Source: an uncultured Bacilli bacterium
GTDB lineage: Bacteria > Bacillota_I > Bacilli_A > Izemoplasmatales > UBA1188
DNA length: 64,000 nt
Reading direction: 5' to 3'
NCBI GenBank assembly: GCA_905235635.1
Contig: CAJOMC010000007.1
Location: 62,001 to 126,000 of the forward strand
The notes beneath the pieces were generated by a model. That model saw only the letters and a list, made by a program, of their open reading frames with translations. It made no database searches and was not told the origin of the DNA. Both the position numbers and the translations under genes were made by a program. Positions 1 through 64,000 of this stretch are shown here, in pieces; positions within the stretch are counted from its first letter, which is position 1; each line of letters begins with the position of its first letter.

Positions 1-144
1 AGTCTTTCTTTTAAATTCTTTAGAATCATCCACGTATTTATATTTAGTATCAAAAACAGTACCATCGTCTTTCTTAACTTTTAGGTAATGTTCGTCAGTA
101 TATTCAGTATATGGAAATTTATTCGTTTTAGGATCGAAAGGCAT
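1..144 (-). CDS. Hypothetical protein, 5' part only
   Basis: An open frame reads leftward from an ATG at 144 to the window edge (48 codons, no stop). A purine-rich ribosome binding site (AAGAGA) lies about 10 nt upstream, and a promoter TTTACT-17-TATAAT is seen at 172-200 on the minus strand. The visible N-terminus is hydrophilic, rich in Lys, Asp and Tyr, with no signal peptide or membrane segment. I do not recognise the family; the rest lies outside the window. Confidence 0.6.
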   Translation of the reverse strand, partial: MPFDPKTNKFPYTEYTDEHYLKVKKDDGTVFDTKYKYVDDSKEFKRKT

Positions 145-282
145 TTATAATAATCTCTTCTTTTAATTGAAATTATATATAAAAATATATTTCAAGTAAA
201 CATTATTTATTCTCTAGTTAATAGATATTAAAATGAATATAAAAACAATAATAAATAAGTATTAAAATTTTTTAATTATTTC

Positions 283-311
283 TTGAATATTATATATTCA
301 TTTGATACAAT
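283..311 (+). promoter_or_regulatory. Promoter of rpmE
   Basis: TTGAAT (283-288), a 17-nt spacer, and TACAAT (306-311) preceded by TGA, giving an extended -10. The predicted start near 318 leaves a leader of about 46 nt that contains a small hairpin (TATGGC/GCCATG, 330-347) just before the ribosome binding site. The hairpin may be an L31 autoregulatory leader. Confidence 0.6.
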
Positions 312-363
312 AAATACGCACGAACTTTCTATGGCAATAAGGCCATGGCAGAAGGAGTTATAT

Positions 364-582
364 ATGAAAAAAGGAATCCATCCTAAATACTACGAAGCAA
401 CTGTTACTTGCGTAACTTGCGGAACAACATTTAAAACTGGTTCAACTAGACCTGAAATAAAAGTTGATACTTGTTCTAATTGTCATCCATTCTATTCAGG
501 AAAACAAGTTTTCGTATCTGTTGCTGGTAGAGTTGATAAGTTCAACAAGAAATATGGAAGAACCTCAAAAACCGAGGACTAA
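364..582 (+). CDS. rpmE: 50S ribosomal protein L31
   Basis: L31 binds at the central protuberance of the large subunit. The 72-residue protein has the zinc-type signature C16-x2-C19 ... C37-x2-C40, so it is the zinc-containing paralogue type. The ATG at 364 is chosen because GGAG lies 8 nt upstream. An in-frame extension to TTG 283 would start inside the -35 box and is not used. It is a monocistronic unit between its own promoter and a strong terminator. The assignment is secure. Confidence 0.95.
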
Positions 583-587
583 GACAA

Positions 588-616
588 ACAAAAACCAGGT
601 ATCTGGTTTTTTGTTT
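588..616 (+). terminator. Rho-independent terminator after rpmE
   Basis: AAAACCAG / CTGGTTTT stem (591-598 with 603-610) with a 4-nt loop, running into a T-rich tail. Confidence 0.85.
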
Positions 617-632
617 AAATGAAGGAGATTAT

Positions 633-1205
633 ATGAAGATTGGAAGAATTGAAGCTATAGTAGGCCCAATGTTTGCGGGTAAAACAGAAGAATTACTAAG
701 ACGTCTTAAAAGAATGGAATATGCTCATAAAAATGTCATACTATTTAAACCTGATATCGACACAAGATATGAGGAAAGTTATGTAGTATCACACAATAAG
801 AATAAATCTTTATGTGTATGCTTAAAAAAGTCAGTTGATATGTTTAACTATGTAACTGATAAGACAGATGCAATCTTTATTGATGAATTCCAGTTTTTAG
901 ATGACGAATCTTTCATCGCACTTAAAAGAAGAGGCATAAGAATAGTTTTATCCGGTCTTGATAAAGACTTTAGAGGAGAACCTTTTGGCGTTATGCCAAA
1001 TGTACTCGCACTTGCGGATGAAGTATTAAAGCTTAGAGCCGTATGTGTTAAATGTGGTGCTGATGCAAACTGTACACAACGTATCATCAATAATAGTCCA
1101 GCTTCATATAATGACCCTATCATCTTAGTAGGCGCTACAGATTCTTATGAGGCAAGATGCGATGCTTGTTTTGAAATAAAAGATAAAAAATATAAGTATG
1201 AATGA
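633..1205 (+). CDS. tdk: Thymidine kinase
   Basis: Phosphorylates thymidine with ATP in the pyrimidine salvage pathway. The 190-residue protein has the type II thymidine kinase layout: P-loop GPMFAGKT at 11-18, the catalytic Glu85 in DEFQF, and four zinc cysteines (C138, C141, C176, C179) framing the C-terminal lasso domain. A good GGAG site precedes the ATG. The stop overlaps tadA by 8 nt, so the two are translationally coupled. Confidence 0.96.
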   Translation: MKIGRIEAIVGPMFAGKTEELLRRLKRMEYAHKNVILFKPDIDTRYEESYVVSHNKNKSLCVCLKKSVDMFNYVTDKTDAIFIDEFQFLDDESFIALKRRGIRIVLSGLDKDFRGEPFGVMPNVLALADEVLKLRAVCVKCGADANCTQRIINNSPASYNDPIILVGATDSYEARCDACFEIKDKKYKYE

Positions 1206-1638
1206 TTATGATTTTATGAGAGAAGCGCTAAACTTAGCGAGTTCCTCGTATCAAAATTGTGAAGTTCCCGTAGGCGCCGTTGTAGCGTATAATGGCGAAA
1301 TTATTGGTAGAGGAAGAAATAGAAGAAAAGAAACATGTGACATCACATCACATGCAGAAATAGAGGCAATAAAAGAGGCTTCTAAACATCTTTCTTCCTA
1401 TATCCTTGAAGGATGTACCATCTATACCACGCTTGAACCATGTCCAATGTGTAGTTATGCGATTATTGATTCACATATGGATAGACTAGTATATGGCGCA
1501 AAAGATGAAAAAAGAGGTGCCATATCTAACCTTGATATATTCAATAAGCATCTTGGCACAAAAGTAGTAGTTTGTGGTAATATAATGAGTGAGGAGGCGA
1601 GTGAACTTCTCACAAAATTCTTTAAAGAAAAAAGATAA
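1198..1638 (+). CDS. tadA: tRNA-specific adenosine deaminase
   Basis: Deaminates A34 to inosine in the tRNA-Arg(ACG) anticodon. The 146-residue protein carries the zinc deaminase motifs H52-A-E54 (Glu54 the proton shuttle) and P-C82-P-M-C85. It overlaps the end of tdk and has only a weak ribosome binding site, so translation probably depends on coupling. The SRP RNA gene follows at once, the same tadA-SRP RNA order as in Bacillus. The stop codon lies at the edge of the SRP RNA outer stem. Confidence 0.94.
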   Translation: MNDYDFMREALNLASSSYQNCEVPVGAVVAYNGEIIGRGRNRRKETCDITSHAEIEAIKEASKHLSSYILEGCTIYTTLEPCPMCSYAIIDSHMDRLVYGAKDEKRGAISNLDIFNKHLGTKVVVCGNIMSEEASELLTKFFKEKR

Positions 1639-1750
1639 TCTCTTTTCGTGTATTACACTCAAAGTTCTTAGAGTGAATTGGGTCAGGTCCTGACGGAAGC
1701 AGCCCTAAGGTTTAAGTCTTGTGAGTGTAGTACACTAAAAGAGATTATTT
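1637..1750 (+). ncRNA. ffs: Small signal recognition particle RNA (4.5S/scRNA)
   Basis: The conserved helix 8 core GGTCAGGTCC ... GGAAGCAGCC is at 1681-1704, with tetraloop TGAC where E. coli has GGAA. Long flanking arms (about 1637-1660 and 1725-1748) pair almost perfectly with a single mismatch, giving the usual rod of about 110 nt. The 3' arm runs into a T-stretch that can act as terminator. The RNA pairs with Ffh to target membrane proteins. The exact ends are estimated. Confidence 0.93.
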
Positions 1751-3484
1751 TTCTATTATAAAATATGATTTAACTCCATCACTAAAGTTAGTTACTTCAT
1801 GTGGAATATTATGCGTAGATAATATCTTTCTTACTAGGTATAAACCCATACCAGTTGAATTCTTATCAATATTATTGTTTTCTCTATAAAATGGTAGCCA
1901 TATTTTTTCTAGATTTTCTGGATTAATATGTGCCCCATAGTTTTTAACTTCAAATATATAATTCACATTATTATCAAGCAAGTTGATTTCAACTTTCTTT
2001 CCCTTATCAGTATATTTAAATGCGTTAGTAATAAAGTTAGATATAACTTCACCGATTAGTTTTCTATCAGCGTTCATATATATCTGATTATCAATATTTG
2101 TTTCCACAATGATTTCGTTTTTACTTGCGATAGGAGATAAAGGGCTTAAAACTTCTTCAATTAACTTACCTAAATTAAATCTTGTGACATTAAGTTTTAC
2201 TTCTTCTTTAGATCCTCTATATGTAGAAATAATATTTTTAATAATAGTATTAGTTTTTTCAACTTCCTCAAGAATATTGTCATATTCTTTTAATACATCA
2301 TCACCCTCTATTATTCCATCTTTTAGAGCTTCGGTTGTTGCGCTTATTACCATAATAGGTGTTTTAAGCTCATGGGATAATCTTGAGATGAATGAACTTC
2401 TAATTTCGTTTTCATTTAAGAGTTCCGAATTGAGTTTTTCTACTCTCTCTTTTTGAGATTCAATCTCATGAACTCTTTCTTTAGTTTTCTCTTTAACGAA
2501 GTTTAAGTTATCTTGGAGGCTAATTAACTCTTTATTTCTAAATGTGTGGTCAGATTTAGTGTAATCCTCATTGACTAGTTTCATCATCTCGTTTTCAATT
2601 GTCTTAACTGGATTAGTGAAGGCTCTTGAGATAAAGAGCGCTATTAGTAAGACTATCGCTAAAGAGAAGAGAATAAAGTATCCATAATACGGAGATATAA
2701 GAGATACAAGAGAACTTGTGTTAACCATATCAAAGATGATTAGCACAAACTCTCCTTCAACGTTAGTTGTATATAATATATTTAAAGTATATGTTTCTTT
2801 ATCGTTATAGTATCCCACAAGATATGGGATATCTTTTTTAACTATCTTAAAGTTTGTGATAGATGAGGTAATTATATTAATAGAGTCTTTTACTTTTGAC
2901 CATGATCCATAGATATAATTTAGGTTAACTGGTTTTCTTACTTCTATGATTGTTGCATCTTCTAGATACACAAGATCACTTGAATCAATATAAGATTTAT
3001 CTATAACTTTTCTATCACCAATAAAAAAAGATAGAGGGATATAATACTCTCCTTCTTTCACAAATACGCCACTCGCAAGGAAAGAAGTAGACACATCAAC
3101 GCTTAAATCATCTATTAAAACCTCATATGTTTCACCACTACTAGATAACAAAACAGTATATTTATCATATTGAGACTCTGATGGTTTATATACTCCTGTT
3201 TCATTGGTAAGCATCACAACCAAAGAAGAAGTGCTATTTGCGAAAGCTTCTATAGTTTTTGAGTGATTTATGCCTTCCTCATTAATATCACCAATTAGAA
3301 GAGTAGTAGATGCGAGTCTTTCGTCTATTTCACTTCTTGTGTAACGATTATTAAAAGAATACATTACGATAATGTATTCCGCTACTACTAACACAAAAAA
3401 CACTATTATTAAAATTAAGAATAGTTGTGTTTGAAGTGATATATTATGAATTTTCTTCTCTAGTTCGTTCTTCTGTGATTTCAA
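1745..3484 (-). CDS. Sensor histidine kinase
   Basis: Membrane sensor of a two-component system, 579 residues. Visible parts are TM1 (about 20-44), an extracytoplasmic domain (about 45-265), TM2 (about 266-287), a HAMP linker, a coiled stretch, the HisKA box with H371 in LSHELKTP, an N-box near N483/N487, and the G-box STGMGLYLV (543-551). The G1 box reads NYGAH with Asn where Asp is common, a known variant. The start is TTG at 3484, overlapping the regulator gene by 41 nt, with a weak AGGA upstream. The signal sensed is unknown. Confidence 0.88.
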   Translation of the reverse strand: MKSQKNELEKKIHNISLQTQLFLILIIVFFVLVVAEYIIVMYSFNNRYTRSEIDERLASTTLLIGDINEEGINHSKTIEAFANSTSSLVVMLTNETGVYKPSESQYDKYTVLLSSSGETYEVLIDDLSVDVSTSFLASGVFVKEGEYYIPLSFFIGDRKVIDKSYIDSSDLVYLEDATIIEVRKPVNLNYIYGSWSKVKDSINIITSSITNFKIVKKDIPYLVGYYNDKETYTLNILYTTNVEGEFVLIIFDMVNTSSLVSLISPYYGYFILFSLAIVLLIALFISRAFTNPVKTIENEMMKLVNEDYTKSDHTFRNKELISLQDNLNFVKEKTKERVHEIESQKERVEKLNSELLNENEIRSSFISRLSHELKTPIMVISATTEALKDGIIEGDDVLKEYDNILEEVEKTNTIIKNIISTYRGSKEEVKLNVTRFNLGKLIEEVLSPLSPIASKNEIIVETNIDNQIYMNADRKLIGEVISNFITNAFKYTDKGKKVEINLLDNNVNYIFEVKNYGAHINPENLEKIWLPFYRENNNIDKNSTGMGLYLVRKILSTHNIPHEVTNFSDGVKSYFIIEK

Positions 3485-4151
3485 GTTTATATCCTATGCC
3501 AAAAATAGTTGTGATAGTCACATTACTATTTGAAAGAGTCTTACGTACCTTTTTAATGTAGGTATCTATAATTCTTTCATCAGTAGGCTTATCTTCCCAT
3601 ACTGTTTCAATTAGTTTCTTTCTCGTACAAGTCTTTCCTTCGTTAATCATTAAGAATTCAAGAAGTTTATATTCAGTTCTTGTGAGTTTAACTAGGTTAT
3701 TTTTAATGATACATTCCATGGTATCTCTATATAGTTTCACATCTCCAGATTCTAGAGTTGTGGTCATACCATTATTACTCTTAAGCGCTTTATGTCTTTC
3801 TATTAAGTTAGTTGCCTTTGCGATTAAGATAGATGTCTTAAATGGCTTAGTAACGTAATCATCTATTTTAAGAGTATACCCTTTTAGAATGTCTTGTTCC
3901 TCTGATAAGGCACTCATCATTATAATAGGTATATCATTTGATTCTCTAATCTTTTTTGCGATATCATATCCATTCATTCCTGGAAGCATAATATCTAATA
4001 CCACTACGTCTGGGTTAAATTCTTTATATTCTTGGATAGCTTTAATGCCATTATCCGCAAGTCTAACCTCATATCCGGCATTCTGGAAATATTTTTCTAA
4101 TATGTATGCGTACTTAGTTTCGTCTTCCACAATTAGTATTTTTGAGCTCAT
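3444..4151 (-). CDS. OmpR/PhoB-family response regulator
   Basis: 235 residues. A receiver domain (about 1-120) has the acidic pair E9/D10, phospho-acceptor D53 and K102, followed by a winged-helix DNA-binding domain (about 130-228). The ATG at 4151 has a GAGAGG site. It is the first gene of the operon with the downstream kinase, its likely partner. The target genes cannot be told from the sequence. Confidence 0.93.
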   Translation of the reverse strand: MSSKILIVEDETKYAYILEKYFQNAGYEVRLADNGIKAIQEYKEFNPDVVVLDIMLPGMNGYDIAKKIRESNDIPIIMMSALSEEQDILKGYTLKIDDYVTKPFKTSILIAKATNLIERHKALKSNNGMTTTLESGDVKLYRDTMECIIKNNLVKLTRTEYKLLEFLMINEGKTCTRKKLIETVWEDKPTDERIIDTYIKKVRKTLSNSNVTITTIFGIGYKLEITEERTREENS

Positions 4152-4176
4152 AAAGGTACCTCTCTTTTACCCATAT

Positions 4177-4205
4177 ATTATATTAAATATTTATCTATTC
4201 CGCAA
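4177..4205 (-). promoter_or_regulatory. Promoter of the two-component operon
   Basis: On the minus strand, TTGCGG (4205-4200), a 17-nt spacer and TATAAT (4182-4177), about 25 nt before the response regulator start. Confidence 0.6.
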
Positions 4206-4253
4206 CCAAAGGGGGATAAAGCTACCATTAAATGAATAATTATTATAAAAATA

Positions 4254-4262
4254 TGGTATATT
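4254..4262 (+). promoter_or_regulatory. Extended -10 of mnmG, start at or next to the ATG
   Basis: TGG-TATATT at 4254-4262 is 7 nt before the mnmG ATG. Transcription would begin on or one base before the start codon. The only AAGG abuts the ATG, too close for a ribosome binding site. Suggests a leaderless mRNA. Confidence 0.5.
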
Positions 4263-4269
4263 TTTAAGG

Positions 4270-6141
4270 ATGAATAAATATGATGTAATTGTGGTCGGTG
4301 GAGGACACGCTGGAGTTGAGGCAGCTCTTTCATCCGCAAGGCTAAATAAGAAGACAATTTTAATAACTGGAAACATAGATTATATATCATCTATGCCGTG
4401 TAACCCTTCAATAGGTGGTCCTGCGAAGGGCATTTTGGTTAGAGAGATTGATTCGCTTGGCGGGGAAATGGCTAAAATTGCCGATAAAACATATATTCAA
4501 ATGAGACTATTAAACGCATCAAACGGTCCTGCGGTTCAAGCCCTTCGTGCTCAATCAGATAAATATATGTATCACGATGAAATGCTTAAGGTGTTAAGAG
4601 ATACTAAAAATCTTGAGATAAAAGAAGCATATGTAGGAAAACTATTAACTGAAGATAAAAAGGTTAAAGGCATTGAAACTATTGATGGTGAAGTAATTTT
4701 AGGCAAGGCAGTCATATTAACCACAGGCACATATCTTAATTCCATATGTTTTATGGGTAAAGAAGCTATCCATAGCGGACCTGAAGGACAAAAAACATAT
4801 TCTAATTTATCAGAATCACTTATGGAAAACGGAATTACTTTATTTAGGTTGAAGACTGGTACTCCTCCAAGAATTCTTGATTCATCTATTGATTATTCAA
4901 ACATGATAGTTCAAAAAGGTGATCAAGATAAAAAAGGATTTTCATATACCACAAAAGAATTTTTGCCGCTAGATAAACAAGTATCTTGTTACTTAATACA
5001 TACAACCCTTAAAACCAAAGAGATTGTGATGAATAACTTAGATGAAGCCGCAGCCCTTAATGGAGAGATAGTGGGCGTTGGACCTAGATATTGTCCATCA
5101 ATTGAAAGTAAATATGTGAGATTTTCTACAAAAGATACTCATCAAATCTTTGTAGAACCAGTATCACTTAACTCAAATAAGATGTATCTTCAAGGCTTTT
5201 CTACATCCCTACCTAAAGAGATTCAAGAAAAGATGGTTAAATCTTTACCTGGATTTGAAAATGCAGAAATAATTGAGTACGCCTACGCTATTGAGTATGA
5301 CGCAATCAACCCTCTCCAAATGAAGAGATCCCTTGAATCAAAGATAATTGAGAATCTATTTACCGCAGGCCAGATTAATGGTACATCAGGCTATGAAGAA
5401 GCCGCAGCCCAAGGACTTATGGCAGGCATTAATGCTTCTAGAAAACTAGATAATATGGAACCATTCATATTAAGAAGAGACGAAGCATATATTGGTGTAT
5501 TAATTGATGATCTTGTGACTAAAGGTACAGATGAACCGTATAGAATGCTGACATCACGTGCGGAATATAGGCTATTACTTAGAGATGATAATGCAGAAGA
5601 TAGATTAATGCATTATGGTCACTCTTTAGGATTAATTAGTGATGAACTGTACAATGAATTTATAGAAAGTACTAAAAGAGTTGAAACTGAAATAGAAAGA
5701 CTTAAAACCATATATATTACCGGTAATCAAACTGAGAAAAGTAAAATGGATGAACTAGGTCTTTCAAGTGTATATAGTAAAGAATCTCTATTTAATCTTA
5801 TTAAAAGACCTGACTATGACTATAGAAAGGTTATGTATGTAAAGGGCGAAGATGTCGCACTAACTGATAAAGAAATTGCATCTTTAAACACCACAATAAA
5901 ATATGAAGGTTATATCAGGAAATCGCTAAAACAGGCGGAAGAACTCAAAAAGATGGAATCCACAATTATTCCAAAAGATATAAACTATGATGATATTCAT
6001 AATATCGCATCTGAGGCCAAAGAAAAACTTAAGACTGTTAATCCTGACACACTAGGTCAAGCATCTAGAATATCAGGCGTTAATCCATCAGATATAATGA
6101 TTCTATCAATCTATTTAAAGCAATATAAAAGACATGTTTAA
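4270..6141 (+). CDS. mnmG: tRNA uridine-5-carboxymethylaminomethyl modification enzyme MnmG
   Basis: With MnmE it installs the (carboxymethyl)aminomethyl group at U34 of several tRNAs, using FAD and methylene-folate. The 623-residue length matches the family. It has the N-terminal FAD-binding GGGHAG (10-15), the family segment PCNPSIGGPAKG near 41-52, and a C-terminal helical domain. Its stop overlaps the rsmG start by 8 nt, matching the common gidA-gidB pair. The start codon probably lies at the mRNA 5' end. Confidence 0.97.
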   Translation: MNKYDVIVVGGGHAGVEAALSSARLNKKTILITGNIDYISSMPCNPSIGGPAKGILVREIDSLGGEMAKIADKTYIQMRLLNASNGPAVQALRAQSDKYMYHDEMLKVLRDTKNLEIKEAYVGKLLTEDKKVKGIETIDGEVILGKAVILTTGTYLNSICFMGKEAIHSGPEGQKTYSNLSESLMENGITLFRLKTGTPPRILDSSIDYSNMIVQKGDQDKKGFSYTTKEFLPLDKQVSCYLIHTTLKTKEIVMNNLDEAAALNGEIVGVGPRYCPSIESKYVRFSTKDTHQIFVEPVSLNSNKMYLQGFSTSLPKEIQEKMVKSLPGFENAEIIEYAYAIEYDAINPLQMKRSLESKIIENLFTAGQINGTSGYEEAAAQGLMAGINASRKLDNMEPFILRRDEAYIGVLIDDLVTKGTDEPYRMLTSRAEYRLLLRDDNAEDRLMHYGHSLGLISDELYNEFIESTKRVETEIERLKTIYITGNQTEKSKMDELGLSSVYSKESLFNLIKRPDYDYRKVMYVKGEDVALTDKEIASLNTTIKYEGYIRKSLKQAEELKKMESTIIPKDINYDDIHNIASEAKEKLKTVNPDTLGQASRISGVNPSDIMILSIYLKQYKRHV

Positions 6142-6775
6142 TTTAAAAGAAGAATTAAAGACAAAAGGCATAAATATCACTGACTCTATGGTCCAAATGT
6201 TTGACCAGTATTTTCATATGCTTGTGCGATACAATGAAAAAAATAATATCACAAGAATAACTGATGAAGACGATGTATATGCCCTTCATTTTTATGATTC
6301 TTTAATGACATCTCTTGCGATTCAAAATAAAAAAGGGAAATTGCTTGATATTGGCGCAGGGGCTGGCTTTCCATCTCTACCTTTAAAGATTGTGTTTAAT
6401 GAGTTAGACGTAACTATGGTTGATTCAGTTAATAAAAAGGTTATATTCCTTAAAAGTGTAATTGATGAATTAAAACTTGAGGGTATAAAAGCTATTCATG
6501 AAAGAATCGAAAACCTAAAAGAATATAAAGCATATGACTATGTAGTCGCAAGAGCCTTATCTAGCTTAAAAGAAATAATTAATTATTCTCATAAGTATAT
6601 TAAAGAGGATGGCTCTATTATCGCACTTAAAGGTATGAGAAAATCAAGCGAGGAAATAGAAGAAGCAAAAGACATACTCAAAAAATACAAACTTAAAGTA
6701 GATAGCGTTATTCCTTATAATGTATTAGATAGATCTTATTGCTTAATTGTCATAAAGAGGGATAAAGATGAATGA
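6134..6775 (+). CDS. rsmG: 16S rRNA m7G527 methyltransferase
   Basis: Methylates G527 of 16S rRNA using S-adenosylmethionine. The 213-residue protein is somewhat shorter than the Bacillus homologue and has the Rossmann SAM-binding motif LLDIGAGAGFPSLP around 70-83. Translation is coupled to mnmG and to the downstream DUF951 gene (8-nt overlaps). Confidence 0.95.
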   Translation: MFNLKEELKTKGINITDSMVQMFDQYFHMLVRYNEKNNITRITDEDDVYALHFYDSLMTSLAIQNKKGKLLDIGAGAGFPSLPLKIVFNELDVTMVDSVNKKVIFLKSVIDELKLEGIKAIHERIENLKEYKAYDYVVARALSSLKEIINYSHKYIKEDGSIIALKGMRKSSEEIEEAKDILKKYKLKVDSVIPYNVLDRSYCLIVIKRDKDE

Positions 6776-6962
6776 GAATCTAATTGTATCAGTAGGTGAT
6801 ATCTATGAACTTAAGAAAGCCCATCCATGTGGATCAAAAGAATTTATTGTATTAAAAAATGGAACCGACTCTACCATCAAATGTCTTAAATGTAACCATG
6901 AGATATTAATCGATAGAGTAGAACTAAAGAAAAGAATTAAACGAGTAATTAATAAAAACTAA
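6768..6962 (+). CDS. DUF951 family protein
   Basis: 64 residues matching the small Firmicutes DUF951 (YyzM-like) family: DIYELKKAHPCGS near 11-23 and K-C39-x2-C42, plausibly metal-binding cysteines (C21, C39, C42). The function is unknown. It is last in the mnmG-rsmG operon, overlapping rsmG by 8 nt, and is followed by a strong terminator. Confidence 0.85.
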   Translation: MNENLIVSVGDIYELKKAHPCGSKEFIVLKNGTDSTIKCLKCNHEILIDRVELKKRIKRVINKN

Positions 6963-6995
6963 TATTAAATGGCTAGACATAGCCGTTTATCACAT

Positions 6996-7026
6996 AAAAA
7001 CAAGGACTCCCTAAGTCCTTGTTTTT
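6996..7026. terminator. Bidirectional terminator
   Basis: A 13-bp perfect stem (6996-7008 with 7014-7026) with A-run and T-run arms serves both the DUF951 gene on plus and the TetR gene on minus. Confidence 0.9.
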
Positions 7027-7042
7027 ATATCTAATTATAGGT

Positions 7043-7537
7043 CTAGCCTAATAATTCTTCTGCCTTAATTCTATCTATCTTTCCGTTTAAATAAAGATTA
7101 GATATATTCATAAACTTAAATAAAGCAAGTTTAACAGCTAAACAGTTTTCTACACTAGGTTCAATACTACATTTTTCTAGTATAGTTTCACCGAATAATT
7201 CAAGTGATCTTGGATCATAATCGCTTGTTAGGTCGATTAACTCTAACTTTCTCTTATAACTCTTTGGACAAGCAATGTGCTTTTTAAAGATTTCTTTAAG
7301 AAGAGATACTAATCCGTTAGCTTCAACGCCTTTAAAGATATGTGCTTTAATCGCATCATATAAATCAAATTTATCTTGGAAGTAGTAATAGAAGTCTGTT
7401 CTTAAAATATGCATTCTATCAGTTAAAGATAATACTGTAACTTTTTCAAATGGCTTACTTAATAGTTCTTTAAGCGCAGGCTTTAGTAATTTATGTTTTC
7501 TCTCCTCACTAATTTTGTCGTATACAGCTTTTGGCAT
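7043..7537 (-). CDS. TetR-family transcriptional regulator
   Basis: 164 residues. The N-terminal helix-turn-helix at about 31-54 (FEKVTVLSLTDRM ... TDFYYYFQDKFDLY) is typical of TetR. The C-terminal ligand domain is divergent and the ligand is unknown. The ATG at 7537 is chosen because GGAGTGAT lies just upstream; a longer in-frame reading runs back through the promoter and is rejected. It is divergent from hypB, and an inverted repeat overlaps both promoters, implying autoregulation and control of hypB. Confidence 0.82.
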   Translation of the reverse strand: MPKAVYDKISEERKHKLLKPALKELLSKPFEKVTVLSLTDRMHILRTDFYYYFQDKFDLYDAIKAHIFKGVEANGLVSLLKEIFKKHIACPKSYKRKLELIDLTSDYDPRSLELFGETILEKCSIEPSVENCLAVKLALFKFMNISNLYLNGKIDRIKAEELLG

Positions 7538-7567
7538 AATATCACTCCTTTTAATAAGATTAATATG

Positions 7568-7596
7568 ATTATAAAAATATAGGTTATGTTTGTCAA
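7568..7596 (-). promoter_or_regulatory. Promoter of the TetR gene
   Basis: On the minus strand, TTGACA (7596-7591), a 17-nt spacer and TATAAT (7573-7568): a perfect consensus vegetative promoter. Confidence 0.85.
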
Positions 7597-7617
7597 CCGA
7601 TTTGACATATCTTGACA
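7591..7617. promoter_or_regulatory. Candidate operator: TGTCAA-N5-TTGACA-N4-TTGACA
   Basis: An inverted repeat TGTCAA / TTGACA (7591-7607) plus a further direct copy TTGACA (7612-7617). It covers the -35 boxes of both divergent promoters, so a bound dimer would block both. Confidence 0.55.
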
Positions 7618-7630
7618 AAAAAATTATATT
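7602..7630 (+). promoter_or_regulatory. Divergent promoter toward hypB
   Basis: TTGACA (7602-7607), a 17-nt spacer and TATATT (7625-7630). The start near 7637 gives a leader of about 95 nt. A second weak promoter closer to the gene (TATAGA near 7707) cannot be excluded. Confidence 0.6.
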
Positions 7631-7731
7631 TATTCTTGTATGTATGTAAAATTGATTCATATTTAACACTTTATTTATTAAATAAATATAAGTGATACAA
7701 TTATTATAGATTAATATGATATGGTGATGAA

Positions 7732-8403
7732 ATGAGTGATGTAAAAATAATAGACGTTAAGGCTACTGTCACAGAGGTAAACGATAAAAGAGCTGATATT
7801 TTAAGGGATAATCTTAAAAAGAATAATACCTATATGGTTAATTTAATGTCATCTCCCGGAAGTGGGAAGACCACATTACTTATAGCTTTATTAAATAAAC
7901 TAAAAGATAAATTAAAAATAGGTGTCATGGAGGCTGACCTAGACGCAGATGTTGACACACACGCTATAAAAAATTACACAGGATGTGATGTCATCCAACT
8001 TCATACTGGGGGCTGTTGTCACTTAGATGCGGTGATGAGCAAAGAAGGTCTCGATAACCTAGATAAAGATTTAGATTTAGTATTTATTGAAAACGTAGGT
8101 AATTTAATTTGCCCCGCAGAATTTGATACAGGCGCAAATCTAAATATAATGATTCTATCAATACCTGAGGGAGATGATAAACCAGTTAAGTATCCGTTCA
8201 TCTTTAGTATGGTAGATGCATGTATATTTTCTAAGATAGATACACTCAAAATATTTGATTTTAATATAGACCTTGCGGAGAGTCATATTAAAAAACTAAA
8301 CGATAAAGTATCTTTCTTTCCTCTAAGCACTAAGACTGGGGACGGAATAGATACGCTTGCGGATTATATATATAATAAAGTAAAGGATTATCAATCTAAA
8401 TAA
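7732..8403 (+). CDS. hypB: Hydrogenase maturation nickel GTPase HypB
   Basis: A GTPase that delivers nickel to NiFe-hydrogenase precursors, usually with HypA. 223 residues with P-loop SSPGSGKTT (40-48) and the metal/nucleotide-switch residues C96-H97 and C127 (in ENVGNLICP). It lacks an N-terminal His-rich nickel-storage tail. No hydrogenase or other hyp gene is in this window, so it is an orphan here. GGTGATG serves as ribosome binding site. Confidence 0.92.
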   Translation: MSDVKIIDVKATVTEVNDKRADILRDNLKKNNTYMVNLMSSPGSGKTTLLIALLNKLKDKLKIGVMEADLDADVDTHAIKNYTGCDVIQLHTGGCCHLDAVMSKEGLDNLDKDLDLVFIENVGNLICPAEFDTGANLNIMILSIPEGDDKPVKYPFIFSMVDACIFSKIDTLKIFDFNIDLAESHIKKLNDKVSFFPLSTKTGDGIDTLADYIYNKVKDYQSK

Positions 8404-8406
8404 TGG

Positions 8407-8430
8407 AAAAAGAGGCAAACGCCTCTTTTT
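8407..8430. terminator. Bidirectional terminator between hypB and rpsD
   Basis: AAAAAGAGGC / GCCTCTTTTT, 10-bp perfect stem, loop AAAC. Serves the convergent genes on both strands. Confidence 0.92.
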
Positions 8431-8443
8431 CTCATTCCGTCTA

Positions 8444-9032
8444 TTATCTATTGTAGAATTCGACGATTAGGTTCTCTTTAATTTCTGGTAAGAATTCTTG
8501 TCTTTCAGGTAATCTAGTGTATTTAGCTTCCATCTTTTCTTCATTGAATTCAACGTATGGAACTCTAGATACTTTAGCTTCTAAACTTTCTTTAACGATA
8601 GTTAGATCTCTAGATTTTTCTTTTAAAGAGATAACTTGACCAACTTTAACTCTGATTGATGGGATATCAGCTTTATGCCCATCAAGAGTAACGTGACCAT
8701 GGCTAACAAGTTGTCTAGCTTGTCTTCTTGTAGATGCGAATCCAGCTCTATAAACTAGATTATCTAATCTACTTTCAAGAAGAATTAGGAAGTTAGTACC
8801 TTGTTTACCAGTTCTAATCTTTTTAGCTTCATCAAAAGTTTTACGGAATTGTTTTTCAGTTAAGCCATATAGGTATCTAACCTTTTGTTTTTCATTGAGT
8901 TGTGTACCATATTCAGTAACTTTTTTCTTTGCCTTGCCATGTTGGCCAGGAGCATAAGTTCTCTTTCTTAGGTCTTTCTCGTTTTCAAGGATAGATGCAC
9001 CGTATCTTCTAGCTTCCAGTATATCTTGCCAT
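8444..9032 (-). CDS. rpsD: 30S ribosomal protein S4, reading frame broken near the 5' end
   Basis: S4 nucleates 30S assembly. The body from ARRYG to the C-terminal VEFYNR reads cleanly, with the conserved YAPGQHG and the S4 RNA-binding domain RLDNLVYRAGFASTRRQARQ. The proper start is ATG 9032 after a strong GGAGG, and it reads MARYTG as in all S4 proteins, then Ser and TAG at 9009. The body lies in the +1 frame. The usual P-x-W-K-x before ARRYG is missing. Restoring about 14 nt would give 200 residues, the Bacillus length. A longer in-frame reading from TTG 9121 is untypical and runs through the leader. Either a sequence error or a real deletion. Confidence 0.85.
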
Positions 9033-9190
9033 ATATGATCCTCCTTTTTTAATTCTTGTGTATAAGAGGAGTACTTCCTTATGCATTTAGTTTGTTTTGA
9101 TAACCTCGCCTTAAGCAGCAAAGACTACTATTAAACCCTTAGGAACAAACTATTTTGAATAATTCGTACAGCTGCCTTTTATTACACAGC
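9033..9190 (-). promoter_or_regulatory. Long rpsD leader, candidate S4 autoregulatory element
   Basis: About 158 nt between the predicted rpsD transcription start and its start codon, far longer than most leaders here. Firmicutes rpsD is known to be controlled by S4 binding to such a leader. I could not fold it to a named model. Confidence 0.4.
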
Positions 9191-9196
9191 GTGCTT

Positions 9197-9225
9197 ATTA
9201 TCTCATAAATATATAATTATTTCAA
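9197..9225 (-). promoter_or_regulatory. Promoter of rpsD
   Basis: On the minus strand, TTGAAA (9225-9220), a 17-nt spacer and GATAAT (9202-9197). The rest of the 9226-9399 gap holds only AT-rich sequence and the promoter of the next gene (TATAAT 9374-9379, 14-nt leader with AGGTG). Confidence 0.7.
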
Positions 9226-9399
9226 GAAATAATTTTAGAGTTCAATTTTCTTTTATTTCTCTTTGTTTAATTGTAACAAATGAAATTATATTTATCATAA
9301 TATAAAGATTAGTTATGGGTAACCTCTTTTATGTGCCCCTATTCGTTTTAATAAGTATATAATATATATAACGTATAATTTAAATACTATAGGTGTAAT

Positions 9400-10527
9400 A
9401 TGGATAGTTATAAAGAAAGAGAGAAAAAGATAGTTCAAGTTGGAATAATAGGCATTATATCTAATATGTTGTTGGTTGTTGGAAAGATACTAGTTGGTTT
9501 AATCGCGTCCTCAATTTCTATTGTTGCGGATGGATTAAATAACTTATCAGACAGTATTTCGAGTATTATCACAGTAATTGGTACTAAATTAAGTAATAAA
9601 AAGCCTAGTAGAAAGTACCCATATGGTTATGGACGAATAGAATATATTACTAGTTTAACTATTTCCGCAATTATTGTGATTACTGGTGCGCTCGCAATAT
9701 TTGAATCAGTAAGAACGTTTATCACAAAACCAGAGGTATCTTATAGCGTTTATACTGTAGTGGTAGTATCTATTGCGATAGTAATAAAAATACTACAATG
9801 GTTGCTTTATAAAACACAAGGAAATAAGTATTCGTCAGAAAGCCTTAAGGCATCATCTCTTGACTCACTCATGGATGCATTCATTTCTTTATCAACACTA
9901 GTTGTCGCTATAATATGTCTCGTCTATAAAGATGCACATAACTGGAACCTTGAAGCTATCCTTGGTATTATAATTGGTTTATTTATCGTGAGAACTGGCA
10001 TTACAGTGCTTACTAATTCAGTGTCACTCTTAATTGGAAAGAGCACAGATAAGGAAATAGTTGCGAAGATTAAAAGAATCATCAAATCTAACGAAAAAGT
10101 ATTAGGCGTATACGATATCATTCTAAATAGTTATGGTCCAACCAAAACAATAGGCACAGCCCATATTGAAGTAGATGATAACCTAACCGCAAAAGAAATT
10201 CATAGGATTTCAAGAGAAATCACAAGAAACTGTTATGCTGAACTTGGTGTAATTATTACTCTTGGAATATATGCAAGTAATGTATCTAACCCTACTGGTA
10301 AAGCAATAAAAGATACAATAGAAGAATTTATTAAGAATAACATAGAAATAGTTCAATATCACGGATTCTATTTTGATGAAGACAAAAAGAATATTAACTT
10401 TGATATTATTTTTGAGTTTGATACCATAAACCCAGATGAAATAAAAGGAAATCTAGTCACTCTTTTAAAAGATAAATATCCTGAATATAACTTTGAGATA
10501 TTTGTGGATAGTAATTTTATCGAATAA
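9400..10527 (+). CDS. Cation diffusion facilitator, probably manganese efflux (MntE-like)
   Basis: Proton-coupled divalent metal exporter of the inner membrane, 375 residues, with about six membrane segments (15-210) and a long cytoplasmic C-terminal part. The transport site reads N47-x3-D51 on TM2 and D155-x3-D159 on TM5. This NDDD set is the one seen in manganese exporters such as pneumococcal MntE, while zinc exporters have a His-containing HDHD/DDHD set. The usual HPFGHGR loop is YPYGYGR here, without His. Metal choice is inference. Confidence 0.85.
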   Translation: MDSYKEREKKIVQVGIIGIISNMLLVVGKILVGLIASSISIVADGLNNLSDSISSIITVIGTKLSNKKPSRKYPYGYGRIEYITSLTISAIIVITGALAIFESVRTFITKPEVSYSVYTVVVVSIAIVIKILQWLLYKTQGNKYSSESLKASSLDSLMDAFISLSTLVVAIICLVYKDAHNWNLEAILGIIIGLFIVRTGITVLTNSVSLLIGKSTDKEIVAKIKRIIKSNEKVLGVYDIILNSYGPTKTIGTAHIEVDDNLTAKEIHRISREITRNCYAELGVIITLGIYASNVSNPTGKAIKDTIEEFIKNNIEIVQYHGFYFDEDKKNINFDIIFEFDTINPDEIKGNLVTLLKDKYPEYNFEIFVDSNFIE

Positions 10528-10550
10528 GAATTGTGAAGATTTTGTTAAGA

Positions 10551-10577
10551 TTAGCACTCGCACCTTGCAAGTGCTAA
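10551..10577. promoter_or_regulatory. CIRCE operator (HrcA site)
   Basis: TTAGCACTC-N9-AAGTGCTAA, one mismatch from the CIRCE consensus. It overlaps the -35 region of the hsp20 promoter, so HrcA binding should block it. hrcA is not in this window. Confidence 0.92.
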
Positions 10578-10592
10578 TTTTTATGTTATAAT
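10565..10592 (+). promoter_or_regulatory. Promoter of hsp20
   Basis: TTGCAA (10565-10570), a 16-nt spacer and TATAAT (10587-10592). The -35 lies inside the CIRCE element. Confidence 0.75.
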
Positions 10593-10621
10593 CTTGGTGT
10601 AAAAAAGTAGGAGGTTTTACA

Positions 10622-11038
10622 ATGAAAAACGAATTAAGAATTTTTGATCCAAGATTTGATTTATTTGATACTTTCTTTGATGATCCATTCTTTAAAAGAC
10701 CTCAAAGAGTAGAAGCCCATATGGCTGTTGATGTTCTAGAACATGATAATGACTATGAAATAGTCGCTGATGTACCAGGACTCGCTAAAGATAATATCAC
10801 CTTAGAATATGAGGAAGGCAATCTAACAATCTCGGTATCTAAGACTGAAGAGAAAGAAGAAAAAGAAAAGAAATATGTTAGAAAAGAACGCCACTCATAT
10901 AGCTTTAGAAGAACATTCTATGTTGGAAACATCAACGAAGAAGATATTAAAGCTAAACTTACTAATGGTGAACTACACGTAACTGTGCCAAAAGAAAAAC
11001 AACAAGTTATCACAAAGAAAACAATTGATATTGAATAA
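10622..11038 (+). CDS. Small heat-shock protein Hsp20
   Basis: ATP-independent holdase chaperone, 138 residues. A short N-terminal arm rich in Phe and Asp (FDPRFDLFDTFFDDPFF), an alpha-crystallin domain (about 32-125) with VADVPGLAKDNITLEYEEG, and a C-terminal I-D-I tail motif for oligomer contacts. Strong AGGAGG site. Heat control by HrcA is shown by the CIRCE element upstream. A monocistronic unit closed by a long hairpin. Confidence 0.95.
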   Translation: MKNELRIFDPRFDLFDTFFDDPFFKRPQRVEAHMAVDVLEHDNDYEIVADVPGLAKDNITLEYEEGNLTISVSKTEEKEEKEKKYVRKERHSYSFRRTFYVGNINEEDIKAKLTNGELHVTVPKEKQQVITKKTIDIE

Positions 11039-11056
11039 TCACATCACAAAAGGATT

Positions 11057-11093
11057 ATAGTAAAAGCCCCATTTTTCTTGGGGCTTTTACTAT
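11057..11093 (+). terminator. Terminator after hsp20
   Basis: A 14-bp stem (11057-11070 with 11080-11093), GC-rich at the loop end with an A/T base. Confidence 0.8.
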
Positions 11094-11103
11094 ATTTATG
11101 TAG

Positions 11104-11109
11104 TATAAT
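11104..11109 (+). promoter_or_regulatory. TATAAT exactly 6 nt before an ATG (leaderless start)
   Basis: TATAAT at 11104-11109, then CATATT, then the ATG at 11116. Predicted transcription start is the A of ATG. No ribosome binding site exists. Confidence 0.65.
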
Positions 11110-11115
11110 CATATT

Positions 11116-11592
11116 ATGTTAAAAGTTCATATGCTTGTTGGTATACAAGGATCTGGTAAAACTACATATTCAAAAATACTATCTAAAAAAGAAGGAATCC
11201 CTATTGTGTCAACTGATGGTATAAGGGATGAAGACCCAACTCTTGAAGGAATGGATGTATTCACTTTAGCCTTTGATAGAGTAGTGGCTTACCTAAAAGA
11301 AGGAAAAAGTGTCATTTACGATGCGACTAATGTCACACCACTTGTAAGAAGTAGATTCTTTACCGCAATGGAAGAAAGAGGAATAAATAGAAATGAATAT
11401 GAAATAATAGCTCATTTCTTCACTCCTAACCTAGAACTAAGCCTAGCCAGAGTAATAAAAAGAAATAATATTCCTGGTGAAAGATTCTTGCCACTTGATG
11501 TGGTAGAAAACTATTCAAAGAATATAATAAAACCCACTATTGAAGAGGGTTTTAAAGAAATAGTCACAATAGATAACTATGTAATCTATTAG
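11116..11592 (+). CDS. AAA_33-type P-loop kinase/ATPase
   Basis: 158 residues resembling the kinase part of T4-type polynucleotide kinases and related small P-loop kinases. Walker A is GIQGSGKT (9-16), with D34 in the STD segment and YDATN at 68-72 as in that family. The substrate is unknown; a nucleic-acid, nucleoside or small-molecule kinase are all possible. It converges with rqcH with a 4-nt overlap of the ends. No ribosome binding site; apparently leaderless. Confidence 0.75.
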   Translation: MLKVHMLVGIQGSGKTTYSKILSKKEGIPIVSTDGIRDEDPTLEGMDVFTLAFDRVVAYLKEGKSVIYDATNVTPLVRSRFFTAMEERGINRNEYEIIAHFFTPNLELSLARVIKRNNIPGERFLPLDVVENYSKNIIKPTIEEGFKEIVTIDNYVIY

Positions 11593-13208
11593 TCATGAGG
11601 ATCTATATAAATAGTCTTATAGTTAGTATATGATACGAAGCATCCCTTTTTCCCAGGGATCTTTTTTATATGTTTAACATAAGTGTAATCGACAGGGACA
11701 GAAGAAGAACTCTTTGCTTCACTGTGAAGAGCTGCAAGATTTGACGCAAATCTAATAACGTCCTCAGTCAACTTATTATCTCCCGTTACTATCACATGGG
11801 AGCCATGTCCATTCTTGATATGGAACCATAAATCATCCTTTCTCGCTAGTTTATTAGTAAGATAATTATTCTGTAGGTTATTCTTTCCCACATAAACTAC
11901 ACAATCATTAATTTTGTATGTTAAAAAGTTTGGAATATACTTTTTCTTTTTACTATAAATCTTATCTCTTAGGTAGCCTCCTAAGAGAAGTTCTTGTCTT
12001 ATTTCTTCAATATCTTTAAGAGAACCATTTTTTAACTGGTAAAGAAGAAGCTTAAAGTATTCAAGTTCATTACTTGATATTTCTAGTTGCTCGTTTAAGT
12101 GAGATATCGCAGCCTTAGCCTTCTTATATTTCTTATAATAGATATTAGCGTTATCTTTTAGTGATTTAGATGGATCAAGTTTAATCTCTACTTCTTCATT
12201 ATTATAGTAATTAAGAAGAGTGATACTATCATTTCTTGTATAAGGAAGATATGATGATGACATAAGAAGTTCTCCTTTAATTCTTAAATCATCAGAGTTA
12301 ATGTCATTATCATATTCATTATTAAGTATCTGGATCTTTTTCTCTAATCTTTTAATGTTTGAATTAACACATTGATAGATCTTTATATTATTATCTTTTA
12401 GATTCTTTTCTCTTGTGGTTTTATCATAATAAAGATATAAAACCTCAGATAAAGTATCATATTTAGTCCCACCACCTAAAATATCAAAATAGTAGTAATC
12501 TTTAGGATATAATGTTGGCTCTAGTTTATTAATGGTATCTATAAGTAAAGCCCCAAAATCCCTTCCATTATTTCTATAAATATCTAGGAGGTATTCCGCC
12601 AGTTTTGGCGAAATACCTGCGATATTATCTACTATATCTTTCGATAGTAAATCAACACTAGAAGATATAAAATTATTTACATTATCTTTATTTAAAGGAT
12701 CTATTTTTTCATTCTTAAGAGGAATATATTTAAGGCCTCTCATTATGCCTCTTGAGTTGTTTTCGATAGTAGATAATTGTTTAATCGCATCTAATATTAC
12801 ATGGTTTTCATCCAACACAATAAGATTAGAAAATCTCCCTATTAACTCAAGGATGATGTATTTAGTTGTTGAGCCATAAAATTCGTCTCTTGACTCTATT
12901 TTAATCTCCACAACCCTATCATTATTAAGTTGAGATATCCCTCTTATTATTGAACCCAGGAAATGTTTTCTTAAAAACATAGCGAAAGATGACACTTCAT
13001 TTAATCTTTCTAGTCTTTCCTTTGAAAGAAAGATTGTGGGATTATTATATGACACAGATAAATAAAGGAAATTGTTCCTCCCTTTTGACCTAATTACGAA
13101 TTGATAATCTGTCTTAGAAATTTCATCTATATTATCGATTCTTCCATTATTTAGTTCATCATTTAGTTCATAAACTAAGTGTTTTAAAAATATACCATCA
13201 AGTGCCAT
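11589..13208 (-). CDS. rqcH: Ribosome quality-control protein RqcH (NFACT family)
   Basis: Binds stalled 50S-peptidyl-tRNA complexes and directs C-terminal Ala tailing. 539 residues with the NFACT-N domain including D97-R98 (the DR pair needed for tailing), helix-hairpin-helix and coiled-coil middle (about 270-400), and NFACT-R with DLWFHIKNGHGSH near 470. Often annotated as fibronectin-binding protein FbpA. The ATG at 13208 sits 6 nt after TATAAT with no ribosome binding site. Confidence 0.93.
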   Translation of the reverse strand: MALDGIFLKHLVYELNDELNNGRIDNIDEISKTDYQFVIRSKGRNNFLYLSVSYNNPTIFLSKERLERLNEVSSFAMFLRKHFLGSIIRGISQLNNDRVVEIKIESRDEFYGSTTKYIILELIGRFSNLIVLDENHVILDAIKQLSTIENNSRGIMRGLKYIPLKNEKIDPLNKDNVNNFISSSVDLLSKDIVDNIAGISPKLAEYLLDIYRNNGRDFGALLIDTINKLEPTLYPKDYYYFDILGGGTKYDTLSEVLYLYYDKTTREKNLKDNNIKIYQCVNSNIKRLEKKIQILNNEYDNDINSDDLRIKGELLMSSSYLPYTRNDSITLLNYYNNEEVEIKLDPSKSLKDNANIYYKKYKKAKAAISHLNEQLEISSNELEYFKLLLYQLKNGSLKDIEEIRQELLLGGYLRDKIYSKKKKYIPNFLTYKINDCVVYVGKNNLQNNYLTNKLARKDDLWFHIKNGHGSHVIVTGDNKLTEDVIRFASNLAALHSEAKSSSSVPVDYTYVKHIKKIPGKKGCFVSYTNYKTIYIDPHD

Positions 13209-13214
13209 ATCTTA

Positions 13215-13220
13215 ATTATA
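13215..13220 (-). promoter_or_regulatory. TATAAT 6 nt before the rqcH ATG (leaderless start)
   Basis: On the minus strand, TATAAT (13220-13215), TAAGAT, ATG at 13208. Same geometry as at 11104, 34541, 34568 and 36887. Confidence 0.65.
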
Positions 13221-13313
13221 CAATATCTTGGAGGCTAAATAATGATTTTTTGACAACTTTTAGAGTTATGTATGAGAGGTTGTGATATAATATTTTAAAG
13301 GAGGAAGAGACCC

Positions 13314-13955
13314 GTGAAATTAAACGAAAGAGGATTACTTGTTGTATTAAGCGGACCATCAGGTGTTGGGAAAGGGACTGTAAGAAAGGCCCTCTTTGCT
13401 TCCGAGGGTCAAAACTTCACGTATTCTGTTTCGATGACCACAAGACCTAAAAGAGAAGGCGAGATTGAAGGTAAAGATTACTTCTTTGTAACTGAAGAAG
13501 AATTTAAGAAAAAGATTGAAGCGGGAGAACTTCTTGAATACACATATTTTTGTGGAAATTATTATGGCACACCACTAAGCCAGGTTGAGGAAGCCTTAGA
13601 CAGCGGAAAGGAATTAATCCTTGAAATTGAGGTTAATGGCTGTAGACAAGTTAAAGAAAAAATGGTTGATGCGGTGACGATCTTCATCGTTCCACCAAAT
13701 AAAGATGTGCTCTATCAAAGACTTATGAGAAGAGGAACCGAATCACCAGAAGAAGTTCAAAAGAGAATCTCGAAAGCTAATGCTGAATTTGGGCTCGCAT
13801 ACCAATATGATTACATTGTTGTTAATGATGATGTTAAAAATGCAGCCGATAGAATTAGGGCAATTATCCGTGCTGAACACGCAAGCACAAGAAGAAGTAT
13901 ATATAAGTATTATGAATTATTAGGAGATACAGGAGAAAATAAAGATGAGCAGTAA
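13314..13955 (+). CDS. gmk: Guanylate kinase
   Basis: Converts GMP to GDP with ATP. 213 residues with P-loop GPSGVGKGT (14-22) and the GMP-binding region SVSMTTRPKREGE. The start is GTG at 13314 after AGGAGGA. An extended -10 (TGA-TATAAT, 13283-13291) lies upstream. It overlaps rpoZ by 11 nt, the same gmk-rpoZ pairing as in many Firmicutes. Confidence 0.96.
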   Translation: MKLNERGLLVVLSGPSGVGKGTVRKALFASEGQNFTYSVSMTTRPKREGEIEGKDYFFVTEEEFKKKIEAGELLEYTYFCGNYYGTPLSQVEEALDSGKELILEIEVNGCRQVKEKMVDAVTIFIVPPNKDVLYQRLMRRGTESPEEVQKRISKANAEFGLAYQYDYIVVNDDVKNAADRIRAIIRAEHASTRRSIYKYYELLGDTGENKDEQ

Positions 13956-14211
13956 TGAAAATAGGAATCCAGAGGGATTAAGCTATCCATCAATAGATGA
14001 TTTATTAGTTGTTATCGATTCAAAATATAAATTAGCTTATACAGCTGCGAAACGTGCTAAATTAATTAAGGCCGAAGGATGTACTTTAATGGATGACTTA
14101 GGTGGTGCTAAATGTGATAAACCAGTTGGTCAAGCACTAGAAGAAATACTCGCTGGTAAGGTTCATATTGAATTTGAATCTAATACCTCAGATAACGATA
14201 AAGAAGAATAA
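13945..14211 (+). CDS. rpoZ: RNA polymerase omega subunit
   Basis: Small subunit that helps fold and hold beta-prime. 88 residues with the conserved PSIDDLL near 16-22, the SKYKLAYTAAKRA helix, and an acidic tail. It overlaps gmk by 11 nt and is followed by a terminator. Confidence 0.93.
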   Translation: MSSNENRNPEGLSYPSIDDLLVVIDSKYKLAYTAAKRAKLIKAEGCTLMDDLGGAKCDKPVGQALEEILAGKVHIEFESNTSDNDKEE

Positions 14212-14224
14212 AAAATGTTTACTA

Positions 14225-14266
14225 ATTATAGCCATTAATAAATATTAATGTGCTATAATTTTTTTA
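14225..14266 (+). terminator. Terminator after rpoZ that doubles as the polC promoter
   Basis: ATTATAGC (14225-14232) pairs with GCTATAAT (14252-14259), with an inner ATTAAT pair, followed by seven T. The 3' arm is also TGC-TATAAT (14251-14259), an extended -10 that would start polC mRNA near 14266 with a 14-nt leader holding GAGG. Confidence 0.75.
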
Positions 14267-14279
14267 ACGAGGTAGGCTT

Positions 14280-17200
14280 ATGGATATACAGAAATTATTA
14301 GATAATATTGGCTATAATAGTGACTATTTGACACAAAATCTTCACGTAAAAAAGGCGGTTTTAGACCCCGTTTTTGCTTCACTTGACATTATTTTTGAAT
14401 CAGATAGACCAATAATAATTTCTGAATACGAAGAACTAACTCAACGTCTTGATAACTTAAGGCTTAGAAATGTTGATCATATTACCTATTCATTTACCTT
14501 TAATGAATATAATGAGAGTGATATTTACGACTATTTTAACTATGTTTCAAGAAAAATAAATAAAGATAACAGAGCCCTATATTTTAATAAAAAATACGAA
14601 TATGGAACTCTAACGGTAGAAATTCCAGGTAAAGAGTCAGGATTCCTCGTTCAGAGAAATCAAATATTAAAATTGATGAAGGATTCAGGCTTTACTCAAT
14701 TATCACTTGAACTAAAACTTAAATACGATAAGGAAGAGATAGAGAAATCTATCAGTAGTGAAATAGATTATTCAGTTCTTGAAGCCAAAACTAGACTTGA
14801 AAAAACTAAAGAGGAGGTTTGGGTTCAATATTTACCTGATAAAAAAATATATGGCTCTGAAAAAAGCGCAATAGAAATACCTGACAATCAGGTTGAGTTT
14901 GATAGGTTTAATCAAAAAGAAACAAGATCTGCCTTTGTGTTAAAAGGCATAGTGGAATATATAGATCAAGATGCCTTAAAGAAACGGGGAAATTTTAAAA
15001 TGGTTCTTCGCGATGATACAGGAAGAATCTATTGCTCCAGATCTTTAAAAGGTAATGATAAATTTTTCTTCAAAGAAATAAAGGTTAACCAAAAGATTAT
15101 TGTTCAAGGTTATTTAAGAATATCACCTGCTGGCGATGTCAGTTTAAACATCACTAACTGTGCACATACTGAATCAAGGATTCCAATTACTTCAAGAGTT
15201 GATATTGAACCTAAAAAGAGAGTGGAACTTAATCTCCATACTAAGATGAGTGCACTTGATGGTGTTGATGAAATGAAAGATTATTGCGAAGCTGCAGCAT
15301 ACTTTGGCCACTCTGCTATTGCGGTAACCGATACAGGTGGTGTACAAAGCTTCCATGATTTATATGAGTTTGTAAATGATCCTAAGAAAAACCCAGATAA
15401 AGCTCTAAAACCTTTATATGGTGTTGAATTAAATTATGTTGATGAAGATGAAATCAAGATAGCACACAATCTTGAAGATATTAATTTAGAAGATGCGACA
15501 TATGTAGTATTTGACTTAGAAACTACAGGTATTTCTGTGAACTTTGAAAGAATTATAGAAGTGTCAGCAGTTAAGATTAAACATGGAGTTATTGTTGATC
15601 AGTTTACTACTCTAGTTAACCCAGAAAAGAATATTCACTATTCGGTCTCAAAATTAACTACAATTAAAAATGAAGATGTTAAGAATGCACCTTCAAGAGA
15701 AGTTGCATTAAAACAATTTAGAGATTTTATAAAAGATACTGTGCTTGTTGCGCATAATGCATCATTCGATATTGGGCACCTAACTAAAAACTTTGATGAT
15801 TTAGGTTATGAAAGAATCAATTACCCATTAATCGATACACTAATTCTTGCGAAAGCGCTATATCCAGGAAAAAGAGCTTACGGTCTTGCGCCTATGTGTA
15901 AGTTCTTGAACGTAAGACTTGATCAGCACCATAGAGCTTTAGCCGACTCAACTGCGACCGGCCAAATCTTTATAATAATGCTTGAAGAAGCTAAGAAAAG
16001 AGGAATTAAATACCATAGTGAATTAAATACATTAATTGATCCTAAGGAAGCATTTAAATTCCCAATCTCTCATACAATAGATTTACTTGTTCAAAATCAA
16101 ATAGGTTTAAGAAATCTTTATCATATTTTATCTATCGCATCTACTGAGAATTTCTCATTAGATCCAATAGTCACAAAGAAAGTAATAGAAAAATATAGAG
16201 AAGGAATACTCATTGGGTCAGGTGATAGAGTAAGCCACTTCTTTGATGTGGCATTCACTAAGACTGAAGAAGAATTAGAAAAGATAATTGATTTCTATGA
16301 TTACATAGAGATTGAACCAACATCTAACTTTGTCTATGAACAACTTCATATGGATGATTATGAGTTCTGTGTCCAACATACCTATAAGAAAGTTATCGCA
16401 ATGGCTAAAAAACATAATATTCCAGTCGTTGCGGTTGGCGATGTTCATCAAATAAATAAAGATGAAACATTATATAGAAGCATTTTAGTTAATACTGAAA
16501 GAGTTGGTAAATTAAGAAGACATCCTCTTTATATGTTTGGAGGAGAAAATGATGATATGCCACCTATGGAAATCGCAATCCCATCATCATACTATAAGAC
16601 CACAAGAGAAATGTTAGAAGATTTCTCATATTTAGGGTCAGACCTCGCATATGAAGTTGTTGTAACGAATACTAACTTAATTGCGGATTCATGTGAATTT
16701 GTCCAATCATTCAATAATAACCCTTATCCACCAAAAGATGATTTCTTAAAAGATTTAGGTATTCCATCTGCGGAGGAATTTGTTAAAGAATTAACACTTG
16801 AAAATGCTCATAAATTATATGGTGACTTGCTTCCTGGTATTGTTAAAGATAGGATCGATCACGAACTAGAACCAATTATTGGAAATAAATTCTCCACAAT
16901 CTATGCGATATCACATTTAATAGTTAAGAAATCAAGAGAAGATGGCTATGAAGTTGGTTCAAGAGGTTCTGTTGGTTCATCTTTAGTCGCATATCTTATG
17001 GAAATAACTGAGGTTAATTCACTCCCACCTCACTATTATTGTCCTAAATGTTCATATAGCGCATTTAAGATGACAGAATCAGAAAAGAAAAAATATGGAA
17101 TAAGAAAAGATGAAGAATTATTCCAAAATAATTTAAATGAAGTAACAAGTGGATACGACTTACCTGATGCAAAATGCCCAATATGTGGAACGCTGCTCAA

Positions 17201-18785
17201 TAGAGATGGCCAAGATATCCCATTTGAAACATTCTTAGGTGTTAAAGAAAACCCTAAAACTCCAGATATTGACCTTAACTTCTCTAGTGAAAACCAAGGT
17301 CAAATTCACAACTATATAAGAGAAATATTTGGATATACTAAAGCTTTTAGGGCGGGTACAATTCAAGCGTCACAAGATAAAATCTCGTATGCAATAGTAA
17401 GAGATTATTTTGATAACGTTAATAAGAAACTGATTAAACGAGAGGAAAGACCAGTTCATCATAGAAGAGCTGAAATAGAAGGCATTTCAAATATGATAAA
17501 CGGTTCCAAGAGAACCTGTGGCCAACACCCTGGTGGAGTAGTTGTTGTACCTGTTGACCATGAAATATATGATGTAACCCCAGTTCAATATCCTGGCGAC
17601 TCATCAAGTAGAGAGTGGATGACTACTCACTTTGATTATCATACATTTGAAAAGAATCTATTTAAGTTAGATGTATTAGGCCATGATGACCCAACTTGTC
17701 TTAAATATTTAATGGAATTTGTAAAGGCTGAACCTGAATTATTCCCTTTTAAAGAAGCGAAGGATATCCCAGTAAATGACCACAAATTATTCCAACTTAT
17801 GAATAATACTGAATGTATTGGCTGTGCGCCAGAAGACCTAGATTCTAAAGTAGCATCATTTGGTATTCCGGAGTTTGGTACACCATTTGTGCGTGAATTA
17901 TTAGAAGAAGCTAAACCAACTACTTTTGGTGAATTACTAAAAGTATCAGGTTTATCTCATGGTACAGACGTATGGAAAGGAAATGCAGAAGATCTTCTCC
18001 TTGGCACAAATGGTATCAAAGTTCCTTTCAAACAAATCATCGGTTGCCGTGACGATATTATGGTTGATTTAATATCTTATGGTGTTCCTGCGCTTGATGC
18101 CTTTAACACTATGGAATTCGTAAGAAAAGGTAACGCCCCAGATAAACCAGAAAAATGGGCAAGTATTGTCGCAGGGCTTTCAAGTTATGATATACCTAAA
18201 TGGTATTTTGATGATTGCGCAAAGATTGCATACCTTTTCCCTAAAGCACATGCCACTGCCTATGTTATTAATGCGCTTAGAATGGGTTGGTTTAAAATGT
18301 ATCAGCCTATATTCTTCTATAGCGCAATATTATCAAAGAAATTGGATGCATTTGACGTTGAAACAATGCTAAAAGGGACTGAAGGCATAAGAGAGGAATT
18401 AGGTCGTCTTAAAAATATCCCAACCGCTATGAAAAAGAAAAAAGATGAAGATTTAATTAAAACACTTGAATTATGTCTTGAAATGTGTGTTAGAGGATAT
18501 ACCTTCTTAAATGTTAACCTATATAAGAGTGACGCAAGAAACTTTAGAGTATCTGACGACCATAAATCACTCTATATACCATTTATGGCGATAGATTCTT
18601 TAGGAAAAGCTTGCGCTGATTCAATACTTGCAGCGAGAGCGGAAAAACCTTTTGATACACAAGCGGACTTTATGCAAAGAACTCAAACTTCTAAAACTAT
18701 TAAAAATAGACTTGCGGAACTTGGTGTATTTAAAGGCCTCCAAGAGGATGACCAGCTATCGTTCAATTTTGATGATTTAGAATGA
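14280..18785 (+). CDS. polC: DNA polymerase III subunit alpha, PolC type
   Basis: Replicative DNA polymerase of low-GC Gram-positives, 1501 residues (slightly longer than the Bacillus 1437). In order: N-terminal region, OB fold (about 220-300), split PHP domain, DnaQ-type 3'-5' exonuclease inserted from about 408 (VVFDLETTGIS), zinc-finger cysteines (CPKC ... CPIC, about 920-975), and the catalytic PDIDLNFS near 995. GAGG lies 9 nt before ATG. The downstream membrane protein gene overlaps its stop by 4 nt. Confidence 0.97.
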   Translation: MDIQKLLDNIGYNSDYLTQNLHVKKAVLDPVFASLDIIFESDRPIIISEYEELTQRLDNLRLRNVDHITYSFTFNEYNESDIYDYFNYVSRKINKDNRALYFNKKYEYGTLTVEIPGKESGFLVQRNQILKLMKDSGFTQLSLELKLKYDKEEIEKSISSEIDYSVLEAKTRLEKTKEEVWVQYLPDKKIYGSEKSAIEIPDNQVEFDRFNQKETRSAFVLKGIVEYIDQDALKKRGNFKMVLRDDTGRIYCSRSLKGNDKFFFKEIKVNQKIIVQGYLRISPAGDVSLNITNCAHTESRIPITSRVDIEPKKRVELNLHTKMSALDGVDEMKDYCEAAAYFGHSAIAVTDTGGVQSFHDLYEFVNDPKKNPDKALKPLYGVELNYVDEDEIKIAHNLEDINLEDATYVVFDLETTGISVNFERIIEVSAVKIKHGVIVDQFTTLVNPEKNIHYSVSKLTTIKNEDVKNAPSREVALKQFRDFIKDTVLVAHNASFDIGHLTKNFDDLGYERINYPLIDTLILAKALYPGKRAYGLAPMCKFLNVRLDQHHRALADSTATGQIFIIMLEEAKKRGIKYHSELNTLIDPKEAFKFPISHTIDLLVQNQIGLRNLYHILSIASTENFSLDPIVTKKVIEKYREGILIGSGDRVSHFFDVAFTKTEEELEKIIDFYDYIEIEPTSNFVYEQLHMDDYEFCVQHTYKKVIAMAKKHNIPVVAVGDVHQINKDETLYRSILVNTERVGKLRRHPLYMFGGENDDMPPMEIAIPSSYYKTTREMLEDFSYLGSDLAYEVVVTNTNLIADSCEFVQSFNNNPYPPKDDFLKDLGIPSAEEFVKELTLENAHKLYGDLLPGIVKDRIDHELEPIIGNKFSTIYAISHLIVKKSREDGYEVGSRGSVGSSLVAYLMEITEVNSLPPHYYCPKCSYSAFKMTESEKKKYGIRKDEELFQNNLNEVTSGYDLPDAKCPICGTLLNRDGQDIPFETFLGVKENPKTPDIDLNFSSENQGQIHNYIREIFGYTKAFRAGTIQASQDKISYAIVRDYFDNVNKKLIKREERPVHHRRAEIEGISNMINGSKRTCGQHPGGVVVVPVDHEIYDVTPVQYPGDSSSREWMTTHFDYHTFEKNLFKLDVLGHDDPTCLKYLMEFVKAEPELFPFKEAKDIPVNDHKLFQLMNNTECIGCAPEDLDSKVASFGIPEFGTPFVRELLEEAKPTTFGELLKVSGLSHGTDVWKGNAEDLLLGTNGIKVPFKQIIGCRDDIMVDLISYGVPALDAFNTMEFVRKGNAPDKPEKWASIVAGLSSYDIPKWYFDDCAKIAYLFPKAHATAYVINALRMGWFKMYQPIFFYSAILSKKLDAFDVETMLKGTEGIREELGRLKNIPTAMKKKKDEDLIKTLELCLEMCVRGYTFLNVNLYKSDARNFRVSDDHKSLYIPFMAIDSLGKACADSILAARAEKPFDTQADFMQRTQTSKTIKNRLAELGVFKGLQEDDQLSFNFDDLE

Positions 18786-19516
18786 TGAATATTTTTAATA
18801 GATTACTCAATTATGTTGACCTAGATAATAAAGCATTAAGCCTAGTAGAAGCTAGACTTAATGCTTTAGTTTTTTCTTTATCATCTCTTATAACGGGTTC
18901 TATAGTATATTTTATATTTAATATTCAATTTGATAGAATAATTAAACTTAGTATTTTTGGGTTTTTTGCTATTATTAGCGTTTTCCTATATATTTTAGTG
19001 CTAAAGAAAAGAGACAATAATTTTATTGTATGTTTACTATTCTCTATCTTTAAAGGCGCCACCATTATGAGTTTTTCTCATATGTTGAAACTATATTTAG
19101 ATATTATTAATATGTCTTATGATGTGGTAACTTCATTCTTTATAAGTGCCGCATTTAGTGTGCTTATTGTGCCATTTTTTACCAGTGTATATTATCTATC
19201 TTTTGGTAAAACCATTAGGGATTTTAAAACTAGTTTCTTGTTTGTTTTGCTTTTCTCAATCATTATTCTTGCGGTCATAACTGCGATAAGATTTAGTTCT
19301 GTATTAAGTTCAAAAACTATACTAAATACCATTATTTCTGTACTTTTTGCCCTAATAAATAGTTTCTATTCGGTGGTATATTTTGAGTTTGCGAGAAAAG
19401 AATACCAGGAATGTGGTGACTATTCCCTCACCAATAATATGGCATTAGGTATGGTTCAATCTGATATCTATTCACCTATAGAGATTATTTATGCCCTATT
19501 TCACACGCGCAAATAA
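18782..19516 (+). CDS. Multi-pass membrane protein of unknown function
   Basis: 244 residues with about six hydrophobic segments (near 27-50, 56-74, 82-104, 117-141, 152-172, 180-200), and a soluble C-terminal tail. I do not recognise the family. It starts in the polC stop (ATGA overlap) without its own ribosome binding site, so it is translated by coupling to polC. A short hairpin (CAAATAATC/GATTATTTG, 19510-19533) overlaps its end and may weakly terminate. Confidence 0.75.
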   Translation: MMNIFNRLLNYVDLDNKALSLVEARLNALVFSLSSLITGSIVYFIFNIQFDRIIKLSIFGFFAIISVFLYILVLKKRDNNFIVCLLFSIFKGATIMSFSHMLKLYLDIINMSYDVVTSFFISAAFSVLIVPFFTSVYYLSFGKTIRDFKTSFLFVLLFSIIILAVITAIRFSSVLSSKTILNTIISVLFALINSFYSVVYFEFARKEYQECGDYSLTNNMALGMVQSDIYSPIEIIYALFHTRK

Positions 19517-19628
19517 TCATTGAAGATTATTTGTGATTAGTGTAAAATAACACATAGTAATTAGATAGAATCAAGTAAAACTATCTCATCCCTAGTAAAT
19601 GGGAGTTTTAAATAAAGGGAGGCATTAT

Positions 19629-20681
19629 ATGTCAGACAAATTTAAAGCTTTAGAGGCTTATGAGGATCTTAAACAAAAACTAGAAGCTAAGTTAAGCAAT
19701 ACGTCACTTACTCTTCAATCACTTCAAGAGTTAAGACAAGAATACTTAGGAAAGAAGGGCCCTATTCAAGAATTAATGGGTGAAATGAAGAATCTTTCAC
19801 CTGAGGAAAAACCATCTTTCGGCCAAAAGATTAATGCCCTTAAGACTCTAGTTAGCGATTTAATTGAATCAAAGAAGAAGGAACTTGAAGAAAGACAGGT
19901 TCAAGAAAAGCTAGAAAAAGAAAGAATAGATATCACACTTCCTGGCAAAGAAGTTAATACTGGTTCAATACACGTACTCTCAAAAGTTATTGAAGAAGTA
20001 GAAGATTTATTTATCGGTATGGGTTATGAGGTCAAAGATGGCCCTGAAGTTGAATATGATGAATATAACTTTAGATTATTAAATATCCCAAAAGATCACC
20101 CAGCACGTGCTATGCAGGATACTTTCTATGTAGACGTTGAGAGACTACTTAGGACTCAGACAAGTGCCGCTCAAGCACACACTATGCTTGAATATGGTGG
20201 GAATAAAGATGTAAGGATTATTTGTCCAGGTAAAGCATATAGAAGAGATGAAGATGATGCAACTCACTCTCATCAATTCACTCAAATTGAGGGACTTGTG
20301 GTTACAAAAGATGTGACTATGTCAGATCTTAAAGGAACACTTCTTAAAATGGCCCAATCATTATTTGGCGAAGATAGAGAAATAAGACTTCGTCCATCAT
20401 ATTTCCCATTTACTGAACCATCTATTGAAGTTGATGTTTCTTGTTTTAAATGCCACGGAAAAGGTTGTTCTATGTGTAAAGATACAGGTTGGATTGAAAT
20501 TCTTGGCGCAGGTATGGTAAACAACAACGTTTTATCAATGTGTGGATATGATCCAAAGAAGTATCAAGGTTTTGCCTTTGGTGTTGGTGTTGAAAGAATC
20601 GCGATGCTCAAATATGGAATTGATGATATTAGATCGCTTTATGCTAATGATTTAAGATTATTAAAACAATTCAAGGCTTAG
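19629..20681 (+). CDS. pheS: Phenylalanine-tRNA ligase alpha subunit
   Basis: Catalytic subunit of the (alpha-beta)2 class II enzyme that charges tRNA-Phe. 350 residues: N-terminal coiled coil (about 1-85), then the catalytic core with [11 protein letters not shown] and the Cys-rich [13 protein letters not shown] typical of some Firmicutes. The ATG at 19629 follows GGGAGG; a longer start at 19599 lacks one. Upstream (19577-19609) AAAACT/AGTTTT and CCC/GGG could form a weak attenuator; no T-box signature is visible. Confidence 0.96.
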
Positions 20682-20693
20682 GAGGAAAGAGAA

Positions 20694-23057
20694 ATGCTTA
20701 TCCCTATGGAATTATTAAAGAAGATTGTTGATATAAATATTAATGATGAAGAGTTTGTTAAAAACTTCTCTTTAAAGAGCGCAGAAGTTGATTCTTTCGC
20801 TAAGCTTTGTGATGTTAAAGGCCTAGTTGTGGGGAAAATCCTTGCGATAAAGGACCATCCAGATTCAAATCATCTTCATATTACTACCGTTGATATGGGT
20901 GATATGGTTGATGATATTGTATGTGGTGCACCAAATGTTGAAGTTGGAAGAAAAGTTATAGTCGCAAAAGTTGGTGTAAAACTACCTGGTGGTGAGATGA
21001 AGAAAGCCATCATTAGAGGTGTTGCATCTAATGGTATGAACTGTGCTCTTGATGAACTTGGAATTGACCATAAGTACCAAGGATATGAAGGAATCTATTA
21101 TTTAGATGATGATGCAGTTATTGGATCAGATCCACTAGAATATCTTCATCTAAATGACAACGTTCTCGAAATAGAATTAACTCCTAATAGACAAGACCTA
21201 TTATCTATTATTGGTGTTGCATATGATACTAAAGCTATGCTTAATTCTAAAATGCATTTAGAAGATGTGTCATATCCAACTATTAGCGAAAAATCTGACA
21301 TCAAAGTTTCAACTGAAACAGAAAACTGTTATGCATATTACTCTAATGTAATTAAGGATGTTGAAATAAAAGAATCTCCAGCGTGGCTTAAGGGCTCTCT
21401 TATGAAGATGAACATAAGACCTATTAATAATGTAGTTGATATTACTAACTATGTTCTTATGCTCACAGGTCAACCTCTTCATGCTTTTGATTATGATGAT
21501 ATAAAGAGTAAGAAAATTGTAGTTAAGATGGCAAAAGAAGGCGAAAAGTTTGTCACACTTGATGAAAAAGAAAGAGATTTAAACGAAAATGATATAGTTA
21601 TAACTGATGGAAATACATCGCTTTGTCTTGGCGGTGTAATGGGTGGACTTTATAGTGAAGTGAAAGATTCTACAAAAAACATCTTCCTTGAAGCTGCATC
21701 ATTTAATCCACAAAATATTAAAAATACATCTAGAAGGCTGGGTCTTCAAAGCGAATCATCTTTAAGATTTGAAAAAGGAATTAACCCTGATTTAACTAAA
21801 TACGCATTAGATCTTGCGACTAAGATGCTTAAAGAACTCGCAAATGGTAAGGTTCTATCTAATCCGTCATATTTTGATAACGTTAAGCATGAATCAAAAG
21901 AAGTATCTGTTTCGCTAAATCAAATTAATCAAGTACTTGGAAGAGATTTCTTAGTAGAAGAAGTTAAACAAGTATTTGATGGCTTATCGTTTGAGAACGA
22001 ATACTCTAATGGTGTATTTAAAGTAATGGTTCCAGGAAGAAGACCTGATATTTCTACATATCAGGATTTAATTGAAGAAGTTGTGAGAATTTCTGGATAT
22101 GATAAGATTCCAACAACCATTCCTGAATCAACATCTCAAGGTAAACTAAGTCCTTATCAAGCATTCATTAGAAAGATTAGACACAATCTATCTTCTTCAC
22201 TCAATGAAGTTATCACCTATTCAATGGTATCTGATGAATACGCTACCGCATTTGATAATGCTGAATATTCATTAGTTAAAGTTTTAAATCCTTTAACTGA
22301 TGATAGAACTACAATGAGACACTCTCTCATTCCGTCACTTTTATCAGTAATCAAATACAATCAAAATAGAAAGAATGATGATGTATTAATCTATGAAATT
22401 GGAAGAAGGTATACTTTAGAAGGAGAAAAACCAATTCTTTCTATGGCACTATCTGGAACTATATCTAGTACACTCTGGAAAGGCCAAAAAGAAGTAGTAG
22501 ATTTCTACTACCTAAAAGGATTATTAACTAATCTATTCGATTCATTATTCATCAAGAATTATCGTATTGAATTACCAGAAAATCCACTGAAAGGGCTACA
22601 TCCAGGGGTTTCCGCTCAAATAGTTGCTGGCAAAAATACCCGTCTTGGATACTTTGGTAAACTTCATCCTGAAACAGCAAAGAAGTTTGAGGTTAAAGAA
22701 ACATATGTGCTTGAACTTGAACTAGATACTCTCTTCGAACAGGCTCATCCAATTAAATCAGTTAAACAAATATCTAAATATCCATCAATAGTAAGAGATT
22801 TAGCGTTTGTAGTAGATGAAAGTGTTTCATCAGAAGATCTTGTATCAGAGATTGAAAAAATCGCAAAAAGACAACTAAGTGGAATTAAGGTATTTGATCT
22901 ATATAGAGGAGAAAATATAGGTAAAGACAAGAAACAAATTGCCCTATCTTTAACATTCTCTGATATGAATAGAACACTTGAAGCACAAGAAGTAGATTCT
23001 ACAATAAATGAAATTATAAGTAAGCTAGACGCTAAAGGAATGAAACTAAGAGCCTAA
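20694..23057 (+). CDS. pheT: Phenylalanine-tRNA ligase beta subunit
   Basis: Partner of PheS that binds tRNA and edits Tyr-tRNA-Phe. 787 residues: an EMAP-like tRNA-binding domain (about 40-150, with KDHPDSNHLHITTVD), B3/B4 editing module, B5, and a C-terminal anticodon-binding domain (SKYPSIVRDLAFVV). AGGAGG lies ahead of the ATG. Its last base is shared with the rlmN start codon. Confidence 0.96.
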   Translation: MLIPMELLKKIVDININDEEFVKNFSLKSAEVDSFAKLCDVKGLVVGKILAIKDHPDSNHLHITTVDMGDMVDDIVCGAPNVEVGRKVIVAKVGVKLPGGEMKKAIIRGVASNGMNCALDELGIDHKYQGYEGIYYLDDDAVIGSDPLEYLHLNDNVLEIELTPNRQDLLSIIGVAYDTKAMLNSKMHLEDVSYPTISEKSDIKVSTETENCYAYYSNVIKDVEIKESPAWLKGSLMKMNIRPINNVVDITNYVLMLTGQPLHAFDYDDIKSKKIVVKMAKEGEKFVTLDEKERDLNENDIVITDGNTSLCLGGVMGGLYSEVKDSTKNIFLEAASFNPQNIKNTSRRLGLQSESSLRFEKGINPDLTKYALDLATKMLKELANGKVLSNPSYFDNVKHESKEVSVSLNQINQVLGRDFLVEEVKQVFDGLSFENEYSNGVFKVMVPGRRPDISTYQDLIEEVVRISGYDKIPTTIPESTSQGKLSPYQAFIRKIRHNLSSSLNEVITYSMVSDEYATAFDNAEYSLVKVLNPLTDDRTTMRHSLIPSLLSVIKYNQNRKNDDVLIYEIGRRYTLEGEKPILSMALSGTISSTLWKGQKEVVDFYYLKGLLTNLFDSLFIKNYRIELPENPLKGLHPGVSAQIVAGKNTRLGYFGKLHPETAKKFEVKETYVLELELDTLFEQAHPIKSVKQISKYPSIVRDLAFVVDESVSSEDLVSEIEKIAKRQLSGIKVFDLYRGENIGKDKKQIALSLTFSDMNRTLEAQEVDSTINEIISKLDAKGMKLRA

Positions 23058-24100
23058 TGAATTCCTTCTTTAACTATTCATCAGATGAACTAAAAGAAAT
23101 ACTTTTATCTCTTGGATATTCAAAATACACAAGTGATCAACTTTTTGATTGGGTTTATAGAAAAAAAGTATTTAATCCTGATGAAATGTTAAATATAAAG
23201 AAAGAGTTAAGACAATATCTTAAAGAAAACTATTCATTTAGTCTACCTGGCATAGCCAAAAAAGAAGTTTCAAAAGATGGTACTGTAAAATTACTACTAA
23301 CACTTATAGACGGACTTAAAGTTGAATGTGTGCTTATGCATCATAATTATGGTACGTCTTTATGTGTAACAAGTGAGGCTGGGTGTAATATGGGATGTGC
23401 ATTCTGTGCTTCTGGGTTACTTAAAAAAGAAAGAAGCCTTGAAGCATATGAAATGGTCTCTCAAATCCTAAAAGTTGAAGAAGAGTGTGGTGAGAAAGTA
23501 TCACATGTGGTAGTAATGGGTACTGGTGAACCACTTGATAACCTAGACAATGTCCTAAAATTTATTAATATTATTAATAATAAGATTGGACTTGAAATAG
23601 GAATAAGACATATTACTGTCTCAACATGTGGTATTGTCCCTAAAATATATGAACTGGCAGAAAAGAAAATACCGCTAAACTTAGCGATTTCCCTTCATGC
23701 CCCTAATAATGAAATAAGAAATAGACTTATGCCTATAAATAAAGCCTATCCCCTAGATAAACTGATTAAGGCAGTGAGTGATTATTTTGATACAACAGGT
23801 AGGAGAATTACCTTTGAATATCTTCTTCTTAAAGATATTAATGATTCACTTAAGTGTGCAGAAGAACTCGCAAATCTAATAAGAGGATTAAATGCTTATG
23901 TCAATTTAATCCCATATAATAGAGTTAAAGAATTTGACTTTATGCCTTCGTTAGATACACAAGTAGAACTCTTTTATGATAAATTAAAGAAAGAAGGCAT
24001 AAACGTAACAATAAGAAAGAAAATGGGTGATGACATAAGTGCCGCATGTGGCCAGCTTAGAAGTCAACACAATAAATCGGAGGATAACGAAAATGATTAA
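23057..24100 (+). CDS. rlmN: Dual-specificity rRNA/tRNA adenine-C2 methyltransferase RlmN
   Basis: Radical-SAM enzyme that methylates A2503 of 23S rRNA and A37 of some tRNAs. 347 residues with the cluster motif C110-x3-C114-x2-C117 and a C-terminal catalytic cysteine, C330 in AACGQL. It overlaps pheT by 1 nt and pfk by 8 nt. Confidence 0.95.
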   Translation: MNSFFNYSSDELKEILLSLGYSKYTSDQLFDWVYRKKVFNPDEMLNIKKELRQYLKENYSFSLPGIAKKEVSKDGTVKLLLTLIDGLKVECVLMHHNYGTSLCVTSEAGCNMGCAFCASGLLKKERSLEAYEMVSQILKVEEECGEKVSHVVVMGTGEPLDNLDNVLKFINIINNKIGLEIGIRHITVSTCGIVPKIYELAEKKIPLNLAISLHAPNNEIRNRLMPINKAYPLDKLIKAVSDYFDTTGRRITFEYLLLKDINDSLKCAEELANLIRGLNAYVNLIPYNRVKEFDFMPSLDTQVELFYDKLKKEGINVTIRKKMGDDISAACGQLRSQHNKSEDNEND

Positions 24101-25217
24101 AAGAATTGGTATTTTAACAAGTGGTGGAGATTGCTCTGGATTAAACGCAGTAATTGAGTCTGTAGTTAAAACCGCAAACGAAAACGGAATTGAAGTATAT
24201 GGTTTTAAGATGGGATATGATGGACTATATTCCAATGACTATATGGTATTAGATTCTAAAAACACAGATTTAATTGGTGAAAAAGGTGGTTCTATTTTAG
24301 GTAACTCAAATAAAACTAATCTTTTCAACTATATTACTGTTCAAAGTGACGGATCAATCAAGAAGATAGATGTTCATGAAAAAGCACTTGAAAACCTAAA
24401 GAAAGATGAAATAGATGCGATGGTAATTGTTGGTGGAGATGGTTCAATGACATCTGCACGTGACTTTATGAGAGCCGGTGTAAATGTAGTATGCGTTCCT
24501 AAGACTATAGATAACGATGTACCATCAACTGACCAATCTTTTGGTTATGCTACTGCCGTTGATAGAATACGTGATGCTCTTCGTGCTATTAGAACTACTG
24601 GTGAATCACATAATAGAATTATGATTCTTGAAGTTATGGGTCGTGGTGCTGGCTGGCTCGCACTTGAAGGCGGTCTTTCTGCATGTGCTGACGCAATTCT
24701 CATCCCAGAAATTGAATATGATATTGTTAAACTAAGAGAATTCTTAATTGAAAGATATAAGAAAGGTGAAAAATCTACTATCCTTTGTGTATCTGAAGGT
24801 GCTAAACCACGTGGTGGTGAAATCACAGCTCAAATTAATCATAAATACCCAGATTCAGTTAAGCTCGGTGGTGTAGGCGCTTTACTTGCTAAAGAACTTG
24901 AAGATTTAGTTGCCCCAGTTACTGGCCAAGAAGTTAGAAGCACAAACCTCGCATATATTCAAAGAGGTGGCGACACTAATTCATTTGATATTGTTTTAGG
25001 ATATAAATATGGCTCTAGCGCAGTTAGAGCGATCCTCGATAATGAATTTGGTAAGATGGTTTCTCTAAGAGGAAACAAGATTAAATTAGTAGATTTAGTA
25101 GATGTAGTTGGAGATGGCCCAACTGGCGAAACATCTAAGGGTGGACGTCATAACGTAACACAAGATTCTGATCTTTTAATTGCCGCAAAAGCTATGGGAA
25201 TTTATTTCGGAGACTAA
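24093..25217 (+). CDS. 6-phosphofructokinase (group III type)
   Basis: Phosphorylates fructose 6-phosphate in glycolysis. 374 residues with GGDCSGLNAV (11-20), GGDG (114-117) and PKTIDND (136-142). Gly117 is the residue associated with ATP use (Asp in pyrophosphate enzymes), while Lys in PKTIDND is common in pyrophosphate and group III enzymes. ATP is therefore the likelier donor, but not certain. The ATG at 24093 is chosen for its GGAGG; a longer reading from 24039 overlaps rlmN heavily. Confidence 0.93.
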   Translation: MIKRIGILTSGGDCSGLNAVIESVVKTANENGIEVYGFKMGYDGLYSNDYMVLDSKNTDLIGEKGGSILGNSNKTNLFNYITVQSDGSIKKIDVHEKALENLKKDEIDAMVIVGGDGSMTSARDFMRAGVNVVCVPKTIDNDVPSTDQSFGYATAVDRIRDALRAIRTTGESHNRIMILEVMGRGAGWLALEGGLSACADAILIPEIEYDIVKLREFLIERYKKGEKSTILCVSEGAKPRGGEITAQINHKYPDSVKLGGVGALLAKELEDLVAPVTGQEVRSTNLAYIQRGGDTNSFDIVLGYKYGSSAVRAILDNEFGKMVSLRGNKIKLVDLVDVVGDGPTGETSKGGRHNVTQDSDLLIAAKAMGIYFGD

Positions 25218-26074
25218 TGCAAGGAAAAATTATCAATTTAACTGGCGGTCTTTATACTGTTATTGATGATGAATCAAATATAGCGTGTAAAGTACGTGCT
25301 AGAGGTTCATTTAGACATCAAAACATTTCTCCTATTGTAGGAGACAATGTTCTTTTTGATTCAGAAATGATCCTTAAAATAATTGATAGAAAAAATGAAT
25401 TTATAAGACCTAAAGTCGCAAATATAGACTATGCAATAATAATCACTCCAGTATATCCTAAGTTTTCAATTGATTTATTAAATAATTTATTATTCGTGAT
25501 TGAAAGAGAATATGTAGAACCTATTATTGTGGTATCTAAATGTGATTTAGTTGATGAAAGTGAATTAAATAAAATAAAAGAAACACTAAGTTATTATGAA
25601 AGATACTATAAAGTATTCTACTCGTCTAAAAAAGAAACAGAGAAACTTGATGTATTTAAGTCTATTTTAAAAGATAAAATTAGTGTGTTTACTGGTCAAA
25701 CAGGCGCCGGGAAAAGTTTTTTACTTAATAGGATTTCACCTGAACTTAAACTTGCGACTCAAGAAATTAGTAAGGCATTAGGACGTGGTAAACATACCAC
25801 AAGAGAAGTTACTATCTATAATGTTGACCATATGTATATAGCGGATTCACCCGGTTTTTCTAGTATTGATTTAACCTTATCTAAGAAAATGAGGCCAATT
25901 ATTGATTGCTTTCCTGAATTTAAAGATAGAGATGATTGTAAATTCAATGATTGTGCTCATCTTGCTGAACCGGGATGCAAAGTAAAAGAGTTGGTTGAAT
26001 CTGGTAAAGCATCTAAAGAAAGATACGACTTCTACGTCAAAGTATTAACGAATAAAGATAAACCTAAGGAGTGA
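25217..26074 (+). CDS. rsgA: Ribosome small-subunit biogenesis GTPase RsgA
   Basis: A circularly permuted GTPase that checks late 30S maturation. 285 residues: OB fold (1-65), GTPase domain with the G1 loop GQTGAGKS (160-167) after the G4 motif SKCD, and a C-terminal zinc knuckle (CKFNDCAHLAEPGC). It overlaps pfk by 1 nt and is followed by rpe, the same rsgA-rpe order as Bacillus. Confidence 0.95.
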   Translation: MQGKIINLTGGLYTVIDDESNIACKVRARGSFRHQNISPIVGDNVLFDSEMILKIIDRKNEFIRPKVANIDYAIIITPVYPKFSIDLLNNLLFVIEREYVEPIIVVSKCDLVDESELNKIKETLSYYERYYKVFYSSKKETEKLDVFKSILKDKISVFTGQTGAGKSFLLNRISPELKLATQEISKALGRGKHTTREVTIYNVDHMYIADSPGFSSIDLTLSKKMRPIIDCFPEFKDRDDCKFNDCAHLAEPGCKVKELVESGKASKERYDFYVKVLTNKDKPKE

Positions 26075-26084
26075 TAGAAAGATT

Positions 26085-26732
26085 ATGTTAATATCATTGT
26101 CAATATTAAATGCTGATTTAGACCATATAGAAAATCTATTTTTATACCCACCACTATCTTACGCGCCAGTTATTCATATGGATATTATGGATGGCAAGTT
26201 TGTTAAAGAAACATCTTTTAATGAGGAAGTGGTTAAAAGAGCACATGAAGCATGCCCTCAAGCTATTGTAGATGTTCACTTAATGGTTGAAAACCCTGAA
26301 GATTATTTTCTAAGATATAAAGAAGCAGGTGCTGATTATATCACATTCCATGTAGAAGTGGGCAAAACTAAAGAAACCATTAAATATCTAAAAGATCTCG
26401 GAGTGAAGGTTGGATTATCACTAAATCCATCAACTCCAGTAAGTGATTTACTTCCATATTTAAAAGATATTGATTTAGTGCTTGTAATGAGTGTATGGCC
26501 AGGAAGAGGTGGTCAAAAGTTTATCCAAGAATCAATAGATAAACTTAAAGAGTTATCGGAATATAAACACAAGAACAATTTATCTTATGTTATATCGGTG
26601 GATGGTGGAATAAATGAAGAAACTATTCCACTTGTTAAAGAATATGCTGATATGTGTGTCATAGGTTCATCTATTACTAAGGCAGAAAAACCATTTATGA
26701 AATATGCTGAACTTATGAAAATGTGTATGTAA
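26085..26732 (+). CDS. rpe: Ribulose-phosphate 3-epimerase
   Basis: Interconverts ribulose 5-phosphate and xylulose 5-phosphate in the pentose phosphate pathway. A 215-residue TIM barrel with SILNAD (Ser/Asp at the N-terminus), HMDIMDG, VDVHLMV, MSVWPGRGGQ (the metal/phosphate loop; Trp in place of the common Asn-Pro/Val) and SVDGGI. AAGGAG lies upstream. Confidence 0.95.
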   Translation: MLISLSILNADLDHIENLFLYPPLSYAPVIHMDIMDGKFVKETSFNEEVVKRAHEACPQAIVDVHLMVENPEDYFLRYKEAGADYITFHVEVGKTKETIKYLKDLGVKVGLSLNPSTPVSDLLPYLKDIDLVLVMSVWPGRGGQKFIQESIDKLKELSEYKHKNNLSYVISVDGGINEETIPLVKEYADMCVIGSSITKAEKPFMKYAELMKMCM

Positions 26733-26748
26733 TGATATAAATAGAAAT

Positions 26749-26777
26749 AAAAAAACAAACCCGCGGTTTGTTTTTTT
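26749..26777. terminator. Bidirectional terminator between rpe and rpmB
   Basis: CAAACC / GGTTTG with A-run and T-run extensions (26749-26761 with 26765-26777), loop CGC. Works for both convergent genes. Confidence 0.9.
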
Positions 26778-26785
26778 ATAAGAGA

Positions 26786-26986
26786 TTATGCTCTCTTGAT
26801 CGTGCCTCTCTTTGTTCCTCTTTTGAGGGCTCTTGCTGAAACATAAACTCTCTCAGGCTCACCTTTTTCGTTAATAATAGTAACTTTTTGAAGGTTAGCT
26901 TTCCAAGTCTTATTAGTAGCATGAAGAGAGTGTGATCTTGAATTGCCTTTCATTGACTTAACGCCAGTTACGTAGCATGCTTTCAT
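26786..26986 (-). CDS. rpmB: 50S ribosomal protein L28
   Basis: 66 residues: N-terminal KACYVTGV, NSRSHSLHATNKTW and C-terminal VYVSARALKRG are the L28 landmarks. One cysteine only, so not the zinc form. An AAGGAGGTG ribosome binding site precedes ATG 26986. Monocistronic. Confidence 0.95.
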   Translation of the reverse strand: MKACYVTGVKSMKGNSRSHSLHATNKTWKANLQKVTIINEKGEPERVYVSARALKRGTKRGTIKRA

Positions 26987-27002
26987 TCTAACACCTCCTT
27001 AA

Positions 27003-27043
27003 GTGCTAATACGTATTATATAGCACCTTTATTATTATTTCAA
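27003..27043 (-). promoter_or_regulatory. Promoter of rpmB with an inverted repeat across the -10
   Basis: On the minus strand, TTGAAA (27043-27038), a 17-nt spacer and TATAAT (27020-27015). GTGCTA and TAGCAC (27003-27008, 27021-27026) flank the -10 as an inverted repeat and could be an operator. Confidence 0.7.
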
Positions 27044-27110
27044 GATTAAGTTTTAGAAGAATTAGACTTATAATAAAATTAAGTATAATATTTATATATT
27101 ATATATAATA

Positions 27111-27116
27111 GATAAT
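27111..27116 (+). promoter_or_regulatory. GATAAT 6 nt before the recG ATG (possible leaderless start)
   Basis: GATAAT 27111-27116 then AGTAAA and ATG 27123. No ribosome binding site. The nearby TATAAT (27105-27110) offers an alternative start a few bases earlier. Confidence 0.45.
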
Positions 27117-27122
27117 AGTAAA

Positions 27123-29096
27123 ATGATGGAACTAAAGAATTTAAAAGGAGTAGGAGAAAAAACTTATAACGCTCTCTTAAGTAAAGGAATTAAGGATATT
27201 CCTTCTCTTTTGTATAACCTTCCTACATCTTATAAAGAATATAGATTAACCAGGCTTATTCCAGATATAGTTGTGAACGTTAAAGCAATAGTTACAGATA
27301 CAGTAAATATAATGAAATTGAAAAACGTTACAAAAGTATCGTTTAGTGCATCGGTTGAAGGATTAATTATTAAAGTAGTTTTATTTAATCAAAACTACTT
27401 AAAAAATATAATTCATATAGGTAGTGAAGTAGTAATTGTAGGGAAGTTTGATGCGAGGTTTAGAACTATTGAAGCTACAAAAATTATTCCAGCACCTTTA
27501 TATAAAGAAGGAATATTCCCTGAATACAATTTTGATAATATAAATAATACAACTATTCAAAGAATTATCAAGGAAGGTCTTGAGTATTATGAAGAGGAAT
27601 ACTCTATTATTCCATCTTCATATTTAAATAAATACAATTATCCTACAGGGAAATCGCTATTTCTTGCGATTCACTTTCCAAAAAGCAAAGAAGATTATGA
27701 GAACGCTCTTTCATCACTTAAGTATCTAGAATTACTTGATTTTACCCTAAGGATGTCTACTATTAGAAAGAATCTTGAAGAAACAATTAAAGAACCTAAG
27801 AATATTGATTTGTCTAAATTAAAAGAATTTATTAGTAAAGCTATTACCTTTGAACTAACTTTAGATCAAAAGAATGCGGTTAACGATATTTATCTTGGGA
27901 TGAAATCTAATCATCCACTAAATATGTTACTAGAAGGGGATGTAGGATCAGGTAAAACAATTGTTTCAATAATATCTTCGTATATGTCTTATCTATCAGG
28001 TATGCAGTCGCTTATCATTGCGCCAACTGAGGCTCTTGCGAGGCAACACTATAATACTTTTAAATCTATATTTAATGAATTTGGTGTAAACGTTGCACTT
28101 CTTACTGCGTCAGTATCATCTAAAAATAGGAATATTATCTTAGAAGATTTAAAAAATGGTTCCATTGATATCATAATTGGCACACATTCCCTATTATCTA
28201 AAGAAGTAATATTTAAAAACCTTGGTTTTATTGTTTGTGACGAGCAACATAAATTTGGAGTTAATCAAAGAAAGACCATTAGAGAAAAAGGAATAAATCC
28301 AGACGTTCTCTATATGACTGCAACTCCAATCCCAAGGACCCTATCATTAACACTATTCGGTGATATGAAACTTGAAACTATTAAAACTATGCCTTTGGGG
28401 CGTAAACCTATAAAGACAGAAATATATTCATATAGGGATTACGTTGGGAGTGTTCTATCTTTTGTGAAAAAAGAAATAAGTGAAGGAAGACAAGCTTATT
28501 TTGTTTCACCTCTAATTGATGAAAATGATTCTACTGATATCACAAGCGTTATTAGAATAGAAAGAGATTTAAAAACATATTTTAAAGATTTAAGAGTTGG
28601 GTTACTACATGGAAGGCTATCTTCTATAGAAAAAGACGAAATAATAAATACATTTAAAAATAAGGAAATTGATATTCTTGTATCAACATCAGTTATTGAG
28701 GTAGGAATTAATAACCCTAACGCATCAGTTATGGTTATAATAGATGCGCACAACTTTGGTTTATCTTCTCTACATCAACTTAGAGGTAGGGTTGGACGTG
28801 GTACTGATTATGGGTATTGCTTCCTTATGGTTTCAAATAGTGATGAAAGAGAAAAACTTAAGATACTTGAAGAAACACAAGATGGTTTTAGAATTAGCGA
28901 AGAGGACTTAAGACAAAGAGGCCCAGGCGATTATCTTGGGAGGGACCAATCAGGTAGTATTAAGTTTAAATATGCAAATTTATTTAAAGATGATAATATT
29001 TTTAAAAATGCATTATTGGATTCAAAAGAACTTATCAAAGATGATACAATATTAGAGTACTATCAAGATCATTTATATAATGATAATTTTGATTAA
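27123..29096 (+). CDS. recG: ATP-dependent DNA helicase RecG
   Basis: Remodels stalled forks and Holliday junctions. 657 residues: an N-terminal wedge OB domain (about 30-150), helicase motif I EGDVGSGKT near 275, DEQH, MTATPIPRT, and a C-terminal helicase part with LRGRVGRG. The start is ATG ATG; either could be used. It is read into plsX and rnc. Confidence 0.96.
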   Translation: MMELKNLKGVGEKTYNALLSKGIKDIPSLLYNLPTSYKEYRLTRLIPDIVVNVKAIVTDTVNIMKLKNVTKVSFSASVEGLIIKVVLFNQNYLKNIIHIGSEVVIVGKFDARFRTIEATKIIPAPLYKEGIFPEYNFDNINNTTIQRIIKEGLEYYEEEYSIIPSSYLNKYNYPTGKSLFLAIHFPKSKEDYENALSSLKYLELLDFTLRMSTIRKNLEETIKEPKNIDLSKLKEFISKAITFELTLDQKNAVNDIYLGMKSNHPLNMLLEGDVGSGKTIVSIISSYMSYLSGMQSLIIAPTEALARQHYNTFKSIFNEFGVNVALLTASVSSKNRNIILEDLKNGSIDIIIGTHSLLSKEVIFKNLGFIVCDEQHKFGVNQRKTIREKGINPDVLYMTATPIPRTLSLTLFGDMKLETIKTMPLGRKPIKTEIYSYRDYVGSVLSFVKKEISEGRQAYFVSPLIDENDSTDITSVIRIERDLKTYFKDLRVGLLHGRLSSIEKDEIINTFKNKEIDILVSTSVIEVGINNPNASVMVIIDAHNFGLSSLHQLRGRVGRGTDYGYCFLMVSNSDEREKLKILEETQDGFRISEEDLRQRGPGDYLGRDQSGSIKFKYANLFKDDNIFKNALLDSKELIKDDTILEYYQDHLYNDNFD

Positions 29097-29111
29097 AAGT
29101 GAGGTATTAAA

Positions 29112-30119
29112 ATGATTAGAGTTGCAGTTGACGCAATGGGCGGTGATTTTGCGCCTGAAGAGCAAGTTAAAGGCGCAATGCTGGCAATTAAAAGATATGA
29201 TGATATAGAAATAACCCTATATGGTAAAAAAGAAGAAATAGAAAAATACCTAACTGATTCTACAAGAATAACTATTGAAGATTGTAGAGAAGTTATTCCT
29301 ATGGATACACATGACCCAAGAGGCGCAATTAGGGGTATGAAAGATTCTTCTATGACAAGAGCTATGATGTCTCTTGTTGAAGGAAAGAATGATTGTATGT
29401 GTACAAGTGGCCCAACACAAGCATTAATCGTTGGTGCACTACTTGTTGTTAGAAGAATGGAAGGATTTATGCGTCCCGCACTTGTCCCAACAATTCCATC
29501 TCTTACAACAGATGGTACTTTGATTTTAGATTGTGGTGGAAACTTAGATATTAAACCAGAACATCTTGTCCAACAAGCTAAGTTTGCGGTCACATACTGC
29601 AAAGAAGTATTGCATAGGGAAGATCCAAAAGTGGGTCTTTTAAATATAGGTACTGAAGAAGGAAAAGGAAGAGAGTTTGAAAATGAATGTTATAAACTAT
29701 TAAAGGAAAGTGGGCTAAACTTTGTTGGAAATGTTGAAACAAAACAAATCCTTGAACCACCATGTGACATTCTTTTATCAGATGCTTTCACAACTAATAT
29801 GGTTGTAAAAACTGTAGAAGGAACTGCTAAATCAATAGGCAAGATACTTAAATCAAATCTAAAAAGAGGATTCTTTGGTAAAATTGGTGCCCTTCTTTCA
29901 ATGAAGAATCTAAATAGATTTAAACAAGAAATTAATCCTGATAATAATGGTGGGGCTATGGTTATAGGTGTTAAACACCCACTAGTTAAACCTCATGGTT
30001 CATCAACCGCAATCACATTCTCTTATGGTATTGGTAAAACATCTGATATGGTAAGAGGAGATGTAATAAATAAGGTAGCGCAACTCCTAAAAGAAGAAGG
30101 TGAAATTAAAAATGAGTGA
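29112..30119 (+). CDS. plsX: Phosphate acyltransferase PlsX
   Basis: Makes acyl-phosphate from acyl-ACP for phosphatidic acid synthesis. 335 residues beginning VAVDAMGGDFAPEE, the family signature. GAGGT lies before ATG. In Bacillus plsX is followed by fabD-fabG-acpP; here rnc follows directly, so the fatty-acid genes are elsewhere or absent. Confidence 0.96.
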   Translation: MIRVAVDAMGGDFAPEEQVKGAMLAIKRYDDIEITLYGKKEEIEKYLTDSTRITIEDCREVIPMDTHDPRGAIRGMKDSSMTRAMMSLVEGKNDCMCTSGPTQALIVGALLVVRRMEGFMRPALVPTIPSLTTDGTLILDCGGNLDIKPEHLVQQAKFAVTYCKEVLHREDPKVGLLNIGTEEGKGREFENECYKLLKESGLNFVGNVETKQILEPPCDILLSDAFTTNMVVKTVEGTAKSIGKILKSNLKRGFFGKIGALLSMKNLNRFKQEINPDNNGGAMVIGVKHPLVKPHGSSTAITFSYGIGKTSDMVRGDVINKVAQLLKEEGEIKNE

Positions 30120-30783
30120 TCTTCATCCACTAGAACAGTTCTTTGAGATTGAGTTTAATGATAAAAAACTACTTCATACAGCCCTATCCCACTCGTCATA
30201 TGCGAACGAAAATAATTGCGAAAGCAATGAAAGGCTTGAGTATGTGGGTGATGCGGTAGTTGATTTACTTGTAGGTGAATACCTATATAAAACACTATCT
30301 TCACAAGAAGGCGTTCTAACTAAAAAGCGTGCAAATATTGTTTGCGAAAAGTCTCTATCATATTTCGCATCTTTATTTCATCTTGAAGATTATCTTTACC
30401 TAGGAAAGGGTGAAGAAAAAACCGGTGGAAGAGAAAAAGATGCGGTTAAATCTGATGCTTTTGAAGCATTTGTGGGCGCTATCTATATTGATCAAGGAAT
30501 TGAATCATGCAAAAAAGTAATTGAAAAAGTGGTAATACCAAATATAGAACATGTATATGAGGATACAATCGACTATAAGTCTATTCTTCAGGAACACGTT
30601 CAATCATTTAAGAGTTTCTTAAAATATGAGGTTGTCGGAGAATCTGGTCAACCTCACAACAAAACCTTTAAAGTTAGGGTTATTATGGATGAAGATATTG
30701 TTCTTGGAGAAGGAATGGGTTCATCTCATATTCATGCGGAACAAGAAGCTGCAAAGAATGCTCTAGAAAAATTGGCGGTGTAA
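30112..30783 (+). CDS. rnc: Ribonuclease III
   Basis: Cleaves double-stranded RNA in rRNA and mRNA processing. 223 residues: the catalytic signature NERLEYVGDAVVDL (39-52), and a C-terminal dsRNA-binding domain (about 153-223). The ATG at 30112 is preferred, with AGAAGGTG upstream; a GTG at 30100 is a possible alternative. It overlaps plsX by 8 nt. Confidence 0.95.
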   Translation: MSDLHPLEQFFEIEFNDKKLLHTALSHSSYANENNCESNERLEYVGDAVVDLLVGEYLYKTLSSQEGVLTKKRANIVCEKSLSYFASLFHLEDYLYLGKGEEKTGGREKDAVKSDAFEAFVGAIYIDQGIESCKKVIEKVVIPNIEHVYEDTIDYKSILQEHVQSFKSFLKYEVVGESGQPHNKTFKVRVIMDEDIVLGEGMGSSHIHAEQEAAKNALEKLAV

Positions 30784-30784
30784 T

Positions 30785-31435
30785 ATGCAAGAAAAAGAAT
30801 TATTTAAGAAGTTAGTAGAAGATGATATGGTTAACTTTAATGCCATATTAATGAAATATTATTCAGAGCTCTCTTTAACGGAAAAGGATATTTTTGTTTT
30901 ATCATCACTTACTAGACAACTTACTAAAAAAGATAATGTATTTATTCTTGAAAAGCTTAAAGCAAGAACAAAAATTCCTGAGGATGCATTCTTTGAATCA
31001 TTAAGCAATCTAACTGAAAAAGAATATTTAACCATTAAAAAAGATGTAAACCCTAAAACCGGGAAAGAGTCTGAATATTTTTACCTAGATGGCTTATATG
31101 ATAGAATTGTGTATTTGTATTTGGATATGATTAAAAAAGAAAGCGATAAATTGCCTCATACATTTGAGGAAAAAGTTTCACTTCTTTATGAAAAAACATT
31201 TAATAAACAAATGACTATAAGGGATGCAGAAATAATCTCTAGATGGGCATCCACAAATCAATTTTCCTATGAAGAAATTAAAAATGCTATTCTAGATGCG
31301 GCAAAAGTAGGTAAATATACCCTAAATTATGTTGACTCTAAACTTCTAAAGAAGAAGGTTCAAGAAGAAAACAATCCAGAATATGAGGCAACAAATAAAA
31401 TTATAAAAGAATTAAGTGATAAATGGAAAAAGTAG
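30785..31435 (+). CDS. DnaD-domain replication protein
   Basis: 216 residues. The N-terminal half resembles the DnaD winged helix and the C-terminal part (about 120-185, with FNKQMTIRDAEIISRWASTNQFSYEEIKNA) is the DnaB2/DnaD domain used in replication initiation of low-GC Gram-positives. It sits next to nth, the same dnaD-nth pairing as Bacillus, which supports a DnaD role. It overlaps nth by 13 nt. Confidence 0.85.
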   Translation: MQEKELFKKLVEDDMVNFNAILMKYYSELSLTEKDIFVLSSLTRQLTKKDNVFILEKLKARTKIPEDAFFESLSNLTEKEYLTIKKDVNPKTGKESEYFYLDGLYDRIVYLYLDMIKKESDKLPHTFEEKVSLLYEKTFNKQMTIRDAEIISRWASTNQFSYEEIKNAILDAAKVGKYTLNYVDSKLLKKKVQEENNPEYEATNKIIKELSDKWKK

Positions 31436-32058
31436 TAGATAGGGATTACCTTATATCCTATCTTGAAAGTTTATATAATAATGCTAAGTGCAGACTTAAC
31501 TTTAGAAACGATTATGAATTACTCGTTTCTATAGTTTTATCCGCACAAACTACTGACGATTCAGTTAATAAGGTAACACCATTTCTTTTTGAAAAATACC
31601 CAACAATCAAAGATTTAAGTAATGCTGATCTAGAAACTGTTGAAAAAATAATTAGGAGCATTGGACTCTACAAAAATAAATCAAAAAATATTATTGAACT
31701 CGCAAAAATGCTTTGTAATGATGGATATAGTATAGTCCCAAACAACTTTGATTATTTACTAAAGTTACCAGGAGTAGGTAGAAAAACTACTAACGTATTT
31801 TTATCTGAATATTATAACGAGAACACTCTAGGAATTGACACTCATTTGGGTAGACTGGCAAAAAGATTATACTTGGCTTCTGAAACTGACGACCCACTTA
31901 AAATTGAGATAAAGTTGCTTAAGTATTTAGAAGGCTATTCATCAAAAAAGTTTCACCATATGATGATTGCCTTTGGAAGAGATAAATGCACTGCGCAAAG
32001 CCCTAAATGTAGTGAATGTAAACTAAAAGATTATTGCAAAAATGGAGTTGGAAAATAA
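31423..32058 (+). CDS. nth: Endonuclease III
   Basis: DNA glycosylase/AP lyase for oxidised pyrimidines. 211 residues with the helix-hairpin-helix LPGVGRK and catalytic K121, D139 in GIDTH, and the 4Fe-4S loop C-x6-C-x2-C-x5-C at the C-terminus. The ends match E. coli Nth closely. The stop lies inside the terminator hairpin. Confidence 0.96.
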   Translation: MEKVVDRDYLISYLESLYNNAKCRLNFRNDYELLVSIVLSAQTTDDSVNKVTPFLFEKYPTIKDLSNADLETVEKIIRSIGLYKNKSKNIIELAKMLCNDGYSIVPNNFDYLLKLPGVGRKTTNVFLSEYYNENTLGIDTHLGRLAKRLYLASETDDPLKIEIKLLKYLEGYSSKKFHHMMIAFGRDKCTAQSPKCSECKLKDYCKNGVGK

Positions 32059-32081
32059 TTGTTATTTTCACTCCATTTTTT
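32038..32081 (+). terminator. Terminator overlapping the end of nth
   Basis: AAATGGAG / CTCCATTT outer stem with an inner GAAAATAA / TTATTTTC stem, followed by T's. The 5' arm is the last codons of nth. Confidence 0.88.
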
Positions 32082-32127
32082 AATATATTTCGTTACAATT
32101 TGTTCTTTTTTTAGAAAATTATAAATC

Positions 32128-32157
32128 TTGAAACTTAACATATTTCATTAATAGAAT
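32128..32157 (+). promoter_or_regulatory. Promoter of the HTH/TPR regulator gene
   Basis: TTGAAA (32128-32133), an 18-nt spacer and TAGAAT (32152-32157). Confidence 0.55.
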
Positions 32158-32177
32158 AGCAAGTAAAGGAGAGACAT

Positions 32178-33417
32178 ATGAATATTAAACCTTTGCTTAG
32201 AAGCATAGCTAAAATTAATGAAACAAAAAATAGGGAAGAAAAAGAATCTGGAATAGGTGAGTTATTAAAAAAGAAAAGACTCTCACTAAACCTAACATTA
32301 AAGGAAGTTGCTAAAGATACATGTAGACCTTTCAAAGATAGAAAGAAATGAAATTAAGCCTAACGAATCATTTCTTGCGTGTCTTATGGAGAACGTTAAA
32401 ATATCAAAGAATGAAATATACTTACTAGAAAACGCCCATGAACTTTTAATTGAGTCGATAGACTATCTTTATAATTATGATAATGATAGTTTTGAGAGCT
32501 TATATGATGACATAAGGGGAATAGAAAATAATACTAATGCAGATATCATTATTTTTGGATACTATACTATCACAGGCCAACTGAATATGGCTAATAACTT
32601 TGCGGTAAAACTAATCCAGATTGCAACCAGCTTAGACGAAACACAAATTACAGTATTTTCTATTTTCCTATCACATTATCTATGTAGGACCGGTAACTAC
32701 ATAGATGCGTATGAGATTATTACACAAATCAAAAATTATGGATCAATGATCCATTTTGAACCCATAATTAATGATTTGTTATTTAATGTTTCTATATTAT
32801 CGGGTAGAAGCACACTTGCGGCATATTATTATTTAATCCTATCAAGGTATTACGCAAAACACCCCAATGTTAGAAGAATTCTAGAACTTAAATATTCATT
32901 CGCAGAGATGTTGTATTTTGAAGGCGAGTATGAGCAAGCTATATCTATAATAGAAAATACTAAAGAGCTCCAAGATATCGCCATAGATGAACGTTTCCTG
33001 CTGGTTTTAGGTCTATCATATTTTAAATTAGAAAAGGATATTAGTGCGAAAGAATACCTAGATAAAATACAAATTACTTCCCCATATTTTAGATATTGTA
33101 TTCAAGAAAAGTATCTACTTGCGGAAAATGGGCTTGACTATCTTCAAGACGTTTATAATACATATTCTTATAGTCATGATCCGTATATTAGATACTTCAT
33201 ATTATACAAAACAGAAAGATTATCTAGATCTTTCTTCAATTCGATGGAATATGTAAGTTTATATGATGATTCTTCTTACTATAGAAAAATTGACTTACTG
33301 AAACTTGAGCGAGATTATCTATTATCTAAATGTCAGTATAAACAAGTCTATCTAATCACAAAAAAGATGGAAGAATTAAAAAAGAGAATGCATGTAGAAA
33401 GGACTATTCGATTATAG
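32178..33417 (+). pseudogene. HTH (Xre-type) regulator with TPR-like domain, frame-broken
   Basis: The ATG at 32178 has AAAGGAGAG and reads about 50 residues of an Xre-type helix-turn-helix (IGELLKKKRLSLNLTLKEVAKDTC), then runs to a TGA at 32349-32351. The recognition helix end (LSKIERNEIKPN) and a long helical TPR-like domain continue in the +1 frame to 33417. The layout resembles peptide-responsive regulators of the Rgg/PlcR/ComR kind. Compared with the usual CxxxSYLSKIE, about 11 bases seem lost near 32320-32331. It is either a pseudogene or a sequence error. Its end overlaps convergent tmcAL by 14 nt. Confidence 0.75.
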
Positions 33418-34534
33418 GACTGTACTCACTTAAGTATAGTCCATCCTCACTATGAGGTAGAGAATATATTTTAGTATAGGTTAGTTCTTTATATACGTCT
33501 TTATTTATTTCTCTTTTGATTTCAGTTATAAAAGGAACTAAACTATTTCTCATATTTTTAAGGTAGGATCTTCCTTTCTGATCAAAACCAAGCACCCTTA
33601 AATAGTCTAGAGAATCTTTAACGTCACTTTTCTTAATCCCAAGAAGGAGTGCCATAAGCACTCTATTAACTTTAGTCTCCCTATCTCTTTTAGATATTAA
33701 TTTATTTACTAATGCTTCATAATTTAAAACATTCTTCAAAGATTTAAGTCTGTTTTCAAAACCATCAGATATGAGTAATATATCTTTTAGTTCATCCAAA
33801 GAAGAAGATAAAATTCTATATTTGATTAAATCAAAATAGTCATCTTTCACATGTTTTTGAAGATTTGAAATATCATAAGAAAATTTATATTTATTTAAAC
33901 CTTGTATTAAGTCGTTTCTAATAGCGCTTGCGCTCTGGATAACACACCCTTCTTTTAAATCGCTATAGTATCCAGTGGATACTCTTTTAACAAGGTGTTT
34001 GTTTATATTATATGAATTATTGTTTATAGTTTTGATATATTCAATACCTAGTAAATCATTTGGTGATGATAAAATATCTTTAGCGTTTTGATCCAAATTT
34101 ATAATGGCTTTTTTTGACGAATTATTAAAACTATCTCCACCATCTAAATATTTTTTGAGAAGAGTTTTATAATCTTCTTTTTGGGTTAATGAAGCTATTT
34201 TTTCAAGAGCGTCTATATCATTTGATTCTGACCCAAAGTATAAGTCAGTAACTCCAGCCTTGTATAATATTTCAATGGCATACTTAGCATATATATCTGC
34301 TGCCTCAATTGCGTATACGGTTGGTATCTCTAAGACTAAGTTGATTCCATTCTTTATCGCAACTTTAGTTCTTGAAAATTTATCAAAAATAGCGGGTTCA
34401 CCCCTCATAACAAAATTAGGACTCATAGCAACTATAATCAAATCATAATCACCATCTTTCCTTATATAATCGATTAAGTATTTGTGTCCTTCGTGAAATG
34501 GATTAAATTCCGCAACGAATCCTGCAACTTTCAT
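33404..34534 (-). CDS. tmcAL: tRNA(Met) cytidine acetate ligase TmcAL
   Basis: Uses ATP and acetate to make N4-acetylcytidine at the wobble base of elongator tRNA-Met. 376 residues, starting with the nucleotidyltransferase motif FVAEFNPFHEGH (6-17), and SPNFVMRGEPAIFDK typical of the YlbM family. The ATG at 34534 lies 6 nt after TATAAT and has no ribosome binding site. Divergent from the DUF177 gene. Confidence 0.94.
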   Translation of the reverse strand: MKVAGFVAEFNPFHEGHKYLIDYIRKDGDYDLIIVAMSPNFVMRGEPAIFDKFSRTKVAIKNGINLVLEIPTVYAIEAADIYAKYAIEILYKAGVTDLYFGSESNDIDALEKIASLTQKEDYKTLLKKYLDGGDSFNNSSKKAIINLDQNAKDILSSPNDLLGIEYIKTINNNSYNINKHLVKRVSTGYYSDLKEGCVIQSASAIRNDLIQGLNKYKFSYDISNLQKHVKDDYFDLIKYRILSSSLDELKDILLISDGFENRLKSLKNVLNYEALVNKLISKRDRETKVNRVLMALLLGIKKSDVKDSLDYLRVLGFDQKGRSYLKNMRNSLVPFITEIKREINKDVYKELTYTKIYSLPHSEDGLYLSEYSPIIE

Positions 34535-34540
34535 ATGAAA

Positions 34541-34546
34541 ATTATA
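34541..34546 (-). promoter_or_regulatory. TATAAT 6 nt before the tmcAL ATG (leaderless start)
   Basis: On the minus strand, TATAAT (34546-34541), TTTCAT, ATG at 34534. Confidence 0.65.
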
Positions 34547-34567
34547 TAATAATTATCAAAAGTAATC

Positions 34568-34573
34568 TATAAT
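34568..34573 (+). promoter_or_regulatory. TATAAT 6 nt before the DUF177 gene ATG (leaderless start)
   Basis: TATAAT 34568-34573, TAAACT, ATG at 34580. Back-to-back with the tmcAL promoter inside a 45-bp intergenic region. Confidence 0.65.
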
Positions 34574-34579
34574 TAAACT

Positions 34580-35035
34580 ATGGAATATTATATTTTTGAT
34601 TTAAAAAATAACGTAGATAAGAATAATAGTATCGAAGGCGAAATCGACTTCTCATCTAAAATAAAGGATGACATTTTAGAACTATCAAAATGCAAAGTTG
34701 ATGGTGCTTATTCATATGATTCAAGAAGAGATGGATGGATTTTTAATTTACATCTTCAAATAAGTGTCACAAAAGCTTGCGCATATACCCTAGAACCAGT
34801 TAATTTTCTTGTTGATTTTGATACTGATTTGATTTATACTTTTAAAGTGACCGACGACGATGCATTTCCTATTGAAGGAAATAAGATTGTTCTCGATGAA
34901 GAGATTTGGGGAGAAATCTTCATGAATATACCATCTAGAGTTATTAAAGAAGGCGCAGTATTTGATGATTCTGACAATGTATATTTTGATGATGATAATC
35001 CATTCGCGAATCTTAAATTAGACGATGATAATTAG
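34580..35035 (+). CDS. DUF177 (YceD) family protein
   Basis: 151 residues, with ACAYTLEPVNFLVDFDTDLIY in the middle (the usual C-x-R-C-L region is degenerate here) and an acidic, Asp-rich C-terminus. DUF177 proteins are linked to 23S rRNA accumulation in bacteria and plastids and nearly always precede rpmF, as here. No ribosome binding site; apparently leaderless. Confidence 0.85.
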   Translation: MEYYIFDLKNNVDKNNSIEGEIDFSSKIKDDILELSKCKVDGAYSYDSRRDGWIFNLHLQISVTKACAYTLEPVNFLVDFDTDLIYTFKVTDDDAFPIEGNKIVLDEEIWGEIFMNIPSRVIKEGAVFDDSDNVYFDDDNPFANLKLDDDN

Positions 35036-35048
35036 AGGAGGATGACAA

Positions 35049-35237
35049 ATGGCTGTTCCTTTTAGAAAAACTAGTAAATCGGTAAAAAGAATTAGAAGAG
35101 GCTCTAAGGGCTTAAAGAGTCCTGCTCTCGTTAAAGATCCTAATACTGGAGAATACCGTGTTCAACACCAAGTAGATGCTCAAGGCAACTATAAGGGTGA
35201 ACAAGTAGTTGAAGTAAAAGAAAAGAAAGAAAAGTAA
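35049..35237 (+). CDS. rpmF: 50S ribosomal protein L32
   Basis: 62 residues with the MAVPFRKTSKSVKRIRRGS N-terminus. It has no cysteines, so it is the zinc-free form. GAGGA lies upstream. A terminator follows. Confidence 0.93.
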   Translation: MAVPFRKTSKSVKRIRRGSKGLKSPALVKDPNTGEYRVQHQVDAQGNYKGEQVVEVKEKKEK

Positions 35238-35250
35238 TTTCTTAAGAAAC

Positions 35251-35270
35251 AAGCACTAAAGGTGCTTTTT
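35251..35270 (+). terminator. Terminator after rpmF
   Basis: AAGCAC / GTGCTT stem with a 5-nt loop and T-tail, only 15 nt before the rsmH ATG, so partial read-through to rsmH is plausible. Confidence 0.75.
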
Positions 35271-35284
35271 CTTTAGGTGGAGAT

Positions 35285-36202
35285 ATGGAACATATACCAG
35301 TACTATTAAATGAGGCAATTGAATACCTCAATATTAAACCAAATGGAATATATGTTGATATGACCTTAGGTGGTGGAGGACACTCATCTAAGATTTTAAG
35401 CATATTAAATAGTACTGGTCATCTATACTCTTTTGATGTTGATGATGAATCTATATCTTTTGCTAAAGAAAAATTAGATAAATATAGTAACTACACAATA
35501 GTAAAATCTAATTTCTCTAATATCAAAGAAGAGTTATACAACCTTGGAATTGAAAAGGTAGACGGAATCCTCTATGACCTAGGCGTCTCATCATTTGATT
35601 TTGATGATAAAGAAAGAGGCTTCTCATACAATAGTGATGCAAGACTCGATATGAGGATGGATAAAACCCTAAAGAGAGATGCTTATTATATAGTAAACAA
35701 TTATCCAGAACAAAAACTTGCGAATATTATCTATCAATATTCGGATGAAAAATTCTCTCGTCAAATCGCAAAAAGGATAATAGAAGAAAGGAAACAAAAA
35801 CCAATTGAAACTACGTTTGAACTTGTAGATATCATTAAAAGATCTATTCCAGAAAAGTTCCTACATTCAAAAGGGCATCCCGCAAAAAAGACTTTCCAAG
35901 CATTAAGAATTGAAGTTAATGATGAATTAAATAATCTTGAAAAATCTCTAGAAAGTGCGGTTTCCCTTCTTAATAAAGGCGCAAGAATTGTGGTAATTGA
36001 TTTTGAACCACTTGAAGATAAAATAGTTCAGAAAGTCTTTAAAAAATACTATAGAGAGGAAAACATCAAAGGGCTTCCCGTAAGCCTTGGTGAACCGCTT
36101 CTTAAACGTATAACAAAAAAACCTATTATTCCAAGCGATGAAGAAATCGAAAGAAATAATAGGAGTCATTCTGCAAAAATGAGAGTCGTTGAAAAGAATT
36201 AA
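35285..36202 (+). CDS. rsmH: 16S rRNA m4C1402 methyltransferase RsmH
   Basis: N4-methylates C1402 of 16S rRNA. 305 residues with HIPVLLNEAIEYL, DMTLGGGGHSSKIL (SAM site) and GILYDLGVSSFDFD. AGGTGGAG lies before ATG. It usually leads the cell division and wall cluster (ftsL, pbp, mraY); here it is followed only by a convergent membrane protein. Its 3' codons form a terminator stem. Confidence 0.96.
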   Translation: MEHIPVLLNEAIEYLNIKPNGIYVDMTLGGGGHSSKILSILNSTGHLYSFDVDDESISFAKEKLDKYSNYTIVKSNFSNIKEELYNLGIEKVDGILYDLGVSSFDFDDKERGFSYNSDARLDMRMDKTLKRDAYYIVNNYPEQKLANIIYQYSDEKFSRQIAKRIIEERKQKPIETTFELVDIIKRSIPEKFLHSKGHPAKKTFQALRIEVNDELNNLEKSLESAVSLLNKGARIVVIDFEPLEDKIVQKVFKKYYREENIKGLPVSLGEPLLKRITKKPIIPSDEEIERNNRSHSAKMRVVEKN

Positions 36203-36215
36203 CGACTCTCATTTT
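36176..36215. terminator. Bidirectional terminator built from the coding ends of two genes
   Basis: A 15-bp perfect stem (36176-36190 with 36201-36215), loop GAAAAGAATT. The left arm is the last codons of rsmH, the right arm contains the last codons and stop of the minus-strand gene. Confidence 0.88.
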
Positions 36216-36880
36216 CTTTCTAAATAATTAAGATGTGTAATACTAAGTAGGACAATAGATGGAATATTAAGCAGTACTATAAACATATTAAGTGTTTGAA
36301 GTAGTGCGCCATCTTCTGCGATAAGTGATATCCCAAACAATACTGTGTAAAGCAATAGGAAGAATGCGGCTGAACCAAGATAGAATAGGTTAGGTTTCTT
36401 AATATTTTCTTCGTTTGTATATTCATTAATTGATAATGCAAATACGAGAGCAAATGTGGCCATAGATACATATAGGATTAAGAACTCAACAGTAAATACT
36501 CTAAATGCAGCAATGGCTATTCCATATAACGCTACTGTAACTCCAACTTTAATCCATAATCTTTTACTGTTATTCTTTAAAGTTTTAACTAATAATAGTA
36601 TGCCTACTATAGCATAAGCCAAGAACGCGATTATATTTGAAATGCCTTTAAGTGATAGAAGTAGGAATAATGAACTAACAACAATTAATAAAACAGGTAA
36701 AAATGTATAAAGTAAATCTTCTTTTTTCTTTTGTGTTATTAACACAAATAATAACGCAAGTATAGATGACACCAAGTTGAAAATAAGATTATTAACGTTT
36801 ACTTCCGCAAAAAATAGAATAGTAGATACAACAAATATTAAAACTTGTATAATCACATAAGCATAATTAATTTTCTTCAT
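36209..36880 (-). CDS. Multi-pass membrane protein of unknown function
   Basis: 223 residues with about seven hydrophobic segments over its whole length and short loops; Lys-rich N-terminus (MKKINYAY). I do not recognise a family. The ATG at 36880 is preferred: TATAAT lies 6 nt upstream. A longer reading from a TTG at 36922 would run through this promoter. Confidence 0.72.
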   Translation of the reverse strand: MKKINYAYVIIQVLIFVVSTILFFAEVNVNNLIFNLVSSILALLFVLITQKKKEDLLYTFLPVLLIVVSSLFLLLSLKGISNIIAFLAYAIVGILLLVKTLKNNSKRLWIKVGVTVALYGIAIAAFRVFTVEFLILYVSMATFALVFALSINEYTNEENIKKPNLFYLGSAAFFLLLYTVLFGISLIAEDGALLQTLNMFIVLLNIPSIVLLSITHLNYLERK

Positions 36881-36886
36881 AGTTTT

Positions 36887-36892
36887 ATTATA
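36887..36892 (-). promoter_or_regulatory. TATAAT 6 nt before a membrane protein ATG (leaderless start)
   Basis: On the minus strand, TATAAT (36892-36887), AAAACT, ATG at 36880. No ribosome binding site. Confidence 0.62.
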
Positions 36893-36957
36893 CATTATTT
36901 TGATAGTATTCAATTCCAACAATACTATTAAATCTAGCCATTGAAAGTCGTTTTTTA

Positions 36958-38286
36958 TTAAATATTATTTGCGAGTTCAAACGGATATAATCCATCTTTA
37001 TCAGGAATTTCTCCTGCCTTTTCTAAGCTCAACTTAGTTAGAAGTGGTCCAACTATTTCATATACTAGTGTAGCGCATAATGCTACTGCGACTATAATAT
37101 TTCCAATATTATCATGTTGGAAGGAAGCCATTTTAGATACTTGGTTCGCCATTCCAATTGCAACACCAGCTTGTGGCAATAGAGTGATACCTAAATAATT
37201 TGTGATATGTTTCTCTCTCTTAGTAATCTTACATCCAATATAAGCACCAGTATATTTACCAAGAGATCTCATTACTATATAACATACAAATACTAAGATT
37301 ATCGGTAACACTGATTTAGAATTATTTGAAGCGATTATTTCTTCGCTCGCAATTCCAAGATGCGCTCCTGATAAAACAAAGAATAACATAAATAAGAATG
37401 GAGTCCATCTATCAATTAATTCTACATCTCTATTTACGATAGGAAGTTCATTCTCTTTAGCGATATTAATATATACAGCTCCAACCATCATACAACAAAG
37501 TAGATTTGAGAATTCTAAATTTCTTGAATTAATTGCGATATGATTTAATGCTTCACAGATTCCAACGCCTAATAGAGTGAACGCAATTATCACAATCGCA
37601 TGATTATTTCTAGATTTAAAGAATTTAATAACTAGATGCATTAATAAGCCTAATAATGCTCCAACAAGTAAAGAACCAATTATTTCAATTAATGGAACTA
37701 AAATAAATGAAACAAAAGATAGTGGAGTGTTTAACGCGATTGATTCACTTAGTGAAACTGAAATACTAAATACAATTAATCCAATCGCATCATCAAATGC
37801 GACAACAGGAAGTAATATATCTACTAAAGGACCTTTGGCGTTATATTGGTGAATTACCATCAAGGTCGCCGCAGGTGCTGTAGCGGTTGCGATAGCGCCT
37901 AAGCATATTGCGATTGATAAATCAAGATGCATTACTAGACAAATGATAATTAGTGTTACATCTACTAAAATTACCGCAAGAAGAGCTTGAAGAACAGTGA
38001 TTAATATTATTTTTGATCCATATTCTTTTATCTTTGATAGCTTGAATTCCTCTCCGATTGAAAGTGCGATAAATCCAAGCGCAATCATTGAGATAAAATT
38101 ATTCATTCTATTCAAACTTTCTTTTAAATTAGTGTTGATTGAATTATCTAGTATCAAACATAGGATCGCTGCGATCAGCCCAACAACCAAATATCCTGTG
38201 ACATTAGGCAGTTTTAATATTTTTACAATTCTAGTGGACATCAGTCCTAATATTAATAATATTCCAAGAAATAATACGAAGTTCAT
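36958..38286 (-). CDS. Cation/proton antiporter (CPA2, Kef/NapA-like)
   Basis: 442 residues with about 12-13 membrane segments. The paired helices contain LPNVTGYLVVG near the N-terminus and VAFDDAIGLIVFS, whose D-D pair matches the ion-binding aspartates of CPA2 exchangers. There is no C-terminal RCK/TrkA-N domain. The ATG at 38286 has AGAGGA upstream; a longer reading to 38328 lacks one. The ion (Na+ or K+) cannot be told. Confidence 0.85.
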   Translation of the reverse strand: MNFVLFLGILLILGLMSTRIVKILKLPNVTGYLVVGLIAAILCLILDNSINTNLKESLNRMNNFISMIALGFIALSIGEEFKLSKIKEYGSKIILITVLQALLAVILVDVTLIIICLVMHLDLSIAICLGAIATATAPAATLMVIHQYNAKGPLVDILLPVVAFDDAIGLIVFSISVSLSESIALNTPLSFVSFILVPLIEIIGSLLVGALLGLLMHLVIKFFKSRNNHAIVIIAFTLLGVGICEALNHIAINSRNLEFSNLLCCMMVGAVYINIAKENELPIVNRDVELIDRWTPFLFMLFFVLSGAHLGIASEEIIASNNSKSVLPIILVFVCYIVMRSLGKYTGAYIGCKITKREKHITNYLGITLLPQAGVAIGMANQVSKMASFQHDNIGNIIVAVALCATLVYEIVGPLLTKLSLEKAGEIPDKDGLYPFELANNI

Positions 38287-38615
38287 ATTTAAATCCTCTT
38301 TTATAGTAACCTTTATGCATTGTATCACTAATATTTAAAACGGATTGAATTATTATTAATAATTTTAATAATATTTTGTTTATGATGTAGTAATTTATTT
38401 TGGAATTAATAGTTATAATATTGTATAAAAATTTATGCGCCAGCGATTAAATCAAAGGCGCATTTATTTTGACTAAAAAAGTAAAAAACTACCTAGAAAT
38501 TAATCGAGATAGTTTTTTGTAAAATCGTTCTTATGTAACGTGCATATTAGTGGTTAGTTTTTTAATATGTAATTAATATATAAAAATTATATAGGATTGT
38601 TCTTTGTTTAGAATC
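38287..38615. other. Intergenic region with two hairpins and a possible small RNA
   Basis: No coding frame. An extended -10 for the antiporter is at 38319-38327 on minus. On plus, TATAAT (38414-38419) is followed by a hairpin ATGCGCC/GGCGCAT (38435-38441, 38457-38463) and a terminator-like stem AAAAAACTA/TAGTTTTTT (38483-38491, 38510-38518). This could be a short RNA of about 94 nt. Nothing else is evident. Confidence 0.4.
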
Positions 38616-38644
38616 TTGAAATATATATTTCAATAGAATATAAT
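38616..38644 (+). promoter_or_regulatory. Promoter of nifJ with a perfect palindrome
   Basis: TTGAAA (38616-38621), a 17-nt spacer and TATAAT (38639-38644). The 18-bp perfect palindrome TTGAAATATATATTTCAA (38616-38633) covers the -35 and spacer and could be an operator. Confidence 0.75.
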
Positions 38645-38690
38645 TTTATTGTTATTTCAAAAAAATAATTTTTTAGTACGGAGGTTTTAA

Positions 38691-41600
38691 ATGTCTAAAA
38701 AAGTCTTTCAGTCAATGGATGGAAATACAGCAGCTGCACATTGCGCATATGCTTTTACTGAAGTAGCTGGTATTTATCCTATTACTCCATCATCTCCGAT
38801 GCCAGAGTTCGTTGACTTATGGTCTTCTCAAGGAAGAAAAAATCTATTTGGAACAACTGTAAAAGTTGTTGAAATGGAATCAGAAGCTGGTGCTGCCGGC
38901 TCAGTTCATGGATCACTATTAAGTGGTGCTATGACAACAACATTTACTGCATCTCAAGGTCTCTTATTAAAGATACCTAATATGTATAAGATTGCAGGTG
39001 AATTACTCCCATGTGTTATGCATGTTGCCGCAAGAACTATTGCATCTCACGCATTATCAATATTTGGTGATCATTCAGATGTTATGGCTACACGTCAAAC
39101 AGGATGGGCTATGCTTGTATCTGGATCAGTTCAAGAAGTAATGGATTTAGCTGGTGTTGCACATTTAGCTGCAATTGAAACTAGTGTTCCATTCCTACAT
39201 TTCTTTGATGGTTTCAGAACATCTCATGAAGTTAATAAGATTGAGGTTATGCCATATGAAGAATTTGATAAACTTTTAAACAAAGAAAAGGTAGCTGAAT
39301 TTAGAAAAAGAGCACTTGATAGTGCGAGACCTGTTATTCGTGGTACAGCTCAAAATGATGACGTTTTCTTCCAAGCAAGAGAAGCATCAAATACATACTA
39401 TGATAATGTACCAGATGTAGTTGCTAAATATCTAAAGAAGATATCTAAGATTACAGGAAGAAATTACGAACCATTTAACTACTATGGTGCAAGTGATGCT
39501 ACTGAAGTAATCGTACTCATGGGTAGTGCATCTCAATGTGCTGAAGAAGTAGTAGATTATCTAAATCAACACGGAAAGAAAGTTGGTGTAGTAGAAGTTC
39601 ATCTATACAGACCATTCTCTTCTAAATATTTATTCAAAGCTGTTCCTAAGACAGTTAAAAAGATGGCAGTTCTTGATAGAACTAAAGAACCAGGTGCTGA
39701 AGGCGAACCATTATATCTAGATGTTAAGAATGCATACTTTGGCAAAGCTGATGCTCCAGTAATTGTTGGTGGTAGATATGGTTTATCTTCTAAAGACGTA
39801 TCTCCAAGACAATTAATCTCTGTATTTAAGAATCTATCTCAAAAGAAACCTAAAGATCATTTCACAGTAGGTATTGAAGATGACGTTACTAAATTATCTC
39901 TCCCACTCGGTGAAGAAATTGCTACCGCAGATCCATCAACTACTGAATTATTATTCTTTGGACTTGGTTCAGATGGTACTGTAGGTGCATGTAAAGATGC
40001 TATTAAATTAATTGGTGATAATACTCCACTTTATGCTCAAGCATATTCATCATACGACTCTAAGAAGAGTGGTGGTGTTACTAGAATGCATTTAAGATTC
40101 GGAAAGAATCCAATTAAATCTACATATTTAGTTAATACTCCAGACTTCGTATCATGTACACAAGATTCATATCTTGCTAAATATGATTTAATCGGTGGAT
40201 TAAAGAAGAAAGGTACATTCTTACTTAATACATCATATTCTGATGAAGAACTTGAAAAGTTCATGCCTAATAAGGTTAAGAGAATTTTAGCTGAAAGAGA
40301 AGCTAAATTCTTCGTTATTGATGCATCTAAACTTGCTGAATCAGTAGGTCTTAAAGGCAAGACTAATACTGTAATGGAATCAGCATTCTTCAAGCTAAAT
40401 GAACAAATTATTCCTTATGAAAAAGCACAAGAATTAATGAAGTATTATGTTCATAAGACATTCGCTCGTAAGGGTGATGCTATTGTTCAAATGAACTATA
40501 ATGCTATCGATATTGGCGCAACAGGATTAAGAGAAGTTGCTGTTAAACCTGAATGGAAGAACTTAAAAGATGAAGAAGTTAAGGCAGATTCATCAAGACC
40601 AGATTATGTAAAGAATATTGCTGATCCTGTTAACTTAATTAAAGGTTATGACCTCCCTGTATCAGCATTTAAAGATATCGTTGATGGCTATATGCCATCA
40701 GGTACAACTCAATATGAAAAGAGATCAATCGCATCTGATGTTCCTGTATGGGATCCAATGTATTGTATCCAATGTAACCAATGTGCATTCGCATGTCCTC
40801 ATGCTGCTATTCGTCCATTCCTAGTATCTAAAGATGAAAAAGCTAAAGCTCCTCATGAAGCTGAATATTTAAAAGCTGTAGGTAAAGGACTTGAAGAATA
40901 TGACTTTAGAATCCAAGTATCAGTTGAAGACTGTACAGGTTGTGGTGTTTGTCTAAATCAGTGTCCTGGTAATACTGTAAAAGATGAAAACGGTAGACCT
41001 ATGAAAGATGAAAACGGCAAACCAATCAAGAAAAAGGCACTTAAGTTTGTACCTATTCATGAAGCACTTCATTCTCCTGAAGTTGAACTCGGACATTACT
41101 TCTTCAATGAAGTATCATATAAGAGTGAACTAGTTGGTAGAAACAATGCTAAGAACCTCCAATTTGCTCAACCACTATTTGAATTTAGTGGTGCATGTGC
41201 TGGTTGTGGTGAAACTCCATATGTTAAGAATGTAACTCAATTATTTGGTGAAAGAATGGTTATTGCTAATGCAACTGGATGTTCATCAATTTATGGTGGT
41301 TCATTCCCTACTGCTCCATATACAGTTAATAAAGACGGTCGTGGACCAGCTTGGGCTAACTCATTATTTGAGGATAACGCCGAATTTGGATATGGTTTAA
41401 CTGTTGGTAATAGAGCTTTACGTGATAAAGTAGAACAATTACTTGATGCATGTGAAGGCAAAGTATCTGATGAAACTTGGGCTTTACTCAAAGAATGGAA
41501 AGAAAATAGAGATAATGGCGAAAAGACATTAGAACTTGCTCCTAAGATGGAAGAAGCTTTAAAACATGAGGAAAGCGCTGAAGCTAAAGCTTTACTAGCC

Positions 41601-42293
41601 GAAAAACAATTCTATGTTAAACAATCTAACTGGATCTTTGGTGGTGACGGATGGGCTTATGATATTGGTTATGGTGGACTTGACCACGTTATCGCTAATA
41701 ACGAAGATGTTAACTTCTTAATCGTTGATACAGAAGTTTACTCAAATACTGGTGGACAATCTTCTAAATCATCAAGAACCGGTTCAATTGCTAAGTTTAC
41801 TGCCGCTGGTAAACTAGGTAAGAAGAAAGACCTTGCTATGATTGCAGTATCATATGGTCATGTATATGTTGCTACAGTATCTCATGGTGCTGACCCTAAC
41901 CAAATGGTTAAAGCACTAAAAGAAGCTGAAAGTTATCCAGGACCATCACTTATTATCGCTTACGCTCCATGTATCGCACATGGTGTTAAGGGTGGTATGG
42001 GTAATTCTCAACTTGAAGCTAAGCTTGCAACAGAATGTGGATACTTCCCATTATTTAGATTTGATCCAAGACTCAAAGAGCAAGGAAAGAATCCATTCCA
42101 ACTTGATTCTAAGAACCCAGATTTCTCTAAATATAACGATTTCCTAATGAATGAAAGAAGATATTCAACATTATCTTCAATCAACCCTAGCGCTGCAGAA
42201 GAGCTTTTAGCCGCAAACATCGAACACGCTAAGGAAAGATTCAGAGTTTATAAGGAATACGCTAATAAACCTGTTGAACCTGTTCAAGAATAA
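38691..42293 (+). CDS. nifJ: Pyruvate:ferredoxin (flavodoxin) oxidoreductase
   Basis: Oxidatively decarboxylates pyruvate to acetyl-CoA, reducing ferredoxin; the anaerobic replacement for pyruvate dehydrogenase. A single-chain 1200-residue homodimer type: N-terminal pyruvate-binding domains (YPITPSSPMPE near 28-38), a 2x4Fe-4S ferredoxin domain with Cys clusters from residues 692 and 748, a proximal cluster Cys pair (SGACAGCGET near 835) and the C-terminal TPP domain (GGDGWAYDIGYGG). Strong ribosome binding site and promoter; GC-richer, regular codons suggest high expression. Confidence 0.97.
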   Translation: MSKKVFQSMDGNTAAAHCAYAFTEVAGIYPITPSSPMPEFVDLWSSQGRKNLFGTTVKVVEMESEAGAAGSVHGSLLSGAMTTTFTASQGLLLKIPNMYKIAGELLPCVMHVAARTIASHALSIFGDHSDVMATRQTGWAMLVSGSVQEVMDLAGVAHLAAIETSVPFLHFFDGFRTSHEVNKIEVMPYEEFDKLLNKEKVAEFRKRALDSARPVIRGTAQNDDVFFQAREASNTYYDNVPDVVAKYLKKISKITGRNYEPFNYYGASDATEVIVLMGSASQCAEEVVDYLNQHGKKVGVVEVHLYRPFSSKYLFKAVPKTVKKMAVLDRTKEPGAEGEPLYLDVKNAYFGKADAPVIVGGRYGLSSKDVSPRQLISVFKNLSQKKPKDHFTVGIEDDVTKLSLPLGEEIATADPSTTELLFFGLGSDGTVGACKDAIKLIGDNTPLYAQAYSSYDSKKSGGVTRMHLRFGKNPIKSTYLVNTPDFVSCTQDSYLAKYDLIGGLKKKGTFLLNTSYSDEELEKFMPNKVKRILAEREAKFFVIDASKLAESVGLKGKTNTVMESAFFKLNEQIIPYEKAQELMKYYVHKTFARKGDAIVQMNYNAIDIGATGLREVAVKPEWKNLKDEEVKADSSRPDYVKNIADPVNLIKGYDLPVSAFKDIVDGYMPSGTTQYEKRSIASDVPVWDPMYCIQCNQCAFACPHAAIRPFLVSKDEKAKAPHEAEYLKAVGKGLEEYDFRIQVSVEDCTGCGVCLNQCPGNTVKDENGRPMKDENGKPIKKKALKFVPIHEALHSPEVELGHYFFNEVSYKSELVGRNNAKNLQFAQPLFEFSGACAGCGETPYVKNVTQLFGERMVIANATGCSSIYGGSFPTAPYTVNKDGRGPAWANSLFEDNAEFGYGLTVGNRALRDKVEQLLDACEGKVSDETWALLKEWKENRDNGEKTLELAPKMEEALKHEESAEAKALLAEKQFYVKQSNWIFGGDGWAYDIGYGGLDHVIANNEDVNFLIVDTEVYSNTGGQSSKSSRTGSIAKFTAAGKLGKKKDLAMIAVSYGHVYVATVSHGADPNQMVKALKEAESYPGPSLIIAYAPCIAHGVKGGMGNSQLEAKLATECGYFPLFRFDPRLKEQGKNPFQLDSKNPDFSKYNDFLMNERRYSTLSSINPSAAEELLAANIEHAKERFRVYKEYANKPVEPVQE

Positions 42294-42308
42294 TAAAGGA
42301 AATATAAT

Positions 42309-43094
42309 ATGAATAACGAAATGGATACATTGCTAAAACTCTTAGAAGTTCCCCCACTAGTATCGTTTAAAAACGCTCTTTTTGTGGGACCTCATCCTGA
42401 TGATATTGAATTTGGCTGTGGCGGTTTAATTAGTAAACTTAAGGAGAATGGTGCAAGTATCCATTTTCTTATAGTTACTGATGGGGCTGCAGGAACACTT
42501 GATCCCGCCCTTCCTCCTAAAAAACTAGAAGAGATAAGAATGAATGAGGCAAAAGAGGCATCAATACTTCTTGGCGCAGACACCTTAGACTTTATTGGTC
42601 TTGAGGATGGTGGATTATTTGAAAGCGAGGATGTTACCCGTCTTGTTGCGCCATATGTACTCAAATATCAACCAGATATTATCTTCGCCCCAGATCCAAA
42701 CCTTAAGACAGAATGTCATAGTGATCACTTAAAAGTTGGTAAAGGAGTAAGAGCGCTAGCTCAACTTGTCCAATATCCAGAAGCATTAAGAAGACATAAT
42801 ATTAATCTAGAAGGATTAAATCCACTTAAAGATGGTCTTGTTCTTGCATATTATTTTACTGACGAACCAAACGTCTTTGAAGAGATAAGAATTTCTGATT
42901 TAGAAAAACAAGTTGGTGCTTTAATGTTACATAAGTCTCAAATGGTTGGGGAAGGTCTAATGCTCGTTGAAATGATTAAATTAAAAGCATTTCTTGATGG
43001 CAAAAGATCGGGCAAAGAACTTGCTGAATCATTTAGGGTGCTTCTCCCAACTGTTCAACACGTTTATTCTGAAGGATTAAATTTTAAACTATAA
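42309..43094 (+). CDS. PIG-L family deacetylase
   Basis: 261 residues. A zinc-dependent N-acetylglucosaminyl deacetylase fold with PHPDD (28-32, D the base, H and D zinc ligands) and HSDHLKVG (second His ligand region). Relatives include BshB and lipid or sugar deacetylases. The substrate is unknown and no bacillithiol genes are nearby. It follows nifJ by 15 nt and is probably co-transcribed. Confidence 0.85.
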   Translation: MNNEMDTLLKLLEVPPLVSFKNALFVGPHPDDIEFGCGGLISKLKENGASIHFLIVTDGAAGTLDPALPPKKLEEIRMNEAKEASILLGADTLDFIGLEDGGLFESEDVTRLVAPYVLKYQPDIIFAPDPNLKTECHSDHLKVGKGVRALAQLVQYPEALRRHNINLEGLNPLKDGLVLAYYFTDEPNVFEEIRISDLEKQVGALMLHKSQMVGEGLMLVEMIKLKAFLDGKRSGKELAESFRVLLPTVQHVYSEGLNFKL

Positions 43095-43109
43095 GAATAT
43101 TAAAATATT

Positions 43110-43137
43110 CAGGCTCTCATAGTAGAGCCTGTTTATT
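43110..43137 (+). terminator. Terminator after the PIG-L deacetylase
   Basis: CAGGCTCT / AGAGCCTG (43110-43117 with 43124-43131), T-rich tail. Confidence 0.88.
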
Positions 43138-43183
43138 TAATTAGTATCATTTATGGTATACTTTATATACGAGGTATATAATC

Positions 43184-44518
43184 ATGAAACTCTATAATAC
43201 TTATACTAATAAAATTGAAGAATTTAAGCCATTAAAAGAAGGAGTAGTAACTATATATTACTGTGGACCTACAGTATATAACTATATTCATATAGGCAAT
43301 GCAAGACCTATAGTATTTTTTGATACTTTAAAAAAATATTTAGAGTTTAAAGGATTAAAGGTAATTATGGCCTCTAATTTCACAGACCTTAATGAAAAGA
43401 TCTTAAATCAATCTAAAATAGAAGGAATTAGTGAAATGGAGGTTGCGGATAAATATATAGAAGCATACCTTGATAACGTAAGAGCCGTTAACGCGGATGA
43501 TTCTTACATAAAACCAAGAGTAACAGAATGTATTCCTGAAATAATTGAATTTATTCAAGGATTAATAGATAAAGGAAGCGCATATGAATCTAATGCTGAT
43601 GTATATTTTAGAGTTTCAAGTGTTAAAAATTATGGCGCACTTTCGAATAGAAAAACTGATGAATTAATCCAAGGTGCAAGAGTAGAAGTATCTGATTTAA
43701 AAGAATCAGGTCTAGATTTTGCATTATGGAAGAAATTTGACGAAGGAATTGTATATGATTCACCATGGGGAAAGGGTCGCCCTGGATGGCACACAGAATG
43801 CTGTGTTATGATCAACAATATCTTTAAAGGTTTAATTGATATTCATGGTGGTGGCTCAGATTTAGTGTTCCCTCACCACGAGAATGAAATCGCCCAAAAT
43901 GAAGCTTTACACCATAATAGACTCGCAAACTTTTGGGTTCATAATGCGAGAATTAACTTCGGTGATGAGAAGATGTCTAAATCACTTGGCAATGTAGTAT
44001 GGGTTAAGGATTTAACTTGTGATCCACGTGCCTATAGACTTCTTGTTTTATCATACCCATATAGAAATATCATTTCTTATACTGATGAACTACAACTCCA
44101 GTTCAGCAAAGAGTTTGAAAAAATAAGACAATCATACACTAAACTATTTTATTTTTTAGACGTCAATGATGCATTTAATAAAGATAGTAAAACAGGCATA
44201 TCTAGTAGTATCTTAGATAAGTTTATCGAAGCAAATGAAAACGATATGAATACACCAAATGGTGTAACCGCAATCTATGAAGCATTAAAGAATGTTAATC
44301 AAATTCTTAGGTCAACAAAAGATAAAGAATCACTTTCATCTCTTTATAATGTTTTAACAGTTATGCTTCACGTATATGGACTTGATATTAACCTTGAAAG
44401 AATGGGCTCTGAAACAAGGCTAGAATATGATGCATGGGTTAACGCGAGAAGCACTAAAGATTTTGAAAAAGCCGATTATTATAGAAAAGTCCTCACAGAT
44501 AAAGGAATTGAGTTATGA
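43184..44518 (+). CDS. cysS: Cysteine-tRNA ligase
   Basis: Class I synthetase charging tRNA-Cys. 444 residues with zinc ligand C27, the HIGH-type motif HIGN (36-39), GWHTECC, and KMSKS near 262. GAGGT before ATG; TGG-TATACT extended -10 upstream. First gene of cysS-mrnC-rlmB-sigma, the Bacillus order without yacP. Confidence 0.97.
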   Translation: MKLYNTYTNKIEEFKPLKEGVVTIYYCGPTVYNYIHIGNARPIVFFDTLKKYLEFKGLKVIMASNFTDLNEKILNQSKIEGISEMEVADKYIEAYLDNVRAVNADDSYIKPRVTECIPEIIEFIQGLIDKGSAYESNADVYFRVSSVKNYGALSNRKTDELIQGARVEVSDLKESGLDFALWKKFDEGIVYDSPWGKGRPGWHTECCVMINNIFKGLIDIHGGGSDLVFPHHENEIAQNEALHHNRLANFWVHNARINFGDEKMSKSLGNVVWVKDLTCDPRAYRLLVLSYPYRNIISYTDELQLQFSKEFEKIRQSYTKLFYFLDVNDAFNKDSKTGISSSILDKFIEANENDMNTPNGVTAIYEALKNVNQILRSTKDKESLSSLYNVLTVMLHVYGLDINLERMGSETRLEYDAWVNARSTKDFEKADYYRKVLTDKGIEL

Positions 44519-44886
44519 TTAACGAGCCCGGACTTACTCTCGCATATATTGGTGATGCAGTATATGAATTAAAGATAAGGGAGTATTTGATAAATGAAGG
44601 TATAACAAGTGTAAATAGCCTTCATCAAAACGCAATTAATTTTACGAGTGCGATATCTCAATCTAGAGTTATAGACCATATTTTTGACATATTAACTGAA
44701 GAAGAAGTTGAATACTATAAAAGAGGTAGAAACGCTACAATATCTCATAAACCTAAATCTGCAACCCTTAAAGATTATATAAAAGCCACAGGTTTTGAAT
44801 CCCTAATTGGATACTTATATTTGAATAAAAATATAGAAAGATTAAACGAAATTATTGATATTTCTATAAATTTTCTAAAAAAATAA
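44515..44886 (+). CDS. mrnC: Mini-ribonuclease III
   Basis: Matures 23S rRNA ends. 123 residues: an RNase III catalytic domain alone (YIGDAVYELKIREYL, catalytic D14) without a dsRNA-binding domain, as in the family. It overlaps cysS by 4 nt. Confidence 0.94.
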   Translation: MINEPGLTLAYIGDAVYELKIREYLINEGITSVNSLHQNAINFTSAISQSRVIDHIFDILTEEEVEYYKRGRNATISHKPKSATLKDYIKATGFESLIGYLYLNKNIERLNEIIDISINFLKK

Positions 44887-44931
44887 AATCGCCAAAAAAC
44901 GCGAAATTCTTGCTATAATAGAGGTGCGAAT

Positions 44932-45627
44932 ATGATTCTAAAAGGAAAGAATGCATGTAAAGAAACCATCCTAGCCAAAAGACCGGTCGAAAAAGTAATT
45001 TTTAGAAAAGGCTTCAGTGATGATATTGTTTCTTATGTAAAAGAGAATAAAATCCCTTATTCTTTTATGGATGAACATAAATTTGACAATTTATACAAAC
45101 ATGCACAAGGCATAGTTATTTATACTGATGATTATAAATATTATTCTCTTAATGAATTATTATTGTCAGAACCTAAGCCTACTTTAGTCGCTATTTTGGA
45201 CTCTATTACTGATCCTGAAAATTTAGGAAATATTATGAGAACTGTTGAAACGTTAGGTGCAGATTTCATTATTATTCCTAAATCTAAAAGCGTTTCTGTG
45301 AACGAAACGGCTTGTAAAGTATCTTGTGGTGCATTTAATTATGTGAAAGTTGTTGAAGTATCTAATTTATCTAATGCCATTAAAATCCTAAAAGAAAATG
45401 GTTTTTGGGTAGCTGGTGCTGATATGGATGGAGAAATTGATTACTCCAAGATGGATGTATCAGTTCCTTTAGCTATAGTTATAGGTTCTGAAGGATATGG
45501 CATTTCAAGGCTTGTTAGAGAGAATTGTGATTATCTTATTAGAATACCGATGAAAGGTAAGATTAATTCTATGAATGCGTCCGTTTCCCTTGCAATTATA
45601 CTCGCAAATATAATTTCAAGGAGATAA
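44932..45627 (+). CDS. rlmB: 23S rRNA/tRNA 2'-O-ribose methyltransferase, TrmH/SpoU family
   Basis: 231 residues: a short N-terminal substrate domain, then the SPOUT knot with LDSITDPENLGNIMRT, IGSEGYGISRLVRENCD and IPMKGKINSMNASVSLAI, the three SpoU motifs. Assignment to RlmB (G2251-type) rests on position and similarity. TGC-TATAAT (44911-44919) lies just upstream and would give a leader of only about 6 nt, excluding GAGGTG; read-through from mrnC may supply the site. Confidence 0.9.
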   Translation: MILKGKNACKETILAKRPVEKVIFRKGFSDDIVSYVKENKIPYSFMDEHKFDNLYKHAQGIVIYTDDYKYYSLNELLLSEPKPTLVAILDSITDPENLGNIMRTVETLGADFIIIPKSKSVSVNETACKVSCGAFNYVKVVEVSNLSNAIKILKENGFWVAGADMDGEIDYSKMDVSVPLAIVIGSEGYGISRLVRENCDYLIRIPMKGKINSMNASVSLAIILANIISRR

Positions 45628-45632
45628 CTACC

Positions 45633-46175
45633 ATTTTAAATTTATTTGAACTAAACGACTTTGAATTATTTTATCTAGCGAAAGAGAGAGACTCTATCGC
45701 ACTTGATTTAATTATAAAAAAATACTCTATCTTCATATCCAAAATGATATGTGATTTTCATATACGAAATGAATATGATGATGCATATCAAGAATCTTTA
45801 ATTCTTCTTTATGATGCTTTTTTGAAATATGATATAAATTCAAAATATCCTTTTTACTCGTATTTTAAAAAGAGTTTAAGAAACAGACTAATAGATTTTA
45901 AAAAGAAATATAGTAATTCTTTCATCACATATGAATCAGATTACAATCTTCCTATTTTCAAAGAAGAAACAGAACTAGATTACGAAAGAGAATTGACTTT
46001 GCCTTTATCAATACTAAATACAAAACAGAGGAAAATACTTGAATTAAGATACATTGAAGGCAAGAGCCCTAAAGAAATTGCTGAAATCTATGGTGTTAAT
46101 ATTAGAAATATCTATTCAACAATTCATACAGCCAAGGTAAAACTTAGAAGTAGATTATGTGAAGAAAACGATTAA
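45633..46175 (+). CDS. sigH: SigH-like RNA polymerase sigma factor with probable ATT start
   Basis: 180 residues when read from ATT 45633. The residues before the first ATG (45744), such as NDFELFYLAKERDSIALDLIIKKY, are a proper sigma region 2.1 start, so the ATG alone would cut the domain. AAGGAG at 45618-45623 is spaced 9 nt from the ATT. Region 2 follows (DDAYQESLILLYDAFLKYD), and region 4 with an HTH (RYIEGKSPKEIAEIYGVN). The neighbourhood equals sigH of Bacillus. Target promoters unknown. Confidence 0.82.
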   Translation: MLNLFELNDFELFYLAKERDSIALDLIIKKYSIFISKMICDFHIRNEYDDAYQESLILLYDAFLKYDINSKYPFYSYFKKSLRNRLIDFKKKYSNSFITYESDYNLPIFKEETELDYERELTLPLSILNTKQRKILELRYIEGKSPKEIAEIYGVNIRNIYSTIHTAKVKLRSRLCEEND

Positions 46176-46199
46176 TTTGATTTATAAAAAAACATTTTC

Positions 46200-46228
46200 T
46201 TGACATAATTAGTTTATATTTATAAAAT
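46200..46228 (+). promoter_or_regulatory. Promoter of rpmG-secE-nusG
   Basis: TTGACA (46200-46205), a 17-nt spacer and TAAAAT (46223-46228). Confidence 0.8.
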
Positions 46229-46253
46229 AATTATCTAGTGGAGTGTAAAGAAT

Positions 46254-46400
46254 ATGAGAATTAAAATCATATTAGTGTGCTCTGAGTGTAACTCAAGAAA
46301 CTACACTATATTCAAAAATACAGCAAACAAAGATAGATTTGAATTAGTAAAATATTGCCGCGTTTGTGGCAAACGCACTCTACATAAAGAAAGCAAATAG
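46254..46400 (+). CDS. rpmG: 50S ribosomal protein L33
   Basis: 48 residues with two zinc pairs C9-x2-C12 and C35-x2-C38 ([19 protein letters not shown]). GGAG lies 9 nt before ATG 46254. First of the rpmG-secE-nusG group. Confidence 0.94.
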
Positions 46401-46412
46401 TGAGGAATAGTT

Positions 46413-46889
46413 ATGGAGAAAGATACTTCTACAAAAGCTAGAAAAGAAAAAGAATTAACTGCATCTAAACGTGTTTGGCAGTTCGTTAAAGAAGACCATC
46501 CTTTTGAAAACTGGTTACTTCTTGTACTTGCCACTGTACTTTTAGTTATTTCACTTTACATCTTAATCGCTGCAGCATCAGATAATAATTCATTTGCTGA
46601 CACATATTTTAATATCTCAGATTCTGGCTGGGCTATATTTGATGCTACTTGGAAAGTTATTCTTATTTCCTCTCTTATTGTTGCTTTATCAGTTGGTGTT
46701 ATTGTTTTTTGTTTATGGCCTATTTTCACACCTTCATTCAAAGAATTGAAGAACGTTAAATGGACTGACAAAAAAACTTTATTTAAGAACTCTTTAATTG
46801 TTTTACTATTCATTGGTTTCTTAACTGGATTATTCTATCTATTCAACTTTGGCCTTGTACCACTTTATAATCTAATCTTTGGAGCTTAA
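46413..46889 (+). CDS. secE: Preprotein translocase subunit SecE with extra N-terminal membrane part
   Basis: 158 residues. The last third is SecE: an amphipathic helix PSFKELKNVKWTDKKTL, then one membrane segment. Ahead of it are two further membrane helices (about 34-53 and 80-107) joined by an exposed loop with NNSFADTYF. Most Firmicutes SecE have one helix in about 60 residues; E. coli has three in 127. Position between rpmG and nusG supports the call. Confidence 0.88.
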   Translation: MEKDTSTKARKEKELTASKRVWQFVKEDHPFENWLLLVLATVLLVISLYILIAAASDNNSFADTYFNISDSGWAIFDATWKVILISSLIVALSVGVIVFCLWPIFTPSFKELKNVKWTDKKTLFKNSLIVLLFIGFLTGLFYLFNFGLVPLYNLIFGA

Positions 46890-46894
46890 TTATT

Positions 46895-47449
46895 ATGGCA
46901 AACAATAAAAAACGTTGGTACATCGTTCAAACCTCATCTGGGAAAGAAGATGTTGTCGCAAGAGACATCATGTCACGTGCACACTCTTTAGACCAAGATA
47001 ACTATATCTTTGATGCTTTTAGCCCAGATTCAATTGAACTTGTTGAAAAAGTAGATAAGAAAAACGGAACTAAGACTACAGTTGAAAAAAGAACTAAAGA
47101 ATACCCTGGATATGTATTTGTTGAAATGATTGATACATCAGATTCATGGTGGGTAGTCAGAAACACTCCAAATGTAACCGGATTCCTTGGATCATCAGGT
47201 AATAAAACTAGACCTGTTCCAGTAGATGAAGGTGAAATGGAAAATGTGCTAAGAAGAGCTGGCAAGATTGTTGATACAATTAATTTCCAAATTGGCGATA
47301 GCGTAACTATTACTGAGGGTAACTTTAAGGATAGAACAGGAACTGTTGACGATATTAATTTTGAAAACAAGTCTGTAACTGTTATTATCGACTTCTTCGG
47401 AAAATCAACACCAATTACTGTTGGTATTGATGAAGTAGAAGCTAACTAA
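46895..47449 (+). CDS. nusG: Transcription elongation/antitermination factor NusG
   Basis: Couples RNA polymerase to ribosomes and modulates pausing. 184 residues: NGN domain with KKRWYIVQTSSGKED and YPGYVFVEM, then the KOW motif (about 130-160, GDSVTITEGNFKDRTG). It follows secE by 5 nt and ends at a terminator. Confidence 0.96.
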   Translation: MANNKKRWYIVQTSSGKEDVVARDIMSRAHSLDQDNYIFDAFSPDSIELVEKVDKKNGTKTTVEKRTKEYPGYVFVEMIDTSDSWWVVRNTPNVTGFLGSSGNKTRPVPVDEGEMENVLRRAGKIVDTINFQIGDSVTITEGNFKDRTGTVDDINFENKSVTVIIDFFGKSTPITVGIDEVEAN

Positions 47450-47458
47450 TTAATTAAT

Positions 47459-47488
47459 AAAGACCACTCTCTGATAGGGGTCTTTTTT
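47459..47488 (+). terminator. Terminator after nusG
   Basis: AAAGACC / GGTCTTT with a 13-nt loop and six T's. Confidence 0.87.
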
Positions 47489-47502
47489 ATGTGAGGTGCA
47501 TT

Positions 47503-49212
47503 ATGCAAAAAAAGCTTTCAGAGCTTAAGACAATAGATGCTAAAAATTTTATCAAAATGATAGAATATGGCGTCTTAAATCTTAAAAAACACTATCAAGA
47601 AGTGAATGATTTAAACGTTTTCCCAGTGCCTGATGGAGATACTGGAATTAACATGAGAAGAACTATAGAAACAGGATACGATGCTATTCAAACATATGAA
47701 GGAAGTAACGTTTCAGAAGCTGCATCTATGATGGCTAAAGGTGCATTGCTTGGTGCCCGTGGTAACTCTGGTGTTATATTATCTCAAATATTTAGAGGTT
47801 TTTCATATGGTGTTGGATGTAAGAAGATTTTAACTGTCCCGGGATTAAACATTGCTTTAAGAGCTGCAGTTAAAAAAGCTTACTCGTCTGTGAACAACCC
47901 TGTAGAAGGTACAATTTTAACTGTTTTAAGAGAATCAGTTAAAGCCGCAGGTAGAAATACCACATGTACTGTAGCTCAATATCTAAAGAACTTAGTAGAT
48001 CAAGCCAAGATTACTCTTGATAAAACTATTGATATGATGGATGTTTTAAAAGAAGCCGGAGTGATTGACTCAGGTGGTGCAGGATATTACTACATCATTC
48101 AAGGTTTTATGTTCTATTTTAATGATATGACAATTGATGAAATAGATAAGCCAGGCATGAGTGTATATGATGAGGCAACCCCTCATGAAAAAACTACTCA
48201 ACTTGATCTATCTTTATTTAATGAAGATTCGGTTCTTGACTATGGATACTGTACAGAATTTATGATTCAACTACAAACCTCAAAAGTTGGTAACGTTAGT
48301 GAATTTAATGAACAAACAGTAATAGATTATCTAGAAACTCAAGGTGATTCTATTGTATGTTTCAAGGATGGTTCAATCATTAAAACACATGTTCATACAA
48401 AAGATCCAGGTGCTGTTTTATCTTACGTAAGACGTTGGGGTGAATTTTTAACAGTAAAAATTGAAAATATGTCTCTCCAACACAATAATGTGGTCGCAAA
48501 AGAGAAGGCTGAACTTGATGAAAAGATGACCCACAAAGAATATGGCTCTGTTGCCGTATGTCAAGGCGAGGGAATAAAGGCAGCTTTTAAAGAAGTTGGT
48601 GTTGATAAAATTATTGATGGCGGACAAACTATGAATCCATCAAGCGAAGATTTTATCAAATGCTTTGAAAAAATGAATTGTGACAACATTGTTGTACTTC
48701 CTAATAACTCAAATATAATTATGGCTGCTGAACAAGCCGCTCAAATATTTGAAGAAAAAAACCCTAACATAAAAGTTATGGTTATTAAAACAAAATCAGT
48801 AGCTCAAGGCTTCCTTGCTGCTAACATGTTCCTCCTTGATGGATTAACATATGATGAAGTTCAAGAGAATATATATTCCGCAATAGAAAATGTTTCTTCG
48901 CTTGAGTTAACCACAGCCACAAGAAGCACTACTATAAATAATATAAAAGTATATAAGGATCAATTCATTGGTATTTTAGATCACAGTTTAGTTGCATGTG
49001 ATAAATCACTAGTTGATTGTTTATCTAAATCACTTAATGTATTAAAGGAAAACAAAGCTGTTGATGGCGTTATCCTAATATACGGAAAAGATTGTAGTAC
49101 AGATACTAGAAATCAAGTAGTAGAAAATGTCAAAAATGCCCTACCATATGTTGAAATTAGTGAGGTAGATGGCGGACAAGACATTTATCCTCTCAATATA
49201 GCATTATTCTAA
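47503..49212 (+). CDS. fakA: Fatty acid kinase catalytic subunit FakA (DAK/YloV family)
   Basis: Phosphorylates FakB-bound fatty acids to acyl-phosphate, which feeds PlsX/PlsY. 569 residues: N-terminal DhaL-type ATP domain with NVFPVPDGDTGINM (Mg-binding aspartates), and a C-terminal part that docks FakB. The ATG at 47503 follows GAGGTG; the in-frame GTG at 47491 contains the ribosome binding site itself. FakB is not in the window. Confidence 0.9.
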   Translation: MQKKLSELKTIDAKNFIKMIEYGVLNLKKHYQEVNDLNVFPVPDGDTGINMRRTIETGYDAIQTYEGSNVSEAASMMAKGALLGARGNSGVILSQIFRGFSYGVGCKKILTVPGLNIALRAAVKKAYSSVNNPVEGTILTVLRESVKAAGRNTTCTVAQYLKNLVDQAKITLDKTIDMMDVLKEAGVIDSGGAGYYYIIQGFMFYFNDMTIDEIDKPGMSVYDEATPHEKTTQLDLSLFNEDSVLDYGYCTEFMIQLQTSKVGNVSEFNEQTVIDYLETQGDSIVCFKDGSIIKTHVHTKDPGAVLSYVRRWGEFLTVKIENMSLQHNNVVAKEKAELDEKMTHKEYGSVAVCQGEGIKAAFKEVGVDKIIDGGQTMNPSSEDFIKCFEKMNCDNIVVLPNNSNIIMAAEQAAQIFEEKNPNIKVMVIKTKSVAQGFLAANMFLLDGLTYDEVQENIYSAIENVSSLELTTATRSTTINNIKVYKDQFIGILDHSLVACDKSLVDCLSKSLNVLKENKAVDGVILIYGKDCSTDTRNQVVENVKNALPYVEISEVDGGQDIYPLNIALF

Positions 49213-49213
49213 T

Positions 49214-49888
49214 ATGATAAAGTGTGCAATATTTGATCTTGATGGCACACTAGTAGATTCAATGTCCTATTGGGAAAAAGCCCCAATAGAGTTTTCCTTA
49301 AGAAAAAACATTGAACCTGAAGAGAAATTAAGCGACACATTTTTATCAATGTCGCTATTTTCTTTCTCTAAGTACTTTAAAGAAAAGTACCATCTAGAAG
49401 ATACTATTGATTCAATTATGTCTGAGATAGACTCTATCATGGAAGTCCATTATGTAAGAGATATAAATGTTAAAAAAGGCATGTTTGATTTGATAGAGAT
49501 GTTGGATAAGGAAAATGTCAAATTGGCCATCGCAACTCAAACAGATAAATACCTAGTTGAAAAGGTACTTAAGAAGACTGGTTTAGATAAATATTTCTCT
49601 TTCATATTAACCTGTGGTGAGGTTGGTGAAGCTAAATCATCACCACTAGTTTATGAAGGTTGTGCAAACCACTTCAATATTCCGTACAATAAAACTCTTG
49701 TCTTTGAAGATTTGCCCTATGGAATAGAATCATCAAAAAAGAAAGGCTTTATCACGATTGGACTTTTTGATGTTCCATCAATTAAACATCAAGAGCGTAT
49801 AAAAGAAAGCGCAGATTACTATTTTTTAGAGATGAATTCTGACTCAATTAAATTCATTGAAAAATTAGTAAAAAAATCGCTTGACTAA
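49214..49888 (+). CDS. HAD-superfamily hydrolase (beta-phosphoglucomutase-like)
   Basis: 224 residues with motif I DLDGTLVDS (D8 nucleophile), a helical cap, motif II near ATQTD and motif III/IV FEDLPYGIESSKKKG. A phosphatase or phosphoglucomutase; the substrate is not predictable. It follows fakA by 1 nt. The rplK promoter is inside its last codons. Confidence 0.85.
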   Translation: MIKCAIFDLDGTLVDSMSYWEKAPIEFSLRKNIEPEEKLSDTFLSMSLFSFSKYFKEKYHLEDTIDSIMSEIDSIMEVHYVRDINVKKGMFDLIEMLDKENVKLAIATQTDKYLVEKVLKKTGLDKYFSFILTCGEVGEAKSSPLVYEGCANHFNIPYNKTLVFEDLPYGIESSKKKGFITIGLFDVPSIKHQERIKESADYYFLEMNSDSIKFIEKLVKKSLD

Positions 49889-49909
49889 TATAAACCCATA
49901 TTATAGAAT
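49881..49909 (+). promoter_or_regulatory. Promoter of rplK
   Basis: TTGACT (49881-49886), a 17-nt spacer and TAGAAT (49904-49909). The -35 overlaps the end of the HAD gene. Confidence 0.65.
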
Positions 49910-49929
49910 AATAGAGCGTGTTTTATAAT

Positions 49930-49965
49930 GCGTGTGGGAGAACCAAAGGTTCAGTGACCACAACA
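49930..49965 (+). promoter_or_regulatory. rplK leader hairpin, candidate ribosomal-protein autoregulatory site
   Basis: TGTGG / CCACA outer stem (49933-49937 with 49958-49962) and GAACC / GGTTC inner stem (49940-49944 with 49948-49952). A similar GTGTGGGAG ... ACCACA arrangement precedes rplK in other Firmicutes. L1 is the known repressor of this operon in E. coli. Confidence 0.5.
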
Positions 49966-49984
49966 TGATAAGGAGGCATTCATC

Positions 49985-50410
49985 ATGGCAAAACAAGTTA
50001 AAACTATTATCAAGTTGCAACTTCCTGGTGGAAAAGCTACACCAGCTCCACCTGTAGGACCTGCACTTGGACCAGCGGGCGTTAATGCCGGTCAATTCGT
50101 TCAACAGTTCAATGATAGAACTAAAGACATGATTGGTTGGACTATCCCTGTTGTTATCAGCGTTTATGATGATAGAACTTTCACTTTCATTACTAAAACT
50201 CCTCCAGCAAGCGACCTATTAAGAAAAGCTGCAGGAATTGAAAAGGGTGCTCATAACCCTAGTAAAGAAACAGTAGGTACTATTACTCGTGCTCAATTAA
50301 AAGAGATCGCTGAAAAGAAAATGCCTGATCTCAATGCTAATGACGTCGAAGCTGCTATGAAAATCATCGAGGGCTCTGCCCGTCAGATGGGAATCAAGGT
50401 AGAAGGCTAG
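49985..50410 (+). CDS. rplK: 50S ribosomal protein L11
   Basis: 141 residues, forming the GTPase-centre stalk base. It has the Pro-rich N-terminal [21 protein letters not shown] and a C-terminal rRNA-binding domain. A strong AAGGAGG. First of rplK-rplA. Confidence 0.97.
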
Positions 50411-50463
50411 TTAGTAAAAATGAGTGGAAGGATTAACCGTTATTACCACAAAGGAGAAAGATT

Positions 50464-51141
50464 ATGAAGAAAGGCAAAAAGTATTTAGAAGCTCAAGCTC
50501 AAGTTGATTCTACTAAGGTATACTCTATTGAAGAAGCTGTTGCTTTAGTTAAGAAAGTTCATTACGAAAAGTTTGATGCTACAGTGGAATTAGCATTCCG
50601 CCTCAACCTAGACCCTCGTAAAGCTGAACAAAACTTAAGAGGTGCATTCGTTCTTCCTAACGGAACTGGTAAAACTAAGAAAGTACTAGTATTCGCTAAG
50701 GGTGATGCAGCTGAAGCTGCTAAGAACGCTGGCGCTGATTATGTTGGTGAACAAGATTATGTTCAAAAGATAGCTGATGGCTGGATGGATTTCGATACTG
50801 TTATCGCTACCCCTGATATGATGGGCGTTATCGGTAGACTAGGTCGTGTTCTTGGTCCTAGAGGACTCATGCCAAACCCTAAAACTGGTACAGTTACAAA
50901 CGATGTAGCAAAAGCTATCGCTGACGTAAAAGCTGGTAAGGTTGAATACCGTGTTGACAAAGTTGGTAATATTTTAATGGGAGTTGGAAAAGTTTCTTTC
51001 TCAGATGAAAAGTTAGTTGAAAACATTGCGTTCGCAGTTGACTACATCTCAAAACTTAAACCAACAACTGTTAAAGGTACATTTGTCAAAAACATTACTA
51101 TTTCCTCTACTATGGGTCCTGGTGTAAAGATCCAAGGTTAG
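50464..51141 (+). CDS. rplA: 50S ribosomal protein L1
   Basis: 225 residues, two-domain L1 stalk protein with [21 protein letters not shown]. The 53-nt gap after rplK holds a GTGG ... CCAC hairpin (50424-50449) that may echo the leader upstream. Confidence 0.97.
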
Positions 51142-51164
51142 GAAACTCAAAATCGAATATTTAT

Positions 51165-51270
51165 TCTAAGATAGCTGGTGTGCTTAAGCACTTAATTTCC
51201 CGCTGAGAAGTCAAGGATAAAATGTTTAATTTTTAGCCTCTTTCTCGCGAGATGAAAGAGGTTTTATTAT
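51165..51270 (+). promoter_or_regulatory. L10 leader (L10/L12 autoregulation) with attenuator
   Basis: The conserved kink-turn part AAGATAGCTGGTG ... TTAATTTCCCGCTGAG (51168-51207) matches the Firmicutes L10 leader. It is followed by a terminator, CCTCTTTC / GAAAGAGG (51237-51244 with 51254-51261) plus T-tail. Bound L10(L12)4 is expected to promote termination before rplJ. Confidence 0.88.
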
Positions 51271-51285
51271 TATTTAGGAGATTAT

Positions 51286-51804
51286 ATGGCTAATCAAAAG
51301 TATATTAATTTAAAGTCTGAAGCCGTAGATGATCTTGCTAAGAAGATGGCAGAAGCTAAGTCTTACGTTCTATGCGAGTACGCAGGACTTACTGTTCAAA
51401 AGATGGAAGAATTAAGAGCAATCTTAAGAAAAGAAAATTGTGTGTTAAAGGTCGCAACAAACAATACCATCAAGAGAGCATCTGCTAAAGACGGCTTTGA
51501 TCAATTAAAAGATACTGAAGGACCTTCATGTATCGTTATGTCTTATGGTGAATCAGTAGATGGACCTAGAATTCTATCTCAATTCGCTAAGAAGAACAAA
51601 CAACTTGTTGTTAAAGATGGTGTAGTTGATAGACAATATTTTGACAAGAAACAAATGGCTCAAATCGCTCAATTACCTTCAAAACAAGTATTACTCGCTA
51701 TGGTAGCTGGTGGATTATATCAACCTCTACAACAATTAGCTCTTGGCCTTAATATGATTGCAAACGGCGAGGGCACAAAAAAAGCAACTGAAGTTGCAGC
51801 ATAA
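51286..51804 (+). CDS. rplJ: 50S ribosomal protein L10
   Basis: 172 residues; anchors the L12 dimers via its C-terminal helix. N-terminal domain YAGLTVQKMEELRAILRKE is typical. Controlled by the leader upstream; operon with rplL. Confidence 0.96.
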   Translation: MANQKYINLKSEAVDDLAKKMAEAKSYVLCEYAGLTVQKMEELRAILRKENCVLKVATNNTIKRASAKDGFDQLKDTEGPSCIVMSYGESVDGPRILSQFAKKNKQLVVKDGVVDRQYFDKKQMAQIAQLPSKQVLLAMVAGGLYQPLQQLALGLNMIANGEGTKKATEVAA

Positions 51805-51824
51805 TTTAAAGGAGTTTTTAAAAA

Positions 51825-52205
51825 ATGGCAAAATTAACTAAAGAACAATTTATCGAAGCTCTTCAAGAAATGACATTACTTGAAGTTAAAGAATTAGTTG
51901 ACGCAATGAAGGAAGCTTTCGGCGTTGACCCTACTGCAGTTGCAGTTGCAGGACCTGCTCAAGCAGCAGCTGCTCCAGCTGAAGAAGAAGGACCAAAAGA
52001 AGTTAGCGTTATCTTAACTGACGCTGGCGCATCTAAAATCCCAGTAATTAAAGTTGTAAGAACTGTATTAGGTCTTGGACTTGTTGAAGCTAAAGCTATC
52101 GTTGATGCAGCTCCAAAAGCTGTTAAAGAACACATCCAAATGGATGAAGCTGAAGCAATCAAGAAACAACTTGAAGAAGCTGGCGCATCTGTAGAAATTA
52201 AGTAA
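51825..52205 (+). CDS. rplL: 50S ribosomal protein L7/L12
   Basis: 126 residues: N-terminal dimerisation part, an Ala/Pro-rich hinge ([13 protein letters not shown], 44-57), and the factor-binding C-terminal domain ([20 protein letters not shown]). Followed by a terminator. Confidence 0.97.
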
Positions 52206-52224
52206 TTAATACTTGATTAAATAT

Positions 52225-52253
52225 AAAACCAACCCCCGTGGTTGGTTTTATTT
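52225..52253 (+). terminator. Terminator after rplL
   Basis: AAAACCAACC / GGTTGGTTTT (52225-52234 with 52240-52249), 5-nt loop, T-tail. Confidence 0.9.
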
Positions 52254-52298
52254 TACCTAAAATATTAACAACGCACCCCACAATATCAAAAAATAAAC

Positions 52299-52327
52299 TT
52301 ATTATATATACAAAGTATATATAATAA
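52299..52327. repeat. 13-bp perfect AT-only inverted repeat
   Basis: TTATTATATATAC and GTATATATAATAA separated by AAA. It lies between the rplL terminator and the S10 promoter. Role unknown. Confidence 0.6.
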
Positions 52328-52347
52328 AAAAGTTCTAAAAATTTTTG

Positions 52348-52376
52348 TTGATTTATCTATATTATTATAATATAAT
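52348..52376 (+). promoter_or_regulatory. Promoter of the S10 operon
   Basis: TTGATT (52348-52353), a 17-nt spacer and TATAAT (52371-52376). A second overlapping TATAAT at 52366-52371 exists. Start near 52383. Confidence 0.7.
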
Positions 52377-52383
52377 AAACAAG

Positions 52384-52500
52384 CGTGCGAGTTCGCACGA
52401 CACTTGATAGGGATGTTGCTGCTACGCAAGAAGGTGTTGTTATGCTAGCAGGGAACTCCACTACCAACAAGAATATATCCAAAAAGGAAAGGAGCAACAC
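52384..52500 (+). promoter_or_regulatory. Structured S10-operon leader
   Basis: It begins with the perfect hairpin CGTGCGA-GT-TCGCACG (52384-52399). CTGCTA (52419-52424) pairs with TAGCAG (52446-52451). TGTTGCT (52414-52420) can instead pair with AGCAACA (52493-52499) right before the rpsJ ATG. The two pairings exclude each other, as in a translational switch. Confidence 0.5.
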
Positions 52501-52821
52501 ATGGCAGAAAAAATTGCATTCAGAATTAGGCTAAAGTCATACGATGCTAAGATGTTAGATCTCTGTGCACAAAGAATCGTTGATGCAGCCAAAAGAACAG
52601 GCGCAGTAGTGTCTGGTCCAATCCCTCTACCTACTGATAAGGAAGTCTTCACAGTATTAAGATCTCCACATGTCAACAAGGATTCAAGGGAACAGTTCGA
52701 AAGAAGAACTCACAAAAGACTAATCGTTATATCTCGTCCTACTAAAGCAACAGTAGACACATTATACAGATTAGATCTTCCATCTGGCGTTGATATCCAA
52801 CTCGATCAACACAACAAGTAA
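52501..52821 (+). CDS. rpsJ: 30S ribosomal protein S10
   Basis: 106 residues; [14 protein letters not shown] near the start and [29 protein letters not shown] are landmarks. It also acts as NusE in antitermination. First gene of the S10/spc operon, with AAAGGAGC before ATG. Confidence 0.97.
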
Positions 52822-52833
52822 TAGGTGATAATG

Positions 52834-53460
52834 ATGAGAAAAGGATTATTAGTCAGAAAAGTAGGAATGACACAAATTTTCTTAGAAGATGGAACAATTT
52901 GTCCAGTAACTGTACTTCAAGCTGTTGAAGGAAACACAGTACTTCAAGTTAAGACATTAGAAAATGATGGTTATTCTGCATATCAATTAGGATTTGAAAC
53001 TAAGAAAGAAAGAGTTTCAACAAAATCAGAGATCGCTCATGCTAAGAAAGCTAATACTACACCAAAACGCTTTGTAGCTGAAGTTAGATCAGATGATATC
53101 ACATTAAACGTTGGAGATGTTGTTAAAGTTGATACATTCCAAAAAGGTGATTATGTAGACGTTAAAGCCACAAGTAAAGGTAAAGGATATGCTGGTCCTA
53201 TCAAATTAAATGGACAACATAGAGGACCTATGGCTCACGGTTCTAAATATCATAGAGGAATTGGTTCAATGGGCGCTATCGCTCCAAACAGAGTCTTTAA
53301 AGGAAAGAGACTTCCATCACATATGGGTGCTTGGACAAGAACTGTTCAAAACTTAACAGTAGTGGATGTTATCGCTGATAAAGATGTCATTCTAGTAAAA
53401 GGTAATGTACCTGGACCTAAGAGAGGCTTAGTATTCGTTAAGTCAGCAATTAAGAAGTAG
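52834..53460 (+). CDS. rplC: 50S ribosomal protein L3
   Basis: 208 residues from the second ATG of the pair at 52831/52834, best spaced from AGGTGAT. The central loop GPMAHGSKYHRGIGSMG reaches the peptidyl-transferase centre. An in-frame GTG at 52825 lies in the ribosome binding site. Confidence 0.96.
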   Translation: MRKGLLVRKVGMTQIFLEDGTICPVTVLQAVEGNTVLQVKTLENDGYSAYQLGFETKKERVSTKSEIAHAKKANTTPKRFVAEVRSDDITLNVGDVVKVDTFQKGDYVDVKATSKGKGYAGPIKLNGQHRGPMAHGSKYHRGIGSMGAIAPNRVFKGKRLPSHMGAWTRTVQNLTVVDVIADKDVILVKGNVPGPKRGLVFVKSAIKK

Positions 53461-53472
53461 GAGAGAAAGAAA

Positions 53473-54108
53473 ATGGCAAAATCTTCAAAAATCAATGTAT
53501 TAAATATGCAAGGCGAAGTCGTTTCATCTCTATCACTATCTAAAGAGGTATTTGCCCAAGAGTGGAATGACCAAATAATTTATGACGTAGTTAAAGCACA
53601 ACAAGCTGCAATGCGTCATGGCTCAAGCCAAACAAAGAATCGTGCAATGGTATCTGGTGGCGGAAGAAAGCCTTATAGACAAAAAGGTACTGGACATGCA
53701 CGTCAAGGAACAATTAGAGCTCCTCAATATAGAGGTGGCGGACATGTGTTCGAACTTCATCCAAGAGACTACAGCTTCACTCTTAATAGAAAGGTTAAGA
53801 GACAAGCATTAAGAATCGCTTTATCTGAAAAGTTTAAAAACGGATCATTAATCGTTCTTGATAAAGTAGTATGCGAAGAAGTTAAAACTAAGAATGCAGC
53901 TAAGTTCTTAGAAGCTGTTAAGGCAGAAGGTAAAACTTTAGTTCTCGTTAATGAAATCAACGATAACTTCGAATTATCTTTAAGAAATATCCCTACAGCT
54001 GCAATTACATTAGATTCACATGTATCTGTTTATGACATTCTATGTTCTAAAACACTAGTTGTTACAGTAGACTCAATCAAGAATCTTGAGGAGGCACTAA
54101 ATGAATAG
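53473..54108 (+). CDS. rplD: 50S ribosomal protein L4
   Basis: 211 residues. The extended loop [19 protein letters not shown] lines the exit tunnel. L4 is the S10-operon repressor in E. coli; whether it acts on the leader here is unknown. It overlaps rplW by 8 nt. Confidence 0.97.
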
Positions 54109-54382
54109 TTACGATATTATTATTCGTCCAATATTTACAGAAAAGAGTTATAAACTTGTTGAACAAAACAAATACACTTTCGAAGTAAATAAGAACGCAA
54201 CTAAAACTGAAATCAAAGAAGCAGTTGAAGAACTCTTCAAAGTTGAAGTTAAAAGCGTAAACATTATAAACGGTATGAAGAAAGCCAAGAGAGTCGGTAG
54301 ATACTCTGGTCAAACTAAAGCTGTATATAAGGCAATCGTTACTCTTGAAAAGGGTAGTAAGATTGATACCTATTCTAAGTAG
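54101..54382 (+). CDS. rplW: 50S ribosomal protein L23
   Basis: 93 residues at the tunnel exit, a docking site for SRP and trigger factor. [14 protein letters not shown] and [17 protein letters not shown] are typical. Overlaps rplD by 8 nt. Confidence 0.96.
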
Positions 54383-54393
54383 GAGAATTGATT

Positions 54394-55224
54394 ATGGGAA
54401 TTAAGAAATTTAGACCAATGACTCCTGGTACAAGAGGAATGCAAACTCTTGACTACAAAGAAATCACTACTTCTAAACCAGAAAAGTCTCTAACAGTCGC
54501 ATTAAACAAGAAAGGTGGAAGAAACAACCAAGGTAAAATCACTGTTAGACATCATGGTGGTGGAGAAAAAAGAAGATACAGAATAATTGATTTCAAGAGA
54601 AATAAAGACGGTATCGTTGGTAACGTTAAACAAATCGAATACGATCCTAATAGAAATGCTAATATCGCATTAATCTACTATCCAGATGGAGAAAAGAGAT
54701 ACATCATCGCACCAGATGGCTTAACAGTAGGAATGAAAGTCGTAAGTGGCGAAAATGTTGATATTAGAATAGGAAACAACCTCCCTCTTAAAAACATCCC
54801 TGATGGAACTAAGATTCATAACTTAGAGTTAATCCCAGGAAGAGGAGGACAACTAGTAAGAGCTGCAGGTGCTTCTGCACAAATACTAGGTAAAGATGGT
54901 GGATATGTAACTGTAAGATTATCTTCTACAGAAACAAGAAGATTCAAAGAAAATTGTAGAGCTACAATCGGTGAAGTATCTAACAAAGAATTATTATTAG
55001 TTAACCTTGGTAAAGCAGGTAAAAACATCCATAGAGGTATTAGACCTTATGTTAGAGGTAGTGTTATGAACCCTGTTGACCATGCACATGGTGGTGGTGA
55101 AGGTAAACAACCTATTGGTCATCCATCTCCAATGACTCCTTGGGGCAAGAAAGCTCTTGGAGTTAAGACAAGAAGTAAGAAGAATCCTTCTAACAAGTTC
55201 ATTGTTACAAGAAGGACTAAGTAG
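54394..55224 (+). CDS. rplB: 50S ribosomal protein L2
   Basis: 276 residues with [19 protein letters not shown] and the peptidyl-transferase-proximal [20 protein letters not shown] (His of the conserved HGGGEG). ATG 54394 follows AGGAG; an in-frame TTG at 54388 is rejected. Confidence 0.97.
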
Positions 55225-55235
55225 TAGGTGAAGAT

Positions 55236-55514
55236 ATGCCAAGATCAGTATCAAAAGGCCCATTCTGTGACGATCATTTATTAAAGAAAGTCCTAGAGGC
55301 TAGAAAAACAAATTCTAAAAAAGCAATCCAAACTTGGTCAAGACGTTCAATGATTCTCCCTGAGATGATTGGACTTACTATCGCAGTTTACAACGGTCAA
55401 AAACATATTCCAGTATATATCCAAGAAGATATGGTTGGACACAAATTAGGTGAATTTGCCCCAACAAGAAAGTTCACAGGACATACATCTGGTGATGACA
55501 AAGGTGGTAGATAA
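55236..55514 (+). CDS. rpsS: 30S ribosomal protein S19
   Basis: 92 residues; [17 protein letters not shown] and [14 protein letters not shown] are S19 landmarks. Binds the 30S head with S13. Confidence 0.97.
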
Positions 55515-55515
55515 G

Positions 55516-55878
55516 ATGGCAGAAGTAAAATTATCAAAGGCTTATTTAACTCTTGTACGTATCGCACCTAGAAAGGTTAGATTAGTTCTTGATCTCGTTA
55601 GAGGCAAAGATCTAAAAGAAGCTGAAGCTATCCTATTAAACGTTAATAGAGGCGCAGCAAGAACAATCTATAAAGTTGTAGAAAGTGCTAAAGCTAACGC
55701 TATCCACAACTACAATATGGACGTTGACAAATTATATGTTTATGAAACATATGCCAACGAAGGACCAACTCTTAAGAGAATGCAACCTCATGCTAAGGGA
55801 CAAGGCTTCCCTATCCTTAAGAGAACATCAAAAATCTATGTAGCACTCGCTGAAAGAGCTACAGAAAGTGAGGAATAG
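55516..55878 (+). CDS. rplV: 50S ribosomal protein L22
   Basis: 120 residues from ATG 55516, 1 nt after rpsS, with GGTGG before it. The tunnel beta-hairpin (LKRMQPHAKGQGFPILKRTS) is intact, the macrolide-response region. A longer in-frame reading inside rpsS is rejected. Confidence 0.96.
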   Translation: MAEVKLSKAYLTLVRIAPRKVRLVLDLVRGKDLKEAEAILLNVNRGAARTIYKVVESAKANAIHNYNMDVDKLYVYETYANEGPTLKRMQPHAKGQGFPILKRTSKIYVALAERATESEE

Positions 55879-55880
55879 AT

Positions 55881-56615
55881 ATGGGACAAAAAGTTAATCC
55901 TAATGGACTAAGAGTAGGTATTATCAGAACTTGGGATTCAAGATGGTATGCTCCTAAGAAAGAAGTTGCTTCTTTACTACAAGAAGACTTAAAGATTAGA
56001 AAGTTCATCTCTGAATATTATAAGAACGCTGATATCGCTAAAACTGTTATCGAAAGAAACAATAACCGTCTAGTTATAACTGTATTCTCAGCTAAACCTG
56101 GTATGGTTATCGGTACAGAAGGCATAAACAAGAAACAAGCCGTTGAAAAACTCACTAAATTATTAAACAACAGTAAAGTTAAGGTATTCCTAAACGTTAA
56201 TACTGTAGAAAAACCAAAGATTGAAGCAGCACTTGTTGCACAATCAATCGCTACTCAACTAGAGAATAGAGGAAACTTCAGAAAGGTACAAAAACTCGCT
56301 ATCAGAGAAGCATTAAAATATGGCGCACTCGGTTGCAAAACTAGTGTATCAGGCAGACTCGGTGGTGTAGAAATGGCTAGAAAAGAAGGATACTCTGAAG
56401 GAAATATCCCTCTACATACTTTAAGAGCTAATATCGATTACGCTACTGCGACAGCTCATACAACTTATGGTTGCCTAGGCGTTAAAGTATGGATTAATAA
56501 GGGTGAAATCCTCTCTGGTAGAGTTGAGGATCTTGAGAACCAAGACAAATCAGCACAAAGAAAAGCTGGTATGTCTCGTCCTCAAAGAAGACCTCAAAAG
56601 AAAGAGGAGGCATAG
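55881..56615 (+). CDS. rpsC: 30S ribosomal protein S3
   Basis: 244 residues with a KH domain ([21 protein letters not shown]) and the C-terminal [17 protein letters not shown]. The Arg/Lys/Gln-rich tail makes it longer than the Bacillus form (218). Confidence 0.97.
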
Positions 56616-56617
56616 AA

Positions 56618-57040
56618 ATGTTAACACCTAAGAGAACTAAATATAGAAGACCACATCGTATCTCTTTTGAAGGACACGCTAAGGGCGGTACTGAACTCGC
56701 TTTCGGTGATTATGGCCTCGTTTCAAAAGAAGGCGCATGGGTAACCGCAAATCAAATTGAAGCTGCCCGTGTTGCGATCACAAGATACCTAGATAGAACT
56801 GGTCAAGTATGGATCAAAATCTTCCCTCATCTAGCTAAAACTAAGAAACCACTCGAAGTTCGTATGGGTTCTGGTAAAGGTAATGTTGAAGGATATGTAG
56901 CTGTAGTTAAAAAAGGAGTAATCTTATTTGAAGTTGCGGGCGTTCCTGAGGATAAAGCTCGTGAAGCATTCAGATTAGGTGCTGCTAAACTTCCAGTACT
57001 CACAAAATTCATTAAGAGAGAGGATTCTAAGAATGAATAA
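56618..57040 (+). CDS. rplP: 50S ribosomal protein L16
   Basis: 140 residues: [19 protein letters not shown] start, [19 protein letters not shown] core. Contacts tRNA in the A site. Its end overlaps rpmC by 8 nt. Confidence 0.97.
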
Positions 57041-57221
57041 TATGGAAGAGTTAAGAAAGATGTCATCTGAAGACATCAAGAAAGAAGTTCAAACATTAAA
57101 GAGAAAGTTATTTGACCTTAGATTCGATCAAGCTACAGGTAAATTAACTAACACTGCTGAATTAAGCAAGACTAGAAAGACAATCGCAAGACTTGAAACA
57201 GTCTTAAGCGAAAGAAGATAA
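57033..57221 (+). CDS. rpmC: 50S ribosomal protein L29
   Basis: 62 residues, a two-helix hairpin with [19 protein letters not shown] and [18 protein letters not shown] 57033 is spaced well from GAGAGG; ATG 57042 is a possible shorter start. Confidence 0.93.
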
Positions 57222-57232
57222 GGAGGACGATC

Positions 57233-57493
57233 ATGGAAGAAAGAAACAATAGAAGAACTTTCGTTGGTACAGTTAAATCTGCATTAAACGACAAGACTAT
57301 CTCTGTACTCGTTAAAACTGACAAGAAACATCCTCTTTACTCTAAGAGAGTGTCTTCTACTAAAGTATTTAGAGCACATGATGAACTAAACGTTGCTGAA
57401 GAAGGCGATTTAGTAGAAATCATGGAATGCAGACCACTTTCACGTACTAAGAGATTCCGTCTCGTTAAAGTACTAGAAAAGAAAGTTAAGTAA
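57233..57493 (+). CDS. rpsQ: 30S ribosomal protein S17
   Basis: 86 residues, OB fold with [19 protein letters not shown] and [29 protein letters not shown] before ATG. Confidence 0.96.
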
Positions 57494-57505
57494 TAGGAGG
57501 CTACT

Positions 57506-57874
57506 ATGATTCAAACATTTTCGAGATTAAAAGTAGCTGACAACTCAGGCGCTAAAACTATTATGTGTATCAAAGTATTAGGTGGTACTCATAGAAGATT
57601 TGCACATGTTGGAGATATCATTGTTGCTGCAGTTAAAACAGCAACTGCAGATGGTACAGTTCATACATCTGATATCGTTAAAGCTGTTATTGTTAGAACA
57701 AAGAGAAGCATCCAAAGACCTGATGGATCATCAATTAAATTTGATGATAACGCTGCAGTAATTATTGATGCAGAAAAGAATCCTAAAGGAACACGTATTT
57801 TCGGTCCTGTTGCAAGAGAACTCCGTGAAAAACAATTCACTAAGATCGTATCACTTGCACCAGAAGTATTATAG
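57506..57874 (+). CDS. rplN: 50S ribosomal protein L14
   Basis: 122 residues: [21 protein letters not shown] start and [20 protein letters not shown] end are L14 signatures. Confidence 0.97.
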
Positions 57875-57883
57875 GAGAGAGAT

Positions 57884-58231
57884 ATGAGATTTAGAAAAGG
57901 TGATGAAGTTATCGTTTTAAACGGCGTAGATAAAGGCAAAACCGGCAAGATCGTTGCTATCCTTGAAAAAGAAAATAGAGTCGTTCTAGAAGGTGAAGGC
58001 TTTAGAGTAAATAAAAAACACTCTAAACCATCAAATGAAAATCCAGATGGCGGCATCGTTGATAAAGCAACTAAGATTGATGCATCAAACGTTATGCTCG
58101 TTACTGGTAAAGAAAAAGTTAAAACTAAAATCGGTTACAAGACAGTAACTGAAAAATCAAAGAAAAAGGGAGCTCCAGAAGAAACTAGAAAAGTTAGATT
58201 TGCTAAGAAAACTGGAGAAACTCTAGACTAG
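57884..58231 (+). CDS. rplX: 50S ribosomal protein L24
   Basis: 115 residues with an N-terminal KOW motif ([19 protein letters not shown]) and a basic C-terminal extension. Assembly initiator of the 50S. Confidence 0.96.
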
Positions 58232-58241
58232 GTGGTGGGAT

Positions 58242-58790
58242 ATGAATAGACTTAAAGAAAGATATAATTCAGAAATCAAACCAGCATTAATCGCTAAGTA
58301 CAATTATTCAACTCCTATGATGTGTCCAAAAGTAGATAAAATCGTTCTAAATATGGGTGTAGGCGATGCAATCGTTAACTCAAAAGCATTAGACGAAGCC
58401 GTATCTGACTTAACACAAATCACAGGTCAAAAGCCTATTGTAACTAAAGCTAAGAAATCAATCGCTAACTTCAAATTAAGAGAAGGTATGAAGATTGGTG
58501 CTAAGGTTACTCTAAGAGGCGAAAGAATGTATGACTTCCTAGATAAATTAGTATCTATCATTCTTCCACGTGTTAGAGACTTTAGAGGTGTATCTGATAA
58601 AGCCTTTGATGGTAGAGGAAATTACACATTCGGTATTAAAGAACAAACAATCTTCCCTGAAATCGCTCTTGATAAGGTTTCTAAGGTTAGAGGTCTTGAT
58701 ATCGTTGTTGTTACAACTGCAAGAACAGACGAAGAAGCATTTGAACTATTAAAGTTAATGGGTGTTCCATTCGTACGTAAGGAGAACTAA
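58242..58790 (+). CDS. rplE: 50S ribosomal protein L5
   Basis: 182 residues; binds 5S r[36 protein letters not shown] and the C-terminal [20 protein letters not shown] are typical. Confidence 0.97.
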
Positions 58791-58791
58791 G

Positions 58792-58977
58792 ATGGCAAAA
58801 AAATCACTAGTCGCAAAATGCAATAGAAAAGCTAAATTCTCAACTAGAGAATATACAAGATGTGAAAGATGTGGACGTCCACACGCTGTTTATAGAAAGT
58901 TCCATCTCTGCAGAGTATGTTTTAGAGAGCTTGCTTCAGAAGGAAAAATTCCTGGAGTAACAAAATCAAGTTGGTAG
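58792..58977 (+). CDS. rpsZ: 30S ribosomal protein S14, zinc type
   Basis: 61 residues with [20 protein letters not shown], the Cys4 knuckle of short zinc-binding S14. ATG 58792 follows AAGGAG; a longer in-frame reading inside rplE is rejected. Confidence 0.96.
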
Positions 58978-58992
58978 GAGGAAAGAAGTATT

Positions 58993-59394
58993 ATGATGAC
59001 AGATCCTATAGCTGATATGTTAACTCGTATCAGAAATGCTAATGCAATGAAATACAAGACTGTTCTTGTTCCTGCATCTAAAGTTAAACTCGAAGTATTA
59101 AGAGTTTTAACTGAAGAAGGATATATTGAAAAAGCTGAAGTTAAGAAAGATCCTAAAACTAATAGATCTCAAATCGAAGTTACTCTTAAATACTTATCTA
59201 ATAAGGATAGAGTAATCAAAGGATTAAAGAGAATCTCTAAACCAGGACTAAGAGTATATGCTCAAAGTGATAATCTACCTAAAGTATTAAATGGTCTTGG
59301 AGTAGCTGTTATCTCTACATCACATGGTATGATGAGTGATAAACAAGCAAGAAAAGCAAATTTAGGCGGCGAAGTTGTTGCCTATGTATGGTGA
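58993..59394 (+). CDS. rpsH: 30S ribosomal protein S8
   Basis: 133 residues: DPIADMLTRIRNANAMKY start and STSHGMMSDKQARKANLGGEVVAYVW end. Binds the central domain of 16S rRNA. Starts with ATG ATG; GGAGGAAAG lies upstream. Confidence 0.97.
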   Translation: MMTDPIADMLTRIRNANAMKYKTVLVPASKVKLEVLRVLTEEGYIEKAEVKKDPKTNRSQIEVTLKYLSNKDRVIKGLKRISKPGLRVYAQSDNLPKVLNGLGVAVISTSHGMMSDKQARKANLGGEVVAYVW

Positions 59395-59399
59395 TAATT

Positions 59400-59939
59400 A
59401 TGAGTAGAATAGGTAAGAAAGCTATCGCTATTCCAGCTGGTACTACTGTAACTTGTGAAAACAATTTTGTTACTGTAAAAGGACCAAAAGGCGAGTTATC
59501 CCATCAATTTAAAAATGACGTTGTCATTAATGTAAGCGAAAAAGAAGTACTAGTTACTCTACCAGAAAATCCTACAGCATTTAGTCCTGTATATCATGGA
59601 ACTGCAAGAGCACTCCTAAACAATATGGTTCATGGCTGTAGTGAAGGTTTCAAGATTGCTCTTGAAATTAAAGGTACAGGTTACCGTGCTTCACTCGCCG
59701 GTACAAAACTAACAGTTTTAGCTGGTTATTCTAACCCAGTAGTAGTAGATGTTCCAAAAGGATTAACTATTGAACTTCCTACTCAAACTGATATTGTAGT
59801 TAACGGATTCGACAAACAACAAGTTGGTCAATTCGCAGCCCACATTAGAGGCATAAGACCTCCAGAGCCATATAAAGGCAAAGGTATTATGTATAAGGGC
59901 GAAAGAATTAGAAGAAAGGAGGGCAAGTCTGCTAAGTAA
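59400..59939 (+). CDS. rplF: 50S ribosomal protein L6
   Basis: 179 residues, duplicated fold, ending with [17 protein letters not shown] and a Lys-rich tail. ATG 59400 is spaced from GGTGAT; an in-frame ATG at 59388 inside rpsH is less likely. Confidence 0.96.
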
Positions 59940-59941
59940 TT

Positions 59942-60292
59942 ATGATCAAGACATTCGATTCAAACGCACAAAGATTAAAAAGACATGCACGTGTAAGAAA
60001 GACTGTATCTGGTACAGAGAGTCGTCCAAGATTATGCGTATTCCGTTCTAATAAAAATATCTACGCTCAAATTATTGATGATGTAAATCAAACAACATTA
60101 TGCTCTGCATCAAGTTTAAAACTTGAAAACGGAGGAAATGTTAATGGCGCTAAAGAAGTAGGCAAACTAGTTGCTTTAGCTGCTAAAGAAAAAGGAATCA
60201 CTAAAGTCGTATTCGACAGAGGTGGTTATATCTACCACGGAAGAGTTAAGGCCCTTGCTGATGCAGCAAGAGAAGCTGGACTTGAATTCTAG
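59942..60292 (+). CDS. rplR: 50S ribosomal protein L18
   Basis: 116 residues; binds 5S r[23 protein letters not shown] and [23 protein letters not shown] are landmarks. Confidence 0.97.
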
Positions 60293-60302
60293 GAGGCTTA
60301 TA

Positions 60303-60878
60303 ATGTCAGAAGAATTAGAAGTAAAAGTTGAAGCTAAGGAAGAAAGAAGACCACAAAGAAGATCTGACCGTCCAAGAAGAGAAAGAGTTGAAAGAGAGAA
60401 ATCTCCTTATGAAGCAAGAACTGTATCTATCGGTCGTATCATCAAAGTAGTTAAAGGTGGTAGAAGAATGAGATTCAATGCCGTTGTTATTGTTGGCGAT
60501 GGTAAAGGACTCGTTGGATTTGGAACTGGTAAAGCAAAAGAAGTTGCTGATGCTGTAAACAAAGCTACTAAGGATGCTGAAAAGAATCTTGTAAGAGTTC
60601 CAATCTATAGAACAACTATTCCTCATGAAGTAATTGGTCATTATGGTTCTGGTAGAGTTTTAATGAAACCTGCAGTACCTGGTACAGGTATCTCTGCTGG
60701 TGGTCCAGTTAGAACTGTTATGGAACTCGCTGGTGTTGAAGACGTATTAACTAAATGTTTAGGTTCTAACACTCGTATTAACGTTGTAAGAGCTACATTT
60801 GAAGGTCTAAAACAATTAAGAAGCGTTGAACAAGTTGCTGAAATGAGAGGAATTGAAGCAAAGAAGGTATTAAAATGA
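60303..60878 (+). CDS. rpsE: 30S ribosomal protein S5
   Basis: 191 residues with an Arg/Glu-rich N-terminal extension, then [19 protein letters not shown] and the C-terminal S5 fold. ATG 60303 follows AGGAGG. Longer in-frame reading back into rplR is rejected. Confidence 0.96.
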
Positions 60879-61057
60879 TGTTAAAGATTACATTAGTTAA
60901 GAGTACAATTGCTCATATTCCAGGACAAAAGAAAACTGTTAAAGCGTTAGGCTTAAACAAGTTAAACAGTGTAGTAGTTAAAAACGACACTCCTCAAATT
61001 AGAGGAATGATTGAAAAGGTAAAACACCTTGTAAAAGTAGAAGAAGTGGAGGCTTAA
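60875..61057 (+). CDS. rpmD: 50S ribosomal protein L30
   Basis: 60 residues: [24 protein letters not shown] and [15 protein letters not shown]. Overlaps rpsE by 4 nt. Confidence 0.95.
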
Positions 61058-61058
61058 T

Positions 61059-61499
61059 ATGGGACTTGAATACTTACAACCTACACAAGGTTCGATTCAT
61101 TCTAAAAAGGTAAAGGGAAGAGGCTATTCTTGCGGAAATGGTAAAACATCAGGAAGAGGTCAAAAAGGCCAAGGCGCTAGAGCTGGCGGCGGTGTTAGAC
61201 CTGGATTCGCTGGTGGACAAACTCCACTCTACAAGAGAATTGCTAAAAGAGGATTCACTCATGTTCAAAGAGTTGAATACGCTATCGTTAATATCTCTTC
61301 TTTAAACGCATTCAAAGACGGCGATGTAGTTGATGAAGCAGCATTAAGAAATGCAGGATTAATCAACAAAAAATATGCTGGCGTAAAAGTTTTAGGTGAT
61401 GGTGAATTAACCGTTAAACTTACTGTTAAAGCTTCTAAAGTAAGTGCAAGCGCTAAAGCTAAGATAGAGCAAGCAGGCGGCACAGTAGAGGTGATCTAA
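61059..61499 (+). CDS. rplO: 50S ribosomal protein L15
   Basis: 146 residues with the Gly/Arg-rich N-terminal GRGYSCGNGKTSGRGQKGQ (K-R-x-G-R-G-x-x-S-G-x-G-x-x-x-x-G-x-x-G type) and GFAGGQTPLYKR. Contains at its end the ribosome binding site of secY. Confidence 0.96.
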   Translation: MGLEYLQPTQGSIHSKKVKGRGYSCGNGKTSGRGQKGQGARAGGGVRPGFAGGQTPLYKRIAKRGFTHVQRVEYAIVNISSLNAFKDGDVVDEAALRNAGLINKKYAGVKVLGDGELTVKLTVKASKVSASAKAKIEQAGGTVEVI

Positions 61500-62780
61500 T
61501 TGGAGACTTTAAAAAGAGTCTTCCAAAACAAAGAGGAATTAAAGAAGATATTATTCACCCTTCTTATCTTCCTCGTATATAAAATTTGTACAATGATACC
61601 TGCGGTACCTGGTGTAGAATTATTCTCATCAAGTGACTCAACTGGATTTATTGGTATTATCAACTCATTCTCAGGTGACTCACTCCGTAGCTATTCAATA
61701 GTAGCGCTTGGAATTGGTCCATACATTACTTCATCTATCATTGTTCAACTTTTAGAAATGGACATCATCCCAACTCTCGCTGAATGGAGAGATGAGGGTG
61801 AAGAAGGAAAGAAGAAACTATCACAATTAACAAGATATTTAGCTATCGTTATTGCGCTCGTTCAATCTGTAGCAATGACATTCGGTATGAGCTCAACTAT
61901 CTTCAATTATGGTAGAACTTCATTCCTAGGTCTTATGGCTGTATCTTTAACACTTACAGCTGGCGCAGCCTTCATTATGTGGCTCGCTGATTTAATTACA
62001 CAATTTGGTGTTGGAAATGGTGCATCACTTTTAATCACTATTGGTATTATTATTTCATTCCCAGAACAAGTATCTGCATTATTTAGCGGACTTGGTGCTG
62101 AGAGTGTAGTAGCAAAAGACTATATAGTCGCAGGACTTACACTCTTACTATTCTTCGTAATACTAATTGGTGTAGTATTTATGGAAGGTTCTACTAGAAA
62201 TATTAAACTTCAATATTCTAATAGACCTACTGAATATAAATTTAGAGGTCAAAGCGATTCATCATTCCCAATCAAACTTAACTCTGCAGGAGTTATTCCA
62301 GTAATCTTCGCTGCGACACTTATGGGTATTCCTTTAACTATTATTAGTTATGTAGGACTTCAATCAAGCCATGTTGGTTTATACAACTGGTTATATCAAA
62401 TCTTCTCGTCAAGCGCAGTAATTGGATATGTAGTATATGTTGTGTTAATATTCTTCTTCTCAATATTCTATACATTCCTCCAAATCAACCCTCAAAAGGT
62501 TGCGGAAGACTTAAAGAATAAGAATGCATTCATCCCAGCTATCAGAGCCGGTTATGAAACAGAACAATACATCACAAAAGTATTATTTAACACAACATTA
62601 TTTGGTGCTATCTACTTAGTAGTAGTAGCTTCACTTCCAACCCTCGCAGCATTAATTGGTGCCTCAAGTGCAATTGAAATTGGTGGTACTTCAATTATGA
62701 TTGTTGTTGGTGTGGCAATTGAAACATGCAACCAAATATCTACAGATGTACAGGATCAACGTTACGCAGGATTCATCTAG
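61500..62780 (+). CDS. secY: Preprotein translocase subunit SecY
   Basis: The protein-conducting channel, 426 residues with ten membrane helices, plug region after TM1 (PGVELFSSSDSTGFIGIINSFSG), and NSAGVIPVIFA in the middle. The start is TTG at 61500, directly after the rplO stop, with AGAGGTGAT. Likely partner of the long SecE. Confidence 0.97.
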   Translation: METLKRVFQNKEELKKILFTLLIFLVYKICTMIPAVPGVELFSSSDSTGFIGIINSFSGDSLRSYSIVALGIGPYITSSIIVQLLEMDIIPTLAEWRDEGEEGKKKLSQLTRYLAIVIALVQSVAMTFGMSSTIFNYGRTSFLGLMAVSLTLTAGAAFIMWLADLITQFGVGNGASLLITIGIIISFPEQVSALFSGLGAESVVAKDYIVAGLTLLLFFVILIGVVFMEGSTRNIKLQYSNRPTEYKFRGQSDSSFPIKLNSAGVIPVIFAATLMGIPLTIISYVGLQSSHVGLYNWLYQIFSSSAVIGYVVYVVLIFFFSIFYTFLQINPQKVAEDLKNKNAFIPAIRAGYETEQYITKVLFNTTLFGAIYLVVVASLPTLAALIGASSAIEIGGTSIMIVVGVAIETCNQISTDVQDQRYAGFI

Positions 62781-62786
62781 GATAAA

Positions 62787-63434
62787 ATGATTATACTAGT
62801 ATTTGGAAAGCCTGGATCAGGCAAAGGATCCGTTGCGGAAGTATTTAGTGAGAGGTCTAGTTTCAAACACGTTTCTACAGGCAATATCTTTAGAAAAGAA
62901 ATTGCTGAGAAAACTGAACTAGGTCTCCTCGCTGATTCCTATATTAAAGGTGGAAATTTAGTTCCAGACGAAATCACTAATAGTATCGTGGAAAATTATC
63001 TTAAGGCAAATGGTAAAGAAGACCTTCTCCTTGATGGTTATCCAAGAACTATTCCTCAAGCTATTTTCTTAGATGAGGCAGTTAAAAGACATAATCTTAA
63101 AATTATGGGAGTATTCGACTTAGAATGTGAAGACTCACTCGTGATTGAAAGATTATCTTCAAGAAGAGTGTGTTCAGAGTGTGGCGCTATTTATAACACC
63201 AGAAATCACAATCCAAAGATTCCTGGAGTATGTGATGAATGTCACTCTCCTGTTATTCAGAGGAAAGATGACTCTGTTGAGTCTATTACGAACCGATTAA
63301 AGGTTTATGAAAGAGATACAGAACCACTAATCAACTACTACAAAGAAAGAAAGCTCTTATATAAGGTTGATGGTAGAGCTGATAGTGATGTTGTATTTGA
63401 AGAAATCACTGGCATTCTTGCCAAGTGTAACTAA
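62787..63434 (+). CDS. adk: Adenylate kinase
   Basis: Interconverts ATP + AMP and 2 ADP. 215 residues with P-loop GKPGSGKGS (7-15), DGYPRT, and a zinc lid with C-x2-C ... C-x2-C (CSECGAIYN, CDEC). It follows secY by 6 nt. map, which usually follows, is absent. Confidence 0.96.
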   Translation: MIILVFGKPGSGKGSVAEVFSERSSFKHVSTGNIFRKEIAEKTELGLLADSYIKGGNLVPDEITNSIVENYLKANGKEDLLLDGYPRTIPQAIFLDEAVKRHNLKIMGVFDLECEDSLVIERLSSRRVCSECGAIYNTRNHNPKIPGVCDECHSPVIQRKDDSVESITNRLKVYERDTEPLINYYKERKLLYKVDGRADSDVVFEEITGILAKCN

Positions 63435-63482
63435 TATCTTGGGTCTATCATCTCCAAGATTTAAGATAGGAGTAAAAGGAAT

Positions 63483-63704
63483 TTGAAAGACGATATAATT
63501 GTATTTGATGGAACTGTTGTTGAGGTTCTACCTAACTATGAATTCATCGTTGAACTTGAGAACGGTTTCCGTATCCGTGCCTACGTATCTGGCAAAACAC
63601 GCAAAGAGAAGATTAGTATTTTGCTAGGAAATAAAGTTAAGGTTGAGGTTTCAACTTACGATGTATCACGTGGCAGAATTACGTGGAGATATAAAAATTT
63701 TTAA
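63483..63704 (+). CDS. infA: Translation initiation factor IF-1
   Basis: 73 residues, S1-type OB fold ([40 protein letters not shown]). The start is TTG at 63483, with TAGGAG about 10 nt upstream; no ATG is available. Sits between adk and rpmJ. Confidence 0.95.
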
Positions 63705-63714
63705 GGAGTAAAAC

Positions 63715-63831
63715 ATGAAAACCAGACCTTCAGTCAAAAAGATTTGCGACAAATGCAAGGTAATCAAACGTCACGGCGTTGTTATGGTAATCTGTGAAAA
63801 CCCTAAACACAAACAAAGACAAGGCAAATAG
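63715..63831 (+). CDS. rpmJ: 50S ribosomal protein L36
   Basis: 38 residues: [20 protein letters not shown] ... [13 protein letters not shown], with the zinc ligands C11, C14, C27 and H32. AAGGAG before ATG. Confidence 0.96.
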
Positions 63832-63846
63832 GGAGATTAGAATATT

Positions 63847-64000
63847 ATGGCACGTGTAAATGGCGTAGAAATTGATAACAATATGAGAATTGTTAATGCC
63901 TTAACTAAAGTTAGAGGAATTGGCTTATCAACTTCTCAAAAGATTTTAAAAGATGCTAATGTATCTGAAGAAATCAGAGTTAAGAATTTAACAGATGAAG
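63847..64000 (+). CDS. rpsM: 30S ribosomal protein S13, 5' part
   Basis: The first 51 codons before the window edge: [19 protein letters not shown] and [13 protein letters not shown] (helix-two-turn-helix) identify S13. GGGAG upstream. It follows rpmJ by 15 nt in the usual order. Confidence 0.94.

Follow-up and report, generated by a model that had tools for sequence, protein, structure and literature searches.

The sigma factor gene that lies between rlmB and rpmG-secE-nusG in the window, i.e. the whole 64,000-nt stretch of DNA analysed here, starts at an ATT codon, as the initial annotation had proposed, and this claim is well supported, since all six readable loci of the genus have ATT or ATA at the homologous position together with a strong Shine-Dalgarno sequence (SD). 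The gene probably encodes a SigH-like factor with a deliberately inefficient AUU/AUA initiation that is discriminated against by IF3, a reading based on these sequence features and on analogy. According to this reading, the 6-nt SD would recruit the ribosome to the sigma start, where the initiator methionine would be placed at AUU (AUA in most relatives); IF3 would reject the non-AUG codon at most attempts, so that little sigma factor would be made, and a shortage of IF3 with respect to 30S subunits or a loss of initiation fidelity would raise the output.

Table 1. Features of the sigma gene locus in the window (genome G000)
Feature	Position	Strand	Evidence or remark
rlmB, 23S rRNA methyltransferase, gene upstream of the sigma gene	44932..45627	+	TIGR00186, 208.4 bits (cut-off 160.15)
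Shine-Dalgarno sequence AAGGAG	45618..45623	+	9-nt spacer to ATT
rlmB stop codon TAA	45625..45627	+	5 nt upstream of ATT
ATT start codon of the sigma gene	45633..45635	+	ATT/ATA at the homologous place in 6/6 readable genus loci
SigH-like factor of the sigma-70 family, 180 codons and a stop	45633..46175	+	TIGR02937, 65.8 bits (cut-off 42.9)
Codons 8-11, N-D-F-E (N-D-x-E motif)	45654..45665	+	5' of the first ATG
First in-frame ATG (Met38)	45744..45746	+	Rejected as start; without SD, inside model helix 21-41
Sigma-A-type promoter-like site (TTGACA, 17 nt, TAAAAT) between the sigma gene and rpmG-secE-nusG	46200..46228	+	Read by eye
rpmG (L33), at the head of the downstream genes rpmG-secE-nusG	46254..46400	+	PF00471
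secE	46413..46889	+	TIGR00964, 38.4 bits, over cut-off
nusG	46895..47449	+	PF02357

The position given for the ATT and its distances from AAGGAG and from the rlmB stop proved exact, and the SD of the sigma gene sits within the last codons of rlmB. An in-frame scan of positions 45567-45746 agrees with the earlier statement that no ATG, GTG or TTG fits upstream of 45744, that ATG being the only such codon found, and no SD is present within the 24 nt preceding it. Within the window, 63 of the 8699 ATT/ATA triplets (0.7 %) have a 6-nt SD at a usable spacing, which is the chance rate.

The stretch upstream of Met38 belongs to the protein. Homologues were searched for in 101 genomes, i.e. G000, on contig C7 of which the window is located, and 100 relatives, and matches were obtained in 89. 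The best match begins at or before query residue 8 in 88 of these, i.e. at least 30 residues before Met38, bearing out the claim that homology runs in frame upstream of ATG 45744; the exception is G024, where the gene starts at the first base of its contig and is cut by the contig end. Five residues (N8, D9, E11, Y31 and K37), all 5' of Met38, are invariant in an alignment of 44 homologues, and the AlphaFold2 model based on this alignment (mean pLDDT 85.6, pTM 0.52) contains helices at residues 9-17 and 21-41, of which initiation at Met38 would, according to the model, delete the first and cut the second. Of the 89 matching genomes, 17 were left out and 72 had the start codon of the sigma gene read; a relative starting at the position of 45744 was looked for in these 72 loci and found in none. 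The alternative that the true start is ATG 45744, or that the ATT is a sequencing or assembly error, draws on this ATG being the first start that a gene finder limited to ATG, GTG and TTG can call, but with a whole helix and the invariant residues upstream of it, no SD before it and six separate assemblies in agreement, we give it practically no credence. In particular, the ATT is not a sequencing error, because six genomes of the genus all show a 6-nt SD followed by ATT or ATA.

These genomes belong to a family of seven, all of one genus, of which six have a readable 5' end of the sigma gene. For the seventh, G004, the profile search shows only the C-terminal part of the sigma factor, at the edge of contig C27, and it was left out; its only rlmB-like match is a single partial one (29 %). 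The start is ATT in G000 and G002 and ATA in G001, G003, G005 and G006. In all six loci, the 6-nt SD has a scored spacing of 7-8 nt, and no ATG, GTG or TTG lies ahead of the invariant N-D-x-E motif. Comparison with related genomes, which had been suggested as a check, places the starts of 64 loci from two sister families at about the same position, before N-D-x-E. In a tree of 44 loci, the six genus sequences form one clade (support 96/94), the branches within which sum to about 7 changes per column when added by hand; the branches of G000 and G001 measure 1.72 and 1.43 changes per column, respectively. On this tree, ATT and ATA have interchanged at least two times and have never changed to ATG, GTG or TTG. 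The first two bases of the genus start are constantly AT and the third is never G. While the missing G alone is weak evidence, the DNA being AT-rich, the kept AT, the absence of G, the strong SD and the fixed place together argue, at the level of sequence, for a maintained AUA/AUU start.

The sister families f2 and f3 present a different picture. The starts called in their 64 loci are ATG in 37, TTG in 18, GTG in seven and CTG- or ATC-like in two (G060 and G062), TTG being strikingly common; in G035, the start that was scored as a GTG lacking an SD may be CTG. The most frequent location of the start is six codons before N-D-x-E, i.e. at the place of ATA/ATT in five of the genus members, while the start of G000 lies seven codons before the motif. 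Non-ATG starts are found in 27 of the 64 sigma loci versus 5 of 51 for the neighbouring genes rpmG and nusG pooled (Fisher p = 0.0001), the comparison with rpmG alone (5/26) being borderline (p = 0.052). These data bear on neutral drift as an explanation, according to which a poor start is tolerated, and not maintained, because very little of the sigma factor is required or because the factor is decaying. The sigma protein is fast-evolving in the G000 lineage, and TTG or GTG starts in 25/64 sister loci suggest that the gene tolerates weak starts. Nevertheless, drift seems rather improbable to us, considering that the open reading frame is intact in all five genus genomes in which it is complete (in G005 it runs off its contig), that the genus has only ATA and ATT, where TTG, GTG and ATG occur side by side in the sister families, and that the 6-nt SD is present in 6/6 genus loci, whereas only 8 of the 64 sister loci have an SD of at least 6 nt. 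For the G000 sigma factor itself, relaxed constraint is possible, because its branch is long and its region 2 falls slightly short of the Pfam cut-off.

The proximity of rlmB suggests other explanations. The rlmB stop overlaps the sigma start in four of the six genus loci, i.e. as ATAA in G003 and G006, ATAG in G005 and ATTAA in G002, and lies wholly upstream of it, within 8 nt, in G000 and G001. With the stop overlapping the start or located at most 8 nt upstream in all six loci, ribosomes ending rlmB might restart at the adjacent weak codon, in which case IF3 discrimination would matter little and the coupling would set the ratio of sigma factor to RlmB. However, each genus sigma locus has its own strong SD, and a stop, which may be that of rlmB, also lies directly before an ATG sigma start in several sister loci (for example G010, G046 and G047). 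Termination-reinitiation is therefore an unlikely explanation of the weak start; such translational coupling may work together with IF3 discrimination, not in its place, and is possible as a second layer.

The same overlap could also act as a passive constraint that forces ATA or ATT without regulatory meaning. An ATG would indeed destroy the rlmB stop in G002 (ATTAA) and G005 (ATAG), but in G003 and G006 it would give ATGA, leaving TGA as the rlmB stop, and G000 and G001 are free to take ATG, their rlmB stop being wholly upstream. A genus-wide code change, with TGA lost as a stop and ATGA overlaps barred, was rejected, since TGA ends 8 of 51 long open reading frames in the window. Judged from these sequences, the overlap constraint alone does not explain the ATT/ATA pattern, and we regard it as very improbable. 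A fusion of RlmB with the sigma factor through frameshifting or stop readthrough, for which the sigma frame of G000 would be suited by being open for 66 nt upstream into rlmB, is scarcely credible given that the other five readable loci carry an in-frame TAG 12-18 nt upstream of the ATA/ATT of the sigma gene and that rlmB is never in the sigma frame.

To our knowledge, very few genes use start codons that IF3 rejects. The rarity of such a start was estimated by comparing stop-to-stop open reading frames from 852 kb of the 1371-kb G000 genome with those from 743 kb of G002. This gave 290 non-overlapping reciprocal best pairs, 288 of them closed at the 5' end in both genomes, from which we retained those that in neither genome have an ATG, GTG or TTG preceded by an SD of at least 4 nt between codons -25 and +15 relative to the start of the alignment. 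The filter, which is blind to genes whose start is unusual in one of the genomes but canonical and good in the other, passed 48 of the 288 pairs, and nearly all of these, when examined by eye, were plain ATG starts with a weak SD or pairs in which the alignment begins late. A 6-nt SD and ATT in both genomes are seen in the sigma pair only; one other filtered pair, infC, combines a strong SD with a codon of this kind, and does so in G002 alone. Among 273 starts examined in G000, ATG accounted for 239, GTG for 12 and TTG for 12, with none called in ten, and an SD of at least 6 nt precedes 31 % of the examined genes genome-wide in G000 and 36 % in G002. A special initiator tRNA was also considered: ARAGORN, run on 40 stretches covering less than 60 % of the G000 genome, identified 10 tRNAs, none of them Met or Ile(TAT), a result that at this coverage weighs neither for nor against such a tRNA.

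Regarding the identity of the protein, its score for TIGR02937 (Table 1) places it in the sigma-70 superfamily, and Sigma70_r4_2 and Sigma70_r4 are above cut-off, while Sigma70_r2 reaches 22 bits versus a Pfam cut-off of 24. The gene order rlmB-sigma-rpmG-secE-nusG is present at the locus, which we take to correspond to the sigH locus of Bacillus, and the top fold match is RPSH of 9a4r_A, an integrative model that presumably represents B. subtilis SigH (E 1.9e-06, TM 0.46), followed by ECF factors; the modest TM-scores are probably due to two domains that are free relative to each other. The designation SigH in the initial annotation is thus backed by the locus and the fold match but not by the NCBIfam SigH equivalog TIGR02859, for which the score is 34.4 versus 294.8 bits. 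As a sigma factor of two domains that is encoded at the sigH locus, the protein is fairly named SigH-like. As for possible target genes, comEC was found in six of the seven family genomes, and a search for SigH-like promoter patterns upstream of it gave no shared site. A type II secretion/ComGA-type ATPase (T2SSE over cut-off, G000:C17:8219-9340) occurs in G000 only among the seven genomes of the genus.

At its true start site, the sigma gene carries a codon other than ATG, GTG or TTG that is conserved in relatives, which is what IF3 discrimination entails, and IF3 is encoded in all seven family genomes. The infC gene itself is cut in G005, leaving six readable loci in the genus. Five of these have a non-canonical start (ATA, ATT or ATC), the start region showing GAGGTG and ATA in G001 and G004, ATC-ATA in G002 and ATC-ATT in G003 and G006. 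Thirty infC loci from the sister families, out of 59 genomes that gave a match, were inspected by eye and show ATT, ATA or ATC behind an extended SD. Going by these sequences, infC genes of the order as a rule have starts of the ATT/ATA/ATC class, whereas sigma genes outside this genus have them only exceptionally. The IF3 sequences of G004 and G001 are very similar although the two are counted as separate species; G001 is listed with 7 % contamination, and its infC may derive from a G004-like genome.

In G000 (infC on C15, reverse strand), the homologous codon is ATG, oddly far (about 15 nt) behind a GAGG motif to which the codon is closer in the other five. The non-canonical start of infC thus appears to be lost in G000, and this species may differ in its IF3 autoregulation. 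Because its infC seems to start at ATG, a circuit in which infC and the sigma gene share a codon class seems incomplete in G000, which speaks against our main reading. As a broader proposal, which we put forward only tentatively, the alternative sigma factor could serve as a second IF3 read-out next to infC, wiring a transcription programme to the IF3:30S ratio or to initiation fidelity, independently of Streptomyces sigR; the gene would have acquired its infC-like initiation site, i.e. a strong SD and AUA/AUU, from an ancestor with TTG or ATG.

The low yield, the dependence on IF3 and the physiological trigger are what we infer for IF3-discriminated initiation of the sigma gene, poor translation and IF3 control being proposed by analogy with sigR, with several S. 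aureus starts and with S. aureus sigH. A parallel in codon class is infC, which in E. coli has an AUU start and is autoregulated (cited in PMC5472188) and in S. aureus uses AUA (PMC13009471). The sigma gene resembles infC (AUU/AUA/AUC) in its codon class and strong SD, both of which are seen in the order's own infC, but infC encodes the repressor itself, whereas the sigma gene would be an additional target. In S. aureus, the AUA/AUU starts of ccpN, cvfC1 and citZ, with an extended SD, gave about 10 % of an AUG reporter in poor medium (PMC13009471). As in ccpN (AUA) and cvfC1 (AUU), the start studied here is conserved and follows an extended SD, and ccpN likewise encodes a transcription regulator; however, neither is a sigma factor, and their start sites were measured by ribosome profiling and reporters (PMC13009471). 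A sigma factor of the same type is S. aureus sigH, for which translation is the limiting step, with a TTG start and a 13-base inverted repeat hiding the ribosome site (PMC3486894). The present gene is likewise of the sigH type with a weak start and a predicted translational restraint. In contrast to S. aureus sigH, no comparable repressive hairpin was predicted around its start, folds of -40..+30 and -150..+60 at six starts giving weak local structures only.

A search of one open literature collection, which does not prove absence, returned no sigma factor with an AUU or AUA start. There is one well-studied counterpart, Streptomyces sigR, which is of independent origin, and the present start is real, conserved and rare. 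The sigR gene starts at GTC and is repressed by IF3, and its product is made in excess when the start is canonical (Feeney et al. 2017, PMC5472188); the start is conserved across the genus as GTC (32/34) or GTT (2/34) (PMC5472188). In the suggestion that the unusual start keeps sigma levels low or links them to initiation fidelity, the initial annotation fits both the sequence features and this precedent. Both genes encode alternative sigma factors, and in both the start is non-canonical, follows an extended SD and is conserved genus-wide. Here, however, the codons are ATT/ATA instead of GTC/GTT, and while sigR is actinobacterial and paired with the anti-sigma factor RsrA, the present gene is SigH-like, belongs to Bacilli/Mollicutes-type genomes and has no adjoining anti-sigma gene; IF3 control was tested experimentally for sigR and is predicted for the present gene. 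Genes of this class are cut short by gene finders limited to ATG, GTG and TTG, and more of them could be found by searching for homology that extends past the first ATG together with a strong SD. If the proposed control is true, a second sigma factor with such a start, in a distant lineage and genus-wide as in Streptomyces, would suggest that fidelity control of transcription programmes evolved more than once.
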